A DNA stretch of 64,000 nt from Verrucomicrobia bacterium LW23 (GTDB lineage: Bacteria > Verrucomicrobiota > Verrucomicrobiia > Methylacidiphilales > UBA1321), in the NCBI GenBank assembly GCA_003054695.1, contig QAZA01000009.1, positions 62,001-126,000 on the forward strand, in the 5' to 3' direction. The notes beneath the pieces are model-generated. The model searched no databases and had not been told where the DNA came from. It worked only from the letters and a program-made list of their open reading frames with translations. Of the stretch, positions 1 through 64,000 are shown piece after piece (positions within the stretch are counted from its first letter, which is position 1; the number at the start of each line of letters is the position of its first letter). A program made the translations under genes and the position numbers.

Positions 1-678
1 GCCGCCGCCCCTGAGGGGACGGAATTGCTGGGCCATTTTGACCTGGCCGCGGAGGAGCGCACGCGCTGCGGGCTGCAGCTTACGCTCGATCCCCCGCCCA
101 CGGCTGCCATCGACCGCGGGTTTTGCGATATTATCTCCCACTTTCTGGCCCAGTACGCGGGGCGCCTGCTGGCCGGCCTGCTGGAAGGCGCCGGGGCCGC
201 ATCCACCTCCGCCGAGGTGCGCCAATTTGTCGACGACGTCTCCTATCTGGCCAACGAGCTGCTGGAAAACGCCGTCAAATACCGCTGCGGCGGCCCCGTG
301 CACCTGGGCTTTTGCGTGGATGCCCACGAATTTGTGCTGGTCATCCGCAACGAGATGCAGACGCCGCGCGCCTCCGAGCTGCGCCGCCGCGCCGCGGAGA
401 TTCTGGAACGCGACCCGGCCGACCTGCTTATTGAGCAGGCCGAGCGCAATGCGGAGGATCCCGAGAGCAGTGGCTCCGGCATCGGCTTCCTTACCCTGCT
501 GGCCCACTATGGCGCCCGGCTGGGCTGGCGCCTGCAACCCATTGCCAACCCGGTTTGTGTAGCGGAGACTACCTGCGGGCAGGGCGCCGGCACAGGCGCC
601 ACGCCGCTGGAGCTCTCCACCATGGCCACGCTGGCCCTGCCCTACGAGGCCGCAGGCAGGGAGGCCCCCACGGGCTGA
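1..678 (+). CDS. ATP-binding anti-sigma/histidine-kinase-like regulator (slr1658-type), 5' truncated by window
   Basis: The frame is open from the first base, so the true start is probably upstream of the window. The protein shows a HATPase-type N box (NELLENAVKYR) and a later glycine-rich motif (SGSGIGFLTLLAHYG), as in GHKL-fold serine kinases and anti-sigma regulators. The length and the STAS gene that follows resemble the slr1658/slr1659 regulator pair of cyanobacteria and other bacteria. The inferred role is ATP-dependent phosphorylation or binding of the STAS partner in a partner-switching cascade. The substrate and the output sigma factor are not visible. The tail after about residue 190 looks poorly conserved. 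Confidence 0.7.
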   Translation, partial: AAAPEGTELLGHFDLAAEERTRCGLQLTLDPPPTAAIDRGFCDIISHFLAQYAGRLLAGLLEGAGAASTSAEVRQFVDDVSYLANELLENAVKYRCGGPVHLGFCVDAHEFVLVIRNEMQTPRASELRRRAAEILERDPADLLIEQAERNAEDPESSGSGIGFLTLLAHYGARLGWRLQPIANPVCVAETTCGQGAGTGATPLELSTMATLALPYEAAGREAPTG

Positions 679-839
679 GCATGCAGAGCACTTTTGCTCT
701 GCGCCTGCAGATGCCCCGGACAGGGCGGGACTGGGCGTAAAGCCGGCCACCGCCGCAGGCCCCTCCCGCCCCGCCCCTCCAACCTGATCACCGCCGAACT
801 TCCCCCTCCCTCCCACCCCACCTACCACAGCACTTGCCG

Positions 840-1202
840 ATGCAGACGGATATTCAAGGACCCAACTACCGCGCCTGGTACGACGCAGCGGCCGCCACCG
901 TGCACCTGGAGGGCACCTTTCGCCTCAGCGACAGCCAGAGCTACGCGCCAATTCACGACCTGCTGGAGAGGGGGCTGGAGGCCCACCGCGAAGCACTCGT
1001 TGTCGACCTGCGGCAACTGCAGTTTCTCAACAGCTCCGGGCTGAACGTCCTGACCCGGTTCGCCATCTCCGCACGTAAATCGGGCGCCACCGGCATGACG
1101 GTGCTGGGCAGTACCGCCGTCTCCTGGCACAGCCGCAGCCTGCCCACGCTCCAGAGGCTTTTTCCCGCGCTGGTGCTGCGCATTGAACCGCCGGCGGCGT
1201 AG
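840..1202 (+). CDS. STAS-domain anti-anti-sigma-like regulator (slr1659-type)
   Basis: This 120-residue protein has the STAS pattern: a beta-strand (VVDLRQLQFL) followed by NSSGLNVL, where Ser65 or Ser66 is the likely phosphorylated serine. An in-frame TTG lies six bases upstream, but ATG at 840 is preferred; no clear Shine-Dalgarno precedes either. It follows the ATPase gene on the same strand after about 160 bp, consistent with a partner-switching pair. STAS proteins of this kind are phosphorylated by the cognate GHKL kinase and dephosphorylated by a PP2C phosphatase, which would have to lie outside this window. Confidence 0.75.
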   Translation: MQTDIQGPNYRAWYDAAAATVHLEGTFRLSDSQSYAPIHDLLERGLEAHREALVVDLRQLQFLNSSGLNVLTRFAISARKSGATGMTVLGSTAVSWHSRSLPTLQRLFPALVLRIEPPAA

Positions 1203-2416
1203 CGCGCGGAGCGGACCTACGCGCGCGCGCGTTATATATAGTGAGAGATAGTGAGAGGAAGAAGCGCGGGAGAGACAGGCGAAGATGTGCGGGAACCCTG
1301 CGCAACGCCGTGACGCGCGCGCGTTAAAGATGTGCGTGGCCACATAAGCCGCGGCGCCATTATTATTAGCGGGGGCGGGTGTCCATGTATTGCCGCGCCG
1401 CTGCGCCCATACTTTGCGGCCGGGCGCATTGCTATAAGCAAGCCATCGCTCTACATGGTGGGGCGCAACCCCATGTGCAATTGCTACTACGTAGCGTTCT
1501 GTCGCTCGGGCGTCCATCTGGCTGAAAAGGTGGCGCGTCGCATTTGTGATGCACTACAATTACAATCAATATTTCATCTCAGTTTATTTCTTGAAAAGGG
1601 AAAGAGAAGCCGCTTCAATACTATAATAATACCAACTACCGCAACATGCCACACATGCCGGCTTGGTCATCATCTGTCGTGAGTGCAACGGGCTACTCAG
1701 GCGCCTTTCTGTAACAAATACTCGTGTTTGGCTAAGCGCGCGAACGATCAATCGGCGTTTGTCGAACATCTCCTTTCATTGCAACCACCGGCGCTGCGTT
1801 GCCGTTTAATGCCGCTAAACGGAAAGGCAAAAGCCCCCCGCACGCGGTTTCGGTAACGGATGCGCAGTTGTGTTCTACATCACCACGAGTGAAAGCAGTG
1901 ATGACTGCAAGAAAGATGGGTAGAGCGGCACCTGCATCGCCAGTAACGGATAAACCTCGTGCATAAGGGGCAGGGCAATGCGGAAGCATCCATGCATTAG
2001 CGCAGGCTTCAGGACGAGCAAATTCCTTGCCGGTACAGAAGGCGCGACACCCTTTTACGCACGCATTCCCTACTGGCAAACGCGCCGCAAGCCTGTGGAA
2101 ACAAGGGCATTGCGTGTCGGTGCAACACATCTCCGGCCACCTGTTGCCAAACGCAACAGTTGGCGCAAGGCATGCGGGGTATAGAATTCTGTAACATAGA
2201 CGCCACACTCGTTGCGCATCGTAATAAGGGACCGGAGCTGTGCGGCAAGCAGATTGCATTGGCAGTGGTAAGGCCCTTCCAAATCAAGGCAAATCCGCGA
2301 GAAGCGTTAACGGCTTTGCGATGAGCGGCTGGTATTAATGCGAAGTTGAAAGAATTCACAAAAAAACGTGCATAGGTGTATTGACTTCCAACGTTTGATC
2401 CACTATTCATTTAGAT
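1203..2416. other. Gene-poor 1.2-kb stretch, lower GC than its surroundings
   Basis: No convincing gene is present; the open frames here overlap on both strands, have random-looking composition and lack start signals. Two alternating CG tracts ending in GTTA occur at 1219-1234 and 1313-1326, the first running into TATATATA, so both could adopt unusual helical structure. A short hairpin with CCGTTTA/TAAACGG arms sits near 1803-1823. The base composition from about 1550 onward is visibly poorer in G+C than the flanking genes. It may be decayed or foreign DNA. Confidence 0.5.
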
Positions 2417-2854
2417 ATGACTAAAGCAGCCAAAGCATCCTCTTCCGCAAAAACTGAAGCAACTGCTGCAGATGCTCTTGAAGCCGAGATTCGTCTCGCT
2501 CAGGAAAAGCTTGCGGCACTCCAGGTTCAAAAAGTAGATAAGATCAAAGAGCAACTGAGCGAAGCCAAGGACCGCGTGGCGAAGCTTGAAGAAGAACTCG
2601 CCGCGATCACTGGTGATTCCGGCAAAACCAAGACAAAGAGCACCAAGCGCAAGCGCCTTTCGTCTTCCGATATTTATCAGCGTATTACTGAAGGCCTTCG
2701 TAAGTCCGGCGCCGCCGGCCTTAGCCAGATCGCTATCCATAAGGAAACGGGCATTAATTACGGTACAGTGGGTCACTTCCTCAAAACCCACGCCGATATT
2801 ATTACCGATAACGGCAAGTCCCTTAAGGAAAAGCGCTACACGCTCAAAGGCTAA
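2417..2854 (+). CDS. Small coiled-coil protein with C-terminal winged-helix-like region
   Basis: The 145-residue protein begins with a Lys/Ala/Ser-rich tail, continues with a heptad-rich helix (about residues 20-65, e.g. LEAEIRLAQEKLAALQVQ) and a basic linker (KTKTKSTKRKR), and ends with a compact region (about 80-145) that looks like a winged helix: SSDIYQRITEGLR, then GLSQIAIHKETGINYGTVG. The coiled coil suggests oligomerisation and the basic linker plus winged helix suggest nucleic-acid binding, perhaps nucleoid-associated. I do not recognise a named family. Its codon use is less GC-rich than neighbouring genes. It stands alone with gene-free DNA on both sides. Confidence 0.7.
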   Translation: MTKAAKASSSAKTEATAADALEAEIRLAQEKLAALQVQKVDKIKEQLSEAKDRVAKLEEELAAITGDSGKTKTKSTKRKRLSSSDIYQRITEGLRKSGAAGLSQIAIHKETGINYGTVGHFLKTHADIITDNGKSLKEKRYTLKG

Positions 2855-3356
2855 GCGTTTTCCTCGCTTCGCACATAACATAGCGCAACGCAACGTGCTG
2901 CCCGTAACGCACGCCTAGCAACGCGCCGCCCGCCCGCGCAGCCCGCCGTCGGCACTCCCACGTGCCGCGCGGCGGGCGCACGCGGGCAGGTGTGCGCCGT
3001 GCGGAGGCGCAAAGGCGAGCATGCGCGTGCATGCGCGAGCATGAGCGCGCGGGTACGTCCCAGCGCTCGGCTACTTCTCAGTTTGCTCATTTCCGCCGCA
3101 GCCGCACCGTCATCCTGTGGTTGCCATGGCGGCCCTGTCAGCGCGCAGCGCATCCAGTGCCTCGCAATTGCGTGCGGCCGACTTCCCAACTTCCCGGCGT
3201 CCACGCCCCGTCTTTGGATTACATCGCTAAGGGTCATATCCGCCCCCCCCTCTGCTTGCGGCGATATGTTTGGTTCTGCCGATCGACCCCTTCGAGCGGC
3301 TCAGTCACAATACGCCGCTCCAATACGCCCCTTGAGGCGGGGCATTGTAGTCGCGC
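2855..3356. other. Intergenic region, very GC-rich, no gene seen
   Basis: Runs of GCGC and repeated GCATGCGCG-type words around 2900-3060 give this stretch low complexity. Open frames here are shadows of the high GC content. A CGCCCC/GGGGCG hairpin lies near 3325-3341, just beyond the stop of the leftward RedB-like gene, but it has no T-tract, so a terminator role is unproven. Confidence 0.4.
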
Positions 3357-4025
3357 CTACTTCAGCGAGCACCCGTATACGGACGTCGCCTCCGCCGGCG
3401 GGGGCTGGCCGTGCAGCAGGGCCTTGAGGGTGGCGGCGCCGAGATTCTCGCCCCGGTGGCCGCGGCTGGCGGTGATGCCGCCTTTGAAGGCCAGCGTGCC
3501 GTCGGGCCGGTAGAAGGCGACGTGGCCGGAGGTGGTGAGGCCGAACGTGTCGCTTAGGGCGGCGTCGCGGTCCTCCACCACCTGCACGCCGGGGTAGGAG
3601 CTCAGCCAGTCGGGCAGGGCGCTGTCTTTCCACTCGGCCGGTTTCTCGCTGGGCAGCAGGCGCAGCACCACCAAGTGAAAGGGCGGGAGATCGCGGCGCA
3701 TCAGCACCTGCTGCAGCTCGTCCAGCGTGGCGGCGGTGCACGGGCACAGGGGGTGGACGGACAGGACGACGGTCGCCTGGCCGTTGCCGGGGCGGGCCAG
3801 CCCGGCGTTGTTGGGCCAGTGCTCCACGCGGGTGCCCGGGGCGCCGGGCGCCTGCGAGTAGCGCTCCAGCCCCACAAAGCCGACAACCATCAGCACGCCC
3901 CACGCCGCCACCAGCAGAATGCTCGGCAGCGACGCGCGCCCTTTCGGCGTGGCCGCAACTGCGCCGCCCGGGGAGGAGGCCGCATTGCTGAGCGGGGAGT
4001 TTGCGGGCTGGGGAATGATGATCAT
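3357..4025 (-). CDS. RedB-like membrane-anchored thioredoxin-fold protein
   Basis: From the chosen ATG (MIIIPQPANSPL) the protein has 222 residues. One membrane segment (about 33-53, SILLVAAWGVLMVVGFVGL) is followed by an extracytoplasmic domain. That domain contains VVLSVHPLCPCTAATLDEL, in which the CPC motif matches the HPxCPC signature of RedB-like thioredoxin-fold proteins. A longer upstream extension is possible in frame but has unlikely composition. The role is probably redox-related at the membrane; no partner gene is adjacent. The CxC arrangement differs from the classical CxxC of thioredoxins, so disulfide chemistry is not assured. Confidence 0.65.
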   Translation of the reverse strand: MIIIPQPANSPLSNAASSPGGAVAATPKGRASLPSILLVAAWGVLMVVGFVGLERYSQAPGAPGTRVEHWPNNAGLARPGNGQATVVLSVHPLCPCTAATLDELQQVLMRRDLPPFHLVVLRLLPSEKPAEWKDSALPDWLSSYPGVQVVEDRDAALSDTFGLTTSGHVAFYRPDGTLAFKGGITASRGHRGENLGAATLKALLHGQPPPAEATSVYGCSLK

Positions 4026-4542
4026 GGGTGGGGGCAAGGCGTAGATGCGTCCTGGAGGAGGCGTGGAGGGTAAGTCGGATCGGATACGAAGTCGCAAGTT
4101 GAGCGCGCGTTTGCGAAAGCAGCCGCATTGCCAACTTTCGATCGCTGATACACCCACTCTTTCACCTATCATCGGCCTCGCCAGGGCCAAGTCAAGGGAC
4201 GCTTTTCGGTGAATGAGGCGCGAGCTCACTTTTTCCCTTGACAACACGCGGCGGCGCTCCTATTGTCCCGCAAGTCTTCTGGTATCGAATGTCTATACAT
4301 CCGGTCAATCACAGCGGATGCCTTTTCGGGCCTGTGGCCCTGTCTATGTTGCCTTTTGTCGAATCTTGTTTTTCGAGTATTGTCTACAGTGTGGTTATCA
4401 GCGCAATGCGGCGGTTGCCGTGGTGCGGAAGAGTGCGTCGGTTTGCTTGTCCGCGGATGTCAGAAGGCATCCCCTTTTTTCCTAACAGTAGTCATCACAA
4501 GAACTTCTTCCTGCGGGAATGTTCGTCACTTTTTACCGATAC
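4026..4542. other. Divergent intergenic region between redB-like gene and RNase R
   Basis: About 500 bp separates the two divergent genes. It holds a good sigma70-type promoter pointing right (annotated separately) and then roughly 270 bases of untranslated leader before the RNase R start. I see no convincing small gene in it. The leader is T-rich compared with the genes around it. Confidence 0.5.
4238..4266 (+). promoter_or_regulatory. Sigma70-like promoter upstream of RNase R
   Basis: A perfect TTGACA (4238-4243) is followed after 17 bases by TATTGT (4261-4266), four of six matches to the -10 consensus. Transcription would start near 4273, leaving a leader of about 270 nucleotides before the RNase R start. 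Confidence 0.55.
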
Positions 4543-7500
4543 ATGAAATCCAAATCTTCCCACGCATCATCCTCCACTTCTTCATCCGCAAGCTCTCCAA
4601 AAGTTTCTCCGCCCCGGCGGAAGTCTGGCCGCAGCGCCACGGGCTCTGTCACCCCCGCCGCACCGACTGTGTCCGAGACGCCCGCGCCGGCGCCCGCCCC
4701 TAAGGCTGATACAAAGCCCGCAAAGTCCGTAAAGCCCGGCAAGGCGAAATCCGCGGCGGCTACTCCCAGGCAGGCCGCCGCCAGGCCCGCGAGAGCGGAA
4801 AGTGCGGACAAGTCGCGGGGCAAATCCCGGGAGCGTGGCAAGGCGAAGGCGCCGTTTGCGCCCGCGATGCACCCCGTGCAGCCGCTGCCGCCCGCGGAGC
4901 CTATTGTTGACTGGCACCCGGGCGACGGCCCGGGCAAGGACAAGCATAAGCTGGAACACAAGCGCGGGCTGCGCCGCTCCCGCCGCGAAGAGGGCGCTGC
5001 TACTGACGCCTCCGTCCCGACACCGCCGCCCGCCCCGGCACCTGCCCCCGCGCCGGCGGTCATGCCTGCCCCCGCGCCCAAAAAAGCGGCTGCCAGGGGA
5101 AAATCCACCGCGATTTCGCCTGTCGCTCCGCAGTCGCCAGCCCCCGTGCCCGCGCCGGCGCCCGTGCCAGTTGATGTGGCGAAGGAGGTGGCCGCATCGC
5201 CCCTGCCCGGGCGGGGCAAACATCGCGACGACAAGCGAGACCAACGCGACAAGCGCGCTATGCCGGCCAAGCGCGATAATCGGGAAAAGCGAGAAAAAGC
5301 CGCCCAAACCACCGCGCCAGCGCCTGTTCCTACAGCTCCAGCGCCAGCGCCTGCACCCGCTCCCGCTCCCCAACCGGTGGAGCAGCCGCGACGCCACGCC
5401 ACTCCGCAGGCCGGAAAGCAAAAGGAGGGAGACGACCGTCACGCTAAGGGCGATAAGCCTCGCGATCGTGGCCGGCAGCATCCCCAGGGCAAATCCGGCG
5501 GTGAAGCCACGCCATCATCCGGCAAGCATCAAGGTGCCAGGCCGGTTGCTTCGCCAAGTTCAGCGCCTGCTCCGTCGCCTGCGCCGGTTGCTGAGGCGCA
5601 AACTCCCGCCCCCATCCTGGCCTCAGCGCCGGCGGTCCCCGCGGCGCCGGACGCCCCTGCCGCCATCCCGCTCGACGTCCAGCTTTACCGTATCTTTACC
5701 GCCCCCGGCTACCAGCCGGCTACGGCCCCCGCGCTGCTCAAAAAGCTGCGCGGTATCCACATCACTCCGGAGCAGCTCAAGTCGTTTCTCGATCACGAGG
5801 AGCAGGCCGGGCGCGTGGTTTCCGTCAAGGGCGGCCTCTACGCGTTGCCGCGCAATCTCGGCCTTGCCGCGGGCAAAATCATGATGAACGAGCGCGGCTT
5901 CGGATTCGTCGCGCCGGACGAGCCGGACAAGCCGGACATTTACGTGAGCGCGGAGGATACTCTTACCGCCCTGCATAACGATCGCGTGCTCGTACGCCTC
6001 AACGTACCGCGCAAAGGGCGCGGCGGCCCCGGGCCGGCCAAAGTCAGCGGCGCGGTGGTTAAGGTGATACGCCGGGCCCGCCAAACCGTGGTCGGCTCCC
6101 TGCTCAAAAGCAAACTGGTGTGGTTTGTGGAGCCCGACGATGCCCGCATGCGCGTGGATATCATTGTGCCGCAACCGCAGCCGCCCGTGCCTGTGGGCCA
6201 CAAGGTCGTCGTGCGCTTAAAGGAGTGGAGCAGCCCCAAACTCAGCCCGGAAGGCGAAATCATTGAGGTGCTCGGACCCTCCAACGCCGCCGGCGTGGAT
6301 CTGATGAGCATTACGCGCAAGTACGAGCTGCCCGACCACTTTCCCGCCGCCGTGGTGGAGGCCGCGGACGAGATCCCCATGGACATCCCGCCCGAGGAGA
6401 TTGCTCGAAGGGAAGACTTTCGCAAGGACTTCGTCATGACAATCGACCCCGACGACGCCAAGGACTTTGACGACGCGCTGAGCTACAAGCAGTTGCCGGG
6501 CGGCGACCTGGAAGTCTACGTGCACATCGCCGACGTCTCGCACTATGTTCGCCCCGGTTCCGCGCTGGATAACGAGGCCAAGCGCCGCGGCAACAGTGTC
6601 TATCTGGTCAACCGCGTTATCCCGATGCTGCCCGAGAAGCTCAGCAACGGCCTGTGCTCGCTCAAGCCCAGGGTGGATCGCCTCGTCAAGACAGCGATTG
6701 TTGTGCTGGACAAAAAGGGCCACACCAAAAGCGTGCGCTTTGCGGAGGGGATCATTCACAGCAAAGTGCGGCTTACCTACGAGGAAGCGTTCCAGCAGAT
6801 CCAGAAGCCTAAGGGCGAAGTGGGCAAGCACATTAAAGTGCTGGGCGAAATGGCACAAATCCTTCGAGCCAAGCGCTTTAAGGAAGGCGCGCTGAACATG
6901 GAGTTTACCGAAGTAAAAGTGCGCCTGGACGCCGACGGCCGCCCCATCCGCCTCGACCGCATTCACAACGATGAATCGCACCAGCTTATCGAAGAATTCA
7001 TGCTGCTGGCCAACGAGGTTGTGGCTAAACACTTGCGCGACAAGCAGATACCCAGCCTGTACCGCGTGCACGAGAAGCCCGATCCCGAGCGGCTGGAGGA
7101 CTTCCAGACGCTGACCCGCAGCATGGGCGTAAAGTGTGGCGACCTGACGAAGCCGGGCGAGATCCAGAAGCTGCTTACCGCCATTGCAGGCATACCGGAG
7201 GAGCCGGTCATCAAGACCAATCTGCTTCGCTCCATGATGCGCGCCGTTTACTCGGAGAAGCCGCTGGGCCACTTCGGGCTATCCAAGCAAAACTACACCC
7301 ACTTTACCTCCCCCATCCGCCGCTATTCGGATCTCGTCGTGCACCGCTCACTCTTCCGCCACACGGGGGCTGCGGGACAGATCCCACAACACGGCAGGGG
7401 CAAGGGAAAGACATCCGCAAGCCCGCTGCCCACAACGGTTTACATCGACGACGCAACACTTGCCGCCGATACGTCGCGCGGCGTGGCGGCCGACGTGTTG

Positions 7501-7950
7501 CCCACCGGGGTGGGCCTGAAAGGCGCCGCGCCCAGCTCGTTCGATTTCTCCATCGCCAACCTTAAACTGCTGGGCGAGTACCTGAGCACCACGGAGCGCA
7601 ACGCGGCCGACGCCGAAATGGAATCCGTAAAGCTGAAGAAGCTCGAGTTCTTCTCCCTGCAGGCCGCGGCGCAGAAGAAACAGACCTACAAGGCGCTCAT
7701 CCTGGAGGTGCGCAGCGGCGGCCTGCTTGTCGAAATCCCGGACTACGTGGTAAGCGGCTTTGTGCCGCTGAGCGAGATGGAGGGGGATGTCTACTACTTC
7801 AACGCCCAGCGCCTGACGCTGGAAGGGCAGAAAACCCGGGTCGTCCTGCGCGCCGGCATGACCATAGGCGTGCAGGTGGCCAAGGTGGACCTCTCCACCC
7901 GAAAAATAGACTTTGCAACGACCCGTGCAAGTGTTAAGGTGACTGCATAG
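4543..7950 (+). CDS. rnr: Ribonuclease R (VacB/RNB family) with long disordered N-terminal extension
   Basis: 3'-5' exoribonuclease that degrades structured RNA. Residues 1 to about 370 are low-complexity Pro/Ala/Lys/Arg-rich sequence. Then come a winged-helix-like region (about 376-440), cold-shock-like domains (from GKIMMNERGFGFVAPD, about 444), and the RNB catalytic domain with DPDDAKDFDDA at about residue 635, carrying the metal-binding aspartates. HFTSPIRRYSDLVVHR is present near the end of RNB, and an S1 domain occupies about 1046-1130. At 1135 residues it is some 300 longer than typical RNase R. An insertion of about 70 residues also separates the SPIRRYSD motif from the usual TERNAADAE helix. 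An ATG 24 bases upstream is an alternative start. Confidence 0.93.
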   Translation: MKSKSSHASSSTSSSASSPKVSPPRRKSGRSATGSVTPAAPTVSETPAPAPAPKADTKPAKSVKPGKAKSAAATPRQAAARPARAESADKSRGKSRERGKAKAPFAPAMHPVQPLPPAEPIVDWHPGDGPGKDKHKLEHKRGLRRSRREEGAATDASVPTPPPAPAPAPAPAVMPAPAPKKAAARGKSTAISPVAPQSPAPVPAPAPVPVDVAKEVAASPLPGRGKHRDDKRDQRDKRAMPAKRDNREKREKAAQTTAPAPVPTAPAPAPAPAPAPQPVEQPRRHATPQAGKQKEGDDRHAKGDKPRDRGRQHPQGKSGGEATPSSGKHQGARPVASPSSAPAPSPAPVAEAQTPAPILASAPAVPAAPDAPAAIPLDVQLYRIFTAPGYQPATAPALLKKLRGIHITPEQLKSFLDHEEQAGRVVSVKGGLYALPRNLGLAAGKIMMNERGFGFVAPDEPDKPDIYVSAEDTLTALHNDRVLVRLNVPRKGRGGPGPAKVSGAVVKVIRRARQTVVGSLLKSKLVWFVEPDDARMRVDIIVPQPQPPVPVGHKVVVRLKEWSSPKLSPEGEIIEVLGPSNAAGVDLMSITRKYELPDHFPAAVVEAADEIPMDIPPEEIARREDFRKDFVMTIDPDDAKDFDDALSYKQLPGGDLEVYVHIADVSHYVRPGSALDNEAKRRGNSVYLVNRVIPMLPEKLSNGLCSLKPRVDRLVKTAIVVLDKKGHTKSVRFAEGIIHSKVRLTYEEAFQQIQKPKGEVGKHIKVLGEMAQILRAKRFKEGALNMEFTEVKVRLDADGRPIRLDRIHNDESHQLIEEFMLLANEVVAKHLRDKQIPSLYRVHEKPDPERLEDFQTLTRSMGVKCGDLTKPGEIQKLLTAIAGIPEEPVIKTNLLRSMMRAVYSEKPLGHFGLSKQNYTHFTSPIRRYSDLVVHRSLFRHTGAAGQIPQHGRGKGKTSASPLPTTVYIDDATLAADTSRGVAADVLPTGVGLKGAAPSSFDFSIANLKLLGEYLSTTERNAADAEMESVKLKKLEFFSLQAAAQKKQTYKALILEVRSGGLLVEIPDYVVSGFVPLSEMEGDVYYFNAQRLTLEGQKTRVVLRAGMTIGVQVAKVDLSTRKIDFATTRASVKVTA

Positions 7951-8143
7951 CAGAGCTCCACCAATAGATGAGGCAGTCGACGCGTCCAGGCGCGCGCCAT
8001 GAATGCGGCTCACCTTTGCCCTCGCCAGGCTGTCCGGTACGCATTGCAACTGCGGCCGGGCGGCGATACAGCGAGGCGGGACGCTCGCGCGTGGCGGCGC
8101 GCGCTCCGGCCAATCCCCTACCTTGCGCACGCACCCATTCGAC

Positions 8144-8569
8144 ATGAATATCGACGAAGCCCTCCGCGATCTGGACGTCCGGGAGAATCAGCTCCGGTCG
8201 CACATCCTGCAGTCCAGCGAGTATCGCAACCGCTTTAACCGCGATATCAAGCGCCAGATCCTCATGCTGTACATCAGCATCCTTATCGTGATGGCCTTTC
8301 AGTCCATGTACGCGTGGTACTCCGGCACCATCCTGGAGTTCCGCGAAGCACTGATGCTGGGCAGCTGCATGTTCTTCACCATCCTCAACTGCGTCATCCT
8401 CATCCGAACAAAGAGCTACCTCAACACCATCAACGACATGTGGATCAACCCCCAGGAAAAGACCGCCCTGGAGATTATCCGCATCCAGCGCATTGAACTG
8501 CAGGAACGCGCCAAACGCGAAGCGTCAGAGCTGCGCAACCAGCAGCCGCCGCTGGCGCGGGCAGCGTAG
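8144..8569 (+). CDS. Small membrane protein with two transmembrane helices, unknown function
   Basis: The 141-residue protein starts at an ATG (MNIDEALRDLDVRENQL). It has a charged amphipathic N-terminal helix and two membrane segments (about 41-62, ILMLYISILIVMAFQSMYA, and 70-90, EALMLGSCMFFTILNCVIL). A long charged C-terminal helix (EKTALEIIRIQRIELQERAKREASE) is probably coiled coil. A longer frame upstream to 8003 has poor coding character and was not used. It lies between RNase R and two other membrane-protein genes on the same strand. I do not recognise the family. Confidence 0.65.
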   Translation: MNIDEALRDLDVRENQLRSHILQSSEYRNRFNRDIKRQILMLYISILIVMAFQSMYAWYSGTILEFREALMLGSCMFFTILNCVILIRTKSYLNTINDMWINPQEKTALEIIRIQRIELQERAKREASELRNQQPPLARAA

Positions 8570-8650
8570 GAGGGGAGTGAGGCGATACGGAACGGCAAAA
8601 GCATGACATGGCTTCGGCCGAGGCATAGGCGCGGAGCATGGAGACAACGC

Positions 8651-9409
8651 GTGAATACCGGAACTGAACACAAAGCCAATGCCGACTGCATTCACGATTG
8701 CGAGCCCCACCTCAAGCTTCCCGCAATTTTCCCGCTGGTACGGCCCGATGACGCGCTCCTAAACCGGGTGACAATGGGTTGGGTTTTGCTGTACTGGCCG
8801 ATATCCTTGAGCCTGGACATCGCTGCTCGCCACAGTGCAGATGTCCCATCTCCCGCGCTGCTAATCGGCTCTGTCCTGTGGGTTGTGTTGCTGACTTTTG
8901 TCTCTGTAGTGGCTGCCATCCAGTTTTATCGCCGCTTTGGCGATAACGACCAGCCGTTGACATTGCGGGTGCAGACCTATACGAACAGATGCTTTGTGAG
9001 CATTTTCGTGGTTTTTTTCATTCTTATGCTGGCAAAGGTAGCGGGAGTGTTGAGCTTGCCGAGCGTAGGGTGGATACTCATCGAATCGTCTGTGTTTGGG
9101 TTTACTTTGACCTTCGTCCTTACTGGCAGTAACGTGGCAGAGCCCGAGGCGTGGCGATTTGAGCCTCTGTTGGCAGCCCTGATTCCCGTCTCCATGATGG
9201 CCTGCGGGATGACCCTTCTGCAGGCCGGGGATTTCTCTTTCTCCGCCCGCCTTGCCGCGATGCAGACCTGCACCATCGTAGCGCTCGCCGCCGCGCTCGT
9301 GCTTTACATCCGCAAAGCGCTGCGCATCAACGGCATGGGCGGCGGTGGCTGCGGAGGAGGCGGAGCTCTTAGCATCCCCACTTCCGCCGCGCCGCAGCCC
9401 GCGCCATGA
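8651..9409 (+). CDS. Polytopic membrane protein, unknown function
   Basis: About 252 residues with around six hydrophobic segments (for example WVLLYWPISLSLDIAA, VLWVVLLTFVSVVAAI, FVSIFVVFFILMLAKVAG) and a Gly-rich cytoplasmic tail. I chose the GTG at 8651 because GGAG lies seven bases before it; an ATG at 8603 is possible but has no such site. The stop overlaps the next gene's start (ATGA). The next gene is a shorter paralogue: both share the word LLTFVSVVAxI and end in LYIRK.LR.NG. No named family is recognised. Confidence 0.65.
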   Translation: MNTGTEHKANADCIHDCEPHLKLPAIFPLVRPDDALLNRVTMGWVLLYWPISLSLDIAARHSADVPSPALLIGSVLWVVLLTFVSVVAAIQFYRRFGDNDQPLTLRVQTYTNRCFVSIFVVFFILMLAKVAGVLSLPSVGWILIESSVFGFTLTFVLTGSNVAEPEAWRFEPLLAALIPVSMMACGMTLLQAGDFSFSARLAAMQTCTIVALAAALVLYIRKALRINGMGGGGCGGGGALSIPTSAAPQPAP

Positions 9410-9949
9410 AGCTGCCGCCGCTCTTTCCGCTGTCTGAGGAAAAGAACACGCCCGACATGGCGCTGTTAAGCTGGCTGACACTCTTTCTACCGGTCTATCT
9501 CGGATTCAGCGGCGTGGCAAAGTATTATGCCCAAGAAGGAACGCCTGCGACGCTTGCGGTGGCGTTTCTCGCCGTAATGCTACTCACTTTCGTCTCGGTT
9601 GTCGCTGGAATACATGTCGGCAGCCGTCTCGATGGCACACGGTGGGAAGCCTTGTTTTATCCTCCGATCGGAATAACTTACATCGTTTTCCTTTGTTGTT
9701 GGCGGAGGCCTGGCGAAGCCGGCTGCGCGGACGTTATGTATGTCCGTTCTGGGCGTGATTGCTCTGTGCGGTTTTGCCGCATTCACCCTGCTCTTTCCGC
9801 CGGATGTTTGGGAGTCGAATACCACGCCCGCTCCCCTTGCCAGACGCTGGGGAGATGCTTCCCCGTTTATCGTAGTGGCGATGGCCGCCACGTGCTTGCT
9901 TTACATCCGGAAAGTGTTGCGCGTTAATGGTTTATCGAACCAGGGGTGA
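9406..9949 (+). pseudogene. Frameshifted paralogue of the preceding membrane protein
   Basis: Translation begins MKLPPLFPLSEEKN and runs in one frame through LLTFVSVVAGIHVG to about 9690. Membrane-protein character then stops in that frame and reappears in the +1 frame: FSFVVGGGLAKPAAR, then GVIALCGFAAFTLLF, ending LLYIRKVLRVNGLSNQG. That ending matches the tail of the upstream paralogue. The break falls in a T/G-rich run near 9685-9705 (tcctttgttgttgg), so it is a single-base indel. It could be a real inactivating mutation or a sequencing error. The unshifted frame would give a 173-residue product with a meaningless tail. Confidence 0.7.
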
Positions 9950-10436
9950 GCACGTGAAGTGTGGGGTCGCCCCGGCAAGTGTGTCATAGGGGACTTCAGG
10001 TAATCAAGGTGTATAACGCCGCGTTCGCAAAGTACGAAATCGTGTTGAAATACGTAAAAGCGCCCTTGACAGCCTGAAAAGGGGTGTGGGAACGTGGACT
10101 TTATCGTTAAAGATTTGCGTCTTGCCCCCCGTTTTTCGATTTCCCTCCATTATTCAGTTGCATTTTGATCCGCAGATCGATAGCGTTTCGGCGTTTCTAG
10201 CGAGGAATGCGTGGAAAGTCGGTGTCTGGATCTTCCATCAGGTGCCCCAGCGTCCCCCTCGTGCACACACACACGCCCCCAGGCGACGGCGATTTCCCTG
10301 CGCTGATTGCACCGCGATACATTCCGGTTGCTTCAGCGACGCCGCCCCGGGGTCCGGAGCGCCAACTCCATACGCGCGCTCTGAGTCAATGCCCTGACGC
10401 GAGCCACTTACGCCCACGCCACCGCTGCCCTACATC
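9950..10436. other. Intergenic region before namZ, no gene seen
   Basis: The stretch has a lower GC content than its neighbours and no credible coding frame. A TTGACA occurs at 10066-10071 but no good -10 box follows at the right distance. A short GGGG-TCG-CCCC dyad is present near 9963. The namZ promoter is presumably here but cannot be assigned. Confidence 0.4.
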
Positions 10437-12074
10437 ATGACGCCCTTCCTTACACCTTCTGTTGCTGTCACCTTTGCCCGCCGACTTTTCTCCGGTTCCG
10501 CCGCCGCCGCCCTCATCCTGCTGGCCTTCGCCGTCCTGTCCCCCGCTGCTGCAACGTCGGCGCAGGCTGCCCGCGTTACGCTGGGCATCGACGAACTGCA
10601 GCGCACCAATTTCGACATTCTGCGCGGCAAACGCGTCGGGCTGGTTACCAATCAGACGGCCATCAACTCGCGCGGCACGCTTACCAGCGAGATTCTCCGC
10701 CGCGCGCCGGGCGTTACGCTTGTGGGCCTTTTTGCGCCGGAGCACGGCATCGACGGCAAGGCCAAGGCCGGCGTCAGCGTCCCGAGCTTCCGCGACAGCC
10801 GCGGGATGATGGTGCACTCCCTGTACGGCGACACCCGCCGCCCCACGCCCCGCATGCTCAAGGACATCGACGTGATGGTGTACGACCTGCAGGACATCGG
10901 CTGCCGCAGCTACACCTACATCTCCACCCTGGGCTACGTGATGGAAGAGTGCGCCAAAGCCAACATCGACGTTGTGCTGCTGGATCGCCCCAACCCGCTG
11001 GGCGGCAACCGGATGGAAGGGCCGCGCCTGGACCCCAAATACAAGTCGTTCGTCGGTCTGTACGATATCCCCTACGTGTACGGCCTCACCTGCGGCGAGC
11101 TGGCGATGTGGATCAACGCCAAATTCCTGGATAAGCCCTGCCGCCTTACTGTGGTGCGCATGCGCGGCTACACGCGCGAGATGGAGTGGAACGAGACCGG
11201 CCTGCGCTTTGTAATGGCCAGCCCCAACATCCCGAATGCGGACTCCGCCGTAGGCTATGCGGCCACGGCGTTCCTCGGCGAGATCGGCATTACCAACGGC
11301 GCCAACGAGGTGCTGCCGTTTGAGGTGGTGATGGGCAAGAGCCCCAAGCTGGACTCTGCCAGCATGGCCGCCCGCTTTAACGCGCTTAACCTGCACGGTA
11401 TTAAAGCGGTGCCCTTCAGCTACAAGTCGCCCGGCGGCAAGTGGAAGGGCTCGATCAACAACGGCATCCGCCTGCAGGTCTCCCCGCGCGCCACGGGCAA
11501 CCTTACCAGCGTGGCGTTTCACGCCATTGATTTGCTGAAGATTGAGGACAAAGGTTTTAAGCCCTTTGCCAACCCGCGCGCGGATCAGGTGGTGATGTTT
11601 GACAAACTGGCCGGCAACTCCGTCACGCGCGATCTCATCAAATCCGGCGCGCCCGCCGGCGACATCGTGCGCCGCTGGCAGGCCGGCGTGGATCGCTGGA
11701 AGAGCGAGCGCCGCCCCTACCTGCTGTACCAGGACGGCCGCGACACGATGAGCAACGTCTTCGTCGCCAGCAACGGCAGCAACATCCAGGCCATTGCGGA
11801 AACCCAGGCGCGCACCGCCCCCGACGCCTACCTCAACTCGCCCGAAGCCGGCCCCGGCCAGGGCGTCTCCAACCCCGCGCCCGGCGCCCCCGCCGCCGCA
11901 CTGCCCATGCCCGCCGCCCCGGCGCCCACCCCCGCCGCCACTTCGGCGAATGCCGCGGAGAAGAAGCCCGCCAAAAAAGCGGCAGCCTCCGACACCAGCA
12001 AGAGCAAGTCGAAGGGCAAGAAAAAGACGACGAGCACGGGGAAGAAGAAATCCGGAGACGTCGCGAAGAATTAG
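10437..12074 (+). CDS. namZ: Exo-beta-N-acetylmuramidase NamZ family (DUF1343), secreted
   Basis: The protein starts with a signal-peptide-like segment (about residues 10-42, rich in Ala/Leu, ending ATSAQA). It continues with the DUF1343 core: GIDEL, GKRVGLVTNQTA, GLFAPEHGIDG, DVMVYDLQDIGCRSYTY, DRPNPLGG, then SPNIPN. Characterised members release terminal N-acetylmuramic acid from peptidoglycan fragments in muropeptide salvage. The last 90 residues or so form an Ala/Pro- then Lys-rich tail not needed for the fold, which might bind wall or nucleic acid. The stop overlaps by three bases the stop of the convergent gene on the other strand. Confidence 0.85.
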   Translation: MTPFLTPSVAVTFARRLFSGSAAAALILLAFAVLSPAAATSAQAARVTLGIDELQRTNFDILRGKRVGLVTNQTAINSRGTLTSEILRRAPGVTLVGLFAPEHGIDGKAKAGVSVPSFRDSRGMMVHSLYGDTRRPTPRMLKDIDVMVYDLQDIGCRSYTYISTLGYVMEECAKANIDVVLLDRPNPLGGNRMEGPRLDPKYKSFVGLYDIPYVYGLTCGELAMWINAKFLDKPCRLTVVRMRGYTREMEWNETGLRFVMASPNIPNADSAVGYAATAFLGEIGITNGANEVLPFEVVMGKSPKLDSASMAARFNALNLHGIKAVPFSYKSPGGKWKGSINNGIRLQVSPRATGNLTSVAFHAIDLLKIEDKGFKPFANPRADQVVMFDKLAGNSVTRDLIKSGAPAGDIVRRWQAGVDRWKSERRPYLLYQDGRDTMSNVFVASNGSNIQAIAETQARTAPDAYLNSPEAGPGQGVSNPAPGAPAAALPMPAAPAPTPAATSANAAEKKPAKKAAASDTSKSKSKGKKKTTSTGKKKSGDVAKN

Positions 12075-12688
12075 TGGGTGGTATCGAAGATGATAGGGCA
12101 GCTGATGGACTTGAGATCCGGCACAAACTCCGTGCCCGGCCCGGCGACGGGTGGATCGAACGACGGCCGGCGGACATTGATGCCCAGCGTTTTCCGCCAT
12201 GCCTCTACATTGGCCTCGTAGCGGCGGCGGCGCATGGGGATCTCCGCGGCAAAGACACACTGGGCGACGTACTTCATTTCCAGCGCGGCTGCATCGCGGG
12301 CGGCGCGGTCCTTTGCGGCGGTGGCAGCCGCCATGGGTTCGATGCCGTATTTGCGCTGCAGGTCAATCGGCAGGTTGGTGTACATGATGCGCGAGCCCCC
12401 GTCCTCGTGGCGCACCTGAATGCTGTCGGCCTGGACATCCCGCACCACAACGCCTTTGAGGACGCGGCCGTCCATCAGCTTAAGCGTCAGATAGCTGTCA
12501 CCCACCTTGCCCGCAATAGCCGGCGACGACAGCGCCGGAGTCGCGGCGGCGGAAGGCGAGGGGACAGGCGCCGGCTGGGCAAAAGCGGCAAGTGCGGGAG
12601 GCAGTAGCAGCACGCCAACCGCGAGAACCGCGGGAACCCGCACGGCCGCCGTCGCTACGACCAATGCATAACTCGTTGCCGATGCCAT
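12071..12688 (-). CDS. Secreted protein with the verrucomicrobial DGR-type motif
   Basis: This 205-residue protein has an N-terminal hydrophobic signal (about 16-38) and a Pro/Ala-rich linker. A compact motif region follows: LKLMDGRVLKGVVVRDV, then IQVRHEDGGSRIMYTNLP, then DLQRKYGIEP. The same layout occurs in the prophage protein at 41883-42470 and, to my knowledge, in many exported Verrucomicrobia proteins, where its role is unknown. The C-terminal half has a charged helix and two cysteines. It is convergent with namZ, overlapping at the stops. Confidence 0.6.
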   Translation of the reverse strand: MASATSYALVVATAAVRVPAVLAVGVLLLPPALAAFAQPAPVPSPSAAATPALSSPAIAGKVGDSYLTLKLMDGRVLKGVVVRDVQADSIQVRHEDGGSRIMYTNLPIDLQRKYGIEPMAAATAAKDRAARDAAALEMKYVAQCVFAAEIPMRRRRYEANVEAWRKTLGINVRRPSFDPPVAGPGTEFVPDLKSISCPIIFDTTH

Positions 12689-12828
12689 TATGACATGGTG
12701 CCATAGCAGAAGAGATTTGCAAGCAAATCAATGAGTCGGCGATTACAAGGTGCTACGCGCCGCATCGCGCTTTCAGCGTTTGTTCCTGCACGGAAAGCTC
12801 GTCAGCATGGCGCGAAAAGCGCTATGTT

Positions 12829-13629
12829 TTGGACGTGACGTCCACCGACAAAGACAAGGCTGCGGACCGCAACGCGGGCGCTCTTTCCGACGATCCAGGC
12901 GACCCGGGCCACCCGGGCGACGAGCGCGACTCCTCCTCCGCAGGCCGCGGCCGCCGCCGCCGCAACATGCGCAGCGTTATTGAGGCGGAGGCGCATCACA
13001 AGTTTGCGGTCTCGCTGGTGTTGGCGGGGATGACCTGCTGGCTTACTCACCGCCATGTTTCCCTTCCGGTCAGCCTCATCCTGACGTGGGACGCTTTTGC
13101 GTTATGCAGCCTGGCCCTGGCGTGGCTGGGCATGCTGCTTACCGATCCACGCCGGCGCGCCCGCGAGGCGCGGCTGCTGGACAGCGGCTACACAGCCATT
13201 GCGCTGTGCATGGCGCTGGCTTCCGTGGCGGGGCTGGCGGCCTCCGGCCTGCTGCTTACCACCGCAAAGGGGCGGCCGGAGGAGGAGGCGACGCTGCTGG
13301 TGATGCTGGCGGCGGGCACGATCGTCATCTCGTGGGTGCTGATGCACACGATGCTGGCCGTGCACTACGCGCACATCTACTACAGCTCGCGTATGGAGGA
13401 GGGCGGCCCGTTTGGCACGGGGCTGGAGTTCCCCGGCGGCGAGAAAAACCCGGACTTCCTCGACTTTGCCTACTTCTCCTTCGTTATCGGCATGACGTTC
13501 CAGGTTTCCGACGTGCAGATAACGGCGAGGCGCATCCGTCGCGTGGCCCTGCTGCACGGGCTGCTTTCCTTCGCGTTCAACACGGTCATCCTGGCGTTCT
13601 CCGTTAACCTGGCGGCCTCAATGATGTGA
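12829..13629 (+). CDS. DUF1345-family integral membrane protein
   Basis: After a charged, disordered N-terminus (about 1-46, Asp/Arg/Gly-rich) there are about five to six membrane helices. A conserved-looking segment reads [15 protein letters not shown], and a later one [22 protein letters not shown], typical of DUF1345. The function of that family is unknown. The start is uncertain: TTG at 12829, GTG at 12835 or ATG at 12967 are all in frame, and none has a good ribosome binding site. The gene is convergent with the esterase-like gene. Confidence 0.7.
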
Positions 13630-13654
13630 GAGGCGGCACGACAGCCGGCGAATT

Positions 13655-15016
13655 TTATCGCGAGGGCGCGGCTTCCTTCATGGCCTTCAGCATCGCGGCC
13701 TCGGGGCTTCCGGCGGGGAGGTTCAGCTTCTCGCCAAAGACGACAAGGGACGGGGCATACTCCGCCTTTAATGCGGCGTTGGGTTGATTCTCCCAGCGTT
13801 TGGCCAGAAAGGCGAAGTGCCGGGCGCCGCACGCGCGCAAATCTTCCGGAACCTCCTTGCCCGTAAACGCTTGCGTCATCAGCCAGTCCAGCCCCAGGTT
13901 TTTGGGCGGGAGGGGCGCGGGCTGGTGGCCGCCGTCAAACATCATAAACTTAATGGGGACGCCGCGCAGCTCATCCTTCATTTTGTCTACTTCTTTCTTG
14001 TTCCCGTCCTTCTCGCCCATGCACATAAACACGGCGTAGGGGCGATCCTTCGGGATGCCCTTGACGTTGTACTCGCCCTTTTCGCCAAACGCAAAGCCGG
14101 CGCCCTGCAGCAGCTGGCCGCTAAAGCCGGGGGAGATTTGCGTGAGCATGGAGGTGCCGCGCGCGCCGCCGGAGAAGCCGGTGGCAAACTTCAGCCCCTT
14201 CTGGATGCGGATGCCTTTAGCCTCGATATCCGCGCAAGCCGCCAGCTGGTTGCCAAAGATGGGGCCCCACGGTCCGTTCTTTGCCTCCACAAACATCACC
14301 ACAATCCAGCCTTCCAGCTTCGCGCGGTCCTTGATGTCGCCCATGCCGGCCGAGCCCCCCGGGGCCATGACGAAGAGCGCCGGGTAGGTGAAGCCGGGGT
14401 TGCTGTAGTAGCCGGGGGGCAGGTACAGCTTGTAGGAGTACGAGCCCGCTTTGGCCTCCGCAAAGCTGCCATACGGCGCCGGCAGTTTCGTATCGCTCGG
14501 CCAGTTTACATGCACCACCGTGGGCTTATCCTCGGGCACGCTGGAGTCGCCGGCAGCCGAAGCAGGTGAGGGCGGGGGTGCGGACGCGGCCGATGTCGAC
14601 GCTGGTGCCGGGGCCGGTGTCGCAGCGGCGGGGGCGGGGGAGGGTGGCGTGGGCGCGACGGGCTGTGGGGCGGGCTGCGCCGCAGGGGCGGCTGCGGCCG
14701 GCTTTGCGGCTTCGGGTGCGAGGATCTCCAGCGCGGAGGCTTCGACCTGATACGCGGCTTTGGTGCCGTCCGGATTTTTGACGACGATAAGCGCCACGCT
14801 TCCGGAGCTCGTCACCACCTGGACGACCTGATCGGCTTTGAGCTGCACGTCTCGTTTCGGCCCCACCAGCACGTCGCGCTTCAGCTTGCCCTGCATTTCC
14901 TTGGCCTGCGCCCGCGCATCTGCCGCGCTGCAAAGGACCAGGGCGAAGGCCACGGTCGCCGCAAGGATGCGGCAGCGCGTTGGGTAAGCATAAGCGAAAC
15001 ACCCACTAAAGTTCAT
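13655..15016 (-). CDS. Secreted alpha/beta-hydrolase (esterase/PHB-depolymerase-like)
   Basis: A signal peptide (about 15-37, ILAATVAFALVLCSAADARA) is followed by a small beta-rich region and a Pro/Ala-rich linker (about 100-165). The hydrolase domain then carries YPALFVMAPGGSAG and GFSGGARGTSM, a GxSxG nucleophile elbow. A late DGGHQPAPLPP supplies a candidate catalytic His. The arrangement resembles secreted feruloyl- or PHB-type esterases, but the substrate cannot be read from sequence. Confidence 0.65.
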   Translation of the reverse strand: MNFSGCFAYAYPTRCRILAATVAFALVLCSAADARAQAKEMQGKLKRDVLVGPKRDVQLKADQVVQVVTSSGSVALIVVKNPDGTKAAYQVEASALEILAPEAAKPAAAAPAAQPAPQPVAPTPPSPAPAAATPAPAPASTSAASAPPPSPASAAGDSSVPEDKPTVVHVNWPSDTKLPAPYGSFAEAKAGSYSYKLYLPPGYYSNPGFTYPALFVMAPGGSAGMGDIKDRAKLEGWIVVMFVEAKNGPWGPIFGNQLAACADIEAKGIRIQKGLKFATGFSGGARGTSMLTQISPGFSGQLLQGAGFAFGEKGEYNVKGIPKDRPYAVFMCMGEKDGNKKEVDKMKDELRGVPIKFMMFDGGHQPAPLPPKNLGLDWLMTQAFTGKEVPEDLRACGARHFAFLAKRWENQPNAALKAEYAPSLVVFGEKLNLPAGSPEAAMLKAMKEAAPSR

Positions 15017-15112
15017 GGGCAGGGAGTATGCATCCCTTTCTTAGAGAAGCAATGGCCAACTTTTCGGTGAAAGCAGGGCAATGCGGCGGAGGGGGAGTCG
15101 GTTTGCTGCCTG

Positions 15113-16723
15113 TTACCTGGACCCGGCGACCTCGGACGTGGGGGGCTTCTTGCCAGGTTCGCTTTTACCCCTGTCCCGCAGGGATCCCCTATCGGCCAGC
15201 GGCTTCAGGTTGGATTCGGCGGGGCCGGCCATCACTTCGCCCCGGGCGGTGAAGCGCGATCCGTGGCAGGGGCAGTCCCACGTCTTCTCGGCGGCGTTCC
15301 AGGCCACGGTACAGCCCATGTGGGGGCAGGTAGCGGAGCACACGGAGACTTCGCCCTGGTCGTCGCAATACGCGGCGGCCTGCATGCCGTTGTGGCGGAT
15401 GAGTTTGCCTTCGCCGGGCTTGAGGCTGGTTACGGTATCACGGGTGCTGACAAAGAAGCTTTTGGCGTAGTAGTACGGGTAGTCCTTGTTCTCGGCCACG
15501 TAGTTAAGGCTGGGCAGGCCGGTGCGGGTGGCGGAAAGGAGGCCTTTCCACGGGTTGTCCGCGCCGGTCACGTGATCGTGGAACATGTGCGCCGCCACGG
15601 TGCCCCATGTCATGCCGGTGCCGGAGTACCCGGTGGCGATGTATTGCCCTTTGGCGATTTCGCCCACGTAGGGCAGGCCGTCGTTGGTTTCGATCACCTG
15701 GCCGGACCAGCGGCGTAGCGGGCGCGCCCCGGTAAAGCAGTCGCGCAGCGTCTTCTCCAGGCGCGCAAAGCAGGCTTCGGTGTCGTCCGACTGGCCGGTT
15801 TTGTGGTCCTCGCCGCCAATGATGACGGAGTGGGCGCCGTCCGCGTCGCGATCGATGCGGATGTAGAGGTAAGGCTCGGCGGTGTCCCAGATCAGCGCTT
15901 CGGGATGCGCCTGCCCCGGCGGCAGCGCGGCCTGGATGGCGTACGAGGAGTACGCGGAGATCTTGGTCTGGAACATGGAGGCGGAGAGCGTGGACGCTAT
16001 GCCCTGCCGAGGCACATGGGTGGCCACGAAAACATGCGTGGCGCTGATGATGTGCTTGCCGCAATGGGCTTGCAGGGAGTCCCCCACCTCCTTGATTTCA
16101 GCCACCGCCGTGTTCTCAAAAACATGACATCCGTTGCCGGGAATGCACTGGGCCAGCTGGCTCAGGTACTTGCCGGCGTTAAACTTATGCTGATTGGAAA
16201 AGACGATGGACGGGTGACCCACGCCGGGGCAGGACTTCTGAAAGCTGGCATCAAAGCCCATCTCGCGGGCCAGTTCGGCCTCCTCCTGGAGACTTGTCAC
16301 TTCGTTCTCCAAGGCCTCGCCTTCGAGCCCGCGGGCGGCGCACAGGAAGGCGGGGACGGTGCGCATGTCCACGTTAAGTGCTTCCGCGGCCACGATTTCC
16401 GTTATCTTATCGATGGCGGCTCGCTGGGCGTGCCAGGCGGCCTGGGCAGGCTCGCGGCCAATCGTACTCACCAGCTTTTTCAGCCGCATATCGGTGGGAT
16501 ACGCGATGTGCGCGGTGGTGTGGCCCGTCTCCCCGCAACCGATCGTTCCGCGCTCCACAAGCGCCACGTTTTTGCCGGACTTGCGAAGCAGGTACGCGGC
16601 GGTAACGCCGGTGATTCCGCCGCCAATCACAAGCGCGTCAACGCTGAGATTCGAGTTGAGCGCGGGAAAAGCGGCCTCGCCGTTGGGCTGCATGTCCTGT
16701 ATCCAGGGGGATTCTGATTTCAT
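15113..16723 (-). CDS. FAD-dependent oxidoreductase with C-terminal Rieske [2Fe-2S] domain
   Basis: The N-terminus has an FAD-binding Rossmann motif (DALVIGGGITGVTAAYLL, about 28-48) followed by VERGTIGCGETGHTTAH, as in DAO-type oxidases. The C-terminus has a Rieske cluster motif, CPHMGC followed by CPCHGSRF at about residues 465-490, supplying two Cys and two His ligands. A strong ribosome site (AAGGAG) lies nine bases before the ATG. It is about 67 bp downstream of the SDR gene on the same strand, so the two are probably co-transcribed. Substrate and electron acceptor are unknown; relatives occur in stress-type gene sets. Confidence 0.85.
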   Translation of the reverse strand: MKSESPWIQDMQPNGEAAFPALNSNLSVDALVIGGGITGVTAAYLLRKSGKNVALVERGTIGCGETGHTTAHIAYPTDMRLKKLVSTIGREPAQAAWHAQRAAIDKITEIVAAEALNVDMRTVPAFLCAARGLEGEALENEVTSLQEEAELAREMGFDASFQKSCPGVGHPSIVFSNQHKFNAGKYLSQLAQCIPGNGCHVFENTAVAEIKEVGDSLQAHCGKHIISATHVFVATHVPRQGIASTLSASMFQTKISAYSSYAIQAALPPGQAHPEALIWDTAEPYLYIRIDRDADGAHSVIIGGEDHKTGQSDDTEACFARLEKTLRDCFTGARPLRRWSGQVIETNDGLPYVGEIAKGQYIATGYSGTGMTWGTVAAHMFHDHVTGADNPWKGLLSATRTGLPSLNYVAENKDYPYYYAKSFFVSTRDTVTSLKPGEGKLIRHNGMQAAAYCDDQGEVSVCSATCPHMGCTVAWNAAEKTWDCPCHGSRFTARGEVMAGPAESNLKPLADRGSLRDRGKSEPGKKPPTSEVAGSR

Positions 16724-16790
16724 GACGTAAACTCCTTTATTTTAAATGATGGTGAAGACAAAAAGGGATGAGGGATGGCGCCCGAGGCCC

Positions 16791-17684
16791 TCAGAGAATC
16801 GGCTTGCCGCCAGTCACCGGCACCATTGCTCCGGAGATATAGCTCGCCTCGTCGCTGGCCAGCATAACGAAGACGGGCGCGAGCTCCACGGGCTGACCGG
16901 GGCGCTGGAACGGCGTCTGCTTGCCGAACGAGTTGACCTTCTCCAGCGGCATGGTGCTGGGGATGAGCGGCGTCCAGATCGGCCCCGGTGCCACGCTGTT
17001 CACGCGGATCCCCTTTTCCGCCAGCCCCTGGGAGAGCCCGGCCGTAAAGTTGATGATCGCTCCTTTTGTGGTGGCGTACGGCAGCAGGCCGGGCGACGGC
17101 GAGTCCGACTGCACCGAGGCCGTATTGATGATTGAAGCCCCTGGGCTCATGTGCGGCAGCGCAGCTTTGACGAGGTAGAACATGGCGTAGATGTTGACCT
17201 TGAAGGCGCGGTCCCACTCGTCGCTGGGGATGTCCGCAATCTCTTTGTAAGTGCGCTGGTACGCGGCGTTGTTGACCAGGATATCGATCTTGCCGAAAGC
17301 GCTTACCGCTTTGTCCACCAGTGCCTTGCAATGCGCTTCGTCGGCGATGTCGCCGGGGGCGAGCACGGCTTTGCGGCCGGCTTTCTGCACCCACGCGGCC
17401 GTATCCTTCGCGTCCGCCTCCTCAGCCTCGTTAAAATAGCTGATGAGCACGTCCGCGCCCTCTCGCGCGTAGGCGATGGCCACGGCCTTGCCGATGCCGC
17501 TGTCGGCGCCGGTAATCAGCGCGACTTTGCCGGCCAGCCGATTGTTCCCCTTGTAGCTTTGCTCGCCGTGGTCGGCCTTCTGCCGAAGCTGACCCTCGGT
17601 ACCCGGCGGCTGCTGGAATTTCTCCTGAAAGGGCGGCTGCGGATATTTCGTCAGCGGATTACGGTCGATTACTTGAGAGCTCAT
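16791..17684 (-). CDS. Short-chain dehydrogenase/reductase with N-terminal extension (stress-type SDR)
   Basis: An N-terminal extension of about 50 residues rich in Pro and Gln is followed by a classical SDR fold: the nucleotide-binding GADSGIGKA at about 59-67, LVNNAAYQ, and the catalytic YATTK. The extension with a QPP-rich start is typical of the YhdF/YhxC-like oxidoreductases of general stress regulons. NAD(P)-dependent oxidoreduction is expected; the substrate is unknown. It is the first gene of a likely two-gene leftward operon with the FAD/Rieske gene. Confidence 0.85.
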   Translation of the reverse strand: MSSQVIDRNPLTKYPQPPFQEKFQQPPGTEGQLRQKADHGEQSYKGNNRLAGKVALITGADSGIGKAVAIAYAREGADVLISYFNEAEEADAKDTAAWVQKAGRKAVLAPGDIADEAHCKALVDKAVSAFGKIDILVNNAAYQRTYKEIADIPSDEWDRAFKVNIYAMFYLVKAALPHMSPGASIINTASVQSDSPSPGLLPYATTKGAIINFTAGLSQGLAEKGIRVNSVAPGPIWTPLIPSTMPLEKVNSFGKQTPFQRPGQPVELAPVFVMLASDEASYISGAMVPVTGGKPIL

Positions 17685-18284
17685 AATTGTATTGGATTGG
17701 AATGATAATGGATGGCCTTTTTATAGTGAGCAATGTTAGTGCCACCTCCTGATGCTGTGCAGCCCGTCCTCTGTAAAAACTGCGGTTGTTGCACAACAGG
17801 TGAATTGCTTATCGTGCAAGAGATCCCATTCCGGATGTGTATTCATGCAATTTGCCATTTAGATGCATAGCATTGGCAATACTTAGCGTAAAAGACATAC
17901 TATCGATATTATCGCCTTCACTCAGCCAAAGTATTCATGTAAGGGATGGATTATATCCAGCAAAGGAAGTTGGAGCTCGCCCCTCAGTAAACAACGCTAA
18001 ATGAAGAGGCTCGGCTCCTCAGAAACGATCGACAGATGTAGCCTTGAGGCAACGCGGCTGACGATGCGCAGGAGGGAATTGGAGTCACGGAAAGTGTGAT
18101 ATGAAGCGACTTTGTGCGCAACATTGCAAATCGTTGATAATGAATTGCATTTAGCACGGCTTCACGGCTGCATTACCGATGTCATCGCATGTTTAAGTCC
18201 AGATTTAAAGTTGTAAAACATTGCAGCGCAATAAGTTGATCTCTTTATAAATTATGTGGCACGAGGACTGCTTGATGTTCAGGC
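17685..18284. other. AT-richer divergent intergenic region
   Basis: This 600-bp stretch separates the leftward SDR operon from the rightward BON-domain gene and is markedly poorer in G+C than the genes. It must hold two divergent promoters. A TATAAA near 18245 upstream of the BON gene is a candidate -10 box, without a good -35. A short dyad GAGGCTCGGCTCCTC lies near 18005. No gene is seen. Confidence 0.4.
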
Positions 18285-18653
18285 ATGAGAGTAACTACAC
18301 TGTTAAGCATCGTAGGTTCAGCGTTTCTTTTCACTTCTTCTCTACAGGCAGCCGATCCTGCCTCTCCCTCTGCGGATAACTCCGCTGTGAACAAGGAGAA
18401 GGAGATGAATCCCGTGCATCAGTCCAACGCGGAAGCGGACGTAAAGGTGACCACGGATATTCGCAAGGCCATTGTCGCGGACAAGAACCTTTCCACCTAT
18501 GCCCACAACGTCAAGATTATCACCACTGATAAGCAGACGGTGTACCTGCGCGGCGTAGTCTCTTCCAAGGAAGAGAAAGCAGCCATTGAAGAAATGGCAA
18601 AAAAGCACGCGGGTGATTACCCGGTTAAGAATGAACTTTCGATAAAGAAATAA
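18285..18653 (+). CDS. Secreted BON-domain protein
   Basis: The 122-residue protein has a signal peptide (VTTLLSIVGSAFLFTSSLQA) and a single BON domain (about 55-120): a helix with DIRKAIVADKNLSTYAHNVKI, then a turn with TVYLRGVVSSKEEKAAIEEM. BON domains are found in OsmY-like periplasmic proteins and are thought to bind phospholipid or other envelope surfaces. It stands beside a glycine-zipper protein and near stress-type oxidoreductases and a YciE-like protein, supporting an envelope or osmotic-stress role. Confidence 0.8.
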   Translation: MRVTTLLSIVGSAFLFTSSLQAADPASPSADNSAVNKEKEMNPVHQSNAEADVKVTTDIRKAIVADKNLSTYAHNVKIITTDKQTVYLRGVVSSKEEKAAIEEMAKKHAGDYPVKNELSIKK

Positions 18654-18724
18654 TCTTTATCCCGATTTCACAACGTATCGACATCTCTCCCTCTAACCAA
18701 CATATATCCTTACTTTAAATCATC

Positions 18725-19249
18725 ATGAGTACTTCTGTTCACGGCGTCCTTTCCAATCAGGCCCAGGTTAACAACGCGGTGGAGCGCCTCCGTCTGGCCG
18801 GCTTCTCCGACGCGGATATTTCGCTCCTGGGCTCCGATGCTGGCAATGTGCGCGATCTCAAGCTGGAAACCAACTCCAAGGCCCCGGAAGGCGCCACCAT
18901 CGGCACCACCACCGGCGGCGCGCTCGGCGCGGTAGGCGGGTGGCTGATCGGCGTCGGAAGCCTGGCCATCCCGGGCGTTGGGCCGTTTATCGCGGCGGGG
19001 CCGATTCTGGCTGCCCTTAGCGGCGCCGCTGTTGGCGCCGGCGTCGGCGGACTCACGGGCGCCCTTGTGGGCATGGGCATGACCGAGCTGGAAGCCCGCC
19101 AGTACGAAGGCCGCATCCGCGATGGCCAGCTCCTGCTCTCCGTCCACGCCGAGACCAGCGATCAGGTTAGCGCCGCCAGGCAGGCCCTGGAGCAAGCCGG
19201 CGCTGTAGATATCGCCACCTCCTCCGAGGCCGCAGTCCCGCGCTCCTGA
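18725..19249 (+). CDS. Glycine-zipper general-stress-like protein
   Basis: This 174-residue protein has a ferredoxin-like start typical of general-stress-protein-17M-like families (NNAVERLRLAGFSDADISLLG). A central Gly/Ala-rich hydrophobic stretch (about 58-118) with many GxxxG spacings follows, and the end (LLLSVHAETSDQVSAARQALEQAGA) returns to the fold. The central part may insert in or associate with membranes. It follows the BON gene by about 70 bp and ends just before a strong terminator, so the two probably form one transcript. Confidence 0.65.
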   Translation: MSTSVHGVLSNQAQVNNAVERLRLAGFSDADISLLGSDAGNVRDLKLETNSKAPEGATIGTTTGGALGAVGGWLIGVGSLAIPGVGPFIAAGPILAALSGAAVGAGVGGLTGALVGMGMTELEARQYEGRIRDGQLLLSVHAETSDQVSAARQALEQAGAVDIATSSEAAVPRS

Positions 19250-19285
19250 TCCCAGGAGGCTGTACCTGCCCGTAAGTGAATCCAA

Positions 19286-19325
19286 GGGCCTCCCTTTCCC
19301 TCCGCGGGAGAGGGAGGCCCTTTGC
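19286..19325 (+). terminator. Rho-independent terminator after the glycine-zipper gene
   Basis: A nearly perfect stem, GGGCCTCCCTTTCCC pairing with GGGAGAGGGAGGCCC and a short loop, is followed by TTTGCTTT. Confidence 0.85.
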
Positions 19326-19393
19326 TTTATCTCAGACGCATTCGCACAGTTACAGCGCATCGTTACAGCGGTTTCAATACGAGTGTAGACACT

Positions 19394-19598
19394 GCACATC
19401 CGAAGCACCACCCGCGCGAAACCCTATAGCCCCGGGCGTAAGCCGTGAGTGAGGAGGAAAATCCGCAGCGTTCTGAAGGAACGCAACGTCGCCAGGAAGA
19501 GGCTGTTGCGTCCCTACAGGACGCGCTTCTTTGGGACTCTCACCCAGGGCTTACGCCCTGGGCTTTAGGCTTTCGCGCCGGTGGCGCTTCGGATGTGC
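19394..19598. repeat. Palindromic element with about 50-bp terminal inverted repeats
   Basis: The left arm (19394-19443, beginning GCACATCCGAAGCACCACCC) is closely complementary to the right arm (19549-19598, ending GGTGGCGCTTCGGATGTGC), with only a few mismatches. The roughly 105-bp centre holds two smaller hairpins, GCGTTCTGAAGGAACGC at 19468-19484 and GCGTCCCTACAGGACGC at 19508-19524. There is no coding frame. It resembles a miniature inverted-repeat element or a structured intergenic repeat. Confidence 0.75.
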
Positions 19599-20141
19599 CA
19601 AGGATACGCGATAATGGAAAATGATCACAGGGTTGCCGGGCCCTCAGCGGCTCGCCGGGTCCTCACCGGGTTGCCGGGCCTTTTGCCGGGCCTCTCCGTT
19701 TGGGGGCGCGGCGTTGGCCTTTCGGTGCTGCCTGTTTCGAATGCATTCCCTCGGGCCCGCCTCGCCTGCATCCCAAAGAGGGGGGATGGGTTGAGTCTCA
19801 GACCCATCGGCAAAATAAATCGGTACAATGGCGGGTCTCTTTGGGCGAGAACCGCGTTGAAACCCCAGTCGAGCATTACCCATGCACTCCTGACGTTTCA
19901 CCTTGTTCTCATCCCAAAATCAACTCCGCCATTGTACCGATATCTTCAGTCAATAGGTCTTAATGGCTGTCAACCTTCGAACCCCGAAACGCATGCCAGG
20001 AAATCTCCATCCTCCATCCCCTCCGTGCCTTCCGTGTTGTCCGTGGTTAGATTTCCGCATAAACGGGATTACACGGAAGGGAAAAGGGGAGATTTCTCCA
20101 CGTTAGTGGAAGGTCGACGCCCTCCAGAAAGAAGGCAGCCG
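19599..20141. other. Non-coding stretch with an inverted repeat and repeat debris
   Basis: No reliable gene is present; a long rightward frame runs through it and over the antisense of the YciE-like gene but has no coding signature. A 16-bp perfect inverted repeat (ATCGGTACAATGGCGG at 19819-19834 and its complement at 19926-19941) encloses about 90 bp. The words GCCGGGCC/GCCGGGTC recur between 19635 and 19695. A CCTTCCGTGTTGTCCGTGGTTA segment near 20028-20050 belongs to the dispersed family also seen near 21.84 and 31.00 kb. Confidence 0.5.
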
Positions 20142-20678
20142 TCAGGCCCGCGCACCGACTTCGTGACCAATAGGAACGCTGCTGTTGACCAGGCGGGAGA
20201 TCTCGGTGAGCTTCTTGTTCGTTTCGCCCTCCTCATCCAGCGTAAGCTGCAGAAGATCAGCCGCTTCGGTATGGCCCATCATTTCCGCATAGGTGCGCAC
20301 GGTGCCATAACCCGCCATCTCGTAGTGCTCCACACGCTGCGCAGCGGCAATGAGCGCGGCGTCCCGCACTTCCTTACTGGCATTTTCGGAGATCGTTTCC
20401 TGCCCCTCCGCAATAAGCCCCTTCATCGCGGCACACGTCTTGCCTTCGGGGCTTTCATCGAAAGTCTTAAAGATCTTTTCCAAACGCATAGCGTGAACTT
20501 TCGTCTGCTCAAAATGCTGTTGAAAGCCCTTCTTGAGGTCGGGCGCGCTCGCGGCCTTGGCCATCTCAGGAATGGCTGTCAGCAACTGGGTCTCCGCGCT
20601 GTAAAGATCGCGAAGCTGATCAAGGAAGAGTTCGTGAAGGGTGGTGACTTTGCCCTTCCCAAGATTAAATATATTCAT
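20142..20678 (-). CDS. YciE/YciF-family ferritin-like protein (DUF892)
   Basis: The 178-residue all-helical protein has the family landmarks: LHELFLDQLRDLYSAETQLL near the N-terminus, HAMRLEKIFKTFDESPEGKTC, and later AAAQRVEHYEMAGYGTVRTYAEMMG, giving Glu/His ligands for a di-iron centre. DUF892 proteins are ferritin-like and stress-induced. The gene lies close to BON and SDR genes that commonly accompany it in osmotic and general-stress sets. No ribosome binding site is evident before the ATG. Confidence 0.88.
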   Translation of the reverse strand: MNIFNLGKGKVTTLHELFLDQLRDLYSAETQLLTAIPEMAKAASAPDLKKGFQQHFEQTKVHAMRLEKIFKTFDESPEGKTCAAMKGLIAEGQETISENASKEVRDAALIAAAQRVEHYEMAGYGTVRTYAEMMGHTEAADLLQLTLDEEGETNKKLTEISRLVNSSVPIGHEVGARA

Positions 20679-20957
20679 GGCACAATGACTTTGCGCATAG
20701 CCTGTGCCAACAATTCAGATGAAACCCTAAGTCGTTCTCTATCAAATCCTTAGAGTATCAATAAGCAGAGTGCGTAAAGCTATTTAATGCAATACGCACG
20801 GTGATGTTCGCAAAACGCCTGTTCTCACCTTGTGCTACGGTGTGCACATATCGTTTCGCGCGGAAACGGATAGGATAAAGATAACGCGTGGGCATTGCGA
20901 GGGCAGCCGCTCCTCAACTTTGCCCACCTCCCCCACCGCGCACGTGACGCCCGCGCT

Positions 20958-21350
20958 CTACAGAAGTCCCTCAGCCTCAAGCTCCTCCAGGCGGCGCTCG
21001 TTGGCCTGATCCACCACGGTGGTGACGCCGGGGAGCTCCAGCAGCACGTCCAGGCACAGGGCAATGGCGTCGTCCGGCAGGGGGGCGGGCAGGCCGCTCG
21101 TCTCGATGCAGCGCTTGTCCAGGGTGAGGTAAATCCACGCAAACTCCTCGCCGTTAAGGACGCGGAACTGCATGTTGTTCTCCCACATAATATCTTCAAC
21201 CTTCTTCAGCCCGATGGTGGCGACGGAGCCGGGCTCGGGGGTCACCTGCTCCAGCCGCTCAAAGCGCTCCAGCCACGAGGCCGCGCACTCGGCAACGTGC
21301 GCACGGCTGAGGGGGGCGGAGAGTATGGCGACAAATCCTTTGCTGATCAT
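20958..21350 (-). CDS. Hypothetical protein of 130 residues
   Basis: The frame shows good high-GC codon bias and plausible mixed alpha/beta sequence: GFVAILSAPLSRAHVAECAASWLERFERLEQV, split by several conserved-looking hydrophobics, then EFAWIYLTLDKRCIE and a Leu/Glu-rich end. No known domain is recognised and there is no signal peptide or membrane segment. It is isolated, between the YciE-like gene and a palindromic element. Confidence 0.5.
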   Translation of the reverse strand: MISKGFVAILSAPLSRAHVAECAASWLERFERLEQVTPEPGSVATIGLKKVEDIMWENNMQFRVLNGEEFAWIYLTLDKRCIETSGLPAPLPDDAIALCLDVLLELPGVTTVVDQANERRLEELEAEGLL

Positions 21351-21542
21351 CCTGTGCAGTGTAGCGGGATTTTAGCGCCGTGCAATAATGCGCTGTCGGC
21401 TGGAGATCGCGGAGGTGAGGGGAGCACGCGATGAGGCTGGCCGCGATTATTGTGAAGCCTTGCCCACGGCCGACGTCACGCGAAGGTCGCAAAGGGGAGG
21501 GGGGAACGAAGCCCTCGCACGGCTCGTGCCCTCCCCGGACAA

Positions 21543-21724
21543 AGCCGTAAGCCGGAACGATTCGGCTGGGAGCGGCTCATTCGCGCAAGATCTTGGCTGT
21601 CAATACGTTGAGGTATCCTCAACGTCTGACCATGGGGATACGCCTCGTCGCCCGCAGCCTCTTGACGGCTCCAGCTTTTGCGCGACTGAGCCACTCCCAA
21701 CCGAATCGTTCCGGCTAAGGCTGT
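21543..21724. repeat. Second palindromic element with about 45-bp inverted arms
   Basis: The left arm (about 21543-21590, with AGCCGGAACGATTCGGCTGG) is complementary to the right arm (about 21675-21724, with CCAACCGAATCGTTCCGGCT) with few mismatches. The centre has a perfect short hairpin, CGTTGAGGTATCCTCAACG at 21608-21626. It differs in sequence from the element at 19.4-19.6 kb but has the same layout. The surrounding 530 bp between genes is otherwise empty. Confidence 0.72.
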
Positions 21725-21800
21725 GGGACAAACGGAAGAGATAAAGTCAAGAGATACGGGTAATGCCCATGTACAACACACCCCACACTCTCCCGCAAAA

Positions 21801-21866
21801 TCAACCACCCAAACTGCCTTTCGCCCCTCCTCAATTTCGTGTGCTTCGTGTGCTCCGTGGTTAAAG
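21801..21866 (-). repeat. Dispersed TTAACCACG-type repeat, copy A
   Basis: Read on the minus strand this begins TTAACCACGGAGCACACGAA, with a second GCACACGAA and then GAGGAGGGGCGAAAG. A related copy with the same order of words is at 31000-31040. It is non-coding, next to the stop of the Gfo/Idh/MocA gene. Confidence 0.6.
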
Positions 21867-21884
21867 CTCTCTCCGCCGCTCACC

Positions 21885-22982
21885 TCACCCCCGCACCTTC
21901 ACAGGCAGCCCCGTCTTCGCGGACTCCGCCATCGCCTCTATTACCCGCAGCGCCGTCGCCACCCGCTCAGGGAAATCCGCCGGCGTCAGCGTCCGCGTCG
22001 CCACCGCGCGGTAAAAGCTCTCCCATTGATACGCGCCGCTCGTGCCGTCCACCTGCAGGCGCTCAAGCACTTGCGATTTCTCCTCGCGCACGCCCACCAC
22101 CTCCAGCGTCGCCAGCGAGCCCGCCTTCGCGTCCGCCCCCACATTGCGATACACCGTGCCATCCACAAAGTTCAGCGTCATGGAGTTACGATAATGCGCA
22201 CCGTCATTAATACAAAACGACGCCATCACCGTCACCAGCGCTCCGCTTTTAAAGCGCACCGCTAACTGCGCGTGATCCGCCGTCGGCCTCTCCGTAAACA
22301 GCCGCGACGACATCACATACACCTCGTCCGCCGGCCCAAAAAGCGACACAATGTCATTAAGCGCATAAATCCCTAGCCGAAAAATCGGCGCCACTGGGCA
22401 CAGCTCGGGATCATCCAGCCACGTCCCGTCCGGCTTCTCCCGGTAGCTCACCCACGTGCTCACCTGCGCCGCTACAGGCGCGCCCAGCCTGTGCACCTCC
22501 TGCCACGCTCGAATCTGCGCCACGTCCGGCGGCAGCAGCGGCGAGGGCGAGTTAAGATGAATAATGCGCCCGAGGGAGATCGCCTCCTCCAGCACCGCGC
22601 GCCCCTCGTCCGCATCCCGCTCAAACGGCTTCGTCGTCATCACATCCTTGCCCGCGCGAATGATTTTACGCAACAAACCGGCGCGCCCCGCCGGCCCCGT
22701 AAATAGCCCAAGCACAGGCACTTCTGCATCCGCCAGCAAGTCGTCCAGCGAGCGAGCCGGCACCCCGTACTCCGCCGCATATTGCGCCGCCTTCGCCGCA
22801 TCCAGATCGCAAACCGCCGCCAGCCGAAAGAACGGCTTCAGCTCGGGGCTCACCAGCTGCTTCAGTATCCACCGCCCAAAGCCCAGCCCAACAACAGCGA
22901 TGCTCAGCGGCTTAGGCTGCACTGCCACCAAAGTGCCTGATGCGGAGGATGTTGCATCCACTGCGGAAGTCAAGGTGTCCAT
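21885..22982 (-). CDS. Gfo/Idh/MocA family NAD(P)-dependent oxidoreductase
   Basis: The Rossmann motif VVGLGFGRW appears near residue 30, followed by ELKPFFRLAAVCDLD and MTTKPFERDADEGRAVLEEA, corresponding to the EKP-type catalytic lysine region. I chose ATG at 22982 (MDTLTSAVDAT); an upstream ATG gives 22 extra residues of poor composition. Family members oxidise or reduce sugars or inositols. It is the last gene of a leftward set with the 1597-residue protein and a second Gfo/Idh/MocA enzyme, so a carbohydrate-catabolic role is inferred. Confidence 0.8.
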   Translation of the reverse strand: MDTLTSAVDATSSASGTLVAVQPKPLSIAVVGLGFGRWILKQLVSPELKPFFRLAAVCDLDAAKAAQYAAEYGVPARSLDDLLADAEVPVLGLFTGPAGRAGLLRKIIRAGKDVMTTKPFERDADEGRAVLEEAISLGRIIHLNSPSPLLPPDVAQIRAWQEVHRLGAPVAAQVSTWVSYREKPDGTWLDDPELCPVAPIFRLGIYALNDIVSLFGPADEVYVMSSRLFTERPTADHAQLAVRFKSGALVTVMASFCINDGAHYRNSMTLNFVDGTVYRNVGADAKAGSLATLEVVGVREEKSQVLERLQVDGTSGAYQWESFYRAVATRTLTPADFPERVATALRVIEAMAESAKTGLPVKVRG

Positions 22983-23070
22983 GAAAAAAGTCCGATAAAG
23001 ATAAAACGAAAAGGAGAAGGAGGATCGCGACAAAGCAGCACGAAACACTAAGGCCTAGCCCACGTGCCAA

Positions 23071-26000
23071 TTACGTCGCGCCGTGGAAAATCCGGTACAT
23101 ATTGCCAAGCTTATCGCGCGCCGTAAATCCGTAAGCGCCGCCCGCGGCCACCGGTTCCGCCAGCACCCCGCCCTCCCCTCCGGCCATCTGCCGGTGCAGC
23201 TTGTCCACCTCCTCGGCGGAGTCCAGGCGGAGCGCCACCCGGGCAAGCCGTTGCGGCGCAGCGCTATCTCCCTCCCGCAGAAAGATTTGCGCACCACGCA
23301 CCGGCTTATCCGCAGCAATCACCCACCGCCCGGAGCCCTTCACCTCCGCCTCCAGCGTTTTGCCAAAGACCACAGCGCGCACCCGTCCGCAGCCCTCGGC
23401 TGTCAGCAATGCGCTTTGCCAGCCGCGCGTCAGCATTACGTTCGGGCCGCACACATTCACCGCGCCAGGCTCCGCATCAGCAGCAAAAGTTTCCTGTGAG
23501 GAAACACTTTGGACCGAGAATCCGCTCCCCTGATCATTGCCCAGGCTGATAGATCCCGCCCCGGTAAGCACCAGCGTATCGGCTTCCACGCGCCGCATGG
23601 CAGCGCCGTAACAGCCCTCAAACGACACATCCACATCGTGCCAACGCAAACCCTTGTGCGCAAAGAAGATATAGTCGTCCTCACGCTTTGTGCGCACATG
23701 CGTTCCAATCAGCTTGTCGCAAGGGCTAACATCCTGCGGATAAAGCGCTTCCGCATGCAAATCCAGCTTCTCCCCGGCCGCAACCGGCAGCAGTACCGCC
23801 AGCGCGGATCGCATGCCGGGCTGCGACAACTGCAGGTGCCGCATCGCAAATCGCTGCTCCGGCGTCGACCGGTACTCCAGGATAGGATCCTGCGTAATAC
23901 TCTCTGCCGCAAAGGTTTGACCCGGCAGCGCCACCGCCAGATCCAGCCCGTGACGCCCCGCAAACCGGTAGCCACGACCGCCGCTGGCATTCGCCAGAGC
24001 CACGGCTTCGGCGCCATCACGCTCCTCATCACTCTCATCCGCAACCACTTGCAGATGCCAGTGCACCGGTATGTCCGCGTCCGCCGCAGGAAGATCCAAC
24101 GCGTCGTGGATCACCAGATAACGATCGCCCACCCAGGCGTAACTCCTTGCCACTGCGGGATTTGGCTTTGCCAGGCGGCGATACGCCTCCTCCACAAGCT
24201 CATGCCGGCACGTATCGCTGAGAAAAACCGGTTCACCCGGCCTAATGATCTCAGGATGAACGCCTTGCACAAACTGGTAGGCAGGATGAACCGGGACTTC
24301 CGACCCCTCCGACGCAGGCGAGTTCTCCGGATTCTGAACCAGAATCCGCTCCACATGCCCCGCGGAGAGCGGCATGTGCGTATCAAAAAACGACAGCGTA
24401 CTGTGACGCCATGTCTCACCCGCCTCGCCGCCGTCGTACACCAGCGGCTTGCCCTGCGCAAAGAAAAGGATGCTCCCCTCCGTGCGGTGAAAGCGGTAGC
24501 CACCCGGCCCCTGCTTGATCAGGATGTAATTCTCCCGCAACGAGTTAACCTCGCTGCGCAGCACAGCGCCAAAGCCCTCCAGGCGACGGCTTTCCAACTC
24601 AATCTGCGTCGCTTTGACAGGAATATCCGCCTCTTCGGCCGTCGCAAAAAACAGGCAAAGATTGCCGAACGCCGCACCGGACGACGCCTCGTGAAAAATA
24701 TGCTCGCCCTCCTGGTCAACAGCGTGCGAGTCATCGATCACCCTCAATCCATCGCCGCTGCCGCAAAAATAAGCGTCGATCATCTCCTTCGCAAACGCAG
24801 GGTCCGATTTCTGGAAAAGCTTGCCTATGAAGAAGTAATGCTCCGGAATCCAACGCCCCAGGCATGCGTGATCGCCAATCGGCGGCACCTTGCGCACCTT
24901 CTCGGTCGACTCGTACCAGGCCGCGTCGCCTTCGCGCATCACCTCGTAGCTCACCGGTTGCGGCGGGGTCAGCAGCACAATGCCCCATCGCAGAAACTCC
25001 TTAAGGCGAGGGATTTGTGCAACATCCAGGCGCCCGTGCTTCGCCAGGTGGTACACCAGATTCATGCGACATTTTGACGCATGTAGATAGTAGCACGCCG
25101 GATTCTCATACCACTTGCCGCTGCCCGGCGTGCAGTAAACGCCCAGCGCCTTGTGCGTGCGCTCAATCGTGTGGTCGACAAACTTGGGCGCATCGGGGTG
25201 GCCATCAAAAACCACGCCGATCGTACCGATAATGTCGGTGCGGTCCGCCTCAAAATTGGCATTGCGCGCGTTAAAGCGCCAGTTCATGAAGTCTTCCTCC
25301 ATAAACATATGGCCCATAAGGATAAAGAACGCGCGAAGCTCCCGCTCCTCCTCGTCCGAGAAGACGCCGCTGGCCGCAAGCATGTCGTAATCCTCGGCCC
25401 ATTGCGTGATCGATCGACCTCCTACCGGCGAATAGACATCGCTCCAGTCGCGGCCCAGCAGAATCATCTTGGATCGCACCGGCGCGACCTCCGCAAGCTC
25501 CGCGCGCTTGCGCCATGCAACCAACGGATCTCCTTGTACGGCAAAGCTTAAGCCTTCGACAGGGCCGCGCACTTCCTGGTTGGCGATCTTGCTCCAGACT
25601 CGGCCGAGGCGCTTGCTGCGAGTCTTTTCCCGCAGGGAAAAAAGTTGCGATCTTTTGATCACTCCATTTGGACGGGCGACGGTATCTGCAACATCCAGGT
25701 GCCAGTCCTTGAACTCCTGCAGGCGCGGCGACGAGTTGGAGTGCTGCACGGCGGCGATTTCCTTCCACGGCCCGTCGTTGCGCTCCAGAGTGGAGACGAG
25801 GAGGCCCCAGCTGCGGGCGCCGTCAAACATGGCGAAGCGGAAGAACGCGTCGCCATCCGCACAAGTGTGCGCTGTAATGGGCGAGATCGACGATCCGACC
25901 ATCTCTGGGTAGGGCCAGTCCAACTCGCGGTTCTCGCGGCCCGCCGCGTCGATCGGCCCCTGCGCGATGCGCTCGAATTTGCGGTCCACCCAGGTTCCGC

Positions 26001-27864
26001 GGCGCAGGGTAACGACGGCGATATAGTCCTGATGCTCAAGCCCTTCGGGCGTCATTGCATAGCCAAAGCCTTGGGGCGGAATCCACCACGGCACGGACTC
26101 GGGCAGCAGCGCAATCGTCTCGTCGGCAGCCTTGAGCGTGCTCCAGTGGAAGCCGCCCGCTTCGGGAGTCCAGTGCAGGAAGCCTCGCCCACCCGAGAGT
26201 TCGCGCAGGGAGAACTCGAACGCGGCGCCGGGAACTTCCGCAGATGTCTCGCGCACAACGAGATACGCCTGGCCGGCCAGGAGCGTGACGCTGAGGCTGT
26301 AGAGGGCGCCGTTGCTTAGCGTGTAATCAAAGCCGAGCTCCAGAAGCACGGGCCCGGCCTGGCGCACATAAGTTTTTGCTTTCGATACACTTACATCCTT
26401 CGGCAGGACAAAGCGCCCGTTCCCGCGCCACACGCCGTCCACGCCACGCATGCTGCGGATGGGTGCATAAGTGGTTGCGCCCCAGGAGAATCGGAAAGCG
26501 GCAGGTCCGGTATCGACAGTAAGCAGCGTCCCGTCTTCTTCGATATAAGTGCTTACGCCCGTTACGTTTACAAGCGAATCCACGACCTTGCCTGCGGCCG
26601 CGGAGGTGGTCGCCCTTGCCTGGATGGCCAGGCTTAGCTCACTCTTTGCCGGCAGCGAGGCCAAAAAGGCGATCGCGGTGGGGGTGCCCTCGGCCGCAGG
26701 CGAAGGCGGCGCATCAGGCAAGCCAAAGCTTTCGGGCAGAACGCTTTGCGAGGGCAGTACTGTGGCGGCAGCGTTGTCTCCGTCAGTTACCGCAACAATA
26801 CGGAACTCGTTCTTGCTCAGATCAATGCCGACGGGAAAGGGAAGGCGCAGGAGCTGTTGCGGGAAGTTGTAGTGGAACGGGTTGCGAAGAGGGACGCGGC
26901 TCACCGTCGTCCATACGGCGGCGCCTTCGGTGCTGGCGAGTGCGGCTTCGGCCGCGGCGGCACGCGATTCGAGGGCCTCGAAGCCCAGGGGCGCGGCGCT
27001 TTGCCACTCCTTTACGGTAATGCGGCCCAGGCCTGTCGTTTCCTGTGAGGAAACAGCGATGTCGCGTGCGAGAAAGCGTGTCGCTATCTCAAAGCGGGCG
27101 GGATCGAGAGTTACGGCCAGAAAATCGTGGGTGCCGGGCGGGACATCGAGGATCGTGAAGGTGCCATCTGCCGCTGTCGGCGCCGTGCGCTTGTCCTGCT
27201 CGCCGATTGTAGGCGAGTAATGCATGCCGTACAGCGTGTAAGTAGCAGGATTGACGCGACTTACGTAAAGCTTTAGCCCCAGCGTTACGGTTGCGCCCGC
27301 TACCGGGCTGCCATCGGGCCAGACGAGGGTTCCCTGCACGCGGCCGCAGGTGGCGTGCGCTTCCGTCATGGCTCCGGAGACATTCGCACTCCCGCCTGCC
27401 TTCGCATCCGATGTATTTGCATCCGAGGCCTTTATGAGGCCGAGCTGAACGGCCGGGCGGGACCCGATGAGCGCGGCTTTGTGGGCATCGCCGGAGGCGA
27501 GGGACTGGGCTTCTTCGAACTTGGCGCGAGCGAGGGCGCGGTACTTGGTCAAGTACTCGTCGACGGAGTAGCCCTGCTTTGTCTCTTCGGAGAGCCGGTA
27601 GTGGCCTTCGTTGGCCAGGGTGTGGAAGTCTTCCGCCAGCTTCAGGGCGAGGGTGAACGGATCGCCGGCGAACGCGGAGGCGTTGTCCTCCAACAGCTTA
27701 CGCGCGCCCTGAAAGTCAGCCAGGGCGATGAGTGCGTCGTGCAGGGCCAGGATGGTTGCGGCGTCGCGGCCCTCGGGGGCGGCCATGTGGCGCAGAGCCA
27801 GGCGGCGGGCGGTTTCGTAGCGCTCCGCGGCAAGGGCGTCGCGGATGGGGGAGGATGTGTTCAC
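23071..27864 (-). CDS. Very large protein, putative heparinase-II/III-like or alpha/alpha-toroid polysaccharide-active enzyme
   Basis: At 1597 residues this is the largest gene of the window. The N-terminal 120 residues are helical and repeat-like. A carboxypeptidase-regulatory or transthyretin-like beta domain follows (about 173-235, GTLVWPDGSPVAGATVTL then DGTFTILDVPPGTHDFLAV), then a long beta-rich region (to about 800). Next is a helical segment (about 830-1100, with Trp/His-rich stretches such as MEEDFMNWRFNARNANFEAD and NPACYYLHASKCRMNL), and last a beta-rich C-terminus (GYRFHRTEGSILFFAQGKPLVYDG). The toroid-plus-beta-sandwich order resembles polysaccharide lyases of the heparinase II/III type, but I cannot confirm catalytic residues. 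No signal peptide is visible. Confidence 0.5.
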   Translation of the reverse strand: MNTSSPIRDALAAERYETARRLALRHMAAPEGRDAATILALHDALIALADFQGARKLLEDNASAFAGDPFTLALKLAEDFHTLANEGHYRLSEETKQGYSVDEYLTKYRALARAKFEEAQSLASGDAHKAALIGSRPAVQLGLIKASDANTSDAKAGGSANVSGAMTEAHATCGRVQGTLVWPDGSPVAGATVTLGLKLYVSRVNPATYTLYGMHYSPTIGEQDKRTAPTAADGTFTILDVPPGTHDFLAVTLDPARFEIATRFLARDIAVSSQETTGLGRITVKEWQSAAPLGFEALESRAAAAEAALASTEGAAVWTTVSRVPLRNPFHYNFPQQLLRLPFPVGIDLSKNEFRIVAVTDGDNAAATVLPSQSVLPESFGLPDAPPSPAAEGTPTAIAFLASLPAKSELSLAIQARATTSAAAGKVVDSLVNVTGVSTYIEEDGTLLTVDTGPAAFRFSWGATTYAPIRSMRGVDGVWRGNGRFVLPKDVSVSKAKTYVRQAGPVLLELGFDYTLSNGALYSLSVTLLAGQAYLVVRETSAEVPGAAFEFSLRELSGGRGFLHWTPEAGGFHWSTLKAADETIALLPESVPWWIPPQGFGYAMTPEGLEHQDYIAVVTLRRGTWVDRKFERIAQGPIDAAGRENRELDWPYPEMVGSSISPITAHTCADGDAFFRFAMFDGARSWGLLVSTLERNDGPWKEIAAVQHSNSSPRLQEFKDWHLDVADTVARPNGVIKRSQLFSLREKTRSKRLGRVWSKIANQEVRGPVEGLSFAVQGDPLVAWRKRAELAEVAPVRSKMILLGRDWSDVYSPVGGRSITQWAEDYDMLAASGVFSDEEERELRAFFILMGHMFMEEDFMNWRFNARNANFEADRTDIIGTIGVVFDGHPDAPKFVDHTIERTHKALGVYCTPGSGKWYENPACYYLHASKCRMNLVYHLAKHGRLDVAQIPRLKEFLRWGIVLLTPPQPVSYEVMREGDAAWYESTEKVRKVPPIGDHACLGRWIPEHYFFIGKLFQKSDPAFAKEMIDAYFCGSGDGLRVIDDSHAVDQEGEHIFHEASSGAAFGNLCLFFATAEEADIPVKATQIELESRRLEGFGAVLRSEVNSLRENYILIKQGPGGYRFHRTEGSILFFAQGKPLVYDGGEAGETWRHSTLSFFDTHMPLSAGHVERILVQNPENSPASEGSEVPVHPAYQFVQGVHPEIIRPGEPVFLSDTCRHELVEEAYRRLAKPNPAVARSYAWVGDRYLVIHDALDLPAADADIPVHWHLQVVADESDEERDGAEAVALANASGGRGYRFAGRHGLDLAVALPGQTFAAESITQDPILEYRSTPEQRFAMRHLQLSQPGMRSALAVLLPVAAGEKLDLHAEALYPQDVSPCDKLIGTHVRTKREDDYIFFAHKGLRWHDVDVSFEGCYGAAMRRVEADTLVLTGAGSISLGNDQGSGFSVQSVSSQETFAADAEPGAVNVCGPNVMLTRGWQSALLTAEGCGRVRAVVFGKTLEAEVKGSGRWVIAADKPVRGAQIFLREGDSAAPQRLARVALRLDSAEEVDKLHRQMAGGEGGVLAEPVAAGGAYGFTARDKLGNMYRIFHGAT

Positions 27865-28071
27865 GTTGTAAAGGGTTGGAGGACGAGCGCGTTAGCGGGC
27901 AAAAGGGGCGGCGGGGCAGGTGCGCGGTTTGGGGGAAAGTGTGGTGGAGGCGAAGCAGGCGGGGCGAGCAGAACAGATTGTAAACAGTGGCGGGGCTTTG
28001 TTCTAGTTCAAAAGCACAGCAAAAAAGGCGATTCTGGCGAAAGGGCTCGGCAAACGGCGGTTCTGCCTGAA

Positions 28072-29067
28072 TCAGGCGGCGGCGCTGGCAGCGTGGGCTT
28101 CCCGGGCTTCGGCGGCCTCGGCGGCGGCTTTGGCGCGCAGCACCCAGCGGGTGGGGCTCAGTTCTTCCTCCAGGCTTAGCGGCATGGTGCCGATGCCCAG
28201 GGCGGTTTTTATGAAGCTGGTGAGGTAGTCCTCGCAGGTGGCTTCGGGCAGTTCGCCCATGTCGGTGGCGCCGATGACGAGGCGGGTGCGGCCGGTGCCG
28301 GCCACGCTTTCCACCATGCCCTGGGTACCGAGGATGCGGAGCGTTTCGTAGCCCCACACGCCGGTGCCGCGCGGGTTGAGGTAGTTGGCGGTGACGCTGG
28401 CGACGCCGCCGTTGGCGAGGCGGAACATCATGCACGAGGCCATGCGTAAGCCGCCGTTGCGCAACGGGTTGCCGTTGGTGGTCTCCACGGCGGCAACGCT
28501 GCGGATGGGGGTGCAGGCCACGTGCTCGATGAAGCGGACGGCGTGGATGGCGTTTTGGCAGATGAGGCCGCCGTCGACGCGCTCGTCCTGGGGGCGGCCC
28601 TCGTAGTAGGGGTAGGATTTCTCGCTGATGACCTGGACGACGTCGCCGATGCGGCCGGCGCGGACGGCGTTGCGCATGGCCAGGTAGGGGCCGCCGAAGG
28701 CGGTGCCGGCCATCTCGCGGAAGATTTTGCCGCTGGCGTTGGCGGCGCTGATGATGTCGTCGAGCTCGGCCTCGGAGAGGGCGCAGGGTTTTTCCGCATA
28801 GACGTGCTTGCCGGCGCGCAGGGCGAGGACGGCGTCGCTTGCCTGGTCGCAACGTCTTGGGGAGCAAAGACTTACGGAATCTACCTTCGGATCGCGCAGG
28901 ATGTGCTCCAGCGTGGTGTGGGTGGCGAGCGAAGGGTCGTTGCGGATGGAATCCGGCAGCTTCTCCAGGGGAATTTGCGCGACTGCCACAACGCGGGCGT
29001 GGGGGTGGCTGGCCAGGGCGTTCTGGATCTGATGACCGTTACATCCATAGAGGGCCACGTTGAGCAT
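28072..29067 (-). CDS. Gfo/Idh/MocA family oxidoreductase, second copy
   Basis: The start MLNVALYGCNGHQ gives a Rossmann-type N-terminus; ASDAVLALRAGKHVYAEKPCAL contains the EKP catalytic motif. It is about 330 residues, normal for the family. An upstream in-frame ATG would add 27 Arg/Ser-rich residues and is not favoured. It precedes the 1597-residue protein on the same strand after about 200 bp, suggesting an operon for uptake-product processing of a sugar or uronic acid. TATGAT at 29154-29149 on the minus strand is a possible -10 box. Confidence 0.8.
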   Translation of the reverse strand: MLNVALYGCNGHQIQNALASHPHARVVAVAQIPLEKLPDSIRNDPSLATHTTLEHILRDPKVDSVSLCSPRRCDQASDAVLALRAGKHVYAEKPCALSEAELDDIISAANASGKIFREMAGTAFGGPYLAMRNAVRAGRIGDVVQVISEKSYPYYEGRPQDERVDGGLICQNAIHAVRFIEHVACTPIRSVAAVETTNGNPLRNGGLRMASCMMFRLANGGVASVTANYLNPRGTGVWGYETLRILGTQGMVESVAGTGRTRLVIGATDMGELPEATCEDYLTSFIKTALGIGTMPLSLEEELSPTRWVLRAKAAAEAAEAREAHAASAAA

Positions 29068-29306
29068 AGGGGCGCGGGAGAGGGCGGTGCGGGGGGAAAG
29101 AGATGGACGGAACGCGACTAAATGGCGTGTTCTTCGAGACGGAAACATATCATACCTACCACAAGCAAGTAAAGATGTTATTGAGAGATTTGAGTAGCAA
29201 GGACCTGGACATGGAAAATCGGTGATGATGTGTTAACATGTTCGCTAGAAGCAAGCGACCATTACAAAGTCAATGCAAATAACTTTCCACAACAAAGCAC
29301 AATCTA

Positions 29307-29336
29307 TTGACAACCTATGGATGAATACACTATATG
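29307..29336 (+). promoter_or_regulatory. Promoter for the DUF2188 gene
   Basis: TTGACA (29307-29312) is followed after 18 bases by TATATG (29331-29336), just before a gene with a very strong ribosome binding site. Confidence 0.6.
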
Positions 29337-29360
29337 TAGACCCGAAAGGAGGAAAAAGTA

Positions 29361-29582
29361 ATGAGCCGAAATCAGCACGTCGTCCCGCATGGCGATCAAT
29401 GGGCCGTACGAGGTGAAGGAACACAAAGAGTCACCTCAGTCCACGATACGCAACGCGAGGCAATCGAAGCCGCTACGGAAATCGCAAAACATCAGGAAAC
29501 TGAAGTATTCATTCACCGCACTGATGGACGTATCCGTGAGCGAAATAGTTATGGCAACGATCCCTTCCCCCCCGAAGGGTAG
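29361..29582 (+). CDS. DUF2188-family small protein
   Basis: The 73-residue protein matches the DUF2188 pattern: HVVPHGDQWAVRGEGTQR, then a T/S-rich turn and AIEAATEIAKHQETEVFIH, ending with DGRIRERNSYGNDP. Two beta hairpins and a helix are expected; the family function is unknown. The start is fixed by AAAGGAGGAAA six to eight bases upstream, the strongest Shine-Dalgarno in the host half. The gene and its promoter are AT-richer than their neighbours and it lies between two leftward genes, so it may be a recent insertion. Confidence 0.85.
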   Translation: MSRNQHVVPHGDQWAVRGEGTQRVTSVHDTQREAIEAATEIAKHQETEVFIHRTDGRIRERNSYGNDPFPPEG

Positions 29583-29586
29583 CACT

Positions 29587-29620
29587 GAGTGGAGGAACAG
29601 CCGTTCCCGTTCCTCCACTC
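29587..29620. terminator. Hairpin between convergent genes, possible terminator
   Basis: A 12-bp perfect stem (GAGTGGAGGAAC with GTTCCTCCACTC) and a 10-base loop lie between the DUF2188 stop and the regulator stop. No T-tract follows in either direction, so termination is only plausible. Confidence 0.45.
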
Positions 29621-29714
29621 CCAACATTATAGCAGTATCAAACTGCTCGAAGCAGTTCGCCCCGAATACCTTGTTCTGGCATGTCGGATTTTACTGAATC
29701 TTTACAGACGTACA

Positions 29715-30857
29715 CTACAACGTCTCCGTCTGCCGGTTAAAGCTTACTTGCGGGTCGTAATTTGCGTAGAAGGTATGGATATTCCCGTTCCCTGCGTCTA
29801 TCCCGCGCACCAGGTCCGTTACCACCCGCTCGGCTACTTCGCGGGCGCGGAAGCCGACGACATCGACGCTGGCGGGGCGGTGGTTGAAGTAGGGGAGGCG
29901 GATGGGGCCGCGGCAGAAGCCCACCCGTGCGGCCAGGCGGATGATTTCCTCGATGAGCACCGGGTCCTCGCTGCAGATGGAGTCGGCGCCTTGCTGGTCC
30001 ACAAACGCGACGGCGGTGGGGACTTTGCGGCGGGTGAACGCGGCTTTTTCCATGATGCTGTGCGCGCTGCATTCGGCCATCTCCACCTCCAGCTTGTGCT
30101 GGGTCAGCACGTTGATGAAGTTTTTGAGGGCGCGTTTGCTGGGCAGGTAGACGGGATCGGGCACGATGACGCGTTCGATGCCGCTGTCCTGCCAGTTTTT
30201 GGCCAGGCGGTAGTAGGCGGAGACCCAGTCCATCCAGTAGGTGGGGACGGGGATGGAGGTGGGGCTGTCGGTGTGCTGAATGGCCACCTGCTGCACGCCG
30301 CTGTCTTTAAGGCTGAGGAGGACGTTGAGGCCCAGGGGGTGCGGGGTGTGCCAGATGGCCATGTCCAGGTTGTGGTGCAGCAGGCGCTGGGCAAAGCCGG
30401 GCTCGATGGCCTCGTTCTCGTTAAAGAAGACCATGTCCGCCACAAAGCCGTTTTCGCGCAGCAGCTCCTCAAAGCTCATGTGCAGCGTGCGGGCGTAGGG
30501 GGAGACGACGAGGGAGTGCAGCCAGATGGGGATGCCCACCACGGCCCGCACGGGGGAGCGCGGGGCCTGCGTTTTGCCCACCAGCATGGTGTGGCTGCTG
30601 CGGATGCAGTTGAGGATGCCTTCGCGCTCCAGCGTCTCGTAGGCCAGGGCGACGGTGCGCAGCGGGGTGCCGAAGTGGTCGGCGATCTCGCGCATGCTGT
30701 AGAAGGGGATGGGCTGGCGCTTTTTGAGTTTTTTGGCGGCTTTGCGCAGCTCCGTCAGCAGCACAAACTGCTTGCTGGCGTCCTGCGGAAAGCCGGTGAA
30801 CTCGCGAAACACCTGCTCCGGGGCGGGGAGCTCGCGCGGGATTTGCTTGCGGGCCAT
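29715..30857 (-). CDS. Transcriptional regulator: GntR-like winged helix plus LacI-type ligand-binding domain
   Basis: The protein is about 380 residues from MARKQIPRELP. An N-terminal winged helix (about 45-90) contains YSMREIADHFGTPLRTVALAYETLEREGILNCI, and the rest resembles a periplasmic-binding-protein fold sensor: AVVGIPIWLHSL, then PTYWMDWVSAYYRLAKNW, AFVDQQGADSICSEDP and VDVVGFRAREVAERVV. Such hybrid regulators accompany sugar loci in Verrucomicrobia. It probably controls the adjacent Gfo/Idh/MocA and large-protein genes in response to a sugar. An ATG 30 bases upstream lies in a poly-C/Pro stretch and is less likely. Confidence 0.75.
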   Translation of the reverse strand: MARKQIPRELPAPEQVFREFTGFPQDASKQFVLLTELRKAAKKLKKRQPIPFYSMREIADHFGTPLRTVALAYETLEREGILNCIRSSHTMLVGKTQAPRSPVRAVVGIPIWLHSLVVSPYARTLHMSFEELLRENGFVADMVFFNENEAIEPGFAQRLLHHNLDMAIWHTPHPLGLNVLLSLKDSGVQQVAIQHTDSPTSIPVPTYWMDWVSAYYRLAKNWQDSGIERVIVPDPVYLPSKRALKNFINVLTQHKLEVEMAECSAHSIMEKAAFTRRKVPTAVAFVDQQGADSICSEDPVLIEEIIRLAARVGFCRGPIRLPYFNHRPASVDVVGFRAREVAERVVTDLVRGIDAGNGNIHTFYANYDPQVSFNRQTETL

Positions 30858-30914
30858 GGAAAGGGGGGGGGGGGGAGAGAAAGGCAAAGCTTGCGTGCTT
30901 GCCGAGACGCGGGA

Positions 30915-30931
30915 GTATACTTAAAGCATAC
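30915..30931. promoter_or_regulatory. Palindrome upstream of the regulator, candidate operator
   Basis: GTATACTTAAAGCATAC is a near-perfect 17-bp dyad about 60 bases upstream of the regulator start. It would suit autoregulation. Confidence 0.4.
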
Positions 30932-30999
30932 AGCAACGCAAGCGCAGCATTCGTTGAAATTGCAGCCGCGAGGGGAACGCCGGGGGAGGAGGGGATTAT

Positions 31000-31040
31000 T
31001 TAACCACGAAGCACACGAAACTTGCGGAGGGGACGAAAGG
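31000..31040 (+). repeat. Dispersed TTAACCACG-type repeat, copy B
   Basis: TTAACCACGAAGCACACGAA followed by GCGGAGGGGACGAAAG matches the minus-strand copy at 21801-21866. It lies immediately before the inferred prophage end. Confidence 0.6.
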
Positions 31041-31068
31041 GGGAATAGGGATAAGGATTGCACGACCA

Positions 31069-31210
31069 CCCAAAATAAATGAAAAGGGTTGATCTGGTGC
31101 GATTTGGTTTGATGTCCTGCGACATCAACGACTTACGCACCAGAGCCTAGCATTTCATTATTTAGTGTCAAAGTGGCACACACGGCGTGCCCAAAATAAA
31201 TGAAAAGGGT
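31069..31210. repeat. Two 21-bp direct repeats at the prophage end, candidate transposase-binding sites
   Basis: The identical 21-bp word (starting CCCAAAATAAATG, ending AAAAGGGT) occurs at 31069-31089 and 31190-31210. A degenerate inner word (TTTCATTATTTAG) near 31153 may be a third site. Between them lies a perfect 8-bp hairpin (TTGATGTC at 31109-31116, GACATCAA at 31121-31128). Mu ends carry several transposase-binding sites in this way. Confidence 0.6.
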
Positions 31211-31232
31211 AAGGGGCGTGAACAGAAAAGGG

Positions 31233-32921
31233 TCACGTGGAGGGCGGGGGGATGTCGACGATGACGCCGTTGCGGGCGGCGGCGGATAGGGCTTCCAGAA
31301 CCACTTTGGCGGTGGGGGCGGCGTTGAGGTTGGCGGCGAAGGCGGCGAGTTTGGCTTCGCAGTCTTCGGGGCTGGTGCTGTCGAGGATGATCCGCCGGAT
31401 GGGCGCGAGGGTTCCGCGGAAGGCCCGCGCGAGGTCGGGGGCGGTGGCGTTGATGATCGCGTCGTTGGCGGCGAGGTTTTGCTCGTGGCGATCTTCGGCG
31501 CCGCGGGACGCCAACGCGATGAGCATGGGCAGGGGCAACGTGACGTTGTGGCCGTCCATGCGCAGGGCCTTGGCGGCGTCCTGGATGCCGGGCAGCGCCA
31601 GCGGCGCGCCTCCCCCCGCAGGCAGGGTACCCGGTGCTGGCAGGCCGGGCAATCCAGGGAGGCTGGGCGCGGACGGCGCCGCAATGCGACGGATGCCGAA
31701 GCCGAAGCGCTTGGCCAGCACGGGGATGGCGTCGTCTGTCGGCTCCATGCTGCTCTCCTTCAGCTGCTTCAGCAGTGTGGAGAGGGCCAGCGATTGCCGC
31801 GTCGAGTCCGGCGCCCACAGCATGTCAGGCAGTATCCCAGCGAGGCCATTGATCGCGCAGAACTGGGCGGTCAGCTGCTCCTTGAATGTCTCGCTCAGCA
31901 GAGTGGCATCGAGCTGGCGGATGTCTTCGCGCACTTGCTCCTGGGCGTCCGCCACGCCTGAGCCCATGCCGGTGGCCTGGGCGTCGGCGCTCAGCGTCTG
32001 CCCCACGATGAGCTTGCTCATCTCGCGGCACGCCACCTCGTGGAAAGCCTGAAAGGCGTCGCCGCCCTGGCTGGAGCTGGTGCGTTCCTTCAGCTCCACC
32101 TCCGTATCGCGGGAGATGACAAGGCCGCCGAGCCGGGTGGCGACGGACAGCGCGCGCATCAGCAGGGTGCGGCTGGCGTCGTCGTTCGAGTCGTACTTGC
32201 CCACCAGGAAGGGGGTGCCGAAGCGGTCCAGAAACTGGATCCACCACTCGCGCCCCTGGGTGGCGAATAACCACCAGAACAGCAGGGAGCGCAGCGGGCC
32301 GCCCCAGTGATCCGGCGTGGAGAGCAGGTGGCCGCGGTGCACAATGTAGCGGTTGGGATCGGGCACGTGCACCGTGCTCAGCGGCTCGCCCGTCTCGGGG
32401 TTGGTGTCGCGGATCCGCAACTCGCCGACGCACTGGGAGTAATCCAGCAGCTCGTACGGAACGGGAATCAGCTCCCGCAGCCGGTAGCCGCCGCCGGGCA
32501 CCGGCTCGTAAATCTTCTCCACCACGGAGACGGGGTAAAGCGCGGAGTCCAGCAGGTGCGACACAGCGCGCAGCCATCCCTTGCAACCCTTCTGCATGGC
32601 GGCCACCGCTTTCGCGGCCTGCTCATCCGCCGGCGTGGCCGGATCGTTGCCCGGCTCCACCGCGAGGGGCGTCCCCAGCACGGCCAGCTTGCGTTTGGTA
32701 AACTCCGTCTGCAGGTGGGAATGGCTGGAGATGATATCCCGGTAGCAAGCGAAAAGCGGGCGCACATCGCCGTTCTCCGCCGCCCGCAGGATAGACTGCA
32801 GGCGGTCCACCGTCATGCTCGGCAGCGTGGTTCCCGTCTCGTACATGGTGCGGAAGATTGTCTTCCGCTGCACGGGAATCAGGCTCGTCATCAGATCCTT
32901 GGCCCATTGTACTAGGTTCAT
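31233..32921 (-). CDS. Phage portal protein (DUF935, Mu gp29-like)
   Basis: The 562-residue protein has DUF935 features: an N-terminal helical region, LDYSQCVGELRIRD, WWLFATQGREWWIQFLDRFG and SKLIVGQTLSADAQATGMGSG. The portal is the dodecameric vertex through which DNA is packaged. The C-terminal 150 residues are Ala/Pro-rich with an extra helical domain. Its ATG overlaps the stop of the DpdA-like gene (ATGA), so translation is coupled. It is the last gene before the prophage end. Confidence 0.9.
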   Translation of the reverse strand: MNLVQWAKDLMTSLIPVQRKTIFRTMYETGTTLPSMTVDRLQSILRAAENGDVRPLFACYRDIISSHSHLQTEFTKRKLAVLGTPLAVEPGNDPATPADEQAAKAVAAMQKGCKGWLRAVSHLLDSALYPVSVVEKIYEPVPGGGYRLRELIPVPYELLDYSQCVGELRIRDTNPETGEPLSTVHVPDPNRYIVHRGHLLSTPDHWGGPLRSLLFWWLFATQGREWWIQFLDRFGTPFLVGKYDSNDDASRTLLMRALSVATRLGGLVISRDTEVELKERTSSSQGGDAFQAFHEVACREMSKLIVGQTLSADAQATGMGSGVADAQEQVREDIRQLDATLLSETFKEQLTAQFCAINGLAGILPDMLWAPDSTRQSLALSTLLKQLKESSMEPTDDAIPVLAKRFGFGIRRIAAPSAPSLPGLPGLPAPGTLPAGGGAPLALPGIQDAAKALRMDGHNVTLPLPMLIALASRGAEDRHEQNLAANDAIINATAPDLARAFRGTLAPIRRIILDSTSPEDCEAKLAAFAANLNAAPTAKVVLEALSAAARNGVIVDIPPPST

Positions 32922-33646
32922 ATTTCCTCCTCCTTTATGCGACTACGAGCCGCAGCAACAAATAAGTCGTCTGTCTGTAGTCGAATGGATGTCCAAAGAG
33001 GGCTAGCTATCGGGGTGGGATTCAACCTGGCCCACTCCTCTAGCCCAGAGGTTTGTCGTAAGTCACCTCTCTGCCATCCTGTCCCGTCGCATGATTCAAC
33101 GCCAAGCGACTCCAACAGCTGGAGCTTTTCAGGGCTATTGCAGCGCAAAACATGTACGCGAGGGAAATGCTGTGTCCAATGGTGAAGCGTCTCCCACTTC
33201 CACTTTGTTGTCCCGCCGATGGCTATAACATCGGGGAGCGGCTTTAGAGACCGGATATCGTCTGCCGTCATCCCGTTCTGCACAGCGATAGCTAAGGGGA
33301 TTTCCAACCCCTGGACCAACGGTGCATAGATAGGCCACCGTTGCAGGGTACCATATCGGCACCCTGGTCTGTCAGGCACAATCGCCCATAGAGGTTTCTG
33401 TTGCCAGTTTCCCGACGCCCAAGCCAGTAATTCTCTCCACTGAGGTTCAATAACCTTCCAGCGTTGCTCATCAAAAGAATTGTCGACGGGGTTCCAACAC
33501 GCGAAAACTCCGTTATCCAGAGCGTAGGGAATCCATGGCCAAGGGCCTCGCTGTGCACCTGGGGAGTACAGGTGCCCTATTCGAGACGTTTCGCGCGCAA
33601 GGCAATGCCAAAACCACCCGGTAGAGTTTGCTGGCATCACGATCAT
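32918..33646 (-). CDS. DpdA-like DNA 7-deazaguanine transglycosylase (TGT-fold)
   Basis: The 242-residue protein resembles phage DpdA/DeoxyPurine-in-DNA proteins of the tRNA-guanine transglycosylase superfamily. Landmarks are ALDNGVFACW (Asp44), LWAIVPDRPGC (Asp92), PLAIAVQNGM (about 123), VIAIGGTTKWKWE (Gly144-145), VHVLRCNSPEKL and VESCDGTGW (Asp187). Such enzymes exchange guanine in DNA for a 7-deazaguanine made by queuosine-type enzymes, which blocks host restriction. The start MIVMPAN follows GGAGG by five bases and overlaps the terminase stop (ATGA). The composition is less GC-rich than terminase and portal, suggesting later acquisition. No preQ0 synthesis gene is visible in the window. 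Confidence 0.65.
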   Translation of the reverse strand: MIVMPANSTGWFWHCLARETSRIGHLYSPGAQRGPWPWIPYALDNGVFACWNPVDNSFDEQRWKVIEPQWRELLAWASGNWQQKPLWAIVPDRPGCRYGTLQRWPIYAPLVQGLEIPLAIAVQNGMTADDIRSLKPLPDVIAIGGTTKWKWETLHHWTQHFPRVHVLRCNSPEKLQLLESLGVESCDGTGWQRGDLRQTSGLEEWARLNPTPIASPLWTSIRLQTDDLFVAAARSRIKEEEI

Positions 33647-35274
33647 GCCGCCCTCCATTCTTGCGCCGGCAGATTCTCCGGCGCGTACGGGTTACGAATC
33701 CCTGCACGCGGGGCCTTCATCTCCATCCGCCCCACCTGCACACCTGTCGCCTCCACCGGGCCGCTGCCGTGGCGCAGCCCGTAGAGCGCGAGTTTGCTCG
33801 AGTCAAAAGTGTCGCCGTGGTTGCCGCTGGTGTCCGTCTCCGTCACGAAGCGGCCCTTCTCCTTCTTCACCAGCAGCATGTCCTTGCGGAGCCATTCGTG
33901 CTGAGCCAGAAGCACTTCCCCATCCTGCACGGCGTTGGAGAAGAGGTTGCCGAGGTACGTCTTCATGTCCATTTCCTCGGCTTTGTAGGTCGTCTTGGTG
34001 CTGGAGACCACGATCTCCACGATGATCCACGGGATTAGCGCGCGCTTCACGTTCACCGCGTGGAAACGCTCGTTCGAGCCATCCACGCACAGGCGGCGCA
34101 GCTTCTTGCCGGCGTGGTACATCTCCGTCACCACCTGCTTCAGCAGCTCAATGCAGTCGTCGGGATCCGCGCTTTTCCAGCGCATCGTGAAACGGGCCAC
34201 CATGCGGTGGCCCACCTTCTCTCCCACGGTCAGCGCGCTGGGGTTGCTCGTCTTGTTTTCCGTGGTAGCCACGTCGTAGCCCAGGGCGATCGGCCCGTCG
34301 CCGACCTTCGCGCGCGCCATCCAGTCGGCGGGCAAGTCTTCCCGATCGATCGCAAAGCACTCCGACGCACCGGCTTCCATCGCGTGGCGCAGCGCGGCGC
34401 GGTCCAGCGCGTTAATGCCGCCGGCGCGCATGATCAGCTCAAAATTGCGCGCGTAGGCGTCGCGGTCCATGGCCTTCGCTTTAGCCTCGGCGGCGGTGAT
34501 CTCCTTGCGGCTGTCCATGTCGTACGTCTTCACGCCGCACGCTTCCGCGTCGTACACGTCCACCCGGTGCACGCGGATCCCCGCCTGGCTGCGATACCAG
34601 TTGCCGCGCGGGTTCACCTCAAACGTGGTGCCCTCGGGCGGCGCAGCCATCTCGTACGCAAAGTGCGAGTCGTCACGCCCAATAGTCGTGCACATGCGCA
34701 CCTGAAAGAGGGGGCTCGAGCTAATGATCGGTTCCACCGCTTCCCACAGCCCGCGGAAGTCCTCAATAAACCAGATCTCATCCAGCAGCACAAAGCCGCT
34801 CCAGCCGCGCGCCGTGGCGATGTTGGGGGCGATGACCTGCGTGCGCGAGTAGATGGAGGGGCTGTGGTACAGGCGCGTCTGCAGCTTTTGCCGGGTGAAC
34901 AGATCTTTGAAATCGTCCACGTTGATATCGTCGATCGCCGCCTCGCGGTCTGCGGCGTGCAGCCGCAGCAGCATGCCCAGGCTTTCCGCCTGCTTGCGCA
35001 TCTCATCCAGCGTGGAGTAGAAGAGGGCCGCCTCCTTCTCCGCCAACTCCGTGCCCAGCAGCAAACTGGCGCTGGCGTAGGTGACCAGGCAACCGGGATT
35101 GAGGCCCATCCAGTGCATGGCCTTCGCCGCCATCGTCCGGCTCTTGCCGCGCTGGCGCGCCCACAGCCACAGCTGCAGCCCGTACTCCGCCCAAAACGCC
35201 TCCTCCTGGTAGGGGCGCATTTTAATGAGGCCGGCCGGGGCGGGCGCGGCGGCGGATTTACGTGCCCGCGGCAT
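33643..35274 (-). CDS. Phage terminase large subunit (Mu gp28-like)
   Basis: The 543-residue protein contains a Walker-A-like WLWARQRGKSRTMAAKA, a Walker-B-like SGFVLLDEIWFIEDF (hydrophobic strand then Asp-Glu), and a nuclease half with PIALGYDVATTENKTS, LCVDGSNERFH and a late GDTFDSSKLAL. It drives ATP-dependent packaging and headful cutting. The start MPRARKS was chosen; ten upstream residues are also in frame. It overlaps the end of the small terminase gene by 17 bases and is coupled to the DpdA-like gene. Confidence 0.92.
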   Translation of the reverse strand: MPRARKSAAAPAPAGLIKMRPYQEEAFWAEYGLQLWLWARQRGKSRTMAAKAMHWMGLNPGCLVTYASASLLLGTELAEKEAALFYSTLDEMRKQAESLGMLLRLHAADREAAIDDINVDDFKDLFTRQKLQTRLYHSPSIYSRTQVIAPNIATARGWSGFVLLDEIWFIEDFRGLWEAVEPIISSSPLFQVRMCTTIGRDDSHFAYEMAAPPEGTTFEVNPRGNWYRSQAGIRVHRVDVYDAEACGVKTYDMDSRKEITAAEAKAKAMDRDAYARNFELIMRAGGINALDRAALRHAMEAGASECFAIDREDLPADWMARAKVGDGPIALGYDVATTENKTSNPSALTVGEKVGHRMVARFTMRWKSADPDDCIELLKQVVTEMYHAGKKLRRLCVDGSNERFHAVNVKRALIPWIIVEIVVSSTKTTYKAEEMDMKTYLGNLFSNAVQDGEVLLAQHEWLRKDMLLVKKEKGRFVTETDTSGNHGDTFDSSKLALYGLRHGSGPVEATGVQVGRMEMKAPRAGIRNPYAPENLPAQEWRAA

Positions 35275-35965
35275 CGGTCCCTCCTTCCTCAGGCGCAGCA
35301 TCATCGGCGGGGGCCGCCGGCTTTGCGCCGAACATCAGGGCCATCAGCGCCTGCACGCGGCCGTCCTTTGTCGGGCGGCTGGCGGCCTCCAGGGCGCGCT
35401 TGTCGCTGTACCACTGCAGGAATTTTTCGCAGGTGAGCAGCTGCACGCGCAGCTCCGTCGCGGCCACCTCGCGCGCCTTCAGATCCAGGCGCTCGCGCGT
35501 AAAGGCTTCGTGGGATTTCTGGCGGCGCGCCTCCAGTTCCAGAGAACGCAGCGACGCAATGCCGGCGATGAGCTTGGGGAAATTCTCATCATCCACCTTT
35601 TCCAACACGCCCATGATGCGCCCGCCGGCAATCGCCGCGGTGCCGTCCATGATGGAGCCGCCCGCCGCCTCGCCCAGCTTGAGGGCGAACTCGGCCAGAT
35701 CCTTCGTGTCCGCAATGCGCTCGCGGCGGCTGAGCCAGTTCTGATAGCCGCCCTGGCGCCACTCGCTGAGGTTTTGCGGGGAGATCGGCTCTTCGTGAAA
35801 CTGCTCATCCAGCACCCGCAACACATCCTCCTGAGTGTGCAGCCACGCGATAATCTTCGGCCCCGGCTGTCCGTCGTAAATGCGGCGGCACACCTCATTG
35901 CGGATGGCAACAGGCAGGCGCGCAATCTTGCCGACTCGGGCGGGTTCGGGGGTGGGTGTGGGCAT
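35258..35965 (-). CDS. Terminase small subunit (DUF3486, Mu gp27-like)
   Basis: The 235-residue protein has the DUF3486 layout: KIARLPVAIRNEVCRRIYDG, then a helix-turn-helix with ISPQNLSEWRQGGYQNWL, and a long charged helical region with FTRERLDLKAREVA. It recognises phage DNA ends and recruits the large subunit. The gene begins two bases after the stop of a 59-residue gene and ends inside the large-subunit gene, as usual for a tightly packed packaging operon. Confidence 0.88.
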   Translation of the reverse strand: MPTPTPEPARVGKIARLPVAIRNEVCRRIYDGQPGPKIIAWLHTQEDVLRVLDEQFHEEPISPQNLSEWRQGGYQNWLSRRERIADTKDLAEFALKLGEAAGGSIMDGTAAIAGGRIMGVLEKVDDENFPKLIAGIASLRSLELEARRQKSHEAFTRERLDLKAREVAATELRVQLLTCEKFLQWYSDKRALEAASRPTKDGRVQALMALMFGAKPAAPADDAAPEEGGTDAAGT

Positions 35966-35967
35966 GA

Positions 35968-36147
35968 CTAAACGTCCTTCAAATGCCGGATAGCAATCGC
36001 GGCTCTCCGTAACATGTTCGACCGGGCTACCCGTGGAGCGGCGAGATCCTTCACACGCTCGCGCTCAGCGCGATTCCGAGCGAAAACGGCGTGGACGAAC
36101 AGGGAAAAGGACGCGGCGGTGACCGCGAAAAAAATGGCGGTTTTCAC
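35968..36147 (-). CDS. Small membrane-anchored protein, 59 residues
   Basis: The gene starts at a GTG (36147) that overlaps the preceding stop (GTGA) and has GGAGGAATT just before it. The product begins MKTAIFFAVTAASFSLFVHA, one membrane segment or signal anchor, and continues with a basic/acidic helix (RNRAERERVKDLAAP). It sits between the lysis-type genes and terminase. An N-terminal membrane helix with a charged helical tail could be an inner-membrane spanin-like protein, but this is only a guess. Confidence 0.6.
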   Translation of the reverse strand: MKTAIFFAVTAASFSLFVHAVFARNRAERERVKDLAAPRVARSNMLRRAAIAIRHLKDV

Positions 36148-36482
36148 TTCAATTCCTCCTCCAGAGCGGCTTTGTTGCGGGCGAGGCAGGCTGAATCCGC
36201 CTGGATACGATCCTCGGAATCCTGGATGATCTCCCTCAAGCGACGGATTCGCTCCTCCTTTGTAATCCGGTCCATATCCTGAAGGGCCTGCTGAGCAGCG
36301 GGAAAAGCATCGCGCAGAACCGTCAGAATCTGCTCCTGGGTCATGGAACAGCCTGCCACCTCCAACCGACGCAGGCGCAATTCAGCCGAGATCTTGATTG
36401 AGATGTCCTGTTCTTCGGCGGACAACTCAACTCCAAGGAGCCGTCCACGGTCCGTCCAAGGGCTCACAGTGAATTTCGTCAT
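36144..36482 (-). CDS. Hypothetical phage protein, helical, 112 residues
   Basis: An N-terminal beta region (MTKFTVSPWTDRGRLLGVELS) is followed by a helical, charged C-terminus (ILTVLRDAFPAAQQALQDM, then ERIRRLREIIQDSEDRI). No family is recognised. It overlaps the endolysin stop (ATGA) and the following small gene (GTGA), so it is translated as part of the same coupled string. GC content is slightly lower than in the terminase genes. Confidence 0.6.
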   Translation of the reverse strand: MTKFTVSPWTDRGRLLGVELSAEEQDISIKISAELRLRRLEVAGCSMTQEQILTVLRDAFPAAQQALQDMDRITKEERIRRLREIIQDSEDRIQADSACLARNKAALEEELK

Positions 36483-37312
36483 TGGATTGCCCTCTCAAAA
36501 AGCACCGCCTCAGCCTCTCTCCGTCGCAGCAACCCCTCCACCCGCTCCTCCCCGTTCCCGTCCCACAGCCGCTTCATCGCACGGATCTGTGTGGGGATAT
36601 CGGCGATGGCGTCGCGACTGCCGATGCGCACCAGCTCGCGGATGTTGCGCATCTCACGGCGGCGCGTCTGGCCGGGCTTCTCGTCCATCTGGTCACCGCG
36701 GTTGTACACGATGCTGACCAGCACGCCGAACGCGTCGGGCGGCAGTGCCTCGGCGCCTGGGAAAGCGGCTTTCGTCAGGCGGAGCTCCTCCGGCGTGGTC
36801 ACATTGTCAAACACAGCCATCGCAGCAACCCAGGGGATGTCGCCGATCGCGGCGCCGTAGTCGGCGACAAACCGCTGGGCACCGGTCCGCCGCAGGCCTG
36901 AGCCCAGCACCAGCAGATTCACCACTGCCTTGGGCAGCACCGGTTCCCACGCCGCGCGAATTTCATCCGGGGTGTAGTAGCCCAGATCATAACCGCAGCC
37001 GATCGTCGCGCCGCTCTCTACGCCTGGCACCGTGGCCCGGTCGAGCTTCGCCTCGTAGTACTTCTGCCCGCCTGTCTCAAACTCAATGATGAGATCGCGC
37101 GCGGCCGGCGACAGTAGTCCCGTGTTTTTGACAGGGAAAAAGGTGTGCCCATAATCCCGCAGCGCGGCAATGGTGCGACGGCCAATGTCCCCGTCCACGC
37201 CGTCGCTGTACAGCCCAGTGCTGCCCAGGCGGTGGCCCACGGAGCGCAGCCCCGTCTGCGCGGCGCGCACCAGCCAGTCCTGTTCCTGCGGGGTAAGATC
37301 GTGGATCGTCAT
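36479..37312 (-). CDS. Phage endolysin, lysozyme/pesticin-like (GH24-type fold)
   Basis: Residues 20-55 resemble a peptidoglycan-binding repeat (YSDGVDGDIGRRTIAAL). The catalytic domain begins near 70 with IIEFETGG (Glu77 or Glu79 as candidate acid), then VESGATIGCGYDLGYYT at about 98-114, matching the TIGxG word of T4-lysozyme and pesticin-like muramidases. A late VSIVYNRGDQM is also typical. The enzyme cuts glycan strands for host lysis. It lies downstream of holin-type membrane genes in the leftward operon. Confidence 0.75.
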   Translation of the reverse strand: MTIHDLTPQEQDWLVRAAQTGLRSVGHRLGSTGLYSDGVDGDIGRRTIAALRDYGHTFFPVKNTGLLSPAARDLIIEFETGGQKYYEAKLDRATVPGVESGATIGCGYDLGYYTPDEIRAAWEPVLPKAVVNLLVLGSGLRRTGAQRFVADYGAAIGDIPWVAAMAVFDNVTTPEELRLTKAAFPGAEALPPDAFGVLVSIVYNRGDQMDEKPGQTRRREMRNIRELVRIGSRDAIADIPTQIRAMKRLWDGNGEERVEGLLRRREAEAVLFERAIQ

Positions 37313-37551
37313 GTCGCTTTCTCCTCCACGGGCGAGACCAGAAAATGGCGGTAGCCCTTGAAAGGTTCCTCCTTGATATGGGAGACGATGTGGCTGGAGA
37401 CAGCCGTGCCGATGATCGGCCTCTCCCAGGTCAGGCGCGTCGGAAAGATCTGCCCGCCGCCGCTCAGGTTTTTACTGCGCATGATCGACCACGTTTTCGC
37501 TCGCTCACGAAGGTGCGGGTCGTACACCTGAATATTGATTTCTTTAGCCAT
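37309..37551 (-). CDS. Hypothetical phage protein, 80 residues
   Basis: A compact mixed protein starting MAKEINIQVYDPHLRER, with ERPIIGTAVSSHIVSHI and YRHFLVSPVEEKAT at the end. No membrane segment or known domain is visible. The stop overlaps the endolysin start (ATGA), so it is part of the lysis-region transcript. Confidence 0.55.
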   Translation of the reverse strand: MAKEINIQVYDPHLRERAKTWSIMRSKNLSGGGQIFPTRLTWERPIIGTAVSSHIVSHIKEEPFKGYRHFLVSPVEEKAT

Positions 37552-37621
37552 CGTTGTTTCTCACTTTTGGGCGTTTTTGATAAACAAACCGGTTTGTCTC
37601 ACCCGTGCGGAACAAGCCGCG

Positions 37622-37927
37622 TTACCTCGTTTCCCGGATCCGTTCCTCGCGCAGCTCCGCCTCCAGCGCGGAGATGGTCTGCAGTGCGTCCCTGGCCCAC
37701 TCAGGCGCCGCGCGCACCGCCGCCGGGGCGTCAGGCCTGGCCTGAAGCCTGCGGACGTTCTGCGACGTCACCGCGGCCTCCGGCGGGCGGATCATGGCGC
37801 AGCCAACAAGCAGCGTGACCAGGACAATGGGAAGCACGGGACCGGCAAGGGCAAAGCAGACGAACACGTTCCACCACGCCCGATCCTGCATCTGTTCCCA
37901 CTCGGATTTTTGGCGCTTCAGAGCCAC
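37622..37927 (-). CDS. Membrane protein with lipobox-like cysteine, lysis-region candidate
   Basis: The gene starts at GTG 37927 and overlaps the previous gene by ten bases. The product has a short charged N-terminus, one hydrophobic segment (about 19-42, WNVFVCFALAGPVLPIVLVT) ending in LLVGCA with Cys43 in a lipobox-like context, and a helical charged C-terminus (ALQTISALEAELREERIRETR). It could be an outer-membrane spanin-like lipoprotein or a simple single-pass membrane protein; its position beside holin and endolysin favours a lysis role. Confidence 0.55.
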   Translation of the reverse strand: MALKRQKSEWEQMQDRAWWNVFVCFALAGPVLPIVLVTLLVGCAMIRPPEAAVTSQNVRRLQARPDAPAAVRAAPEWARDALQTISALEAELREERIRETR

Positions 37928-38058
37928 GGCATTTCCTCCCAGTTTTCAGCCAGGATCTGGCAGTGCTCCGCAACTATCATCGCGGCAGCAACGGCAATGC
38001 CGATCAGGATGCAGAAGGGCAGCAGCAGAATGGCACAGATGCGGTTAGGCTGATTCAT
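37918..38058 (-). CDS. Small membrane protein, 46 residues
   Basis: Starting at ATG 38058, overlapping the upstream stop (ATGA), it encodes MNQPNRICAILLLPFCILIG followed by AVAAAMIVAEHCQ and a short polar end. One long membrane helix is clear. It is in the same coupled string as the holin candidate and could be a second holin or antiholin. Confidence 0.55.
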   Translation of the reverse strand: MNQPNRICAILLLPFCILIGIAVAAAMIVAEHCQILAENWEEMPWL

Positions 38059-38234
38059 GGCTTGGGATTCTTGGGATTCTGGGAGTCAATCCACTGGTCA
38101 ATTGCCTTGCTTTCCTCCTCCCGCTTCTCGCGCGAGGCCTGCGCTTCCCTCTCCGCCGGAGTCAGATCGACTCGCTTGCGCCAGCCGAAATACTCCGCCG
38201 CAGCGGCCAGAAAAGCGCGGGCCAGCTCGATCAC
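38055..38234 (-). CDS. Small charged protein, 59 residues
   Basis: The GTG at 38234 overlaps the holin-candidate stop (GTGA) and the stop overlaps the next ATG. The product starts with a helix (MIELARAFLAAAAEYFGWRK) and continues with a highly charged helix (TPAEREAQASREKREEESK). No domain is recognised. Both overlaps support it as a real translated gene. Confidence 0.55.
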   Translation of the reverse strand: MIELARAFLAAAAEYFGWRKRVDLTPAEREAQASREKREEESKAIDQWIDSQNPKNPKP

Positions 38235-38515
38235 GGCGTGGGCGGGGTGGGCGGTTGCTGCTGGTTGGGGTTAGCCGGCACACGGGTTGTACCGGAATAG
38301 ACAGCGATGCCCGAGGCGATCGCGAAGAGGACGGCGCCGATGAACGTCGTCAGCTCCCCCTGCGGAAGCAGGTAGCCGAACTGCTCCCACAGTTTGGTGG
38401 CAACCACGGCCAGGAACGACACGACACCCGTCGCCTGCCACCAGTCCACCTTCACCGCCTTGGGCGGGGTGGACTCGGGAGGAGGGACAAGCTGCGGAGG
38501 GATGAGATCAGCCAT
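38231..38515 (-). CDS. Holin-like membrane protein, 94 residues
   Basis: From MADLIPPQLVPPPE, the product has a Pro-rich start, two membrane segments (about 28-47, WWQATGVVSFLAVVATKLW, and 55-75, ELTTFIGAVLFAIASGIAVYS) and a Pro/Gln tail. Size, topology and the downstream endolysin are those of a holin that permeabilises the inner membrane for lysis. An upstream in-frame ATG would add 21 residues and is less likely. Confidence 0.6.
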   Translation of the reverse strand: MADLIPPQLVPPPESTPPKAVKVDWWQATGVVSFLAVVATKLWEQFGYLLPQGELTTFIGAVLFAIASGIAVYSGTTRVPANPNQQQPPTPPTP

Positions 38516-38598
38516 ACGTGTGGGGCGTTGAGACGGATAGCCCAGGCGTTGGATAAGGCCGGGACCGTCGCAGTGCATGGGTTGAGGATTTGGGTGGG

Positions 38599-38916
38599 TT
38601 AAATGGGATGCGTGGTATCGCGAGCGTGCATGAGGGCAGCGAGGCGCTGAGAGACTTTGTCGCGGGCACGCTTGGCTCGCTGCTTCTCCATGTCGGAGTA
38701 TCCCCGGCTATCACGCACGTGCTGCCGCCGCTCTGCTCGGCTCATGCGCATGGCCTTGTGCGCAGGCACACCTAGCCGGCTCATCTGGGCCAGGCTGCGG
38801 TTGCTGGGAAGTTGCTTCGGGGCCAGGTAAAGGCGCCCGGTCGATTCCATTGATTTCATCAGGATCAGGGTGGTTGGTGTTGGTGCGGCCTCTCCCGCTG
38901 TCACGCCGGTACACAT
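38599..38916 (-). CDS. Basic hypothetical phage protein
   Basis: I chose the ATG at 38916 because GGAGGGA lies seven bases before it; ATGs at 38964 and 38859 are also in frame. The product is about 105 residues, Arg/Lys-rich toward the C-terminus (SRAERRQHVRDSRGYSDMEKQ, shortened), with a helix-turn-helix-like stretch (SNRSLAQMSRLGVPAHKAMRM). DNA or RNA binding is plausible. No family is recognised. Confidence 0.45.
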   Translation of the reverse strand: MCTGVTAGEAAPTPTTLILMKSMESTGRLYLAPKQLPSNRSLAQMSRLGVPAHKAMRMSRAERRQHVRDSRGYSDMEKQRAKRARDKVSQRLAALMHARDTTHPI

Positions 38917-38988
38917 CCTCACTCCCTCCAGGGAGTTACGCGGGAGCGGCGTTCCCGCCCGCACAGGATTCAGAGTCAGAAAATCAGA

Positions 38989-39291
38989 TCAGATCGGCCG
39001 CGCCGGCAGCGGGCCACGCTCGCGCGCGACAGTGCCGGCGGCGGTTACCCGCCAGTACAGCGTGGCGCCCATGGGATGCGGCGTGCCGGCCACGTAGCCG
39101 GAGCCCTCCAGAAACAGCAGCGCCTCCTTCACGTCCTGCTCTCCGGGCGTTTCGTCCAGGTCGGTGCGGCGCGTGGTGATCCAGCGGTGGATGGCCGGCA
39201 CCTCAAAGGCCAGCGTCGAGCGGTCCGCCAGGTACTCCAGCACGGCCACGCGCAACTCCTCCCGAGTGCGTTGATTAAGCACGATTGCCAC
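38989..39291 (-). CDS. Winged-helix-like phage protein, 100 residues
   Basis: The sequence reads like a small winged helix: TREELRVAVLEYLADRS, then EVPAIHRWITTRRTD, a helix with EQDVKEALLFLEGSGYVAG and a wing with ATLYWRVTAAGTVARERG. It overlaps the end of the next upstream gene. It belongs to a group of at least four small winged-helix-like proteins in this prophage. Specific targets are unknown. Confidence 0.6.
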   Translation of the reverse strand: MAIVLNQRTREELRVAVLEYLADRSTLAFEVPAIHRWITTRRTDLDETPGEQDVKEALLFLEGSGYVAGTPHPMGATLYWRVTAAGTVARERGPLPARPI

Positions 39292-39691
39292 CCCCTTCCA
39301 GCTTGCCGAGATCGCGCTGCACGTCCTGAAAGCCCTGGCTTACGGAGTTAGACAGCTTGTCGATCTTGTCAAAAAGGACATCTGACGCCTTTTGCTGCGC
39401 CTCCCTATCCTTCGTCATTTCCCGCCGGAGCTGGTGCCCCAGCTCCTGCACCTCCGCCCGTGTGGCAAACTCCGCCTGCGCGGATACCTGGGCGGACACC
39501 ACCACCGGCTTCCCCTGCCGCACCAGCGCAACCGCCAGCAGCACACCATTCAGCAGCGCCAGAATCGTGCCGATGGCCGTGAACAGCATCACGTAAAACT
39601 GCCCCTGGTCGCCCGCGCTCGCCACATGCGGCAACGGCACGGCAACCGGAAGCTGCGCCAGAAAAACAAAGGAGGGAAAAGGGAGGTGCAT
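39275..39691 (-). CDS. Membrane protein with C-terminal coiled coil
   Basis: From MHLPFPSFVFLAQ, about 138 residues. An N-terminal hydrophobic stretch is followed by a clear membrane helix (about 38-58, LFTAIGTILALLNGVLLAVAL) and a long helical charged region (EVQELGHQLRREMTKDREAQ, then KIDKLSNSVSQGFQDVQRDL). This topology is common among phage proteins near lysis modules. A TTG at 39724 is an alternative start. Confidence 0.55.
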   Translation of the reverse strand: MHLPFPSFVFLAQLPVAVPLPHVASAGDQGQFYVMLFTAIGTILALLNGVLLAVALVRQGKPVVVSAQVSAQAEFATRAEVQELGHQLRREMTKDREAQQKASDVLFDKIDKLSNSVSQGFQDVQRDLGKLEGGGNRA

Positions 39692-39824
39692 CTGCTGCAA
39701 CCGTACCCTTTTCCCTCCTTTCAACTACCCGCTGTGCGCTCCATGCCGCACCACCCTTTTTTACCCCATACCGCGCGCTCTGAAGCGGGCGAAAATCAGC
39801 CGCAAAAACCGCCTGCTGCGGCAC

Positions 39825-40109
39825 TCAATCCTTATCATCCAGCACCACCGTCATCCCCTCGCGTATCGTGATGACATAATGCTCCGGCACCTCCCAGCGC
39901 ATGGGGGACGGCGCCCAGTCGCAGACGATGCGCCCCGCCTTTTCCAGTCGGGTAAGGCGGGCGGCAACCTCCCACCGGGGCAGAGTGTACCCCGGCAGCG
40001 ATGATTTGCGAAGCTTCTGCCAGACGCCTTTCTCCGTGAGAGGCCCGTGCTTCGCAAGAATGTGGACAATCGAGTCGTAGGAGCGATCCGGACAGCGATA
40101 AGTAGGCAT
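39825..40109 (-). CDS. Winged-helix-like phage protein, 94 residues
   Basis: The product starts MPTYRCPDRSYDSIVHILAK and continues with GPLTEKGVWQKLRKSSL, WEVAARLTRLEKAGRIVCDW and RWEVPEHYVITI, the helix-helix-wing order of a winged helix. A 14-residue upstream extension is in frame but lacks support. Together with the other small winged-helix proteins of this prophage it may modulate transcription. Confidence 0.55.
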   Translation of the reverse strand: MPTYRCPDRSYDSIVHILAKHGPLTEKGVWQKLRKSSLPGYTLPRWEVAARLTRLEKAGRIVCDWAPSPMRWEVPEHYVITIREGMTVVLDDKD

Positions 40110-40151
40110 GAGGGCAAAGGTAGCGAGGTGGAACAGTGAACACGCAAGCAT

Positions 40152-40757
40152 TTACTTGATGGAAATCTCATCCTCCAGCGCAAGATTTGTTCCTGTGGCT
40201 ATCGCGTTGATGATGATGAGGTAAGCCAGCGCGGTCATCGCAAGCCAGTCCGTAGAGCTGAACACCATCACGCCCTCCAGAATCAGCACAAAGCCTGTCG
40301 CCTTCCACCTGTCGTTGAAGGCGCGCTGGCCGAACTGCCATACCGTCTTGGCGCTGAAGAGCAGGGCGCCGGCCACAAGGATCCACAAGGGCGAGGGCCA
40401 GCCCGGAACCAGCACGTGCTGCGGCGCCTCGTGGTGGGCGATGTAGTAGCCGAGGAATGCGACGATGCCGCCCATCAGCGCTCCGCAGAACATCGCGAGG
40501 CGGTGGGCAGGAGAGCACGCCAGCCGCACCTGGGCTACCAGGGCGGGGCTGCGCGGCGCTTCCGCGGAGGTGTCGCGGAGCTCCGGCGGGGGCGGCATGG
40601 TGGTGGTGATGGGGAGCTCCGCCTGGGGGACAGACTGAGACTTGATCAGCACGTCAAGGCCCCGGCCCAGGCGCGGGCGCACTGGCGTCTTGCGCGCGCG
40701 CGGGAGGGCAGGAGCTGCGGTGGCGACAGTGGGAAGTATGGAAAGAGAGGTGGGCAT
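40152..40757 (-). CDS. Polytopic membrane protein with cytoplasmic N-terminus
   Basis: A Pro/Arg/Ala-rich N-terminus of about 80 residues precedes three to four hydrophobic helices (LAMFCGALMGGIVAFLGYYI, PLWILVAGALLFSAKTVWQ, GFVLILEGVMVFSS, LAMTALAYLIIINAIATG). No family is recognised. It lies in the leftward operon between small DNA-binding-type proteins; a superinfection-exclusion or membrane-modifying role is possible but not shown. Confidence 0.55.
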   Translation of the reverse strand: MPTSLSILPTVATAAPALPRARKTPVRPRLGRGLDVLIKSQSVPQAELPITTTMPPPPELRDTSAEAPRSPALVAQVRLACSPAHRLAMFCGALMGGIVAFLGYYIAHHEAPQHVLVPGWPSPLWILVAGALLFSAKTVWQFGQRAFNDRWKATGFVLILEGVMVFSSTDWLAMTALAYLIIINAIATGTNLALEDEISIK

Positions 40758-40827
40758 ATGTGCGGAAGGGAAGGGATGGAATGTGGAAGGAGAGAATCAG
40801 GAGGGCGGGCGGCGATGACGACACCGC

Positions 40828-41583
40828 TCAGGCGGCGGCGCGGAGGCCAGAAACGAGGGAGCGGGGCGGCAGATGGATCACGTTGCACCGCTGGGGGATG
40901 CGCTCACCTTCCCGAGGCGCGGGGTTGGCCGGGGCTTCCACCACATCCACCAGGTCAGCGTCAACGCGCAGCACGTGGTCCACTACCTCGCGCTGGGCTT
41001 CGTTGAGCATGGGCAGCACCAGGCGGGCGCCCTCTCCACGCGCACCACTGCGCTGAATGTCGTAGGCCAGGGCGGCCAGGTCCCAACGCATGTCGATGGT
41101 CACCACCACGGGCTGCGCCCCGCGCGCCGCCAGGCGCACACGCGCCAGGTGATACGCCGCGGGGCACCAGTACTGCGCCGCCAACCCCGTGGCGCCGGCG
41201 GCCACCGCCGCACCCACTATGCGCGATTCGCTGCCATCCAGCATCCGCACGATGCACTCGAACGTCTCCTCCAGCACCTCACCCTCATTGCGCAACAGGC
41301 GCGGCGCACAGCCGTAAGGCGTGCCGTTCGCACGCACTTTCTGCGCCGTCCAGGCAGGGATCTCCATCCCCATCACCGCCGCCAGATCCTGCTGCGCCTG
41401 CGCCGCGCCCGCAGAAGAGGCTTTCGCCTCCTCCGTCTCGATCTCCAGGGCCAGCCGGTCCGCTTCGTCGCAGAGCATTTCCCGCTCCTGTTCAGAGGGC
41501 TTCGGAGTGCAATCTCCTGTCAGTACCTCGATCAGGCAGGCCAGAGTTTCTTTCTTTTCTGAGAGAGTAAGGGGTGTGTTCAT
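40828..41583 (-). CDS. Hypothetical phage protein, 251 residues
   Basis: The protein has a helical, acidic N-terminus (EKKETLACLIEVLTGD, EREMLCDEADRLALEIETEEAKA). Its mixed alpha/beta body contains RLLRNEGEVLEETFECIVRM, VGAAVAAGATGLAAQYWCPA and DMRWDLAALAYDIQRSGARG. No known domain is identified. The gene follows a promoter-like sequence with an overlapping dyad at 41590-41634 and may begin a separate transcription unit of the leftward cluster. Confidence 0.5.
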   Translation of the reverse strand: MNTPLTLSEKKETLACLIEVLTGDCTPKPSEQEREMLCDEADRLALEIETEEAKASSAGAAQAQQDLAAVMGMEIPAWTAQKVRANGTPYGCAPRLLRNEGEVLEETFECIVRMLDGSESRIVGAAVAAGATGLAAQYWCPAAYHLARVRLAARGAQPVVVTIDMRWDLAALAYDIQRSGARGEGARLVLPMLNEAQREVVDHVLRVDADLVDVVEAPANPAPREGERIPQRCNVIHLPPRSLVSGLRAAA

Positions 41584-41589
41584 GGACTC

Positions 41590-41634
41590 AATAAACCATG
41601 AGCCCTGAAATTTGTCAAAAGAAATTATGACAAA
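41590..41634 (-). promoter_or_regulatory. Promoter with overlapping dyad upstream of the 251-residue gene
   Basis: On the minus strand TTGACA (41618-41613) is followed after 17 bases by TTTATT (41595-41590). A dyad TTTGTCA (41611-41617) and TGACAAA (41628-41634) with a 10-base spacer overlaps the -35 box, suggesting repressor control. Confidence 0.45.
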
Positions 41635-41886
41635 TCAGCTTTCCCTCTCCATAAGTGCCGCAAGAAAAAGTATTGTGCCACCATCAGGCACTGCCTTGCA
41701 CCGAGTCCACAAGTCCACATGCTGCCTGGCTACACCCAAAGTTGCGGCCACTCGTGTGCGCCGCCCCCGCTTCTGATCACACCAGTCCCGAAGCCTTTCA
41801 CAAAAGGCTATAGCCATAGCTTCTGGAGAAGCTTCAAATCTGAATGGCTCCGGGGGCTTCGGGCCGCTGCGCTTGGGTGTGCTCAT
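41635..41886 (-). CDS. Small helix-turn-helix-like phage protein
   Basis: The 83-residue product has a basic Pro-rich start and a helix-turn-helix-like body: MAIAFCERLRDWCDQKRG, then RRTRVAATLGVARQHVDLW, then TRCKAVPDGGTILFLAALM. It resembles a degenerate XRE-type DNA-binding fold. Its start overlaps the stop of the secreted DGR-motif gene, so it is coupled to the repressor operon. Confidence 0.55.
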   Translation of the reverse strand: MSTPKRSGPKPPEPFRFEASPEAMAIAFCERLRDWCDQKRGRRTRVAATLGVARQHVDLWTRCKAVPDGGTILFLAALMERES

Positions 41887-42470
41887 TGGAGGGACTTTAT
41901 CTCTGCTTCGAGTGTTTTTATCTGATCCTCAATCTTTACAACAAACCTCTCAAGGGCTGGAATAGAGCGAGCCCCGTACTTGTTTTCCTCGCGCTTTTTC
42001 TCGATATCAGCCTTGGTCTTATCCCGCTCTGATCTGAGAGTTGCCAACTTAGTTTGCAACGGCTTTATCTTTTCAGCATTCGCACTTTTCTGAGCAGACC
42101 TTGCGTTAGCATCCTTGATTGACTGCTCCGCCACATTGTTCACTTCCGCCGCCTGCTTATCCTTGAACGCCTGCACGGCCTTGTCCGTCTCGGGTGTGTC
42201 CAGCTGGAAGCGCTTGCGCAGATCATCCGGCAGCTGGTCCGCGAGGATGCGCCCGCCGCCGTCCGAGTGACTGACGCGCAAACCCTCGGGCAGCACCTCT
42301 TTGATGGTGACATCCTTCAACGTCCGCCCGTCCTTGAGCTTCATCTCTCCGAGTTTGATCGGCTGTGGTGGGGTGGGCGCAGGGGCAACGGGAGACGAGG
42401 GAACGTCCTGGGCCGAGGCAGCCAGGGCGGGCAAAGCAATAAGTGCAACTGCAAGCACAAGCGGTTTCAT
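41883..42470 (-). CDS. Secreted protein with DGR-type motif and coiled coil, prophage-borne
   Basis: A signal peptide (MKPLVLAVALIALPALAASA) and Pro-rich linker precede the motif MKLKDGRTLKDVTIKEVLP, then LRVSHSDGGGRILADQLP and DLRKRFQLDTPE. A long charged coiled coil follows (KSANAEKIKPLQTKLATLRS, EDQIKTLEAEIKSLQ). The motif is shared with the host protein at 12071-12688. Finding this host-type exported protein inside a repressor operon suggests a lysogenic-conversion gene captured from a verrucomicrobial chromosome. Its start overlaps the repressor stop (ATGA). Confidence 0.65.
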   Translation of the reverse strand: MKPLVLAVALIALPALAASAQDVPSSPVAPAPTPPQPIKLGEMKLKDGRTLKDVTIKEVLPEGLRVSHSDGGGRILADQLPDDLRKRFQLDTPETDKAVQAFKDKQAAEVNNVAEQSIKDANARSAQKSANAEKIKPLQTKLATLRSERDKTKADIEKKREENKYGARSIPALERFVVKIEDQIKTLEAEIKSLQ

Positions 42471-43024
42471 AAGGTTCGTTTTTTGAGGGTTTCTACGATG
42501 TGTTCAAGAAAGGAAATCGACTCCAAGTCGCCTGCTTTTACGCCTACGAGTGTTTGTGAAGCTAAAACGAGCAACTGACTAGGCGGCAGTAACGAGACTA
42601 CCTCGTACAGTTTAGCTTTATAGTTGAGCGACGCCGTACTCATGGGGGGGGACTCCTCTACACGATTACCCAGAAGGAGTTCCAAGTCGTCGTCTTCAGA
42701 ACTGTCTTCGTTGTGCTCCTGCTCCTCCCGGGGGCCTAAAAGGGCTTCAAGATCTTCAAGATCGGAATCATTTTCCAGAGGAGGTTCAGAGTCAGACTTA
42801 CCAAACGGTTTCATATATCCACTCCCTGTCCGCAACCAGTTCTCGTTCACTTTCAAGACTTTAGCAATCTCCTTTAGGATGCGCTTATGAGGCAAAGCGC
42901 CAGCGTGGAGCCATCGATAAGTTGCACTAGGCGATGCGCCCACAGCCTTTGTAAGGGCTAATTGGCTCATTTTAGCGCCACGAAGAGCCTCCCTCAAACG
43001 AGTGGAAAATGAAGAATTATCCAT
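42467..43024 (-). CDS. XRE-family phage repressor (CI/c-like)
   Basis: The 185-residue protein begins with a helix-turn-helix domain (about 5-65): FSTRLREALRGAKMSQLALT, ATYRWLHAGALPHKRILKEI, VLKVNENWLRTGSGYM. A strongly acidic linker (about 75-125) and a short helical C-terminus (LNYKAKLYEVVSLLPPSQLL) follow. It lacks a LexA-type Ser-Lys peptidase signature. It faces the Ner-like gene across a 96-base control region, the position of the c repressor in Mu-like phages, and should keep lytic genes silent in the lysogen. Confidence 0.8.
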   Translation of the reverse strand: MDNSSFSTRLREALRGAKMSQLALTKAVGASPSATYRWLHAGALPHKRILKEIAKVLKVNENWLRTGSGYMKPFGKSDSEPPLENDSDLEDLEALLGPREEQEHNEDSSEDDDLELLLGNRVEESPPMSTASLNYKAKLYEVVSLLPPSQLLVLASQTLVGVKAGDLESISFLEHIVETLKKRTL

Positions 43025-43120
43025 TTGGGAAGATTGTTCTTTACGAGCATGCTCATATGATGTACTTCATTTTATGTATCGCTTGCTCGCAGTCACGCAT
43101 AACCATGCATTAGCCTCTCA
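43025..43120. promoter_or_regulatory. Divergent control region between repressor and Ner-like gene
   Basis: This AT-rich 96-base gap contains a perfect palindrome GAGCATGCTC at 43045-43054, next to CATATGATG, a candidate -10. It should hold the repressor operators and the early promoters for both directions; individual promoters cannot be assigned with certainty. Confidence 0.55.
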
Positions 43121-43288
43121 ATGAAAACAAGTAAAATCCCGCGGTTCCCTGGTCTACGTAGACACGCTCGCGAATTAGGGGTCACCGACAGCCATTTGTG
43201 GCGAGTCCTCGTCGGCAAGCGCGTAAGCCGCATCCTCAAAACCCGCTATGATGCGCTTGTTCAAAGCGAAGCCGAGAAATCCAAATGA
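43121..43288 (+). CDS. Small Ner/Cro-like DNA-binding protein, 55 residues
   Basis: This short gene encodes MKTSKIPRFPGLRRHARELG, then VTDSHLWRVLVGKRVSRILK and a charged tail. The middle is a helix-turn-helix (ARELGVTDSHLWRVLVGKR). It is the first gene of the rightward early operon, opposite the repressor, exactly where Mu carries ner, whose product negatively regulates early and repressor transcription. Its stop overlaps the next start (ATGA at 43285-43288). Confidence 0.7.
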   Translation: MKTSKIPRFPGLRRHARELGVTDSHLWRVLVGKRVSRILKTRYDALVQSEAEKSK

Positions 43289-44010
43289 AGCTACTGTCCT
43301 TTAACTTTCCCTACTCCAACTTGCCTGTCCGGTCGTGCACGATCGACGGTAAACCCTGGTTTGTTGCGATCGATGTATGTCGCATCCTGGATATCAGAAA
43401 CAATAGAGACGCCATTTCTGACCTTGAACCCGACGAGGTTTGCATGATGTCTCTGAGCGAGAATACCGTCGGTAATGCCGACGGTATTCCACCTCACAAC
43501 GGTACTGGAAGGGGCAACCCCAATGTCAACCTGGTCAGTGAGTCTGGGGTCTACGCACTTGTTTTCAAGAGCCGCAAGGAAGCGGCCCGCCGCTTCCGGG
43601 TCTGGATAACCAGTGAAGTGCTTCCCTCCATCCGCGAGCGTGGCTACTACTCGGTGTTTGGCTCAGAGGAAGATGCTGAGTTGGCCAGGCTTGAGGCAAA
43701 GGTAACCAGCCAGATGAGCCACATCCGCCAGTCGGTGGAGAACTTGCGAGAGCCGCTGCCAGAGGGCTACGCCACCATAGCCTCCCACCTCCGTGGATTC
43801 AAGGTGGATCTAAGTAAAGACCCCAGCTCCCGGCTCCGCTTGGCCGCTGCTGTCAAGGCGCTGGCGACAGCGCAGAACGTTCGGATCATCCCCCTGTGGG
43901 CACCTACTAGTTGGAGGGCCGTGAACTGCTACCCCCGTCACATCGTCAAGGAAGCTTTGTCCTCCCTTTCCGATGTCGAGGTGGAGCCTGACTTTTTTGA
44001 TTTCCTATGA
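43285..44010 (+). CDS. BRO-N family phage protein
   Basis: The N-terminal 110 residues match the BRO-N fold: VRSCTIDGKPWFVAIDVCRIL, split here at IL, then RDAISDLEPDEV, NVNLVSESGVYALVFKSRKE and RVWITSEVLPSIRERGYY. The C-terminus is helical and unassigned. BRO-N proteins are common phage early or anti-repressor-type DNA-binding proteins. The GC content is lower than in the structural genes. Both ends overlap neighbours, so it is part of a coupled early operon. Confidence 0.85.
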   Translation: MKLLSFNFPYSNLPVRSCTIDGKPWFVAIDVCRILDIRNNRDAISDLEPDEVCMMSLSENTVGNADGIPPHNGTGRGNPNVNLVSESGVYALVFKSRKEAARRFRVWITSEVLPSIRERGYYSVFGSEEDAELARLEAKVTSQMSHIRQSVENLREPLPEGYATIASHLRGFKVDLSKDPSSRLRLAAAVKALATAQNVRIIPLWAPTSWRAVNCYPRHIVKEALSSLSDVEVEPDFFDFL

Positions 44011-44879
44011 ACCAAATCGAACATATCGATATCACACATCTCACGGTCCATGAAGCCGCTGAGCAAATGCCGGAGTTGTCTCCGGCTGCTTACCACGTCC
44101 TTGCAGACAGTATCAAGGATGTGGGTATCGCAGACCCTCTCAAGGTCATCAGGACGGATCGGCCTGATCGCTATCAAGTGATTGACGGTCGTCACCGGCT
44201 CAAGGTGGCAGGGATTCTTGGCCTGAGCCGAGTACCTGTTGTAGTCACGGACGAGGATCCTTTCGTGATAGCCCTGGACTCTGTAGTAGCTCGTCGCCAG
44301 CTTACAAAGAGCGGCATCGCCTTAGTGCTTTTTGAGCGATGCCCCTACATACTTGGGAACAAAGGAGGGAGACCAAAAAAACCTGTTGCTGAACAACAGG
44401 TTTCTGGAAACCCTGAAATCTCCTCTACAGGTGCGGCTCTCAAGGAGTTAAGCGACAGCTTCATCAAGCTCGCTGATAAGTACGGCATTCCTCGGGACTA
44501 CTTCACGTATATCAAACAGGCGTACGCTGAGACTGAGGCCAAGGCCCTTGGCACGAATGACCTTGGCGCTAAGAAGATCTATGAGGCGGAATGGCGGTGG
44601 TTTCGTGAGGCGATCCTCAATGAGGAAAAGGGTGCAGGAGGTGCTCACGCGGGGCTGATCAGTCGCCTCAACATGGCAGGTAAGGCCCGCCCAGATCCCA
44701 CCATCCTGACTCTCGGAGAGAACGGCAAGCTGTCTGGAACGCTTCCGACCGCATTCAACTCTCTTCGGAAGGGGTTCTCTTTGTGGGACAAGCTGGAATC
44801 AAAGGCGAGGTCCGCCTTTGTGGACGAGTTCGCGAAATTACTGAAGGAGTTGCCGAACGACCTTCGGGCGCTCATCTAG
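44007..44879 (+). CDS. ParB-like nuclease/partition-domain protein
   Basis: The N-terminal half has the ParB/Sulfiredoxin fold: LADSIKDVGIADPLKVI, then RYQVIDGRHRLKVAGILG and VPVVVTDEDPFVIALDSV. In place of a full CTP-binding partition protein, the C-terminal half is helical with no second DNA-binding domain that I recognise. Phage ParB-like proteins may act as DNA-binding regulators, nucleases or methylation-protection factors. It overlaps the BRO gene (ATGA) and is followed by the transposase gene after 33 bases. Confidence 0.8.
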   Translation: MNQIEHIDITHLTVHEAAEQMPELSPAAYHVLADSIKDVGIADPLKVIRTDRPDRYQVIDGRHRLKVAGILGLSRVPVVVTDEDPFVIALDSVVARRQLTKSGIALVLFERCPYILGNKGGRPKKPVAEQQVSGNPEISSTGAALKELSDSFIKLADKYGIPRDYFTYIKQAYAETEAKALGTNDLGAKKIYEAEWRWFREAILNEEKGAGGAHAGLISRLNMAGKARPDPTILTLGENGKLSGTLPTAFNSLRKGFSLWDKLESKARSAFVDEFAKLLKELPNDLRALI

Positions 44880-44912
44880 TTTGACATTCACAAGTCGTTA
44901 CGCATCAAGGCT

Positions 44913-46787
44913 ATGCCCCCAACTGAGGATCATATGACAATCGCCAATCAGCGCATGGATACGCTGCGGCGGGTGGATGAAAAAATCGCTCAGTTGGGGT
45001 CTGAATCTCGTGCGTGTCGAGCCCTAGGGCTGAGCCAAGCAACCATATCCAGGTGGCGAAAAGCCCACGCGGAGCGCGGATTCCAAGGCCTGGTCCCCGC
45101 CTTCGATGCGCGTGGTCGTGATCCCCTCTGCGTAATCACCCCGGCTGAGGATCAGGCGCTTAAGGCAATATACATCTCCACGGAGCGGACGGCGGAGGCG
45201 GGGAGCAAGACGGCGGCGGCGCGGATGTTTGCGCAGTCGGCGCGGTGTTCGGAGGAGTTGCGGGAGGCGATTCTGCGCCCGCGCTCCAGCAAGCACAAGC
45301 TGACGTCGGTGATTCGGCGGGTGATGGATGTGCCCAAGGCGGTGGTGCAGCACCATCGCCGGCCGTCCGATACGGCGAAGGATTTTTATATGACGTTACG
45401 TGGCAATACCTATGAGGATCACACGGGCCGGGAAGTGCCGATGCACGCGGGCGCGTTGTGGGAGTGGGATGACGCCACGATCAATTTCCCTGTGGTGGTG
45501 GACTGGCCGTGGGGCGGCGACAAGTGCTCGGAGCGCTGGGGTTGTCGCGTGGGCCGGTTCCAGCTGTTGCTGGCGGTGGACGCGGCGACGCTTTATTGCC
45601 CGGCCTACTCCTTTGTGGTGCGGCCGCATGAGGCCTACCGGGCCACGGATATTCTGGGCGTGATGGGCCAGGCCTACACGGATGTCGGCGTGCCGCTGGT
45701 GACCGGGCTGGAGCAGGGCACCTGGAAGGCGCAGAGCGTGCAGACCGCCCTGAACGCCGCCGGCACCAAACCTTTCTATGCCTACAGCAGCAACGGCAAG
45801 CCCTTTATCGAGAACTATTTCGGGCGCCTGTGGACGCCGCTTTCCCTTTTCCCCGGCCACGTGGGCCGCACCCGCGGCAGCTTTGAGTGGAACAGCAAGA
45901 TGCTGAGCCGCTGCCAGTCCGGTGCCGTCAATCCCCGTGAGCATTTCATGTCGCTGGAGGAAGCGATGGAGCGCCTGGCCGCCGCTATCGAGTGGGTAAA
46001 CGCCGAGCCGATCGAGAGCAAGCGCCGCGGCCACTGGATCCCCGCCGTGCGCTGGCAGCAGGAGCTTGCCGAGCGCCCCATGCGCCCGCTTTCCGCCGAT
46101 CAACGCTGGCTTTTCTCCCCGGAGCGCCGCCAGTGGACGGCCCGCAAGGCGTTTGTGGGCGGCACCGTGGAGACGCCCGGCGGCAAGGTGCAGATGTATT
46201 TCCGTCACGACGACCTGTGGATACACGAGGGCCGCCGCATCGACGTGCACTTTGATCCCTACATGCCCGACGCCCCCGCGCGCCTCATCCTTGCCGAGGC
46301 GTGGAGCGAGTACCGCGCCGGCCACGTTATCGGCGACACCACGGCGGAGGCGGAAACGCCTGTCTTTACCCTGGCCGCAGACGGCTTTGCCGGTGACGCC
46401 CGCGCCGACGCCAACGACGCTCGCCGCCGCTTCAACGCCGCCGTGCGCACCGAGTACCGCACCACCGGCCTCTCCCACGGCCGCATGGTACCGCGCGCCG
46501 CCGTCTCCGAGATGCGCACCCACGACGGCCAGGTGGCCCGCGTGGAGCGCAATACGCGCCGCCCGGCCGGTGCCCCCGCCTCCTCTCCCGCCGCCCCCCG
46601 CGACACGCCCGCGCAGGCCCCGCGCACTCCCCGCGCGGAGCCCGCGGCGTTTGAGACGCCGGCGCGGGAGAGCTCCCCCGCGCCCACACCCAGCGCCGCC
46701 GCCCGTGACGCGGAGCATGAGCGTCTCCAGCAGATGGAGGATGCGCTGCGCGACAGCGGCACGATAGTGCCCGATTGGGCTTATTGA
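44913..46787 (+). CDS. Mu A-like transposase (rve/DDE core)
   Basis: The 624-residue protein has an N-terminal helix-turn-helix (ACRALGLSQATISRWRKAHAE, shortened to its core), an RNase-H-like core, a Mu-type beta-barrel (from about 390, with MYFRHDDLWIHEGRRIDVHFD) and an Ala/Pro-rich C-terminus. The first acidic site is in LWEWDDATINF (Asp186/187). The last is NGKPFIENYFGRLW (Glu300). Between them, where a DNG-type Asp is usual, the sequence is TGLEQGTWKAQSV with Glu267. It would carry out phage integration and replicative transposition with the MuB-like protein. Confidence 0.88.
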   Translation: MPPTEDHMTIANQRMDTLRRVDEKIAQLGSESRACRALGLSQATISRWRKAHAERGFQGLVPAFDARGRDPLCVITPAEDQALKAIYISTERTAEAGSKTAAARMFAQSARCSEELREAILRPRSSKHKLTSVIRRVMDVPKAVVQHHRRPSDTAKDFYMTLRGNTYEDHTGREVPMHAGALWEWDDATINFPVVVDWPWGGDKCSERWGCRVGRFQLLLAVDAATLYCPAYSFVVRPHEAYRATDILGVMGQAYTDVGVPLVTGLEQGTWKAQSVQTALNAAGTKPFYAYSSNGKPFIENYFGRLWTPLSLFPGHVGRTRGSFEWNSKMLSRCQSGAVNPREHFMSLEEAMERLAAAIEWVNAEPIESKRRGHWIPAVRWQQELAERPMRPLSADQRWLFSPERRQWTARKAFVGGTVETPGGKVQMYFRHDDLWIHEGRRIDVHFDPYMPDAPARLILAEAWSEYRAGHVIGDTTAEAETPVFTLAADGFAGDARADANDARRRFNAAVRTEYRTTGLSHGRMVPRAAVSEMRTHDGQVARVERNTRRPAGAPASSPAAPRDTPAQAPRTPRAEPAAFETPARESSPAPTPSAAARDAEHERLQQMEDALRDSGTIVPDWAY

Positions 46788-46843
46788 GCGTCGAGCACCC
46801 TTCCTTTCCTTTCCCTCAACCCTACCTACATCACCCCCCTCCC

Positions 46844-47290
46844 ATGAAAATCAACGTATATAACGCGCTTAAAAGTGAGCGGACTTATCAGGACGCTAAA
46901 TGGCCAAACCATCTGCATACGCCTGGGGAATGGCTTCTCATCATCGGGAAGCTCCAAATGGATGCTCAGAGAGCTTGGCTCTCAAAGGGTAATGATGGAG
47001 CCCTTCACGAGATCCGTCAAATCGGGGCAACGTGCGTTGCCGCTATGGAGCAGTGTGGCGCGCCTGCCCGGCCTGGGCAGGGCTTTGTGGGGAGTCTTCC
47101 CGACCCCATGGAAGCACTGGTGACACATATCTACCAGCGAATCTCAGACACTTTAAGGCAGCAAGGTTATCCGGCGCTCACTGGTGAGCAAGGAGTCTTT
47201 GTTATCCAGGGGTTGCGTGGCGCAGTCGTCATGGCCCAAGAGGAGATGATCTCCCGTATGAAACGTATGGCAGAAGGGGAGGCGCAGTAA
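46844..47290 (+). CDS. Putative all-alpha NTP pyrophosphatase-like (MazG-like) phage protein
   Basis: The 148-residue product is helical and carries SERTYQDAKWPNHLHTPGEW, then LLIIGKLQMDAQRAWLSKG and ALHEIRQIGATCVAAMEQCG. The E..YQDAKW, P.EWL and E.RQ.. words resemble phage MazG-type pyrophosphohydrolases that clear nucleotides. The match is weak by eye, and metal-binding Glu/Asp residues are not complete, so an unknown function is possible. It lies between the transposase and MuB-like genes, with lower GC than both. Confidence 0.45.
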   Translation: MKINVYNALKSERTYQDAKWPNHLHTPGEWLLIIGKLQMDAQRAWLSKGNDGALHEIRQIGATCVAAMEQCGAPARPGQGFVGSLPDPMEALVTHIYQRISDTLRQQGYPALTGEQGVFVIQGLRGAVVMAQEEMISRMKRMAEGEAQ

Positions 47291-47294
47291 CCCT

Positions 47295-48308
47295 ATGGCT
47301 CCCGAGGTACTTGCACAGATGGATGCGGACGAGCTGGCGACGATTGTCCAGCAGGTTCGCGATTTTCAGCAGCGCAAAGGTCTGTCGACTGAGGCGCTGT
47401 GCCGGATGTTTCCGGGGCTGGGCTCCAGCAAGACGTGGAGCATCATTGCCGCCGGCAAGATTCTGGACTCCGAGCTGGACAGCGAGAAGTGGCTAGCCAG
47501 TTACCGGACGGTGGCGGCGCTGGTGCGCAGCATGGCGGCGGAGCGGGAGCGGGAGCAGATGTACGACCGCATGTCGGGCGTCAACAAGCTGCGCTCCGTG
47601 TTCCTGCCCGCGATGACCGAGTGCGACAACGCGCGGTTTATCCTGGTGCTGGGTGATACCGGCTCTGGCAAATCGTCGCTGAAGCGCGCGCTGCAGGAGA
47701 AATACGGCCCGCGCATCGTGGGCATGGAGATGAACCAGGTCATCGGCGACAACCCGATGAGCTTCATGCAATGCGCCCTGGGCGCGTTCGGCGTGAAGGA
47801 TGTGCCCCGCACCTCCATGGAGCGGTTCAGCATGCTGGTCCGCCACATGACCGAGCCGCGCGTGGCGCTGTTTGTGGACGAGGGGCACCACATGGGCCCG
47901 AAGATCCTCAACGTCATCAAGAGCCTGATCAACCAGACGCCGGGCGAGGTGATCGTGGCCAGCATGCGCACCCTGTGGCGCCGCCTGGAGCTCGCCGCCT
48001 TTGAGGAGGCGCGCCAGCTCACCGGCAACCGCCTGGCTGCGGTGATCCAGCTCAACGACTGCGACCCCGGCGACGTGGAAATCATGCTGGAAAACCGCCT
48101 GCCCGAGCTGCGCCCCCACATGCAAACCATGGTGCACGTGCTGCTCATCGCCGCCGTCAACCGCGGCAACCTCGCCTTTGTCCGCGAGGTCATCAAGAAA
48201 GTGCGCGAGCTGGCCGGCAAGGACGCGCCCACCATGGACGTGTTTCACCAGGCGGTGAAGGCCCGCACCGAGCTTAAGACCGTGAAGGAGGCACAGCCCC
48301 GGCGATGA
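47295..48308 (+). CDS. Mu B-like AAA+ ATPase, transposition target protein
   Basis: The 337-residue protein has an N-terminal helix-turn-helix-like region (EALCRMFPGLGSSKTWSII), a Walker A GDTGSGKSS near residue 121-129, and a Walker B ALFVDEGHH near 190. A sensor-type region (GEVIVASMRTLWRRLE) and a helical C-terminus (FVREVIKKVRELAGKD) complete it. MuB proteins form ATP-dependent filaments on DNA and deliver targets to the transposase. It lies downstream of MuA-like gene, as in Mu, and overlaps the next gene by four bases. Confidence 0.88.
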   Translation: MAPEVLAQMDADELATIVQQVRDFQQRKGLSTEALCRMFPGLGSSKTWSIIAAGKILDSELDSEKWLASYRTVAALVRSMAAEREREQMYDRMSGVNKLRSVFLPAMTECDNARFILVLGDTGSGKSSLKRALQEKYGPRIVGMEMNQVIGDNPMSFMQCALGAFGVKDVPRTSMERFSMLVRHMTEPRVALFVDEGHHMGPKILNVIKSLINQTPGEVIVASMRTLWRRLELAAFEEARQLTGNRLAAVIQLNDCDPGDVEIMLENRLPELRPHMQTMVHVLLIAAVNRGNLAFVREVIKKVRELAGKDAPTMDVFHQAVKARTELKTVKEAQPRR

Positions 48309-48679
48309 GCGTGCTCACCTCCCAAGCCGATGGCGCCTACCGCCTGGGCCGCGTCTGGGTGCCCCGCCAGGGGCCGCGCCTGGCGCACCTTCGCACGGCG
48401 TCCCCGCGCAGCAACACAGGCGTGGCCGGCATCAGCTACTGTCACTCGCGCAACGGCTTCCGCGTGGATCGCGGGGGCCGGGGCGGCGGGTGCTGGGTGG
48501 GGATCTCCGGGCGCGGGCGGCGCGAGGCGTGGCGCCAGGCACTGGTGATCCGCGCGCAGTACGAGCGGGCGATCGCCCACGTGCGGCTGCAGGTGCAGGC
48601 GGCGCGGGCCGCCGGCCGGGCGGTTCGTGTGGCGGCGGCTCAGGTTGCCGCGACGACGGCGACGGGAGGTGTGCGATGA
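48305..48679 (+). CDS. AP2-like DNA-binding phage protein
   Basis: The 124-residue protein has a central AP2-like pattern: NTGVAGISYCHSRNGFRVDR, a glycine turn, and CWVGISGRGRREAWRQALVI with ERAIAH. Three strands followed by a helix are expected for AP2 and integrase-type DNA-binding domains. The termini are Ala/Arg-rich. It begins the series of small ATGA-coupled genes after the MuB-like gene. No nuclease domain is attached. Confidence 0.55.
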   Translation: MSVLTSQADGAYRLGRVWVPRQGPRLAHLRTASPRSNTGVAGISYCHSRNGFRVDRGGRGGGCWVGISGRGRREAWRQALVIRAQYERAIAHVRLQVQAARAAGRAVRVAAAQVAATTATGGVR

Positions 48680-48930
48680 GCAAACTCAAAGTCAAGCCCC
48701 CGAGAGGAACCCGCCTCGTCATTGGCGCGGACGCCATCGCCGCCGACATCCTGAAGGCGCTGGCCGCCGCCGGGTGCCCCACGTCCCGGCATGACCTCTG
48801 GGACAAGATCACCTCCGCCAAGTGCAGCGAGCACAGCCTGGACGAGGTGCTGTGCTGGATGAAGCGCGAGGCCCGGATTGTGATGGTGAAGCGCGGCGTC
48901 TACGCACTGCCGGAAGGCGGTGCGCGATGA
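48676..48930 (+). CDS. Winged-helix-like phage protein, 84 residues
   Basis: Starting at ATG 48676, overlapping the previous stop, it reads LKVKPPRGTRLVIGADAIAA, then ILKALAAAGCPTSRHDLWDK and SLDEVLCWMKREARIVMVKR, ending GVYALPEG. This is the recognition-helix-then-wing layout of small winged helices. It belongs to the group of such proteins in the prophage. Confidence 0.6.
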   Translation: MSKLKVKPPRGTRLVIGADAIAADILKALAAAGCPTSRHDLWDKITSAKCSEHSLDEVLCWMKREARIVMVKRGVYALPEGGAR

Positions 48931-49121
48931 AGACAGCTCTGACAGGTTACTACGTCTTCCAAAGTTGGCCATGCCGTCCCTGGCACCGGTGGGCGGCCCG
49001 CCGTCCGTACGAGATGCGCCGTGTCTATCGGAATGCCTGCCGTCTCGTCAAAGGTTGGCCGCGCGCCACCCGCAAGGCCTGCATATTTCTTCGCCTGACC
49101 TACCCGCGGGAGGCCAGATGA
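48927..49121 (+). CDS. Small basic phage protein, 64 residues
   Basis: The ATG at 48927 overlaps the previous stop and its own stop overlaps the next start (ATGA at 49118). The sequence is Arg/Trp/Tyr-rich (FQSWPCRPWHRWAARRPYEM, then RRVYRNACRLVKGWPRATR). It may bind nucleic acid. No family is recognised; the two overlaps are the main support. Confidence 0.5.
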   Translation: MKTALTGYYVFQSWPCRPWHRWAARRPYEMRRVYRNACRLVKGWPRATRKACIFLRLTYPREAR

Positions 49122-49354
49122 AACTTACAAGATGCTTGCATGGCAACATGGACGTCCTGGTGGAGTTTTGGATCGATGGCCGGCACCTGGGGCGCGTCGA
49201 GATACGCGGTGTTATCACCTACCTTCAGGATTCCCGCGGCGTGCTCATTCGATTCGGCCATATGTGCTATGGCGTGCTGCTTGGAGAAGGCGGCGGCTAC
49301 CAACACATTTCGGGCGGACAAGTCGTCGAAGAAAGAAACAGGAGCTTCAGATGA
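49118..49354 (+). CDS. Hypothetical phage protein, 78 residues
   Basis: A beta-rich product (MKLTRCLHGNMDVLVEFWID, then GRVEIRGVITYLQDSRGVLI) with VEERNRSFR at the end. It overlaps both neighbours by four bases. No known domain is recognised. Confidence 0.5.
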   Translation: MKLTRCLHGNMDVLVEFWIDGRHLGRVEIRGVITYLQDSRGVLIRFGHMCYGVLLGEGGGYQHISGGQVVEERNRSFR

Positions 49355-49590
49355 GCGAGGGCCACCAGATCTGCGCCATCTGCGAGCGCCTGGCGCCGGC
49401 CATCCACTACTGCCCGGACCTGGGCGGGTGGGTGTGCGATGAGTGCATGCCCCACGCCATGGTGGCCCACCGGATGTGCAGGTGGATGGAATACATCGAC
49501 TGCGAGCCGTCCCGCCGCCCTCCCGCCGCCCGGCGGAATATTTCACCCCCAACCACCACCGAAACCCCATCACCTAACTCCCTCCTATGA
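49351..49590 (+). CDS. Small zinc-ribbon-like phage protein
   Basis: Two CxxC pairs (ICAICERLAP and WVCDECMPHAM) plus additional Cys/His residues suggest a zinc-binding fold. The C-terminus is Pro/Thr-rich. The start overlaps the previous stop (ATGA) and the stop overlaps the next start. The partner is unknown. Confidence 0.55.
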   Translation: MSEGHQICAICERLAPAIHYCPDLGGWVCDECMPHAMVAHRMCRWMEYIDCEPSRRPPAARRNISPPTTTETPSPNSLL

Positions 49591-50096
49591 ACTCCCCAAC
49601 CCCCACGCCCGACCAACCCAATCCCGCCCTCATCGCCCTGGTGGATGAAGGCTACACGCTGAGCCAGGAAATTGCGGAGCGCACCAAACGGCTGGACGCC
49701 ATCAAGGCCCAGCTGAAGGCCGCTGCCCAGGCCGCCAACACGGCGGATCCCGTCAGCTGGACGATGCGCTTTCTCGGCAACGTCGGCGCCGCGCTCATCA
49801 TGCAGCAGGGCGATGCGCTGCTTGCCACCCTGGACGACGACCAGGCGCAGTGCATCCGCACCCTGGTGGGCGAGCGCAACTACAGCAAACTGGTGCGCAG
49901 TAACATCGTCCACAAGCCGGCGGAAGGTTTCCGCGACGCGGCCCGCGTGCTGCTTAAGGACAAGAAGCTGCAGCAGGTGATGGCCATTGTGACCCGCAAG
50001 GGCGCCCTGGCGGTGAAGATCACCAGCCTGGCAGCCCAGGCCGCAGAGCCGGAGAACGTCTACAACATCCATCACGCCCGAAAGAAGGCGGCATGA
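49587..50096 (+). CDS. Hypothetical early phage protein, 169 residues
   Basis: Helical protein: DEGYTLSQEIAERTKRLDAI, then KAQLKAAAQAANTADPVSWT, a central RFLGNVGAALIMQQGDALL and a late LLKDKKLQQVMAIVTRKGAL. Early coiled coil is likely. The position between a zinc-ribbon gene and a membrane protein in the early operon is where Mu carries host-modifying genes. No named family is recognised. Confidence 0.5.
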   Translation: MNSPTPTPDQPNPALIALVDEGYTLSQEIAERTKRLDAIKAQLKAAAQAANTADPVSWTMRFLGNVGAALIMQQGDALLATLDDDQAQCIRTLVGERNYSKLVRSNIVHKPAEGFRDAARVLLKDKKLQQVMAIVTRKGALAVKITSLAAQAAEPENVYNIHHARKKAA

Positions 50097-50311
50097 TCGA
50101 GATCTTTAGCATCACGCTGATCGTCGCAGGCGGCCTGGTGAGCGCCGCGACGGTCGGTTTCTTCTTCGGGTTCGCATCTGCATGGCAGATCTCCCGCGAG
50201 AACATCCGGTGCGCTCTCACTCGCGAGCCGGGAGAACCACGGAAGGCGTGGCAGAGGTGCACGCCGGTTGTCGGAGTAGACACAGCGGCCAGAGCCGCGG
50301 AAAGGAACTGA
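50093..50311 (+). CDS. Small membrane protein, 72 residues
   Basis: MIEIFSITLIVAGGLVSAAT followed by VGFFFGFASAWQ gives one long N-terminal membrane segment; the rest is polar and basic. The start overlaps the previous stop (ATGA). No function is assigned. Confidence 0.5.
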   Translation: MIEIFSITLIVAGGLVSAATVGFFFGFASAWQISRENIRCALTREPGEPRKAWQRCTPVVGVDTAARAAERN

Positions 50312-50312
50312 G

Positions 50313-50618
50313 ATGGCTGAAAAGAGAATCAAGGTCGAAACCTATGTGCACGTTATGCCCCCAAGTCCAGACAGATGCTATGCGTTTCTGGAGGCCCGAG
50401 GATTTCACCGGATAGGCAGAACTTTCTGCTCCAACTCCCCTCGCATTGTTTACTGCCGGGAAGAGATGCAAGGGGATATCTACACGCCCACGGTAGTTTT
50501 CATCCCTGTCGCAGGCTTTGAGCGGGATGAATACGCCCTGTACGAGATGCTCAAAACGCTCTCGGTAAAGTTCGACATGGCTCCTCACATCATCCTCGAA
50601 AAGATCGAACAGTCATGA
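50313..50618 (+). CDS. Hypothetical phage protein, 101 residues
   Basis: A mixed alpha/beta product (MAEKRIKVETYVHVMPPSPD, then CYAFLEARGFHRIGRTF and GDIYTPTVVFIPVAGFERDE) ending in a helix. AAGGAAC lies just before the ATG. Its composition is lower in GC than the flanking genes, suggesting later acquisition. The stop overlaps the DnaB start (ATGA). Confidence 0.55.
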   Translation: MAEKRIKVETYVHVMPPSPDRCYAFLEARGFHRIGRTFCSNSPRIVYCREEMQGDIYTPTVVFIPVAGFERDEYALYEMLKTLSVKFDMAPHIILEKIEQS

Positions 50619-52081
50619 GCTACGATCCCACCTACGAGGCCCCCGCAAAGTCCCGGCGCCGCCGCAAGGCGGAGCCGGTGCACACAGCGGAGCTCCTCAA
50701 CCCGGCCACGTTTATCCCCGGCCCGCTGTACAGCGCGGACGCGGAGAAGGCGGTGCTGGCTTCGATGATGTCGCGGCCGGACGAGATTATTGACACGGTG
50801 CTGGAGGCGCTGCGGGTGGAGGATTTCTTTGTGCCGGCGCACAAGGAGATCTTTACCGCGCTGGCCGCCATGCACAACGCGCGTACGCCGATCGATATCA
50901 CCACGCTGCACCAGTACCTGGTCGACAAAAAGATTGCCGAGGCGATTGGCGCGCCCGGTTACCTGGCGGAGCTCGCGGCCGGCCTGGCCACGCACCTCAA
51001 CTGCGCGGCGTACATCCGCATCGTGTACGACAAGGCGCTGCTGCGCAACCTGCAGGGCGTGTGCGCGGGGATCGTGCAGCACATTGCGGACCGGCCGGAC
51101 GACGCGGCTGGCGTACTGGACGCGGCGGAAACGTCCGTGTTCGCCATCACCAACAAGGGCATTGGCAACTCCATCGTGTGCGTGCGGGATGAAGTCGATC
51201 GCACTCTGGCGGTGGCCGCCACATGGCAGTCCCGCAAGGGGCGCCTGAGCGGTATCCCTACCGGCTTTTACCAGCTTAACCAGCTGACCACCGGGTGGCA
51301 ACCCGGCGACATGATCGTGCTGGCCGCGCGCCCTGGCGTGGGCAAGACCGCCCTGGCGCTCACCTTTGCCCGGCACGCGCTGGATGCGCGCTATGACGAC
51401 ACGCTGGACGAATGGGTGCGGCCCGGCTACGGCGTCGGCTTTTTCTCGCTGGAGATGACCAACCAGCAGCTGATGCTCCGCCTGCTTTCCAGCATGAGCG
51501 GTGTGGACATGCAGCGCATCCGCCGCGGCGAGTTGACCGACAAGGAGATGGAGCTGCTGGCCCAGGCGGGCGCCGCCCTCAAGCAGATGCCGCTTTACCT
51601 GGACGATTCGTCGTTCATGACCATTAACCAGCTGCGCGGCAAGGCGCGCCGGATGAAAGATCGCTACGGCATTGACCTGGTGGTGGTGGACTATTTGCAG
51701 CTGCTGCGCAGCGAAAGCGGCCAGGCCAAGGATAACCGGCAGGTGGAGGTGGCGGAGATCTCGCGCGGCATCAAGGGCATGGCCAAAGAGCTGGGCGTCC
51801 CGGTCATCATCCTGGCGCAACTCAACCGCAAGAGCGAGGAAGGCAAGGCGGAACCCGCCCTGCACAACCTGCGCGAGTCCGGCGCCATTGAGCAGGACGC
51901 CGACATGGTTCTCATGCTGCACCGCCACGAACTGGAGGAAGGTGCCACGCCCCAGCCCGGCGCCCTCCCGTACAGCCTCATCATCGCCAAGCAACGCAGC
52001 GGCCCGGTGGACAAGCTGCAGATTGCGTACAACTCACCCTTCACCCGGTTCGAGGATCCTCGGACTGTTCCCGCGAGGTAA
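50615..52081 (+). CDS. dnaB: Replicative DNA helicase, DnaB-like
   Basis: The 488-residue protein has the DnaB N-terminal helical domain (ADAEKAVLASMMSRPDEIID), a linker, and a RecA-type helicase domain. Walker A is AARPGVGKTALAL near residue 238 and the Walker-B strand is DLVVVDYLQLL near 356. VPVIILAQLNRKSEEGK and EQDADMVLMLHR are also typical. It unwinds DNA at replication forks. A full DnaB is not part of classical Mu, which relies on host helicase loaded after transposition, so this suggests partial replication autonomy or takeover of the host helicase loader. Confidence 0.92.
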   Translation: MSYDPTYEAPAKSRRRRKAEPVHTAELLNPATFIPGPLYSADAEKAVLASMMSRPDEIIDTVLEALRVEDFFVPAHKEIFTALAAMHNARTPIDITTLHQYLVDKKIAEAIGAPGYLAELAAGLATHLNCAAYIRIVYDKALLRNLQGVCAGIVQHIADRPDDAAGVLDAAETSVFAITNKGIGNSIVCVRDEVDRTLAVAATWQSRKGRLSGIPTGFYQLNQLTTGWQPGDMIVLAARPGVGKTALALTFARHALDARYDDTLDEWVRPGYGVGFFSLEMTNQQLMLRLLSSMSGVDMQRIRRGELTDKEMELLAQAGAALKQMPLYLDDSSFMTINQLRGKARRMKDRYGIDLVVVDYLQLLRSESGQAKDNRQVEVAEISRGIKGMAKELGVPVIILAQLNRKSEEGKAEPALHNLRESGAIEQDADMVLMLHRHELEEGATPQPGALPYSLIIAKQRSGPVDKLQIAYNSPFTRFEDPRTVPAR

Positions 52082-52086
52082 ATCCT

Positions 52087-52482
52087 ATGAGCGCTTTAAA
52101 ATCCCGTAAACTCTATATGGTTAGAGGAAGTGAAGAGGATGACGAATACCTCTCATGGAATCCTCTGCATTGCTTTTCCCACCGCGAGGCCAAGTCCGAG
52201 GAAGTTACTCTGGAAACGATGGCCGATCTCATGGATCAACAGGCAGAGAACTGCAACGCCCACGATTTCGTTTGTGTGCATCGGGGGCTCGCGGTGATCC
52301 TATTCCGCCAGTTGGGTCGGGAAAAGGCAACACAGGTATTCCGCCAACTTATCGATTTCGAAGGCCTGTACGGGATGGTTGGTGTGTGTGGACGTGGAGA
52401 CGTTGAGGCGCACGAAGAGGCGCTGGGTGTCTCCCTTCAGGACTGGTCTGATTGGCAGATCTCAGAGGAGGCCAGGCCATGA
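52087..52482 (+). CDS. Hypothetical phage protein, 131 residues
   Basis: An acidic, helical product (TLETMADLMDQQAENCNAHD, then AVILFRQLGREKATQVFRQL and VSLQDWSDWQISEEARP). GAGG lies eight bases before the start. It is less GC-rich than DnaB upstream. The stop overlaps the next start (ATGA). No family is recognised. Confidence 0.5.
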   Translation: MSALKSRKLYMVRGSEEDDEYLSWNPLHCFSHREAKSEEVTLETMADLMDQQAENCNAHDFVCVHRGLAVILFRQLGREKATQVFRQLIDFEGLYGMVGVCGRGDVEAHEEALGVSLQDWSDWQISEEARP

Positions 52483-53180
52483 AAAAAGGCGCCCACCATA
52501 CCCGCCGTGCCATGGCCGGCGCGGACAACGCCCCGCTCTCCCACAAGCAGAAGGGGCAGATCTGCATCCGCGCGAAGGAGGCGTTTGACGCGCTGCGCAA
52601 GCAGAAGCTGATTGCGGACGGCATTGACTTCAACGACTGGCGCCGGGATCAGCAGGCGTGCGCGGTGGACATGGAATCGCTGCGCGAGTGCGTGGGTAAG
52701 GATTTCGAGCCCATCATGATGCACTTCGAGAACCTGCTGGGCAACAGCGACAAGGCGTTTGACTACGCTCTGCGCGCCGAAACCCGCCCGGTACGCGTGG
52801 CCATGCACCACCTGCAGCAGGAGTGCAAGGCGGCGGAAGCCCTGATGCGCAATCCCATGGGCTACGTACGCGGCTACCTGCGCAACTCCAAAGGCGGCAT
52901 CACCCTGGAGCAGGCCGACGCCAAGACGGTATGGGGCTGCGTCTACATGATCCGCCGCAAGGTGCAAAGCCTGCGCGCCAAAGCCAAAGGCGGCGGCATC
53001 TCCGCCGGCAGCACGGTGGACGACGTGCTCGATTCCCTCGGCATCCCCGCCGCCCCCGCCCCCACCGCGGCGCCCGCCGGCGCCAAAGGCAAACCCTTCA
53101 GCCAACCCAAACCCAAAGCCGCCCGCCAGCGCCCCGCCCCGCCGGCGGCGCCGCAGACGGGAATGGATACCCCTTATTGA
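52479..53180 (+). CDS. Hypothetical phage protein, 233 residues
   Basis: From MKKGAHHTRRAMAG, overlapping the previous stop. The body is helical: LSHKQKGQICIRAKEAFDAL, GIDFNDWRRDQQACAVDM, RPVRVAMHHLQQECKAAEAL and GGITLEQADAKTVWGCVYMI. The C-terminal 60 residues are Pro/Ala/Lys-rich and probably disordered. Position after early genes resembles that of regulatory genes such as Mu gemA, but the sequence is not recognisably similar. Confidence 0.5.
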   Translation: MKKGAHHTRRAMAGADNAPLSHKQKGQICIRAKEAFDALRKQKLIADGIDFNDWRRDQQACAVDMESLRECVGKDFEPIMMHFENLLGNSDKAFDYALRAETRPVRVAMHHLQQECKAAEALMRNPMGYVRGYLRNSKGGITLEQADAKTVWGCVYMIRRKVQSLRAKAKGGGISAGSTVDDVLDSLGIPAAPAPTAAPAGAKGKPFSQPKPKAARQRPAPPAAPQTGMDTPY

Positions 53181-53183
53181 GCC

Positions 53184-53306
53184 ATGGAAACGCTTCGCTT
53201 TCTCGCCGAGATGGCCCTGTGGGTTTTCCTCCTGCTGGTGCTTTCATCCCCCCTCTGGGGGCTCGCATTCCTCCTGATACAGGCCGGACTCTGGTTCAGC
53301 CGCTAA
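53184..53306 (+). CDS. Small membrane protein, 40 residues
   Basis: METLRFLAEMALWVFLLLVL continues with SSPLWGLAFLLIQAGLWFSR. One or two membrane helices make up nearly the whole protein. It starts three bases after the previous stop. The length is too short for homology-based assignment. Confidence 0.45.
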   Translation: METLRFLAEMALWVFLLLVLSSPLWGLAFLLIQAGLWFSR

Positions 53307-53317
53307 CCAACACGACC

Positions 53318-53635
53318 ATGAAACCCGTCGATTTCCGCAACGAAACCTTTGCCCAGCTTCAGGAGCGGTTCACCGGCCTGCGCCGCGCCGTTTACATGGC
53401 GTGGATGCACTGGGGCCCTGGCACCACCCGCGAGGTATCGGTGCGTGCGAAAATCGACATCCTCACCTTCCGCCCGCGCACCACGGAGCTTTTTCAACTC
53501 GGCTTCCTGGAGCTCGTCGAACATCAACCCACCGGCACCGAGGGCGTGTACCGCGTGGTGCCGGAGAAAGTGGTGCAGGCCCGCTGGGAGCGCCGCTTTG
53601 ACGAGCCCGAGATTAAGCAGCTGCCGTTGCTCTGA
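53318..53635 (+). CDS. Winged-helix-like phage protein, 105 residues
   Basis: From MKPVDFRNETFAQLQERFTG. The helix AVYMAWMHWGPGTTREVSVR, a recognition helix in ILTFRPRTTELFQLGFLELV and a wing with GVYRVVPEKV resemble the other small winged-helix proteins here. Such proteins often control phage gene switching. Codon use is typical of the prophage backbone. Confidence 0.55.
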   Translation: MKPVDFRNETFAQLQERFTGLRRAVYMAWMHWGPGTTREVSVRAKIDILTFRPRTTELFQLGFLELVEHQPTGTEGVYRVVPEKVVQARWERRFDEPEIKQLPLL

Positions 53636-53649
53636 CCCCACCAACCGCC

Positions 53650-54132
53650 ATGGCCTCCACACAACCCGATCTCCCGATGAAGGGCCTGCCCCCGACCGGC
53701 CAAAAGCTGATGGGCGAGCTGAGCGAGTGCGCGCCCGGCAAGTTCGTGCAGGTGGGGCACGGGCAGGCGCCCAAGATTATTATCTGCGATGTGGTGGGTA
53801 ACAACGACGGCACGTGCCGGATGGTGCCGCGCAATTTCGAGAAATTCCAGAGCCTTACCGACGAGCTGCTTGAAGCGATGGGTAACGTCAGCCGCGAGAC
53901 GCTGATGCGGCTGATCATGGGCGGCTTCATTGAAGGGATCAAGGTAAGCCCGCGCGTTTGGCTCATCAATCTCCAGAGCTGGTTTAACCATCTCGACCGC
54001 TGCGCCGCGGATCCCGAGTTCTGGAATGACAAGCGTGTGCGGCATTACAACTCCAGCTGGAAGAACTCCGGCCCCGGCGAGCACACCCGCGCCAAAGCGC
54101 GTGCCGGCGGAAAATCCCGGGCTGACCGGTAA
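53650..54132 (+). CDS. Hypothetical phage protein, 160 residues
   Basis: A central helical region (LTDELLEAMGNVSRETLMRL, then IMGGFIEGIKVSPRVWLINL) may be DNA-binding; the end is basic (KARAGGKSRADR). It is followed by a 109-base gap with a CCGCGG palindrome near 54211-54227 and a TATAAA near 54167. No family is recognised. It could be a late-gene regulator by position only. Confidence 0.45.
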   Translation: MASTQPDLPMKGLPPTGQKLMGELSECAPGKFVQVGHGQAPKIIICDVVGNNDGTCRMVPRNFEKFQSLTDELLEAMGNVSRETLMRLIMGGFIEGIKVSPRVWLINLQSWFNHLDRCAADPEFWNDKRVRHYNSSWKNSGPGEHTRAKARAGGKSRADR

Positions 54133-54241
54133 AGCGCTCTAAAACGCCTCAGGAACGATTCGGACGTATAAACACACCAGCCGCGCCGTCGCGTGGCGCC
54201 AACCCGGTTCCGCGGACTTCCGCGGACCATCTAAACTTTCC

Positions 54242-54682
54242 ATGCCATCCCTTAATTTCAAGGTCCAGTTCGCACCCGCTGTTGAGTTGGGCCACAAACG
54301 TTGCACCATGCGCGCGGACCGCAAGGACGGACGCCAGATCGTCCCTGGCGACACGCTCCACTTCTTTACAGGCATGCGCACCAAAGGTTGCCGCAAGCTG
54401 GGTCAGGCCGTGTGCCGGACGGTGGATCGGGTGGTGATTGTCCCGGCTGGGCACGATATTCCCGGCATGCCCACAGTGTACCGTGCGCCGGACGTCATGT
54501 TTCCCTCGGGCATCACGGCACCCTTCCTGACGCCCACGCTTCCCCTGGGCGTCCCGGTCATCCTCTCGGAGCGCGAGTGCGATGAGTTGGCCCGTCGTGA
54601 CGGCTTCGTGTGCGCTGCCGATCTGTCCCGGTTCTTCTGGGTGCCGGCCGGGGTGTTTAAGGGGAGCCTTATTACCTGGTAA
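54242..54682 (+). CDS. ASCH/EVE-like domain phage protein
   Basis: The 146-residue protein starts LNFKVQFAPAVELGHKRCTM, followed by RADRKDGRQIVPGDTLHFFT and GCRKLGQAVCRTVDRVVIV. Strand-turn-strand with GD..HFFTG and K..T.R is the pattern of ASCH-type RNA- or modified-base-binding folds. The function in phages is mostly unknown. It begins the late gene cluster and might recognise modified DNA or RNA; that would fit with the DpdA-like gene, but this link is speculation. Confidence 0.5.
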   Translation: MPSLNFKVQFAPAVELGHKRCTMRADRKDGRQIVPGDTLHFFTGMRTKGCRKLGQAVCRTVDRVVIVPAGHDIPGMPTVYRAPDVMFPSGITAPFLTPTLPLGVPVILSERECDELARRDGFVCAADLSRFFWVPAGVFKGSLITW

Positions 54683-54688
54683 ACCGCC

Positions 54689-54922
54689 ATGATCCAGTTC
54701 TACAAGTTCACCGCCAGCGGCCAGCATGGGCGCCTGGGCAAGTTTGAGATCCGGGGGTGGTGGATCCGCACGGACGACGGCAATGTCACAGAGCACATCG
54801 CCACCTATCTGGCCGACATGGGCCTGGATTGCCGCTGTGGCGAGATCTACCTGCAACCCGTGGCCAAGCTCCCCAGGGGCTTCACGATCGACGGACCTTC
54901 GGATCGCCCGATATTTCTCTGA
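54689..54922 (+). CDS. Hypothetical phage protein, 77 residues
   Basis: A beta-rich product (MIQFYKFTASGQHGRLGKFE, then IRGWWIRTDDGNVTEHIATY) ending PRGFTIDGPSDRPIFL. It is six bases after the ASCH-like gene and three before the MuF-like gene. No domain is recognised. Confidence 0.5.
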   Translation: MIQFYKFTASGQHGRLGKFEIRGWWIRTDDGNVTEHIATYLADMGLDCRCGEIYLQPVAKLPRGFTIDGPSDRPIFL

Positions 54923-54925
54923 CCT

Positions 54926-56653
54926 ATGTTCCTCTTTGGCCCCACGCCCCACGAAGAAGCCGCGCGCACGATCAGCGATAAGGCGGTGACATCCCGCGCT
55001 GTGTTTTACGGGTTGCTGCCGGAGCTGCGCGCGAAGGCGTTTATCATCACGGGCATTGCGGCCATGGATGTGCTGCAGGACGTCCGCGACATGATCGCGG
55101 AGGTTCCGCGGGGCGCGGACTGGGAGGAGACGAAGAAGAAAATTGTGGAGGAGATCTCTCCCTACATCACCAACAAGGACGGCTCTCTCCTGGATAAGGC
55201 GGCGGCGGAGCGGCGGGCGACGCTGCTGCTGCGCACGCATGTTTTTCAGGCAAATGCGGCGGCGCAGTATGCGGTGAACATGCGGCAGATGGATGTGTTT
55301 CCGTACTGGCAGTATCTCTCCATGGAGGATAAGAGGGTGCGTCCGACGCACGCCGCGCTGCATGGCCTGGTGTTGCCTGCCTCCTCTCCTTTCTGGAATG
55401 GACATACGCCGCCGTGGGACTGGAACTGCAGGTGCCAGGTGGTACCCCTGACCCAGGACGATTACGAGGACATAGAGAAAGCGGACGCGGGCAAGCCGGT
55501 GGAAGAACGTAGCATTCCCAGCCCGGCGGTGATGAACATGCTCCTTCAGCAAGGTCGCCTGGTGCGCGGCCTCAACCAGATTTTTGATGTGCGCACGCCG
55601 TTTGAAAAGACGGGGGACCCCAAGTCGTACCAGTGGCAACCGGCCCATCAGTCCATGGACCTGAACATGATTCGCGCGCGGTACTCGGCAAAGGAGTTCT
55701 CCGACTTTGAGAAGTGGGCCAAGCAGCAGAAGGTGCATTCGAGCGACCCGCGCACAGTGTGGCAGTGGCTGAACCCCGGAGCCACACCTCCGCCGCAACC
55801 GCAGCCGGTCCCCCCTCCCGCGCCTGCGCCCACTCCCCCACCCGCACCCGCTCCAGTTCCACCGCCGCCGCCCCAACCTGCGCCGCCGCCCCTGTTCCGA
55901 CCTCCCGTTGTTCCCACTCCTCAGCCTCCTCAGCCAACCCCGCCTGTTCCCGCCCCAGCCCCAGCGCCGCCGGCAACCATTGCGGAAGCTGTGTCTCGGC
56001 TCGCCGCGGACCCTGACAACATTACAACTCAGGAAGCGACCGCGATTATTAAGTCCCTCCGCAAGGGGCACGGAATCGCGAACTACACGAAGGTCAGGAG
56101 CCTCAGCCGGCAACGCGGTGTCCCTCCGGTTTGGGATGCCTATGCACGGCTGCACGTGGAAGGGTTTTTGGACTTCCTTCCCCAGAAGGTCATCAACTCG
56201 CTCCCATCCTTCACCATTGAAACCATGCGCAACATGAATGCGCTGGGTAATTACAGCTATCAGACGCGGACATTGAAACTCAACTCCTCAAGGCTTGCCG
56301 ACGCACTCGATCGTCAGCAGACCATTTACCACGAGTTGATGCACTGGGTCCACCTCAACGGTGGGGCTGCCTACTATAGCGCGATCGAGAATCACTTTGA
56401 CGCACGTACGGCAGGAGAGAAACAGGCGCAACTTCCCAACTACCGTAAGGGAGTGGAGGGCAAGAAGGATAAGTTTCCGGATCCTTACATGGGCCGCATT
56501 TATGGGGACGGTACAACATATATCGACAAAGGTTGTGAAATACCTACCCGGATGGCTGAGTTGCTTGCCTCTCCTTTTGAGTTTGCGTCACACTGGAATA
56601 TTCCTGAGCGTCGGGAAACCATCGAAATTGTTTTTTCTATTTTCTTTGAATGA
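54926..56653 (+). CDS. MuF-like head morphogenesis protein fused to HExxH metallopeptidase-like domain (MuF polymorphic toxin type)
   Basis: Residues 1 to about 190 match the phage Mu F / SPP1 gp7 minor head domain: LLRTHVFQANAAAQYAVNM, YLSMEDKRVRPTHAALHG and WDWNCRCQVVPL. A Pro-rich linker (about 287-352, mostly PAP/PPP) follows. The last 220 residues form a separate domain with the zincin motif YHELMHWVH (His469, Glu470, His473) and a candidate third ligand in CEIPTRMAELLA. From about 56000 the base composition is less GC-rich than the MuF part. MuF domains carrying variable C-terminal toxins are known in phages. The stop overlaps the following 86-residue gene (ATGA), a possible immunity protein. 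Confidence 0.8.
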   Translation: MFLFGPTPHEEAARTISDKAVTSRAVFYGLLPELRAKAFIITGIAAMDVLQDVRDMIAEVPRGADWEETKKKIVEEISPYITNKDGSLLDKAAAERRATLLLRTHVFQANAAAQYAVNMRQMDVFPYWQYLSMEDKRVRPTHAALHGLVLPASSPFWNGHTPPWDWNCRCQVVPLTQDDYEDIEKADAGKPVEERSIPSPAVMNMLLQQGRLVRGLNQIFDVRTPFEKTGDPKSYQWQPAHQSMDLNMIRARYSAKEFSDFEKWAKQQKVHSSDPRTVWQWLNPGATPPPQPQPVPPPAPAPTPPPAPAPVPPPPPQPAPPPLFRPPVVPTPQPPQPTPPVPAPAPAPPATIAEAVSRLAADPDNITTQEATAIIKSLRKGHGIANYTKVRSLSRQRGVPPVWDAYARLHVEGFLDFLPQKVINSLPSFTIETMRNMNALGNYSYQTRTLKLNSSRLADALDRQQTIYHELMHWVHLNGGAAYYSAIENHFDARTAGEKQAQLPNYRKGVEGKKDKFPDPYMGRIYGDGTTYIDKGCEIPTRMAELLASPFEFASHWNIPERRETIEIVFSIFFE

Positions 56654-56910
56654 GAACAACGTGCATTATTGAGTGGCTGGACGGCAGAACAACAACTGCA
56701 GTACAGCAGGCAGAGAGGGCGACACAGATCCGCCCAGTTCAGTGGTCTGGCTGGACCGATCACGAAGCGGTCGCGGAGTGCAGTGATGCGTCGTCGATCA
56801 GCCTTGAACTTTACTGTGAGAGGCTTGCCCGTGATGCGGGGGCTCGTCTTAGTATCGAGAGGGATGGCGAATGGCCCGACGAAAATGATGTCATGAGCGA
56901 GACAACTTAG
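56650..56910 (+). CDS. Small acidic protein coupled to the MuF-metallopeptidase gene, candidate immunity protein
   Basis: The 86-residue product (MRTTCIIEWLDGRTTTAVQQ, then WSGWTDHEAVAECSDASSIS and ARLSIERDGEWPDENDVMSE) is acidic and soluble with no membrane segment. It overlaps the MuF-toxin stop by four bases and shares the lower GC content of the toxin domain. Immunity proteins of polymorphic toxins sit in this position and are often small and acidic. No sequence family is recognised, so this is inference from context. Confidence 0.55.
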   Translation: MRTTCIIEWLDGRTTTAVQQAERATQIRPVQWSGWTDHEAVAECSDASSISLELYCERLARDAGARLSIERDGEWPDENDVMSETT

Positions 56911-56919
56911 AAAGATCCC

Positions 56920-57117
56920 ATGTTCCTGGAATCCTGCGCCTGCCCTGTTTGCAAAACTGAAAACCCTGTGCATGGATGGGATTCGTTTCCGTGTCAAGGT
57001 TGTGGGGCTATCCTTACGCTTCAATCTGAAGATCTTGGAGGGGAAAACGGGGATCGTTGCCTGTGGTTTACCGCCCGTATTCGCGTATCGGGAACGGCAG
57101 AAGAGGAGGGAGGATGA
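56920..57117 (+). CDS. Small zinc-ribbon-like protein, 65 residues
   Basis: Two CxxC pairs (ACPVCKTENP and FPCQGCGAIL) indicate a zinc ribbon. The rest is short and mixed (GDRCLWFTARIRVSGTAEEE). The stop overlaps the gpG-like start (ATGA). It might belong to the cargo unit with the two genes before it. Confidence 0.5.
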   Translation: MFLESCACPVCKTENPVHGWDSFPCQGCGAILTLQSEDLGGENGDRCLWFTARIRVSGTAEEEGG

Positions 57118-57614
57118 GCCTGCGCATCTCCAACCAGCTATCCCCTGCACTGCGGCAGCTTGCCTCGGCGTTTGCGGATAAGACACCCATCCTGGAAGCG
57201 ATGGGGCTGCAGCTGGTGAGCCTGACGAAGCGTTCATTTTCGGATGCTTCGCTGCGGCCGTCGCCGTGGAAGCCGCACAAGTACAACTACGGCGGGCATA
57301 ATTTGCTGCGTAAGAGTGGGGCGCTGTGGCAGTCCATCCGAATTACGGAAGTCAACGGCACCTTCGTGCGGGTGGGGAGCGATCGCAAGTACGCTGCGCT
57401 GCAGCAGTTCGGCGGCATCATCCGCCCGGTGAACGCGAAGTTTCTGCGGTTCCGCATCGCCGGCCGTCTGGTGATGGCGAAGCAGGTGGAGATCCCTCCA
57501 CGCCCGTTTTTCCCGTTTACCGCGGGCGGCCAGATGACTCAGACAGCACAGGACAAGATTGAAAAGGTAGGCCTCGCGAAGGTGAATGCGATGATGAAAC
57601 AGGCCGGATTCTGA
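57114..57614 (+). CDS. Phage virion morphogenesis protein (Mu gpG-like)
   Basis: The 166-residue protein has family landmarks: LRISNQLSPALRQLASAFA, MGLQLVSLTKRSFSDA with PSPWKPHKYNYGGH, LLRKSGALWQSIRITE, RVGSDRKYAALQQFGG and IPPRPFFPFT. In Mu, gpG is needed for tail and virion assembly. It follows the MuF-like gene as in Mu-like phages, although three cargo-type genes intervene. Confidence 0.85.
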   Translation: MSLRISNQLSPALRQLASAFADKTPILEAMGLQLVSLTKRSFSDASLRPSPWKPHKYNYGGHNLLRKSGALWQSIRITEVNGTFVRVGSDRKYAALQQFGGIIRPVNAKFLRFRIAGRLVMAKQVEIPPRPFFPFTAGGQMTQTAQDKIEKVGLAKVNAMMKQAGF

Positions 57615-57699
57615 GGTGTGCCCCTCGGGGGCTAACGGAAAAGGGTCCGCGCGCTGGCACGGAGCGCACAGCGGGTAGTTGGTTTTCTGCGGATGAGCG

Positions 57700-58725
57700 A
57701 TGATCAGCGCCGTAATGAAAAACGGCCTGAAACCTTACCCCTCTGCGATTCACACGCTGCACGTGAGCAACGGTGCGCTGCAGGCCAAGGAGTTGCCCAC
57801 GCGGCTGAAGGTGATGAGTTGGGGTGAAAACCTCAGCACGAAAGGGCCCTTTCATGTTACCGAGGCCACGGCAACGGGTTTGCCCGGCTTCCAGAAGTCG
57901 CTGGGGTTTGATCGCGTGGCGATCGACTTCAACCACAACAGCCTGCCGGGCTCGCCCACCTATCAGCCGGATCCGCGCCATGTGGCCGGCTACGGCACGC
58001 CCGCCCTGGTGGCCGGCGAGGGAATGTTTCTGGAGAACATCACCTGGACGCCCAAGGGCGAAGAGTTTGCCCGCGACTATCACGACCTGTCCCCGGCTGT
58101 GGCCAAGGATGAGGCCCACGCTGTCACTTTCCTGCATTCGGTCGCTCTCACGCCGCACGGTGCGGTGGAGGGGTTGACCTTCTACTCCGCGTTCGGCCCG
58201 GCCGGCGCTTCCCAACCCAACACCATGGACTACAAGAAGGCGCTGTGCGCCGCCCTGGGTCTGCCGGAGACGGCAGACGACACCGCGATCCAGGCCAAGA
58301 TTCAGGCGCTGGCCGCCACCAAGAAGCCGGAGGAGTCCACGAAGGATCCCAAGCCGGAAGATCTCTCCGTTCGCACGCCCGACGCCGGCGCTATCGCGGC
58401 GCTGTCCGCCCAGGTGCAGACGCTGGCCGGTGAGATGAAGGCGATGCGCACCGAGGGCGATAAAGCCGCCCGCACCCGCCTGCTGGAGCAGGCCGCCCAG
58501 CTGGGCAAGGTGGTGCCGCTCTCCGCCGATAACATCGCCCTGCTGCCGATCGCCGCGCTGTCGGAGCTCATCGAGAAGCTGCCCGCCGGCGTGGTGCCCA
58601 CCGCGGCGAACACGCCTGGCAATGTGTCCGCGCACAGCACCTCTGGCACTGCCATGAGCAACACCGAACGCGAGGTGATGAAGCACCTCAACATTTCCGA
58701 GGACGTCTGGAAGAAGGCGGCCTGA
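57700..58725 (+). CDS. Phage protease/scaffold (Mu I-like)
   Basis: The N-terminal protease part (about 1-180) includes FDRVAIDFNHNSLPGSPTY, GMFLENITWTPKGEEFAR and a late HAVTFLHSVALTPHGAVEGL. The Ser/His arrangement is as in the Mu I/Peptidase_S78-type proteases. The C-terminal half is helical and charged (DDTAIQAKIQALAATKKPEE, LSAQVQTLAGEMKAMRTE), a likely internal scaffold. It processes the prohead. A 150-base gap without gene follows. Confidence 0.8.
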   Translation: MISAVMKNGLKPYPSAIHTLHVSNGALQAKELPTRLKVMSWGENLSTKGPFHVTEATATGLPGFQKSLGFDRVAIDFNHNSLPGSPTYQPDPRHVAGYGTPALVAGEGMFLENITWTPKGEEFARDYHDLSPAVAKDEAHAVTFLHSVALTPHGAVEGLTFYSAFGPAGASQPNTMDYKKALCAALGLPETADDTAIQAKIQALAATKKPEESTKDPKPEDLSVRTPDAGAIAALSAQVQTLAGEMKAMRTEGDKAARTRLLEQAAQLGKVVPLSADNIALLPIAALSELIEKLPAGVVPTAANTPGNVSAHSTSGTAMSNTEREVMKHLNISEDVWKKAA

Positions 58726-58877
58726 TCAAGGCTACCCGATGCGGTTGCTGTCTCTGAAGGCTCACGCGCCGCAGATGGCTTATCCCGCGAATAGCGTGAG
58801 CCGCAGACCCGGCTGCGTCGTGAAACAACCCTCCGGGACACTTTCCCTGACCCACACCCCCAACCTGATCGCCCTCT

Positions 58878-59600
58878 ATGCCCGCGACTGACAACATTGA
58901 TACGCCGCACTTTCCGCAGCCGGACCTGATTCTGGTGCCGCAGGCGGCCTCGAACACGATCTACGCCGGCACGCTGGTGGCGGCTAACTCCTCCGGCTAC
59001 GCGGCGCCCGCGGCCGATACGGCCGGCCATGTGGTGCTGGGCCGCGCGGAGCACAAGAGTGTGAACGCGGGCTCTGCCGGTGACACCTCTATTCTCGTAC
59101 GTCGCGGCACCTTTTGCCTGGCTAACAGCATCAGCAACCCGGTGACGATCGCGCACGTCGGGCAGTTCGCTTACGTCGAGGACGACCAGACCGTCACCTC
59201 CGCCGCCGGCAGCAACAGCGTCCGCGCCGGCCTGGTGCTGGGCCTTGAGCCGGACGGCAAAGTGCGCATCGATACCGCCCTGGTGGTGCACCCGACCAAC
59301 AGCATCAGCAACGGCGCCGTCACTCTGGCCAAGCTGGCTGCGGGCATCACGCCCAGCCATGTGCCCAAGTACGGCAACGCGGCCCTCACCACTCTGGGCG
59401 GTAACGCCTCGGAGGCGTTCACCGTCACCGGTGTCGCCGCCACCGACATCATCCTGCCCTTCATCCAGGACAACGGCAGCAACAACGATCTCCAGTTGCT
59501 GGAAGCCAAGCCCACCACCAACACCATCACCTTCCTCTTTAATGAGGATCCCGGCGCGGGCGTAAAGGTCGGATTCGTCGCCTTCCGCGCTGCCGCGTAA
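58878..59600 (+). CDS. Head decoration-type protein (DUF2190-like)
   Basis: The first half is like capsid decoration or DUF2190 proteins: LVPQAASNTIYAGTLVAANS, then DTAGHVVLGRAEHKSVNAGS and VTIAHVGQFAYVEDDQTVTS. The second half is an additional beta-rich domain (GNASEAFTVTGVAATDIILP) that may project from the head surface. It lies between protease and major capsid protein, the usual place. Confidence 0.65.
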   Translation: MPATDNIDTPHFPQPDLILVPQAASNTIYAGTLVAANSSGYAAPAADTAGHVVLGRAEHKSVNAGSAGDTSILVRRGTFCLANSISNPVTIAHVGQFAYVEDDQTVTSAAGSNSVRAGLVLGLEPDGKVRIDTALVVHPTNSISNGAVTLAKLAAGITPSHVPKYGNAALTTLGGNASEAFTVTGVAATDIILPFIQDNGSNNDLQLLEAKPTTNTITFLFNEDPGAGVKVGFVAFRAAA

Positions 59601-59721
59601 CCCCTGTTCGCCGCCACGAACCAGGCGGCCGCGCCGGACGACCGCTCCATCACAACGGGTTCACCTCCCCCGATCCGGCATCCCTTTCCCTCTCTCCGTA
59701 ACCCCGCAGCCCCCTCACACT

Positions 59722-60639
59722 ATGCTTATCAACGCCGACTCTATCGCCGCCCTGAACAAGGGGTACCGGGTGCTCTTCGACCAGGCTTACCAGGCCGGGC
59801 AGCCCATGTGGCCCCAGATGGCGCTCCGCACTACCTCGTCCAACGCGGACGAGACGTACAACTTCCTGGGCAGCATCCCCGGCATGCGCGAGCTCGTGGA
59901 TTCCGTCCAGATCCGCAACCTGGCCGCGCACGGTTTCACCATCCTGAATAAGGAGTGGGAGGACACGATCGAGATCAAGCGCAAGGATATCGAGCGCGAC
60001 TCGTACGGCTTGTATAACCCGCTTTTCCAGGCGATGGGCCGCGTGGCTGCGGAGCATGCGGACGAGCTCGTGGCCAATCTGCTGCTCAACGGCTTTACGC
60101 AGAACTGCTACACCGGCACCACGTTCTTTTCCACGACCCACATGCCCCAGGCGAATAAGACGGGGTTCTCCAATCGCGGCACCAAGAAGATCAGCGCGGC
60201 CAACTACGCCACAGCGCGCGAGAACATCAAGAGCCGGTTGAACGCCGAGGGCCGCCCGATGAACCTGGGCTCCGGCCTCACGCTCATCGTCTCCCCCGCC
60301 TACGAGACGACGGCGCGGCAGATCCTGGAAGCGGACCTGATCATCAACGCCGGCGGCACGGCGGCCGGCACCAACGTGGACAAGGGCACGGCGAAGCTGA
60401 TCGTGTGGCCCCGCCTGGCGGCGGACCCGGATAAGTGGTTCCTGGTCGACCTGGGCCAGGTGATGAAGCCCTTCATCTTCCAGGAGGAAAAGCCGGTGTC
60501 GCTCACCTCCGCCACCGCGCCCAACTCGGTGGACATGCTGCTCAACCACCGCTTCATCTACCAGGCTTACGGCCGGTACAACGCCGGCTACGGCCTGCCC
60601 GAGCTCGCCTACGGCTCCACGGGCGCCGACGCCGCCTGA
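59722..60639 (+). CDS. Major capsid protein (Mu T-like)
   Basis: The 305-residue protein resembles Mu gpT: ALNKGYRVLFDQAYQAGQP, TSSNADETYNFLGSIPGMR and ILNKEWEDTIEIKRKDIERD, then DELVANLLLNGFTQNCYTGT with FFSTTHMPQ and LTLIVSPAYETTARQIL. HK97-type fold is expected. It is followed by a strong terminator-like hairpin, as usual for an abundantly expressed capsid gene. Confidence 0.92.
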   Translation: MLINADSIAALNKGYRVLFDQAYQAGQPMWPQMALRTTSSNADETYNFLGSIPGMRELVDSVQIRNLAAHGFTILNKEWEDTIEIKRKDIERDSYGLYNPLFQAMGRVAAEHADELVANLLLNGFTQNCYTGTTFFSTTHMPQANKTGFSNRGTKKISAANYATARENIKSRLNAEGRPMNLGSGLTLIVSPAYETTARQILEADLIINAGGTAAGTNVDKGTAKLIVWPRLAADPDKWFLVDLGQVMKPFIFQEEKPVSLTSATAPNSVDMLLNHRFIYQAYGRYNAGYGLPELAYGSTGADAA

Positions 60640-60709
60640 TCGGTCTGATCCGTCCCCCGCTTTCCGCGCATGGGAAACAGCGCCTTACGATGGAGGATAG
60701 CCCGATCTC

Positions 60710-60747
60710 CGAGGGGCGGGCGCTCCTAATACGCCCCTCGATTTTTG
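60710..60747 (+). terminator. Terminator-like hairpin after the major capsid gene
   Basis: CGAGGGGCG (60710-60718) pairs perfectly with CGCCCCTCG (60732-60740) and is followed by ATTTTTG. Confidence 0.75.
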
Positions 60748-60813
60748 CAGTGGAGCTGCTGCCACCAAGGCCAATCGGGCTACAGCAGCGCAACCTTTTC
60801 TTCCCGCACACTT

Positions 60814-61194
60814 ATGGCCGACGAAAGCTCTCTATCCATCAACTGGCAGGCCCGCAAAGGGATCAACATCCAGCTGAATGCCAGCTACACGCGCGACATT
60901 GCGGGTAACAACCTGTTGTCGGCAATCCAGACGATCGGCACTTCGGCGGTGGCGATCGCGATTGGCGGCGCCTCTGCGGCCGGCCACCTGGCGCTGCAGA
61001 ATCTGGGCGCCTACCCCATTGATGTCGCGATTGACTCCGAGGCGGCAGATGCGTTTGCCACGCTTGCCCCTCAGCCTAACGGCAAAACCGGAGGCGGCGA
61101 TGCGCTCTACATCCCGTGCAAAGCCGGCGTGGTCTACTACGTCAAGGCCACAGGCGGATCCAGCGACCTGGCTGTCGCTGTCTCCGAGGCCTAA
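60814..61194 (+). CDS. Hypothetical structural phage protein, 126 residues
   Basis: From MADESSLSINWQARKG, the product is beta-rich: INIQLNASYTRDIAGNNLLS, then AVAIAIGGASAAGHLALQNL and GVVYYVKATGGSSDLAVAVS. No cysteine-rich or membrane features. Similar proteins lie between capsid and DUF1320 genes of Mu-like siphophages and may be head surface or connector components. A longer in-frame upstream extension crosses the terminator and is rejected. Confidence 0.55.
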   Translation: MADESSLSINWQARKGINIQLNASYTRDIAGNNLLSAIQTIGTSAVAIAIGGASAAGHLALQNLGAYPIDVAIDSEAADAFATLAPQPNGKTGGGDALYIPCKAGVVYYVKATGGSSDLAVAVSEA

Positions 61195-61299
61195 CAGCTG
61201 CGCTGAACCCTCATAAGGTAACCAGCCTGCGCCGCGCCGGATCGGTGCGCCCGCCCACTCACGGGCAATCCGGCACCCTCCTCCGCTCCACCCGCACCC

Positions 61300-61728
61300 A
61301 TGCCCTACATCACCCAAAGCGATATGGAGGGGATGATCCCCGCAGACTACCTGCTGCAGGGCGTGGACGACAACCGGGACGGCGCGGGTGATGCCGGCGC
61401 CTGGGACAAGGTCTACATCAGCGCGGAGGAGCGGGTGCATACGCCTCTCAATCAACGATACACGGTGCCGATCGCCATCTCGCCGGTGCCCGACATCCTG
61501 AAGCGGGCAGCCAAGGTGTTTGCCGCTGAGTTGCTGTATCTGCGCCGCGGCTTCGCGGGAGATCAGAACCCCTGGACAAAGCAGGCGGAGAAGCTGGACG
61601 AGAAGCTGAGCGCCATCGGACGGGGTGAAGAGCCCCTGGTACCGGAGGTCAAGCGCGAGTTGCCCAGCGGCGGCATCATCGCCCAGCCCAGCAAAACGTA
61701 CAGCAGCACTGGATCCATGGCCGCCTGA
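61300..61728 (+). CDS. Head-completion protein, DUF1320-like (Mu gp36-like)
   Basis: The 142-residue protein starts YITQSDMEGMIPADYLLQGV and has AEERVHTPLNQRYTVPIAIS, then PVPDILKRAAKVFAAELLYL and QAEKLDEKLSAIGRGEEPL. This order fits DUF1320/gp6-like adaptor proteins at the head-tail joint. The gene is in the usual place after the capsid gene and before the tail-completion gene. Confidence 0.65.
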   Translation: MPYITQSDMEGMIPADYLLQGVDDNRDGAGDAGAWDKVYISAEERVHTPLNQRYTVPIAISPVPDILKRAAKVFAAELLYLRRGFAGDQNPWTKQAEKLDEKLSAIGRGEEPLVPEVKRELPSGGIIAQPSKTYSSTGSMAA

Positions 61729-61755
61729 GCCACTTTCCCTTTCCAAACTTTTGCC

Positions 61756-62325
61756 ATGAGCAATCTTCGCCCCGACCAGATCCTGCAGATGCTGGAAGCC
61801 GATCTTACCGCGTGGATCCCCACGTGCCGCGCGGAGCTCGGCATCAGCCCCCAGGTGAAGGTGGCCCAGGACGAATACGACATGCTGGGCCTGCTGGTGG
61901 AAGCGCCGAAGGGCGGGCGCATCATTCTGGTGTGGACAGGCGACACCAACACATCGGCCACGGCCCGCGAGGGCAACATCTGCCTGCAAAAGATTTCCGT
62001 GGCGGTTTCCCGCCCCAGCGGCCTGCCCGCCGATCCCAACTCGGCGATGTACAAGGACGCACCGCACACCGCCAGCCTGATGCGCCTGGTGGCCGAAGTG
62101 CGCCGCCGCCTGCTGACCTGCCAGTTCCCGCCTGAGGCGAACACCAGCGACCTTCTGCACTACAAGGGCGCCGAAACAATCACCGTGGAAACGGCGGTGC
62201 TTGCCGCTCTGCGCATGCGCTTCGAGTTGACCAGCGCAATTCCCGGCCCGACCGGCGCTTACGACGATCCCGCCGCCGATTTACGTCTCCTCACCATCCC
62301 CACCGACACACTCGACCCCACTTAA
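61756..62325 (+). CDS. Tail-completion protein (Mu gp37-like), putative
   Basis: The 189-residue product has MSNLRPDQILQMLEADLTAW, YDMLGLLVEAPKGGRIILVW and ICLQKISVAVSRPSGLP, then TASLMRLVAEVRRRLLTCQ and LRMRFELTSAIPG at the end. The layout matches tail-completion/terminator proteins of Mu-like siphophages. It is separated from the tail tube gene by only three bases. Confidence 0.55.
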   Translation: MSNLRPDQILQMLEADLTAWIPTCRAELGISPQVKVAQDEYDMLGLLVEAPKGGRIILVWTGDTNTSATAREGNICLQKISVAVSRPSGLPADPNSAMYKDAPHTASLMRLVAEVRRRLLTCQFPPEANTSDLLHYKGAETITVETAVLAALRMRFELTSAIPGPTGAYDDPAADLRLLTIPTDTLDPT

Positions 62326-62328
62326 TTT

Positions 62329-62676
62329 ATGGCCGCACCTACCAATCCCGTCATTCGTGGCGACAATACCGTCATATGGGGCAGCAACGGCGTTTTCAAC
62401 ACGGGCTACATCAAGTCCGCGAAGAAGAGCAACACCTCCGACAAGGTCGAGGTGCAGGATAACACCGGCTACGTTGTCACCACTATCTACTTTAACCACA
62501 AGGGCGAGTGCGAGTTTACCATGGTGGTGCGCGGCGCCATCCCTGAGTTCAACTCCGGTGACCTCATCACCGTGGCCGGCCTGGTGAACTGCCAGGTGGA
62601 CAATGCAGACGTGAACTGGGCTCAGGCCGGTGTGGTGGAGATGAGCATCAAGGCCACCAAGTACGCCAAGATTTAA
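62329..62676 (+). CDS. Putative tail tube protein
   Basis: The 115-residue, mainly beta protein includes NPVIRGDNTVIWGSNGVFNT, KSNTSDKVEVQDNTGYVVTT and FNHKGECEFTMVVRGAIPEF. It would form hexameric rings around the tape measure. No contractile sheath gene is seen here, suggesting a siphovirus. It lies between the completion gene and the chaperone genes, the standard place for a tail tube. Confidence 0.6.
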   Translation: MAAPTNPVIRGDNTVIWGSNGVFNTGYIKSAKKSNTSDKVEVQDNTGYVVTTIYFNHKGECEFTMVVRGAIPEFNSGDLITVAGLVNCQVDNADVNWAQAGVVEMSIKATKYAKI

Positions 62677-62758
62677 CGCAACCGCTTCGCCCGGCTGAGT
62701 GGTGCCGCCGCCCCTCAGCCGGCTTCGTGTCCGGCGGTCAACCTCGTTCCCTTCATCC

Positions 62759-63277
62759 ATGTCGAATCCTCCTCCTGCCCCCGTCCCGGTTAAGCCCGCG
62801 GCTCCGGCCAATCCTGCGGATCCCATACTCGCCGCCGTCGTCCAGCAGTCCGCGGAGCGCAATCAGCTCAACAACCCCACACGAGTGGTGAATGCATTCT
62901 ACCCTGAGGTCGTCACAGTGGAAGGGATAAAGCTTCACCCTGTCTCGCTTCACACCTTCATGCTACTGGAACAGGTGGGTAACGCGCTCGTGGATCAGCA
63001 GGCGCAGGCTGAAGAGCGAAAGGTGACCTTCCGGGATCTGCTGGAAGCGTTTTACGCCCTCACCATCTCTGCTGACGAGCTTGAACAAGTGGTGGGCGAC
63101 GGCACCTTCCGCGCCAAAGCCCTGGCCTTCAGCCGCACGGTGACACCGAAGAAGGCGGTAGAAATCGGCGAGGCCGTGAAGAAAGTCTTTATTCTGGGCT
63201 GGTCCACTGTGCCGGGCCCTGGCGCACAGGGTGCGCCGGGAAAAGAGCAGGCGGCGCCGGCGACAGCCCCGAACTAG
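62759..63277 (+). CDS. Tail assembly chaperone G-like (short, unshifted product)
   Basis: The product, 172 residues from MSNPPPAPVPVKPAAPANPA, has a Pro/Ala N-terminus and a body with VVNAFYPEVVTVEGIKLHPV, MLLEQVGNALVDQQAQAEER, TFRDLLEAFYALTISADELE and KKAVEIGEAVKKVFILGWS. It ends in an Ala/Pro tail. It precedes the tape measure gene, as lambda gpG does, and ends 33 bases after a slippery GGGAAAA. A minority of ribosomes should shift and make a longer fusion. Confidence 0.7.
   Translation: MSNPPPAPVPVKPAAPANPADPILAAVVQQSAERNQLNNPTRVVNAFYPEVVTVEGIKLHPVSLHTFMLLEQVGNALVDQQAQAEERKVTFRDLLEAFYALTISADELEQVVGDGTFRAKALAFSRTVTPKKAVEIGEAVKKVFILGWSTVPGPGAQGAPGKEQAAPATAPN
63238..63244 (+). promoter_or_regulatory. 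Programmed -1 frameshift site GGGAAAA
   Basis: In the zero frame the heptamer reads G GGA AAA, the canonical X XXY YYZ form. A -1 slip keeps GGG and AAA pairing and opens the downstream frame. Confidence 0.75.
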
Positions 63278-63531
63278 CCGCCGCCTTTTGGGATGTGCCG
63301 GAGACAAGCAACGGGCTGGGCTGGGCGCTCACGTTGCTGGATACGCTGTGCAGTGAGTACGGATGGACGGCGGAATACGTGTTGCGAATGCATATAGCCA
63401 AAGCGTTTTGCCTGTACGCCGCCTGCTGCGCCCGGCATGGCCGCCCCCCGCGCGGACCCAAGTACGCCGATATGGACATGCTGGACGCCCTGGCGAAAGC
63501 GGAAGCCGCCGCAGCCGCGGCCCAGGCCTAA
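63244..63531 (+). CDS. Tail assembly chaperone T domain, read after the -1 frameshift
   Basis: After slippage at GGGAAAA, reading continues RAGGAGDSPELAAAFWDVPE, then TSNGLGWALTLLDTLCSEYG and WTAEYVLRMHIAKAFCLYAA, ending in an Ala-rich helix. The DVPETSNG part has no good independent start (only a GTG at 63295 with no ribosome site), so synthesis as a fusion with the G-like protein is most likely. The GT fusion recruits the tape measure during tail assembly. The gene stop is 21 bases before the tape measure start. Confidence 0.7.
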   Translation, partial: RAGGAGDSPELAAAFWDVPETSNGLGWALTLLDTLCSEYGWTAEYVLRMHIAKAFCLYAACCARHGRPPRGPKYADMDMLDALAKAEAAAAAAQA

Positions 63532-63552
63532 CGACTCACCCCACTCACCCCG

Positions 63553-64000
63553 ATGCTGAACCTTGCCGCAACACTGACACTGGAGGGGGGCGGATTCATG
63601 TCCACGCTCCGATCCATGTCGGGCGGCGTGGGCGGCGCGCTGGGCGCACTGGGCAGCCTGGGGCAGGTGATTACCGGGCTGGAGAGCGCTCTCAACCTCG
63701 CGGCAATGGCGGGTGAGCGGTTGATTGCCGCGCTGGATCCCGCAGGCAGGGTGCAGCAAAGCACCGGCACGTTTGAGACGTTGCTGGGCTCGCTGGGTGC
63801 GGCAAAGACTCGCATGGGCGAGTTGCGGGCGATGGCCGCCACCACCAACTACGGCACGGCAGACCTGGTGAAAGCCAGCACGATGTTGCAGAATCTGACG
63901 GGCAACGCTCTCTCCGCCGGCAAAGGTCTGCGCCTGGTGGGTGACGCGGCGGCGGTGGTGCCGGATATGGCGCAGCTCGATGAAGTGGCGCTTCACATCG
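63553..64000 (+). CDS. Tail tape measure protein, N-terminal part (cut by window edge)
   Basis: From MLNLAATLTLEGGGFMSTLR, the visible 149 residues are helical with Gly/Ala-rich turns: SGGVGGALGALGSLGQVITG, AALDPAGRVQQSTGTFETLL, then RMGELRAMAATTNYGTADLV and SAGKGLRLVGDAAAVVPDMA. The last segment (AATTNYGTADLVKASTMLQN) is typical of tape-measure N-termini, which set tail length and thread DNA. The rest of the gene lies beyond the window. Confidence 0.85.
   Translation, partial: MLNLAATLTLEGGGFMSTLRSMSGGVGGALGALGSLGQVITGLESALNLAAMAGERLIAALDPAGRVQQSTGTFETLLGSLGAAKTRMGELRAMAATTNYGTADLVKASTMLQNLTGNALSAGKGLRLVGDAAAVVPDMAQLDEVALHI

Follow-up and report, generated by a model that had tools for sequence, protein, structure and literature searches.

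The gene lying between the terminase and portal genes of a Mu-like prophage very probably encodes a compact DpdA, an enzyme that would replace guanine in DNA by a 7-deazaguanine, most likely preQ0, taken from the host pool. It was found in the window, that is, the whole 64-kb stretch of DNA analyzed here, where it occupies positions 32918–33646 on the minus strand, from an ATG at 33646 to a TGA stop ending at 32918. The 242-aa product is predicted to be a compact TGT-fold DNA 7-deazaguanine transglycosylase. An earlier note had proposed a DpdA-type protein on the basis of the motifs ALDNGVF, VPDRPG, AIGGTTKW, and SCDGTGW, all four of which are indeed present in the 242-aa protein. An alternative in-frame ATG upstream, at 33658, would yield a protein of 246 aa; the start at 33646 was preferred because the relatives begin at MxVMPAN. 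A chance reading frame is ruled out by the 241 IMG/VR stretches that encode relatives.

The neighbors were identified by their profile matches, which confirmed the position between terminase and portal. Upstream lies the terminase large subunit gene terL (33643–35304, minus strand; PHROG 2, E 2.7e-12) and downstream the gene of a Mu-type portal protein (31233–32921, minus strand; Portal_Mu PF06074, E 4.7e-66). Coupling by ATGA was also seen on both sides, as had been claimed: the terL stop overlaps the dpdA-like start at 33643–33646, and the dpdA-like stop overlaps the portal start at 32918–32921, both on the minus strand. On that strand too, a Shine–Dalgarno sequence GGAGG for the dpdA-like gene lies within the end of terL (33652–33656), and that of the portal gene, AGGAGGAGG, lies within the 3' end of the dpdA-like gene (32926–32934). 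The gene directly upstream of terL (35258–35965, minus strand) probably encodes the terminase small subunit, and its adjacency to terL is conserved in relatives. The same prophage also encodes a MuA-like transposase (44934–46787, plus strand; PHROG 310, E 1.1e-18), a MuB-like protein, a head protease, a major head protein, and a DnaB helicase. The dpdA-like gene is carried by a Mu-like prophage in a bacterial genome.

The assignment to DpdA is supported by homology, conserved residues, predicted fold, and gene linkage in relatives. The protein had no match in Pfam (E up to 1, TGT PF01702 included), NCBIfam, or PADLOC, and PDB sequence searches with the protein or its profile returned nothing useful. 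It falls in PHROG 15826, a family of unknown function, and the family profile found >500 related stretches in IMG/VR. From the 241 stretches, 80 relatives were kept which, apart from the phage itself, are 54–67% identical to the protein. Relatives in annotated phages are 26–36% identical, and several of them, including distant ones in actinophages, are labeled "DpdA-like." The earlier note had suggested a profile search against the DpdA family as a check. When the family profile was compared with a profile of nine phage DpdA, 9g and CAjan included, hhalign gave an E value of 1.7e-7 and a score of 58.2, the best of 40 column shuffles reaching 17.1; identity in this alignment was 17–19%. A lack of catalytic Asp residues, which the note had held to be fatal to its proposal, was not observed: D44, D92, and D187 align with D72, D114, and D215 of 9g DpdA, and H165 aligns with H196. 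Across 18 relatives, down to 26% identity, the invariant residues include D44, N45, G46, P91, D92, Q123, G125, G144, G145, H165, R168, N170, D187, G188, and T189; the putative active-site residues D44, D92, Q123, G144-G145, H165, and D187 are among them. The DpdA2 group is defined by the absence of the DpdA conserved histidine 196 (PMC6884629). This histidine is present here as H165, which places the protein outside that group. Two comparisons were negative. No hhalign match was obtained between the family and a bacterial TGT alignment, but known DpdA failed likewise against the same alignment, so this result does not count against a TGT fold. The bacterial DpdA model NF041059 did not match the protein either, and phage 9g DpdA is also below its cut-off (13.9 of 200 bits).

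The AlphaFold2 model showed a TIM barrel with a pLDDT of 86 and a disordered stretch of 19 residues at the end. Judged by the secondary structure of the model, D44, Q123, G144, and H165 are placed at the ends of strands or immediately after them, which fits an active site at the mouth of the barrel. In a Foldseek search against the PDB, the sole match with E <0.001 was TGT 4q4q (E 6.5e-4), and DpdA 7ui4 ranked sixth. The superposition on TGT, which had also been suggested as a check, gave a Z of 12.5 over 202 residues with VIA-align, so that the predicted fold is TGT-like; a missing TGT fold, which the note would also have taken as a refutation, was not observed. Ribulose-phosphate epimerases, which are generic TIM barrels, scored nearly as high (Z 12.3), and the fold alone is therefore not decisive; the sequence profile is.

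The family is tied to preQ0 by gene linkage that recurs in unrelated phages. Fourteen relatives have preQ0 genes beside them, in several gene orders. In four loci (L055, L060, L062, and L065), the relative is directly followed by queC, queD, queE, and folE2; in L060, it overlaps queC by ATGA, and the four preQ0 genes, which form a complete operon, were all confirmed by Pfam. In L069, the relative is followed by queC, queD, and folE2, and queE was not found there. More distant relatives (L177–L183 and L189) are adjoined by queC, queD, queE, or folE in other orders, and on a Verrucomicrobiales contig (L185), queC lies directly upstream and overlaps the relative. We also observed C5-cytosine DNA methylase genes near the DpdA-like gene in L064, L065, L073, L075, and L076; the phages concerned may therefore carry two DNA modifications.

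As the earlier note had stated, the window contains no preQ0-synthesis gene, and none was found in the 12 kb before or the 20 kb after it. The note had suggested that host queuosine precursors may be used instead, and a search of the genome for queC, queD, and queE. The host encodes two QueC, QueD, QueE, QueF, and TGT, which makes such a use possible. A group of phages with DpdA alone has already been described (PMC6884629). Among such phages, 7-11 and MED16, whose hosts make preQ0, carry dADG, and Orion, whose host makes no preQ0, has unmodified DNA (PMC8306585).

We infer the following scheme, with DNA as the substrate and preQ0 as the base. The TGT-fold enzyme would break the glycosidic bond of a guanine in DNA and insert a 7-deazaguanine, with preQ0 the likeliest candidate. 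If the mechanism is that of TGT, D187 would act as the nucleophile and hold the deoxyribose, D44 would serve as the acid/base, and the base pocket would be formed by D92 with Q123 and G144-G145. Since preQ0 is not made by the prophage, it would have to come from the host queuosine pool. It would be expected to appear late, near the packaging of phage DNA, because its gene is translated between terminase and portal. Late appearance would confine the mark mainly to progeny DNA and would shield this DNA from restriction in the next host, the likeliest purpose of the modification. Such protection need not be strong: MED16 has a low modification level, and restriction was hardly altered (PMC8306585).

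A special case of the compact-DpdA reading, which we regard as possible though unlikely, is that the phage copies a possible dPreQ0/dADG mark of its host and so passes Dpd restriction in related hosts. What favors it is the host genome itself. One end of contig C56, its start, carries genes for a bacterial DpdA (NF041059, E 7.6e-155) and DpdB (NF041060, E 3.1e-128), followed by an HNH protein, a second DGQHR protein, QueD, QueC, and conjugation genes, with a GC content of 0.49–0.53. The region (C56:1-40000, covered by L129:45-12000 and L168) resembles an ICE, with a MobF relaxase and VirD4/VirB-like genes. Dpd islands couple modification with restriction of unmodified DNA; some known islands lack the restriction operon (PMC11888242). 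In the host genome, DpdD, the marker of the restriction operon, gave no match in a search in which no control matched either, DpdC was matched only weakly, on a different contig (C55), and the C56 genes stand at a contig end. Moreover, the phage gene has widespread relatives, in places where Dpd systems were not sought. The fuller scenario, in which a compact DpdA entered the packaging operon of a Mu-like phage, which marks its DNA at packaging with host preQ0 in imitation of the Dpd mark of the conjugative element, is doubtful; if true, it would amount to a viral counter-defense aimed at 7-deazaguanine self/non-self discrimination. This host, in which bacterial Dpd genes occur together with a phage DpdA, allows a direct test of the idea of camouflage. 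Contig C56 also encodes a 1366-aa fusion of Pol IV-like and Pol III alpha-like polymerases, beside a LexA-like protein.

A second alternative keeps a TGT-fold enzyme acting on DNA, but with another base, such as preQ1 or a QueC/QueE intermediate, or with removal of the base as an attack on host DNA. Some relatives are adjoined by QueE only, or by QueC and QueE only, at some loci PAPS-reductase-like genes are found instead, and the host makes preQ1 via QueF. The fullest linked set (folE2, queD, queE, and queC), however, makes preQ0 and comes without QueF, and we consider this alternative rather unlikely. Genes for a PAPS-reductase-like protein (PHROG 424) were observed next to DpdA-like genes, or in their vicinity, in several unrelated phages (L003:18-818, L052:4587-5444, L059:4417-5319, and L073:5081-5941, and also ReqiPine5 and vB_EliS_R6L); this protein may act together with them in modifying DNA, by a 7-deazaguanine or otherwise.

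The dpdA-like gene was horizontally acquired by this prophage. Neither its terminase nor its portal recurs in any of the other 79 close viral relatives of the gene, and a search for relatives of the two proteins in viral contigs found only the phage itself, or none. In 388 genomes of the phylum, a related terminase was found in 24, the window's own genome included, and the dpdA-like gene only in the window's own. At eight of the loci fetched from the genomes with a related terminase, terminase and portal genes are adjacent without the dpdA-like gene; the gene was therefore acquired and inserted cleanly between them. As the earlier note had remarked, it is lower in GC than its partners (GC 0.54 and GC3 0.56, versus 0.65–0.68 and 0.86–0.88 for terminase and portal), and the GC dip matches the borders of the gene. 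In the tree, the sister group of the window gene consists of L002–L005 and L008 (support 0.93), in which the gene stands upstream of a different terminase and portal comes next where the contig reaches so far. Many other relatives sit among replication and early genes. The claim that the place is unusual thus stands for this phage lineage, given the eight loci without the gene, but not for the gene itself, whose closest relatives also adjoin a terminase, in another phage type. The case also shows that DpdA-type genes occur in Mu-like phages. An acquisition that looks recent, judging from the GC content and the absence of the gene from related prophages, could also mean that the gene is a passenger and serves no function in this prophage at present. 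We hold this to be improbable: the ORF is intact, the family-invariant residues are all kept, and the gene has its own ribosome-binding site and is coupled on both sides.

Four known systems come close to the family, phage DpdA among them. In 9g and CAjan, the motifs follow in the order DSGAF, LDxIG, FHxGE, GG, HGFG, and SVDSSSW; the corresponding motifs in the window family are DNGAF, VPDxxG, VQDGM, GG, VHVLR, and SCDGTGW. The conserved Asp residues, the His, and, in relatives, the preQ0 linkage are common to both. The window protein is shorter by ~75 residues than 9g DpdA (242 versus 317 aa), its phage lacks preQ0 genes, and its gene belongs to the packaging operon instead of lying beside the DNA polymerase gene. 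The singleton proteins called "DpdA-like tRNA-guanine transglycosylase" of Mycobacterium and Arthrobacter phages (StevieRay gp54 and Sonali gp81) belong to the same family, with about 26–29% identity, 205–215 aa, and all invariant residues in common with the window protein; their genes differ in being located among early or unassigned actinophage genes. Mycobacterial hosts lack preQ0 synthesis (PMC6884629). Bacterial DpdA (from dpd islands, PDB 7ui4, and the host C56 gene) has the TGT fold too and presumably exchanges a base in DNA, but it is about 400 aa long and works with DpdB, and the NCBIfam and PADLOC DpdA models miss the window protein. Bacterial TGT (queuine tRNA-ribosyltransferase) provides the best PDB fold match, and D44 corresponds, via DpdA, to the Asp of DSGGF. 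The window protein is shorter by well over 100 residues, and it and its relatives lack the zinc site CxCxxC...H, whose residues C311, C313, C316, and H342 are invariant in the bacterial TGT alignment. It is thus very improbable that the protein acts, as TGT does, on tRNA or some other RNA and so alters translation during infection: the shared fold and the preQ0 linkage would suit either substrate, but its profile is nearer to phage DpdA, the zinc site is absent, and the host already has a TGT.

With a compact DpdA as the preferred reading, PHROG 15826, an environmentally common phage family that no library had named, gains a name and a probable function. The DpdA kind of enzyme is already known; what is new is this compact unnamed branch and the place of its gene, although the subfamily may have been described earlier. 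Further phage 7-deazaguanines are reportedly described in one paper.

The genome contains two identical copies of the gene. Transposition of the prophage was considered as the cause and rejected, as the entire 64-kb window is duplicated at 100% identity: it recurs in contig C10 in reverse orientation, within a shared stretch of 149.5 kb. Its two ends are where C9 and C10 begin, and the duplication is therefore most likely an assembly overlap. Finally, the prophage (window positions 31233–64000) has a divided layout. The genes terS, terL, dpdA, and portal run leftward and end at its left edge next to host genes, transposase, helicase, and head genes run rightward, and portal and head genes lie >20 kb apart.
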